From positions 1 through 8,937 of the forward strand of contig JAJYDP010000164.1 in NCBI GenBank assembly GCA_021777365.1: a stretch of 8,937 bases of DNA. The letters are read 5' to 3'. The translations under genes and the position numbers were made by a program. Shown one piece after another: positions 1 through 8,937 of the stretch. Source of the DNA: Chloroflexota bacterium. GTDB taxonomy: Bacteria > Chloroflexota > Limnocylindria > Limnocylindrales > CSP1-4. The notes beneath the pieces are model-generated. The model saw only the letters and a program-made list of their open reading frames with translations. It did not search any database and was not told the origin of the DNA. Each line of letters starts with the position of its first letter. Positions within the stretch are counted from its first letter, which is position 1.

Positions 1-276
1 CCGCTTCCGGGCGCGGCCGTCCCGCCGGGCGACGGCGCGGAGCGCGCGGGCGTGGCCGGGAGTTCCGTCGGCGCGGGCGGTGGCACGGCCGGCGCGGCAC
101 CGCTGCCGGCGGCCGCGCTGCGCGGGCTGGGCCGTGACACCACGCACGAGATGATGCAGCACAGCATCGAGGGGACGCGCGGCGCGGTCCGCCCGGCCGG
201 CACCCCCAAGATCGGCCGCAACGATCCCTGCTACTGCGGGAGCGGGCTCAAGTACAAGAAGTGCCACGGTCGCTGA
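1..276 (+). CDS. secA: SecA preprotein translocase ATPase, C-terminal end (partial)
   Basis: This is the 3' end of secA, open from the first base in frame 1 and ending at TGA 274-276. The visible part is a low-complexity Gly/Ala/Pro-rich linker (about codons 1-45), then a short charged stretch, then the SEC-C tail [20 protein letters not shown]. The zinc ligands C-x-C-x8-C-H are all present. In the family this tail binds zinc and helps SecA contact SecB, ribosomes or phospholipids. SecA is the cytosolic motor ATPase driving preproteins through SecYEG. The catalytic DEAD-motor domains lie upstream of the window. A SEC-C tail alone can occur on other proteins, but its position at the end of a long linker and next to prfB, as in Bacillus secA-prfB, fits SecA best. 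The next gene starts inside its last codons. Confidence 0.85.
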
Positions 277-866
277 CCTCGGTGGCCCTCCGCCTCGCCG
301 TGGCGGGCCTCGTGGGCGCCGTGCTGGCGACCGGCTACGCCACGTTCAGGATCTGGCAGCAGGGGACCGTCGATGAGCGCGGACACCCGGTGGACGCGAT
401 CGTCGTGCTCGGCGCCGCGCACTACGGGGAGGAGCCGTCCGCCGTCTTCGCCGCGCGACTCGATCACGCCGTCGGGCTCTGGCTCCAGGGCATCGCGCCG
501 TACCTGGTGGTGACCGGGGGGATGGCACCGGGGGACACGACCGCGGAGGCGGACGTGGCCCGGGCGTACGCCGAGCACCGCGGCGTGCCGGCCGACGCGA
601 TCCTTGAGGAGCGAACGGGACGCGACACGGCGGAGTCGCTCCGCAACGTGGCCGCGGTCCTGTCCGCGCGCGGGCTCCGCTCCGCGCTCTTCGTGAGCGA
701 TCGCACCCACATGCTGCGTGTCCTCCGCGTCGCGACCGACCTGGGGATCACGGCATACGGGTCGCCCACCGCCACCAGCCCCGCGGACCTGGACCCGCAG
801 GCGCGCGTGGACGCCACGATCCACGAACTGGGGGCGCTCGCGCTCTACCTCGCGACGGGGCGCTGA
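261..866 (+). CDS. YdcF/SanA-like DUF218 membrane-anchored protein
   Basis: A 201-aa protein of the DUF218 (YdcF/SanA/ElyC) family. Residues about 9-30 form one hydrophobic N-terminal segment, probably a membrane anchor with the domain outside. The DUF218 fold follows: [10 protein letters not shown] (44-53), the conserved region around LVVTGG (82-87), [15 protein letters not shown] (96-110), then [13 protein letters not shown] (117-129), and [11 protein letters not shown] (143-153) with the family's late Ser/Asp/His cluster. ElyC and SanA are linked to envelope integrity in enterobacteria, but the biochemical role of the family is unsettled, so no reaction is assigned. The GTG start at 261 overlaps the secA end by 16 nt. 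It has only a weak AAGAAG-type ribosome site, so translation coupled to secA is likely. GTG 282 is an alternative start. The ORF ends at TGA 864-866. Confidence 0.85.
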
Positions 867-875
867 GGCCGGCCC

Positions 876-891
876 ATCCGGTCGACCGGAT
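876..891. repeat. 16-nt perfect palindrome downstream of the DUF218 gene
   Basis: ATCCGGTCGACCGGAT is a perfect 8+8 inverted repeat 10 nt after the DUF218 stop codon, directly preceded by the 8-nt palindrome GGCCGGCC (867-874). It could end the upstream transcript as a hairpin, although there is no T-run, or serve as a binding site for a dimeric regulator about 60 nt upstream of the 952-980 promoter. The sequence cannot decide between these. Confidence 0.4.
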
Positions 892-951
892 CGTGCCGGT
901 GGCCGCCGCCGGAGATGCCGGTGCAAGGCCGCAATTTCCGCGGGCAACCTC

Positions 952-980
952 TTGAGAACACCGGGCCCCATTCGTATACT
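952..980 (+). promoter_or_regulatory. Sigma70-type promoter for the Cys-rich gene / prfB operon
   Basis: TTGAGA (952-957) and TATACT (975-980) are separated by exactly 17 nt. Each matches the consensus at five of six positions, and both sit in a locally AT-richer patch of a very GC-rich genome. Transcription would begin near 986-988, giving a leader of about 90 nt before GTG 1078. Within the noncoding gap this is the only strong candidate, and the genes downstream are tightly packed through 3491, so it probably drives the Cys-rich protein, prfB and the GNAT gene. Confidence 0.75.
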
Positions 981-988
981 TTCGTGAA

Positions 989-1012
989 ACGCCGGAGTCC
1001 GCGCTCTGGCGT
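989..1012 (+). promoter_or_regulatory. 5'-terminal hairpin of the prfB operon leader
   Basis: Arms ACGCCGGAG (989-997) and CTCTGGCGT (1004-1012) pair over 9 bp with one G-U and a 6-nt loop. The stem begins within a few nucleotides of the start site predicted from the 952-980 promoter, so it would cap the mRNA. A 5' stem of this kind often protects against 5'-dependent decay. The TCCGTTTG after it is too weak for a convincing terminator. The function is an inference. Confidence 0.4.
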
Positions 1013-1077
1013 TCCGTTTGCCACCCGGGACGTCCCCCCGAGGGTGTTCGACAGCGGTGGATAGCAGCGAGGGTGTC

Positions 1078-1305
1078 GTGCGGGCGGAGGTCGTCGAAGA
1101 AGGGTTCCTCGATCTGATCGCATGTGAGCGAGACTGCCGGAAGTGCAGCTACGCCGCGAGCCTCGACTGTGACGGCAATTGCGGTGCCTGTCCCCACAAC
1201 GAGTACTGTCCCTGCGTGAACCCCGTCGTCGCCAGGAGCAAGACCGCCCTGCGCATGATCGAGCTGCGCCCGATCCTGCTGCAGGACCTGCGAGCGCGTC
1301 GCTGA
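1078..1305 (+). CDS. Small eight-cysteine protein coupled to prfB
   Basis: A 75-aa protein I do not recognise. Its centre holds eight cysteines spaced C-x3-C-x2-C-x7-C-x3-C-x2-C-x5-C-x-C (residues 16-46), so a C-x3-C-x2-C unit occurs twice. This suggests binding of zinc or an iron-sulfur cluster. C-x3-C-x2-C is also the radical-SAM cluster motif, but there is no room here for that enzyme's barrel. The N-terminus is acidic and the C-terminus (VARSKTALRMIELRPILLQ) looks like a basic amphipathic helix. I see no signal peptide, so it is probably cytosolic. Start chosen: GTG 1078 with GAGGG at 1069-1073. GTG 1057 (82 aa) is possible; TTG 1018 is unlikely. Its TGA (1303-1305) overlaps the prfB ATG by one base, so the two are translationally coupled and share the 952-980 promoter. 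The biased composition and conserved-looking cysteine spacing support a real gene. Confidence 0.65.
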   Translation: MRAEVVEEGFLDLIACERDCRKCSYAASLDCDGNCGACPHNEYCPCVNPVVARSKTALRMIELRPILLQDLRARR

Positions 1306-2415
1306 TGGACCTCTCGTCCGTCCGGGACCTCGTGGAGCGCGTCCGGGCGACCTCGGGGCGTCTTTGACCTCGACGGGAAGGATCGCCGGCTCCGCGAGCT
1401 TGACGAGGGCGCCGCGCGCCCGGACCTCTGGGATGACCCCCGGGCGGCCCAGCGCCTGCTCCGCGATGCCGACCGGCTTCGCGAGGAGCTGACCACCTGG
1501 CGCGACCTCGAGCGGCGCGCCACGGACCTGCTCGAGCTGGCCGAGCTCGCCGCCGAGGACGGGGACCCCGAGATGGCGGCCGGCGTCGACGACGAGTATG
1601 CCGGCCTCGACGCCGCCTACGCGCGCCTGCGGACCGAGCTCCTCTTCAGCGGCGAGTACGACGCACGCGACGCGCTGCTGACGATCAGCGCGGGGGCCGG
1701 GGGCACCGAGGCGACGGACTGGGCGCAGATGCTGCTCCGCATGTACCTTCGCTGGGCCGAGCGTCACCGCTTCGCCACCGAGATCCTGGACCAGACCGAG
1801 GGTGAGGAAGTCGGGCTCAAGAGCGTGACGGTGGCCGTGGACGGACGGGACGCCTACGGGTACCTGCGGGCCGAGCGCGGCGTCCACCGACTGGTGCGGA
1901 TCAGCCCGTTCGACTCCCAGAAGCGCCGCCAGACGACGTTCGGCCTGGTGGAGGTGCTGCCCGAGGTGGAGGACGACGTGGAGGTCGAGATCGACCCCGA
2001 CGACCTGCGGATCGACACCTTCCGGGCCACCGGGCACGGCGGGCAGAACGTCAACAAGACGGACTCGGCGGTCCGGATCACCCACCTCCCGACGGGGATC
2101 GTCGCGCAGAGCCAGAACGAGCGCTCCCAGCTCCAGAACAAGGACACCGCGATGAAGATCCTCCGCGCGCGCCTCCTGGAACGGGCGCTCGAGGAGCGCG
2201 AGGCGCAGCTGGCCGCGATCCGCGGCGAGCACGTGGAGGCGGGCTGGGGGCACCAGATCCGCTCCTACGTGCTGCATCCCTACCAGATGGTGAAGGACCT
2301 GCGCACCGAGGTCGAGACCAGCAACACCGGCGCGGTCCTGGACGGGGACCTGGACGGGTTCATGCTCGCCGAGCTCGAGCGCGAGGCGACCGACGGCGGG
2401 GAGGAGCGGGCGTGA
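1305..2415 (+). CDS. prfB: Peptide chain release factor 2 (with programmed +1 frameshift)
   Basis: RF2 recognises UGA and UAA stop codons in the ribosomal A site and triggers peptide release. The gene is in two frames: ATG 1305 opens 20 codons ending at an in-frame TGA (1365-1367), and a +1 slip at CTT TGA C continues from GAC 1366 to TGA 2413-2415. The full product is 369 aa, the usual RF2 length. Visible marks are the N-terminal helical region (PDLWDDP near residue 45), the RF2 codon-recognition tripeptide SPF at 200-202 in the context VRISPFDSQKRRQTTF, and the catalytic GGQ at 245-247 in RATGHGGQNVNKTDSAVRI. No good ribosome site precedes ATG 1305. Start and upstream stop overlap as TGATG, so initiation probably depends on termination of the Cys-rich ORF. 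The 3' end overlaps the GNAT gene by 4 nt. Confidence 0.96.
1355..1368 (+). promoter_or_regulatory. prfB autoregulatory +1 frameshift site
   Basis: GGGGCGTCTTTGAC aligns base for base with the Escherichia coli prfB site: an internal Shine-Dalgarno-like GGGG (1355-1358), a 3-nt gap, the slippery CTT (1362-1364), then the stop TGA (1365-1367) followed by C, the weak termination context. In the established mechanism, scarce RF2 lets the ribosome pause at UGA and slip forward one base, so RF2 controls its own level. Before the slip the protein is MDLSSVRDLVERVRATSGRL, and after it resumes with DLDGKDRRLREL. Confidence 0.95.
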
Positions 2416-3491
2416 GGGACGACGCGGATCACGCGATCCTCCGCCCGATCCGGCCGGACGACATCCTCGGCTGCGTGGACGTCTTCTACGACGCCGTCGA
2501 CCCGCTCTACCGACGGCTGGACCAGCCGCTGCCGCCGCGGGACCCCGCGTCGCTCGGGCGGCTGATCGGCCACCTGCTGGACCACGACGCCGATCGGGCG
2601 TGGCTCGCCGAGGCCCCGTCGTCCACGGGCGACGACCGGCCGCCCCGGATCCTGGGGTTCGGCACGGCCTGGCAGCGGGAGTCCACCTGGTACCTGGCGC
2701 TCCTCTTCGTCCGGCCGCAGGCCCAGGCGAGCGGCCTGGGCCGGAAGCTGCTCCTGCGCACGTTCCCGCGAGGGCCGATGGATCCCCCGGACCCGGAGGA
2801 CGGCGCGCCCGATCCGGGCGGCGCGACGGAGGGCGGCGCGCCCGTGCTGGACGGCGCGGCGGCGGCCCCCGGTCACGGGGCAACCGGCGGTGGGGCGACC
2901 GGCGCCGGCTCCGGCCTGATGGCGACCTGCGTCGACTCCATCCAGCCCATCTCCACCGGGCTCTACGCGGGATACGGCATGGTGCCCCGCGTGCCGCTCT
3001 TCACGGCCATCGGACGGCCCCGCCCCGGGTCGCTGCCGGCACTCCCCCGGGATGTCGTGGCCACCGGCTTCGAGGCGCTCCCGGCCACGTACCCGCTCGC
3101 CGGGACGCTCGCCGGACTGGACCGCGCCACGCTCGGGTTCGAGCGGCCGCAGGACCACCGGTTCTGGGCGCGCGAGGGCCGCCGCGGCGTCCTGTTCCGC
3201 CGGGCGGGGGCCGGCGATGTCCTGGGGTACGGCTACGCCCAGCCGTCGGGCCGGCTGGGCCCGGTGGCGCTCCTCGACGAGACGCTCTACCCCGGCGTGC
3301 TGGGGACGCTGGTGGCCCGCGAGTCGCCGCCGGGCCCGTACCTTGCCCTCGTGCCCGGCGTGAACCACCGCGCGATCGTGGCGCTGCTCCACGCCGGGTT
3401 CCGCTTCGAGGGCTTCCCCGGGATCGTCGGCTCGACGCGCCCGTGGGAGGGCCTGGCGCGGTACCTGCCCGCCAGCTACGCGCTGCCGTGA
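2412..3491 (+). CDS. Tandem GNAT-family N-acetyltransferase with a Gly/Ala/Pro-rich insert
   Basis: A 359-aa protein with a GNAT fold in residues 1-200: LRPIRPDDILGCVDVFYDAV is the typical N-terminal strand and helix, and LALLFVRPQAQASGLGRKLL (95-114) is motif A with the acetyl-CoA pyrophosphate loop Q-x-S-G-L-G. The fold appears to resume at LMATCVDSIQPISTGLYAGYGM. Between them (about 118-168) lies a Gly/Ala/Pro/Asp-rich low-complexity insert. The second half (215-359) looks like a degenerate second GNAT domain: it has VLGYGYAQPSGRLGPVALLD and NHRAIVALLHAGFRFEG but no clear acetyl-CoA loop. The substrate is unknown. Start GTG 2412 overlaps the prfB stop as GTGA and has a strong ribosome site, GGGGAGGAG (2398-2406). 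It is probably co-transcribed with prfB. The family call is firm for the N-terminal half and weaker for the C-terminal half. Confidence 0.75.
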   Translation: MRDDADHAILRPIRPDDILGCVDVFYDAVDPLYRRLDQPLPPRDPASLGRLIGHLLDHDADRAWLAEAPSSTGDDRPPRILGFGTAWQRESTWYLALLFVRPQAQASGLGRKLLLRTFPRGPMDPPDPEDGAPDPGGATEGGAPVLDGAAAAPGHGATGGGATGAGSGLMATCVDSIQPISTGLYAGYGMVPRVPLFTAIGRPRPGSLPALPRDVVATGFEALPATYPLAGTLAGLDRATLGFERPQDHRFWAREGRRGVLFRRAGAGDVLGYGYAQPSGRLGPVALLDETLYPGVLGTLVARESPPGPYLALVPGVNHRAIVALLHAGFRFEGFPGIVGSTRPWEGLARYLPASYALP

Positions 3492-3506
3492 TGGGACGCG
3501 GGCATG

Positions 3507-3574
3507 GTGACCGGGCGGGCGGCGTGACCGGGCGGGCGGCGTGATCGGGCCGGCGGCGTGACCGGGCGGGCGGC
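3507..3574 (+). repeat. Four 17-nt tandem repeats creating chained GTG minicistrons
   Basis: The unit GTGACCGGGCGGGCGGC occurs at 3507, 3524, 3541 (two substitutions: GTGATCGGGCCGGCGGC) and 3558. Each of the first three copies reads GTG plus five sense codons and then TGA, and that TGA overlaps the GTG of the next copy by GTGA. They encode MTGRAA, MTGRAA and MIGPAA. The fourth copy escapes the stop, because GGCGCC follows it, and becomes the first codons (MTGRAA) of the phosphatase gene. Confidence 0.9.
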
Positions 3575-4451
3575 GGCGCCGTTCGACCCGGGCTCGTTCG
3601 ACGCCGCGGCGTTCGGGGCCGGCTGGAGCGCCTCGCTGCGGCGCGGCTCCGATACCGAGCTGCGCGGCTGGCTCGACCTCGCCCTCGCGTGCTGCGACGC
3701 GGCCGACGCGATCGCGCTGCGCCACTTCCGGCGCGACCTGGAGATCTCCGCCAAGCCCGATCGCACCCTGGTCACGCAGGCTGATCGCACGATCGAGCTC
3801 GAGCTCCGGGAGCGGATCCTGGCCGCCCACCCGGACCACGGGCTGGCCGGCGAGGAGTACGGCACCGAGTCGGCCGGCGCCTCGGTGCGCTGGCACATCG
3901 ACCCGATCGACGGGACCCACAACTTCGTCCGGGGCGTCCCGCTCTTCGCCACGCTGCTCGGCGTCGAGCGGGACGGGGAGCTGCAGGTGGGCGTCCTGTC
4001 CGCGCCGGCACTGCGGGAGCGCTGGTTCGCGTGGCGAGGGGGCGGCGCGTGGGCGGCCCGTTCGGCGGCCCCGGTGCGCGTGGAGGTCTCCCGCGTGCAC
4101 CGTCTCGCCGACGCGCAGGTGCTGTACGCCTCCCCGTTCGACGTCATGGCCACCGGCTGGGCACCGGGCTTCGAGGCGCTCGTCCGGGGTGCGTGGCGAG
4201 ACCGCGGGTTCGGCGACTTCTGGGGCTACGCGCTGGTGGCCGAGGGCGCGGCCGAGGCGATGATCGAGGTCGGCCTCAAGTCGTGGGACCTGGCGGCCCC
4301 CACCGTGCTGGTCGAGGAGGCGGGCGGACGGCTCAGCGACTTCGCGGGGGCCCGGGGCCTGGAGATCGGCAGCGTGCTCGCGACCAACGGCAGCATGCAC
4401 GGCGCGGTCCTGGCCGCGCTGGGCGGCCGGGAGACCGACGCCTCACGCTGA
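3558..4451 (+). CDS. Inositol monophosphatase-family phosphatase, possibly histidinol-phosphatase
   Basis: A 297-aa member of the Mg-dependent, Li-sensitive phosphatase superfamily. Metal and catalytic motifs are intact: AKPDRTLVTQAD (65-76), GEE (98-100, first metal-binding Glu), WHIDPIDGTHNF (112-123, Asp115 and Asp118) and SWDLAAPTVLVEEAGG (242-257, Asp244). RGFGDFWGYALVAEGAAEAMIE (216-237) resembles, from memory, the region in actinobacterial HisN, the histidinol-phosphatase of histidine biosynthesis. That makes HisN my best guess over SuhB/inositol phosphatase or CysQ, but no neighbouring his gene supports it. The start is the GTG of the last 17-nt repeat. There is no good Shine-Dalgarno sequence, and initiation may depend on ribosomes re-initiating through the preceding minicistrons. 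The residues before about 36 are Ala/Gly/Asp-rich and not conserved-looking, so the true start could be slightly different. Confidence 0.85.
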   Translation: MTGRAAAPFDPGSFDAAAFGAGWSASLRRGSDTELRGWLDLALACCDAADAIALRHFRRDLEISAKPDRTLVTQADRTIELELRERILAAHPDHGLAGEEYGTESAGASVRWHIDPIDGTHNFVRGVPLFATLLGVERDGELQVGVLSAPALRERWFAWRGGGAWAARSAAPVRVEVSRVHRLADAQVLYASPFDVMATGWAPGFEALVRGAWRDRGFGDFWGYALVAEGAAEAMIEVGLKSWDLAAPTVLVEEAGGRLSDFAGARGLEIGSVLATNGSMHGAVLAALGGRETDASR

Positions 4452-4480
4452 GCCCCGAGGGGCGGCCGGGTCGGTGCCCG

Positions 4481-4489
4481 TGCTACCCT
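4481..4489 (+). promoter_or_regulatory. Possible extended -10 promoter for ftsE
   Basis: TGCTACCCT combines the TGN extension with a TANNNT-type -10 element (4484-4489), 72 nt before the ftsE ATG. No TTG-type -35 box lies at the expected distance. It would start RNA near 4496 and give a leader of about 65 nt. Directly after the previous stop, GCCCC-GA-GGGGC (4452-4463) is a short inverted repeat that could mark the end of the upstream unit. Confidence 0.3.
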
Positions 4490-4523
4490 GTCGGCGACGT
4501 GGCTTTGCTCGCCGTGCCCGCGT

Positions 4524-4554
4524 GCGGAGTCCCCGGCAACCTCCGCGCGCGGAG
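4524..4554 (+). promoter_or_regulatory. ftsE leader with Shine-Dalgarno-masking hairpin and competing pairing
   Basis: CTCCGCGCGCGGAG (4541-4554) is a perfect 14-nt palindrome. Its right arm contains the ftsE ribosome site GGAG (4551-4554), 6 nt before ATG 4561, so the hairpin would mask it. The left arm CTCCGC (4541-4546) can instead pair with GCGGAG (4524-4529), which would free the ribosome site. The two structures exclude each other, as in translational riboswitch-like control. No ligand domain is visible. Confidence 0.4.
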
Positions 4555-4560
4555 CCAGAC

Positions 4561-5367
4561 ATGAGCACCTCCCCGCCCCGCATCGCGGGCGCCATCGCCG
4601 CATCGGCCGCGGTCCACATCTCCCGGGACGCCGCACCACTGGCACCTGCGTCCACGGACGCGGCCCCCGCGACCCGGCGCATCTCGCTTGCGCTCGAGGA
4701 CGTGAGCAAGGTCTACCCGAACGGGCGTCGCGCACTGGCCGACGTGGACCTCGTGGTGCCCGACGGCGACTTCGTCTTCCTGGTGGGTCCCTCGGGCGCA
4801 GGCAAGAGCACGCTGATCAAGCTGCTGATCCGCGACGAGCTCGCCACCAGCGGCACCGTGTTCGTGGCGGGCCGCGACGTCAGCCGGCTCTCGCGCCGGG
4901 ACGTGCCCCGACTGCGGCGGCGCATCGGAATCGTCTTCCAGGACTACAAGCTGCTGCCCCACAAGTCGGTCCGGGAGAACGTCGCGTTCGCCCTCGAGGT
5001 GACGGGCACACCCGGCCGGCAGATCCTCCCCGCCGTCGAGCGGGTCCTGGCCCTGGTCGGGCTCACTGCGCAGGCCGACCAGCTCCCCAGCCAGCTCTCC
5101 GGCGGCGAGCAGCAGCGCACCGCGATCGCGCGAGCGCTGGTCCACGAACCGCGCGTCATCATCGCCGACGAGCCGACCGGCAACCTGGACCCGCTCATCA
5201 GCTGGGAGATCATCCAGCTGCTGCTGCGCATCAACGAACTGGGAACGACCGTCCTGATGGCCACCCACAACGCCGAGGTGGTGACCGCGCTGCGGCGCCG
5301 CGTGGTCGCGCTCGAGGATGGGCGGGTGGTGCGCGACGAGGTCGGCGGCTACCACCGCGAGTACTGA
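4561..5367 (+). CDS. ftsE: Cell-division ATP-binding protein FtsE
   Basis: The ATPase subunit of the FtsEX complex, which sits at the inner membrane of the divisome and transmits ATP hydrolysis to extracytoplasmic peptidoglycan hydrolases. All ABC motifs are present: Walker [10 protein letters not shown] (76-84), Q-loop in FQDYKLLP (Gln127), signature LSGGEQQR (179-186), Walker B VIIADEPT (199-206) and the switch His in ATHN (236). The product is 268 aa, about 40 longer than usual. The extra part is an Ala/Pro/Ser-rich N-terminus (1-41) before the normal beginning [18 protein letters not shown] 4561 was chosen for its GGAG at 6 nt and because no good later start precedes the ABC domain; GTG 4474 would lack support. 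ftsX follows after 3 nt, which is the standard ftsEX pairing and distinguishes it from LolD/MacB-type ATPases. Confidence 0.93.
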
Positions 5368-5370
5368 CGG

Positions 5371-6261
5371 ATGCTGCGCTTCCTGCTCTTCTCGTTCCGC
5401 CGCGCGTGGCAGGGGTTCTGGCGCAACCTCGTCATGAGCCTCGCCGCGACGGTCACCATGACCCTGATGCTGCTCATGCTGGCGGGGCTGGTGATCGGCC
5501 TCTCCGGCATGGACGCCGGGCTCCGCTTCGTGGAGCAGAAGGTGGAGGTCCAGGCGTTCATCGCCGACGGCGCGCCCCAGGCGCAGGTCGACGCCCTGGT
5601 GGCCCAGGTGCGCGCGCTGCCGGAGGTGTCGCAGGTCGTCTACCTGGACAAGCAGCAGGCGCTCGCGCAGTGGCAGCAACAGCTTCGCGAGCAGGGCAAG
5701 CCGGACTACTCGAGCGAGACGGGCACCAACCCCATCCCGGCCAGCATCCAGGTGAAGCTGAGGGATCCGCACGTGTACGGGTCCGTGATCCAGACGCTCC
5801 AGAGCGCGCACGGCGTCGTGACCGACGTCCTCCAGACGCAGCAGGTGGTGGATGCGCTGCTCACCGTGACCGGCTTCCTGCGCACCGCCGGGCTGGTGAT
5901 CCTGGGCCTGGTGGGGATCACGGTCCTCTTCATCGTGATCAACACCATCCGGCTCGCCGTGGTGGCACGCGGCGAGGAGATCGAGATCATGCGGCTCGTC
6001 GGCGCGTCCGACGCGTTCATCCGCTGGCCGTTCATCTTCGAGGGGATCCTGGTGGGCCTCCTGGGCGCGGCGATCACGCTGGGGATCCTCGGGCTGGCGG
6101 CCCAGCCGATCGGCCAGGCCGTGGCCACGCTGGTGGGCCAGGTGCCCATCCAGTTCGACCAGGACCTCGCGCAGCAGCTGGTCCTCGTGGTGGGCGGGGC
6201 CGGGATCGCGCTGGGCGGCGTGGGTGCCTTCATCTCCGTGCGGACCTACCTGATCCGCTGA
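5371..6261 (+). CDS. ftsX: Cell-division protein FtsX
   Basis: The integral-membrane partner of FtsE, 296 aa as expected. The predicted topology is classic: cytoplasmic N-terminus (LLFSFRRAWQGFWRNL), membrane segment 1 at about 21-45, an extracytoplasmic loop of about 120 residues, then segments at about 170-192, 222-244 and 268-292. The loop contains the family motif NPIPASIQVKL (120-130) and begins with the strand VEVQAFI. The conserved cytoplasmic coupling region NTIRLAVVARGEEIEIMRLVGAS (191-213) contacts FtsE in this family. ATG 5371 follows the ftsE TGA by three bases with no strong ribosome site, so synthesis is probably coupled to ftsE to keep the subunits matched. The extracytoplasmic loop usually recruits hydrolases or their activators; no such hydrolase gene is in the window. 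Confidence 0.93.
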   Translation: MLRFLLFSFRRAWQGFWRNLVMSLAATVTMTLMLLMLAGLVIGLSGMDAGLRFVEQKVEVQAFIADGAPQAQVDALVAQVRALPEVSQVVYLDKQQALAQWQQQLREQGKPDYSSETGTNPIPASIQVKLRDPHVYGSVIQTLQSAHGVVTDVLQTQQVVDALLTVTGFLRTAGLVILGLVGITVLFIVINTIRLAVVARGEEIEIMRLVGASDAFIRWPFIFEGILVGLLGAAITLGILGLAAQPIGQAVATLVGQVPIQFDQDLAQQLVLVVGGAGIALGGVGAFISVRTYLIR

Positions 6262-6378
6262 TCCCCGCCCGACGGCCGGCCCGGGAAGCGGCACAATCGC
6301 ACCACGCGGCGGCGCGCCGCGGATCGAGCCTCGGTGGCCGGTGGCCCATGGGCATCCGGCCTCCGTCCGGGCATGCGC

Positions 6379-6401
6379 CGTCCCGCCCGACGGGCGGGAC
6401 G
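6379..6401 (+). promoter_or_regulatory. Perfect GC hairpin just upstream of the protease ribosome site
   Basis: Arms CGTCCCGCCCG (6379-6389) and CGGGCGGGACG (6391-6401) are perfectly complementary around A6390, so a stem of about 10 bp with a 3-nt loop is expected. It ends 6 nt before GAGG (6407-6410) and has no T-run. Either the mRNA leader of the protease gene is structured here, or the site belongs to an N-terminally extended coding region beginning at ATG 6348. Confidence 0.45.
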
Positions 6402-6419
6402 TCAACGAGGCACCCGCCC

Positions 6420-7886
6420 ATGCTGATCCAACCGTCATCCCCGGATCCCCTCCCGCGGACGCCGCCCGAACAGCCACACGACCCCGCCCGGGCCCCGGAC
6501 GCGGCTCCCGCCCCGGCTCCTGCCCCGGTTCCGGACGTGGCCCCTGCGCCGGCCCCGGTCGCCGGACCGGCGCCGGCCGGGCACGCCGATGGCCGTCGCG
6601 CCACGGTGTGGCTCGCGGTGATCGGCGCCGCCATCCTGGCCGGCAGCGCCCTCTTCGCCGCAGGATTCCTCCTCGGCCGCCAGACGGTCCTGACCGACGG
6701 AACACCGCCCCAGCTGGCGGCCGATCTCCAGCCGTTCTGGGACGCGTTCGATTCGATCGAGCAGCGCTACGCGGGCCTCCCGGTGGACCGGCGCGCGATC
6801 GTCGAGGGCGCCATCTCCGGCATGTTCAAGGCCCTGGGCGATCCCTTCTCCGCCTACATGACGGGCGAGGCGTACCGCGCCTCCCTCACCAGCGTGTCCG
6901 GCCAGTTCGAGGGGATCGGGGCCACGATCGCCACGGAGGACCCGTCCGGGAACCAGGGGTGCGAGCCGGCAGGACCGGCGTGCCGGGTCGTGGTCGTCCG
7001 CCCCATCCCCGGTTCGCCGGCGGAGCGTGCCGGGATCCGGCCGGGCGACGGGATCCTGGCCGTGGACGGCAGGGAGGTGACCGGCCTGACGATCGACCAG
7101 GTGGTGGCGCTGGTCCGCGGGCCGCGCGGCACGCCGGTGAACCTGCGCATCGGACGCGGCTCGGCGCCGCCGTTCGACCTGCGCATCGTCCGCGCGATCG
7201 TCACCACCGAGGACGTCACCAGTCGGCTCGTGGCAGGGGGAACCCTGGGGTACATCCAGGTCTCGGGATTCGGCGCCGGTGTGGCCGCCGACTTCAAGTC
7301 CCAGCTCCGCTCGCTCCTCGCCAATGGCGCCCGCGGCATCGTGCTCGACCTGCGCGGCAACCCCGGCGGGCTCATCGACCAGGCACGCACGATCGCGAGC
7401 CAGTTCATCGCCAGCGGGCCCATCTACTGGGAGCAGCAGGCCGACGGCTCGCGCACCCCGGTCGACGCCGAGCCGGGCGGAGTGGCCACCAGCCGCGCCC
7501 TGCCGGTCGCGGTCCTGGTGGACAAGGGCACCGCGAGCGCATCGGAGATCCTGGCCGGCGCCCTCCAGGACAGCGGCCGCGGCATCCTGATCGGCAGCAC
7601 GACGTACGGCAAGGGGACCGTGCAGGAGTGGCAGCTCCTGGGGCAGGACATGGGCGGGTTCAAGCTGACCATCGCGCGGTGGCTGACGCCGTCACAGCGC
7701 TGGATCAACGGCACGGGCCTGACGCCGAACATCGCCGTCACGACCCCGGCGTCGGCCACGGCCGGCGGCGACCCGGTGCTGGCACGGGCGATCCAGGTGC
7801 TGTCGACGAAGCTGGCACCCGCGGCCGGGACGACGGCCGTGCCACGCGGCGCAGCGGCGCTTGCCTTCGCCGCCGGCAGCCGCTAG
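6420..7886 (+). CDS. ctpA: S41-family carboxyl-terminal processing protease (CtpA/CtpB-like)
   Basis: A 488-aa membrane-anchored serine protease. A cytoplasmic Pro/Ala-rich tail (1-60) is followed by one membrane segment (about 63-86, TVWLAVIGAAILAGSALF), an N-terminal helical part (DPFSAYMT at 141-148), a PDZ domain (about 160-250, with GSPAERAGIRPGDGILAVDG) and the S41 catalytic core. The family's Ser/Lys/Gln catalytic set fits Ser373 (GTASASE), Lys398 (YGKGTVQ) and Gln402; the 25- and 4-residue spacings match CtpB. Such enzymes trim or degrade extracytoplasmic proteins from the C-terminus, and Bacillus places ctpB next to ftsEX, as here. ATG 6420 has GAGG at 6407-6410. In-frame ATG 6348 would add 24 residues and is less favoured. 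Two cysteines (181, 188) in a PDZ loop could form a disulfide. A weak CACAAT (6292-6297) is the only promoter-like element in the 158-nt gap after ftsX. Confidence 0.92.
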   Translation: MLIQPSSPDPLPRTPPEQPHDPARAPDAAPAPAPAPVPDVAPAPAPVAGPAPAGHADGRRATVWLAVIGAAILAGSALFAAGFLLGRQTVLTDGTPPQLAADLQPFWDAFDSIEQRYAGLPVDRRAIVEGAISGMFKALGDPFSAYMTGEAYRASLTSVSGQFEGIGATIATEDPSGNQGCEPAGPACRVVVVRPIPGSPAERAGIRPGDGILAVDGREVTGLTIDQVVALVRGPRGTPVNLRIGRGSAPPFDLRIVRAIVTTEDVTSRLVAGGTLGYIQVSGFGAGVAADFKSQLRSLLANGARGIVLDLRGNPGGLIDQARTIASQFIASGPIYWEQQADGSRTPVDAEPGGVATSRALPVAVLVDKGTASASEILAGALQDSGRGILIGSTTYGKGTVQEWQLLGQDMGGFKLTIARWLTPSQRWINGTGLTPNIAVTTPASATAGGDPVLARAIQVLSTKLAPAAGTTAVPRGAAALAFAAGSR

Positions 7887-7889
7887 TAT
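7861..7889 (+). promoter_or_regulatory. Promoter inside the protease gene end, for the small 7896-8013 unit
   Basis: TTGCCT (7861-7866) and TAGTAT (7884-7889) are separated by exactly 17 nt, and each matches the sigma70 consensus at four of six positions. The first bases of the -10 box are the TAG stop codon of the protease gene. Transcription would begin near 7896, a few bases before the AAAGGAGGTGAT ribosome site. Confidence 0.55.
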
Positions 7890-7906
7890 CCCCTGCAACG
7901 AAAGGA

Positions 7907-7941
7907 GGTGATGTGCAGTGATAGACAGTCATTGCACCACC
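7907..7941 (+). promoter_or_regulatory. Hairpin covering the small ORF's start codon and ribosome-site end
   Basis: GTGCAGTGA (7913-7921) pairs with TCATTGCAC (7929-7937) over 9 bp including one G-U, with a 7-nt loop. Below it, GGTG (7907-7910) pairs with CACC (7938-7941), with A7911 and T7912 bulged. The GTG start (7918-7920) and the 3' part of the ribosome site are thus in the stem, while AAAGGA stays free. This would allow translation control by structure. Confidence 0.5.
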
Positions 7942-7962
7942 CCGCGGGAGGCCTCGGCCTAG
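7918..7962 (+). CDS. 14-codon ORF with ideal Shine-Dalgarno sequence (possible leader peptide)
   Basis: GTG 7918 to TAG 7960-7962 encodes MIDSHCTTPREASA. Upstream, AAAGGAGGTGAT (7901-7912) is fully complementary to the usual 3' end of 16S rRNA, the strongest ribosome site in the window, with 9 nt from GGAGG to GTG. The second codon is ATA, normally very rare in such GC-rich genomes. ATG 7911 lies too close to the ribosome site and would open a long, unbiased-looking frame into smpB, so I prefer GTG 7918. The start codon is paired in the 7907-7941 hairpin. Function unknown: a leader peptide controlling the downstream RNA or a genuine micropeptide. Confidence is limited by the short length. Confidence 0.4.
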   Translation: MIDSHCTTPREASA

Positions 7963-7982
7963 CTCGCAGGTTGGTACGCAAC

Positions 7983-8013
7983 CGAACGCCGGCCCTCGGT
8001 GGGCCGGCGTTCG
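7983..8013 (+). terminator. 13-bp terminator-like hairpin before smpB
   Basis: CGAACGCCGGCCC (7983-7995) and GGGCCGGCGTTCG (8001-8013) form a perfect 13-bp stem with loop TCGGT. Only TGCGTCC follows, with no U-tract, so it is a strong stem of the kind often seen at transcript ends in high-GC genomes rather than a canonical terminator. It would end the small unit, and possibly also transcription from the protease gene. Confidence 0.6.
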
Positions 8014-8182
8014 TGCGTCCGGGGGCCCTGCTCGCGTATCCTCATCGCTCGCCACGGCAGCGGGCCCTCCCGTGCACGACGTGGCACCGCATGCCGTCGA
8101 CCGGCCCGGCCCGGCCCACGCACCCGCCGCGACCAGCCCGCCGATCGAGCAGGGCCGGCGCACCGGCCCGAAGGATCGTCAG

Positions 8183-8647
8183 ATGTCCGAGCACACGGTC
8201 ACCGTCAACCGCAAGGCGCGTCACGAGTACTCCATCGAGGAGACCGTCGAGGCGGGGATCGTGCTGACCGGCACCGAGATCAAGAGCGTCAGGGCGGGGA
8301 AGGTCAACCTGCAGGACGCGTATGCCCGGATCGAGCGGGGCGAGGCGTGGCTGATCGGGGCCCACATCGCGCCGTACGAGGCCGGCAACCGCTACAACCA
8401 CGAGGCGCGGCGCACCCGCAAGCTCCTCCTGCACCGTGACGAGATCCACGAGCTCCTGGGGCGCACGACCCGGAAGGGGCTGACCCTGGTGCCGCTCCGC
8501 CTCTACATCACCGACCACGGACTCGCGAAGCTCGAGCTGGGCCTGGCCCGCGGCAAGCAGCAGCACGACCGGCGGCGCGAGATCGCCGCGCGGGACGCGC
8601 GCCGGGAGCTCGACCGGGAGCTGGCCGACGCCGATCGCGGCCGGTAG
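8183..8647 (+). CDS. smpB: SsrA-binding protein SmpB
   Basis: A 154-aa small basic protein that binds tmRNA and places it in the empty A site of stalled ribosomes, the protein half of trans-translation. The family hallmarks are complete: NRKARHEYSI (9-18), VLTGTEIKSVRAGKVNLQDAY (27-47), HIAPYEAGNRYNHEARRTRKLLL (61-83), LYITDHGLAKLELGLARGKQQHD (107-129) and the Arg-rich C-terminal tail (RRREIAARDARRELDRE) that enters the mRNA channel. Start ATG 8183 has AGGA at 8172-8175. An in-frame upstream start at 8072 would add 37 atypical residues and is rejected. The gene stands just upstream of ssrA, a common pairing. The gap before it (8014-8182) contains only a weak TATCCT (8037-8042) as a possible -10 box, so its own promoter is uncertain. 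Confidence 0.96.
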   Translation: MSEHTVTVNRKARHEYSIEETVEAGIVLTGTEIKSVRAGKVNLQDAYARIERGEAWLIGAHIAPYEAGNRYNHEARRTRKLLLHRDEIHELLGRTTRKGLTLVPLRLYITDHGLAKLELGLARGKQQHDRRREIAARDARRELDRELADADRGR

Positions 8648-8726
8648 GCGCCCCCGGACGGCCCTTCGCGGGACCCCGCACGGGCACAGCGCCAGGCGCC
8701 GGCACCGCGATCGCGGGGGTCGGGTC

Positions 8727-8755
8727 TTGGCGCAGGCGGCGTGAGCCGGTAGAAT
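8727..8755 (+). promoter_or_regulatory. Promoter of the tmRNA gene
   Basis: TTGGCG (8727-8732) and TAGAAT (8750-8755) are 17 nt apart. The -10 box matches the consensus at five of six positions. It predicts a start at about 8762, 20 nt before the mature tmRNA end. The rest of the gap after smpB (8648-8726) shows only short GC palindromes such as CGCGATCGCG (8706-8715). Confidence 0.7.
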
Positions 8756-8762
8756 CAGGTTT

Positions 8763-8778
8763 CCGAACGGAAGTTCGG
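8763..8778 (+). promoter_or_regulatory. GNRA-capped hairpin in the pre-tmRNA 5' leader
   Basis: CCGAAC (8763-8768), loop GGAA (8769-8772) and GTTCGG (8773-8778) form a 6-bp stem with a GNRA tetraloop. It starts where transcription is predicted to begin and ends 3 nt before the mature RNA. It probably belongs to the leader removed by RNase P. Confidence 0.5.
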
Positions 8779-8781
8779 TAT

Positions 8782-8937
8782 GGGGATGCGTGGTTTCGAC
8801 AGGGCCCGAACCCCAGGGAACGCGAGCCGAGGTGCCGTCTGGCCTCGTTAAACAGGCGGCAAACGAAGTAACTGGCAACCGCCAGCCTGCTCTCGCCCTC
8901 GCCGCTTAGGCGGTAAGGTGAGCGTGGAAGCAGCCTC
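8782..8937 (+). ncRNA. ssrA: Transfer-messenger RNA (tmRNA), 5' portion
   Basis: tmRNA rescues ribosomes stalled on broken mRNA and tags the stalled protein for degradation. The mature 5' end begins GGGGATGCGTGGTTTCGACA, the tRNA-like acceptor and D-arm half with the hallmark TTCGAC. A stem-loop region resembling pseudoknot 1 lies at about 8827-8846 (CGAG ... CTCG around GCC-GTCT-GGC). The tag reading frame follows at 8859-8909. CCGC-TTAG-GCGG (8902-8913) forms a small hairpin containing the stop codon, corresponding to helix 5. The window ends after 156 nt, so the later pseudoknots and the 3' acceptor half with T-arm are missing. It is a one-piece tmRNA as far as can be seen. Confidence 0.95.
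8859..8909 (+). other. tmRNA tag reading frame
   Basis: The resume codon GCA (8859-8861) opens a 16-codon frame ending at TAG (8907-8909). It encodes ANEVTGNRQPALALAA, which has the usual AN start and the LAA end recognised by ClpXP-type proteases. The tag is longer than the 10-residue E. coli tag. Confidence 0.9.

Follow-up and report, generated by a model that had tools for sequence, protein, structure and literature searches.

We found that a 153-nt unit between ctpA and smpB is conserved in five families of Limnocylindria (Chloroflexota), and that its promoter, the frame of its short ORF, its alternative hairpins and its end hairpin have been kept jointly, in agreement with the original prediction that these parts form one selected unit. 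We tentatively favour the reading, held with slightly less than even confidence, that this element is a translated, attenuator-like leader RNA which opens the smpB transcription unit and would set the supply of SmpB in cis. Comparison between genomes supports the unit itself, the kept frame, the alternative stem H2 and the link to smpB. The positions of the features within the window, by which we mean the whole stretch of 8,937 nt which was analysed, are given in Table 1.

Table 1 Features of the element and of the gene downstream of it in the window.
Feature	Positions	Strand	Details
Promoter	7861-7889	+	-35 TTGCCT 7861-7866, 17-nt spacer, -10 TAGTAT 7884-7889
Probable transcription start region	7896-7899	+	7-10 nt past the -10 box; conserved block starts here
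Extended Shine-Dalgarno	7900-7912	+	GAAAGGAGGTGAT; 13-nt complementarity to the 16S 3′ end
H1	7904-7943	+	5′ arm 7904-7922, 3′ arm 7928-7943; would mask the Shine-Dalgarno and start codon
Leader ORF	7918-7962	+	MIDSHCTTPREASA; GTG 7918-7920, 14 codons, TAG 7960-7962
H2	7937-7974	+	Alternative stem; arms 7937-7948/7963-7974, enclosing the stop codon
H3	7983-8013	+	Terminator-like hairpin, 13 bp; arms 7983-7995/8001-8013, 100% complementary
smpB	8183-8647	+	Gene downstream of the element; Pfam SmpB, E 2.5e-60

Genomic setting and distribution

Judged by its open frames, the window contains prfB, ftsE, ftsX and ctpA, then the element and smpB; it also takes in the beginning of tmRNA. Pfam confirmed ctpA and smpB; the frames which we take to be prfB, ftsE and ftsX were named from their translations. 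In prfB the sequence CTT TGA C (1362-1368) follows 19 codons from the ATG at 1305, and the frame resumes in the ORF at 1573-2415; this is presumably the classical programmed +1 frameshift site, as in E. coli prfB.

The DNA from 7880 to 8030 matches 48 of the 61 genomes searched, the window's own genome included, and a 17-nt core pattern occurs in 121/177 class genomes, none of which matches the pattern when reversed. The RNA from 7896 to 8019 has a predicted fold of -72.8 kcal/mol (z = -6.5), and none of 200 shuffles was as stable. The suspicion that the unit holds more order than chance would give is thereby upheld, and its stems and ORF frame were found to be kept in close relatives. A 19-nt core gave at least 119 stretches in named genomes, 80 of which are listed by name, including Candidatus Limnocylindrales, CSP1-4 and Candidatus Aquidulcis, names from which we take the class to be Limnocylindria; among the matches listed, smpB lies ≤ 600 nt downstream in 92/119. 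The Limnocylindria which carry the element are soil and freshwater bacteria. When as many as 2 mismatches were allowed, 108/400 genomes from the phylum contained the core (2 hits for the reversed pattern), a set which includes chance matches and for which the flanks of the loci retrieved were inspected. Ktedonobacteria and several other families share the same plan of promoter, extended Shine-Dalgarno, short ORF, paired arms and end hairpin.

Copies were grouped by sequence pattern after merging identical sequences, giving 127 distinct copies in the class and 28 outside it. The class families are referred to as f1 (the window's family) to f5, the last being one genome which was counted with f3. 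Whole-group counts omit the core-bearing sequences which lack the plan (L108, L118, L128, L134, L149, L152, L184, L190, L218 and L235), as well as L249, L302-L308 and the CC2171 loci discussed below. Among 19 pattern-negative class genomes, 9 had no smpB match, 3 were cut off and 7 carried the element with altered start spacing (six with ATG, one with GTG). Two genomes contained two copies, each with its own smpB (L086 and L087 in G084, L094 and L095 in G111); these bins may be mixed.

Promoter

The promoter named in the original prediction is present with its 17-nt spacer, and its -10 box overlaps the ctpA stop codon (TAG, 7884-7886). Counted by hand it matches the sigma-70 consensus at 8/12 positions, and it was not among the sites listed by a generic promoter scan of the window; despite this modest match it is conserved in relatives. 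AAGG lies 11-13 nt past the end of the top-scoring promoter-like site in every one of the class copies (125/125), these sites having a mean score of 7.9 vs 5.9 in shuffles. As the score favours TA....T, the fixed distance to AAGG is better evidence than the score itself. Ktedonobacterial promoters (17 copies) are near TTGACA and TATAAT, scoring 11.4 vs 7.1 in shuffles.

Shine-Dalgarno and leader ORF

The 16S end GGATCACCTCCTTTC, to which the extended Shine-Dalgarno was compared, was found in 6 of 12 related genomes and gave no match in the window's own assembly. The motif AAAGGAGG has a single occurrence in the window (7901-7908), against 0.06 expected, which fits the earlier description of this site as the best Shine-Dalgarno of the window. 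The 14-codon ORF with an ATA second codon is likewise present, and the leader ORFs of relatives have 13-30 codons. Over 155 copies the stop codons are TAG in 89, TAA in 50 and TGA in 13, with 3 copies ending before the stop.

The frame of this ORF is strictly kept. We measured distances in 66 of 67 non-redundant f1 copies, the other having no CCACCTC anchor: the start codon lies 19, 22, 25 or 28 nt from the anchor and the anchor 20 or 23 nt from the stop, each distance falling in one residue modulo 3 (66/66 copies), whereas the control distance from the stop to H3 is spread over all three residues (26, 17 and 21 copies). This conservation rules out a chance ORF, and the leader ORF is probably translated, as judged by the kept frame.

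The kept frame (66/66) would also suit a micropeptide gene whose function is its product of 13-30 residues, as would the Cys-Thr-Thr-Ser found in most f1 peptides and the synonymous changes of f2, which are commoner in the true frame (0.39 vs 0.22 and 0.24). No such excess was seen in f1 (0.12 vs 0.22 and 0.15), f4 (0.12 vs 0.28 and 0.19) or Ktedonobacteria (0.09 vs 0.24 and 0.08), nor clearly in f3 (0.19 vs 0.22 and 0.15), so that outside f2 a conserved leader peptide is unsupported by this test. The peptides also diverge strongly between families, and the Cys-Thr-Thr-Ser codons coincide with the anti-SD mimic and H2 arm described below. We regard a micropeptide gene as very unlikely, and it is the weakest of the interpretations originally offered because the peptide is not clearly conserved. 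Translation of the leader ORF, rather than a peptide product, seems to be what is kept. No run of codons for one regulatory amino acid was found in the leader peptides checked.

Alternative hairpins and end hairpin

H1 was found both in the consensus of 65 f1 copies, where GG.GGUG..GUGCAGU pairs with GCUGCACCACCUC, and in the predicted fold of the window's copy; its 3′ arm contains CACCACC, a mimic of the anti-Shine-Dalgarno. H2, which was recognised by eye, pairs the CCACC stretch of H1 with GGTGG just 5′ of H3, and the two stems are mutually exclusive through their common use of this stretch. The window's H2 contains two mismatches, and the minimum-energy fold does not include it. The two further hairpins originally proposed beside the end stem are present in the predicted fold as bulged structures, which did not appear in an ungapped repeat search; the 13-bp end stem was confirmed. 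In one ktedonobacterial element (L206, the same as L222 and L252), ACATCACCTCCTTTCGT after the leader stop is the exact reverse complement of the whole Shine-Dalgarno region.

We examined covariation without alignment, by comparing the pairing of each copy's own arms with that of arms from other copies in 2000 shuffles; the results are to be taken as indications, since relatedness survives shuffling. For H2 the own arms paired better in f1 (0/2000), Ktedonobacteria (0/2000) and f3 (6/2000), an indication of covariation in these groups; there was no signal in f2 (1936/2000) or f4 (533/2000), which counts against a cis leader. A stem around the stop codon was supported in f1 (0/2000), weakly in Ktedonobacteria (19/2000) and f4 (28/2000), and had no support in f2 (125/2000) or f3 (1134/2000). 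H1 gave 2/2000 in Ktedonobacteria and 10/2000 in f3, with no signal in f1, f2 and f4, where its arms hardly vary. The lowest values among 16 control pairings were 46/2000 and 108/2000.

Compensatory changes were seen in H3 in the consensus of the 65 f1 copies. A T-run after H3 is absent in f1, a point against a cis leader, and T-rich tails are found in f2, f3, f4 and Ktedonobacteria; it should be noted that these tails come in part from an automatic hairpin finder which often chose wrong stems, that its gap table served for the tails alone, and that the f1 gaps were recomputed separately.

Downstream genes and transcription into smpB

Of the 127 distinct class copies, 117 are followed by a co-directional smpB no more than 700 nt away. 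At L121 the start of smpB is visible at the contig end, and six other class copies without smpB end within 52-271 nt. The remaining cases count against a cis leader: no smpB was found in the 525 nt after L097 or the 412 nt after L158, and at L112, near a contig end, the strand opposite to the element carries smpB, 145-600 nt further on, an arrangement which is either an inversion or a misassembly. In nine f3 loci (L261-L269) smpB follows the element and no ctpA match was found in the 1.1-1.5 kb upstream; the f5 locus (L260) has ctpA. The element staying with smpB where ctpA is absent rules out that it is a mere end of ctpA.

The gap between H3 and smpB in f1 is ≤ 40 nt in 8/83 copies and ≤ 60 nt in 19/83. 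The 75 f1 gaps longer than 40 nt gave no promoter signal (6.08 vs 5.93 in shuffles, compared with 7.92 for the element's own promoters), and transcription therefore probably reads through into smpB, starting from the element's promoter or further upstream. A TATCCT/TATGCT-like box recurs ~25-30 nt past H3 in the window's genus (8037-8042 in the window; also L003, L154 and L189) and could be a weak separate promoter of smpB.

Outside the class, 19 of the 28 distinct copies stand before birA, 1 before greA and 8 before something else or nothing visible. Pfam confirmed birA in 3 loci, while the neighbours which we take to be greA and lysS were named from the similarity between loci. At L171 another gene intervenes. 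The gene after L250, L254, L273, L274 and L275 is not birA, greA, lysS or smpB, and that after L250 looks by eye like a Fur-type regulator. These neighbours, mostly birA with some other or opposite-strand genes, count against a cis leader.

The chief rival reading is a self-contained small RNA acting in trans and resembling the Rfam family CC2171 (RF01867), to which smpB would be tied by neighbourhood or a shared promoter alone; its 13-nt Shine-Dalgarno might, for example, engage free 30S subunits, or it might pair with other RNAs. The element's own promoter and end hairpin are in keeping with this, as are the ktedonobacterial copy L133, whose next gene is convergent, and the similar anatomy of CC2171, whose neighbours vary and often lie on the opposite strand. 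Within the class, by contrast, the link to smpB is constant even without ctpA, and smpB has no promoter signal of its own after H3. We consider a small RNA, as suggested originally and again by the CC2171-like anatomy, possible if rather unlikely. Of the interpretations offered then, a leader controlling smpB fits best because the link to smpB is constant and no other promoter signal was found; we infer from these comparisons that the element may control the supply of smpB or tmRNA.

If the element is such a leader, transcription would begin a few bases 5′ of the 13-nt Shine-Dalgarno, the short leader ORF would be translated, and the nascent RNA would either mask its own Shine-Dalgarno by forming H1 or expose it by forming H2. 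A large share of transcripts would end at H3, giving an RNA of ~120 nt, and the remainder would continue into smpB. Ribosome availability or translation stress would probably set the amount of SmpB by way of the ORF and the H1/H2 switch. What we infer in this scheme is that transcripts terminate at H3 or read through it, how they pass it, and that translation is sensed. Folding with a ribosome placed at either the start or the stop codon revealed no antiterminator, the probability of H3 being unchanged in 10/14 examples; this is a thermodynamic model, and in the other 4/14 the wrong H3 had been picked (L165/L228, which are one sequence, L032 and L244). An antiterminator which excludes H3 is unsupported in the model, where H3 is equally likely at either ribosome position, a point against a cis leader. 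That insensitivity would be in line with a passive promoter and leader with a weak smpB terminator, whose structures sense nothing and serve to insulate the RNA or make it more stable. However, a kept frame and a covarying H2 which excludes H1 exceed what a passive leader would need, making this quite improbable.

Comparison with known systems

No description of the element was found in titles or abstract openings of open PMC articles. Of the traits of a leader-peptide attenuator it shows a short ORF which is probably translated, with the conserved H3 as a putative intrinsic terminator; no antiterminator was seen in the folded examples, and no regulatory codon run in the peptides checked.

The E. 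coli greA and rnk leaders and GraL are treated in PMC2965389 as transcription attenuators in which a short RNA ends at a terminator before the gene; clear antiterminators are reported there, a trans role of the short RNA is discussed, and the main text makes no mention of smpB, lysS or Chloroflexi. By description, the element resembles these leaders in its putative short RNA with a terminator-like hairpin before a gene, and one copy (L244) lies directly before greA, but their antiterminators are clear whereas none was seen in the element's folding. In Staphylococcus aureus, rbfL is described in PMC13009471 as a short GUG-started ORF with extended Shine-Dalgarno pairing before the gene it controls; it acts by blocking the ribosome-binding site after it and by reading arginine codons. 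The element likewise has a GTG-started short leader ORF with an extended Shine-Dalgarno before a gene; unlike rbfL, this ORF ends far before smpB and contains no single-codon run, and the element's Shine-Dalgarno can be masked by its own RNA.

The best Rfam match of the element is CC2171 (window 20.1 bits, gathering cut-off 75). No family reached its gathering score over the window's copy of the element or over any of 12 loci, and over 41 class genomes 0/41 exceeded the RF01867 cut-off (best 35.4 bits), at least 14 of the 41 matching at the element with 15.5-35.4 bits amid noise of similar score. The element was called undescribed, and no Rfam family contains it at gathering score, but it is not wholly new in kind because CC2171 has the same anatomy. 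Most of the CC2171 loci examined have a 5′-terminal GAAAGGAGGTGA followed by a GTG or ATG start, a short ORF, paired arms around the stop and an end hairpin; in the RF01867 alignment the element's 5′-terminal extended Shine-Dalgarno and start codon are both present. Judged by this anatomy the element is of the same kind as CC2171, at scores below those of family membership. CC2171 differs in being an alphaproteobacterial (Caulobacter) sRNA, from another phylum, whose next genes vary, are often on the opposite strand and include no fixed downstream gene. CC2171 loci often stand alone, which counts against a cis leader. No function of CC2171 was found in the parts of the literature covered.

In the phylum of L152 (presumably Pseudomonadota), CC2171 matches were found in 17/120 genomes, 2 of them over the cut-off. 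The element's plan is shared, in core and flanks, by 16 of 19 CC2171 loci (L294, L299 and L301 lack it), the start codon being unclear in L296. A model built from the element (R1) matched 6/14 CC2171 loci at 20-39 bits, a point in favour of a trans-acting RNA; f4 copies scored 35-39 and decoys holding the 19-nt core ≤ 11 bits. R1 did not find L291 or L296 and matched L293 in part. Sequence outside the core beat all shuffles in 3/10 CC2171 loci (L284, L289 and L290). Downstream of L291, L293 and L296, which match CC2171 below the cut-off, the next gene encodes a Pfam RF-1-domain protein with GGQ, which we read as an ArfB-like ribosome-rescue gene.

A broader and more speculative reading, which we think unlikely, is that small mRNAs of one kind occur in two or more phyla and that what is conserved in them is the initiation of translation as such. 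A very strong Shine-Dalgarno, which the RNA could mask with its anti-SD mimic, would gauge how many 30S subunits are free and thereby set the supply of factors which rescue stalled ribosomes and polymerases, namely SmpB here, ArfB by the three weaker CC2171 matches and GreA in other Chloroflexota.

If our reading of the leader is right, trans-translation would be controlled by an RNA before smpB which responds to translation itself, and the CC2171 small RNAs would gain an anatomy (a short ORF with a Shine-Dalgarno/anti-Shine-Dalgarno switch) and a testable role, with relatives in Ktedonobacteria and CC2171 in laboratory Caulobacter in which to test it.
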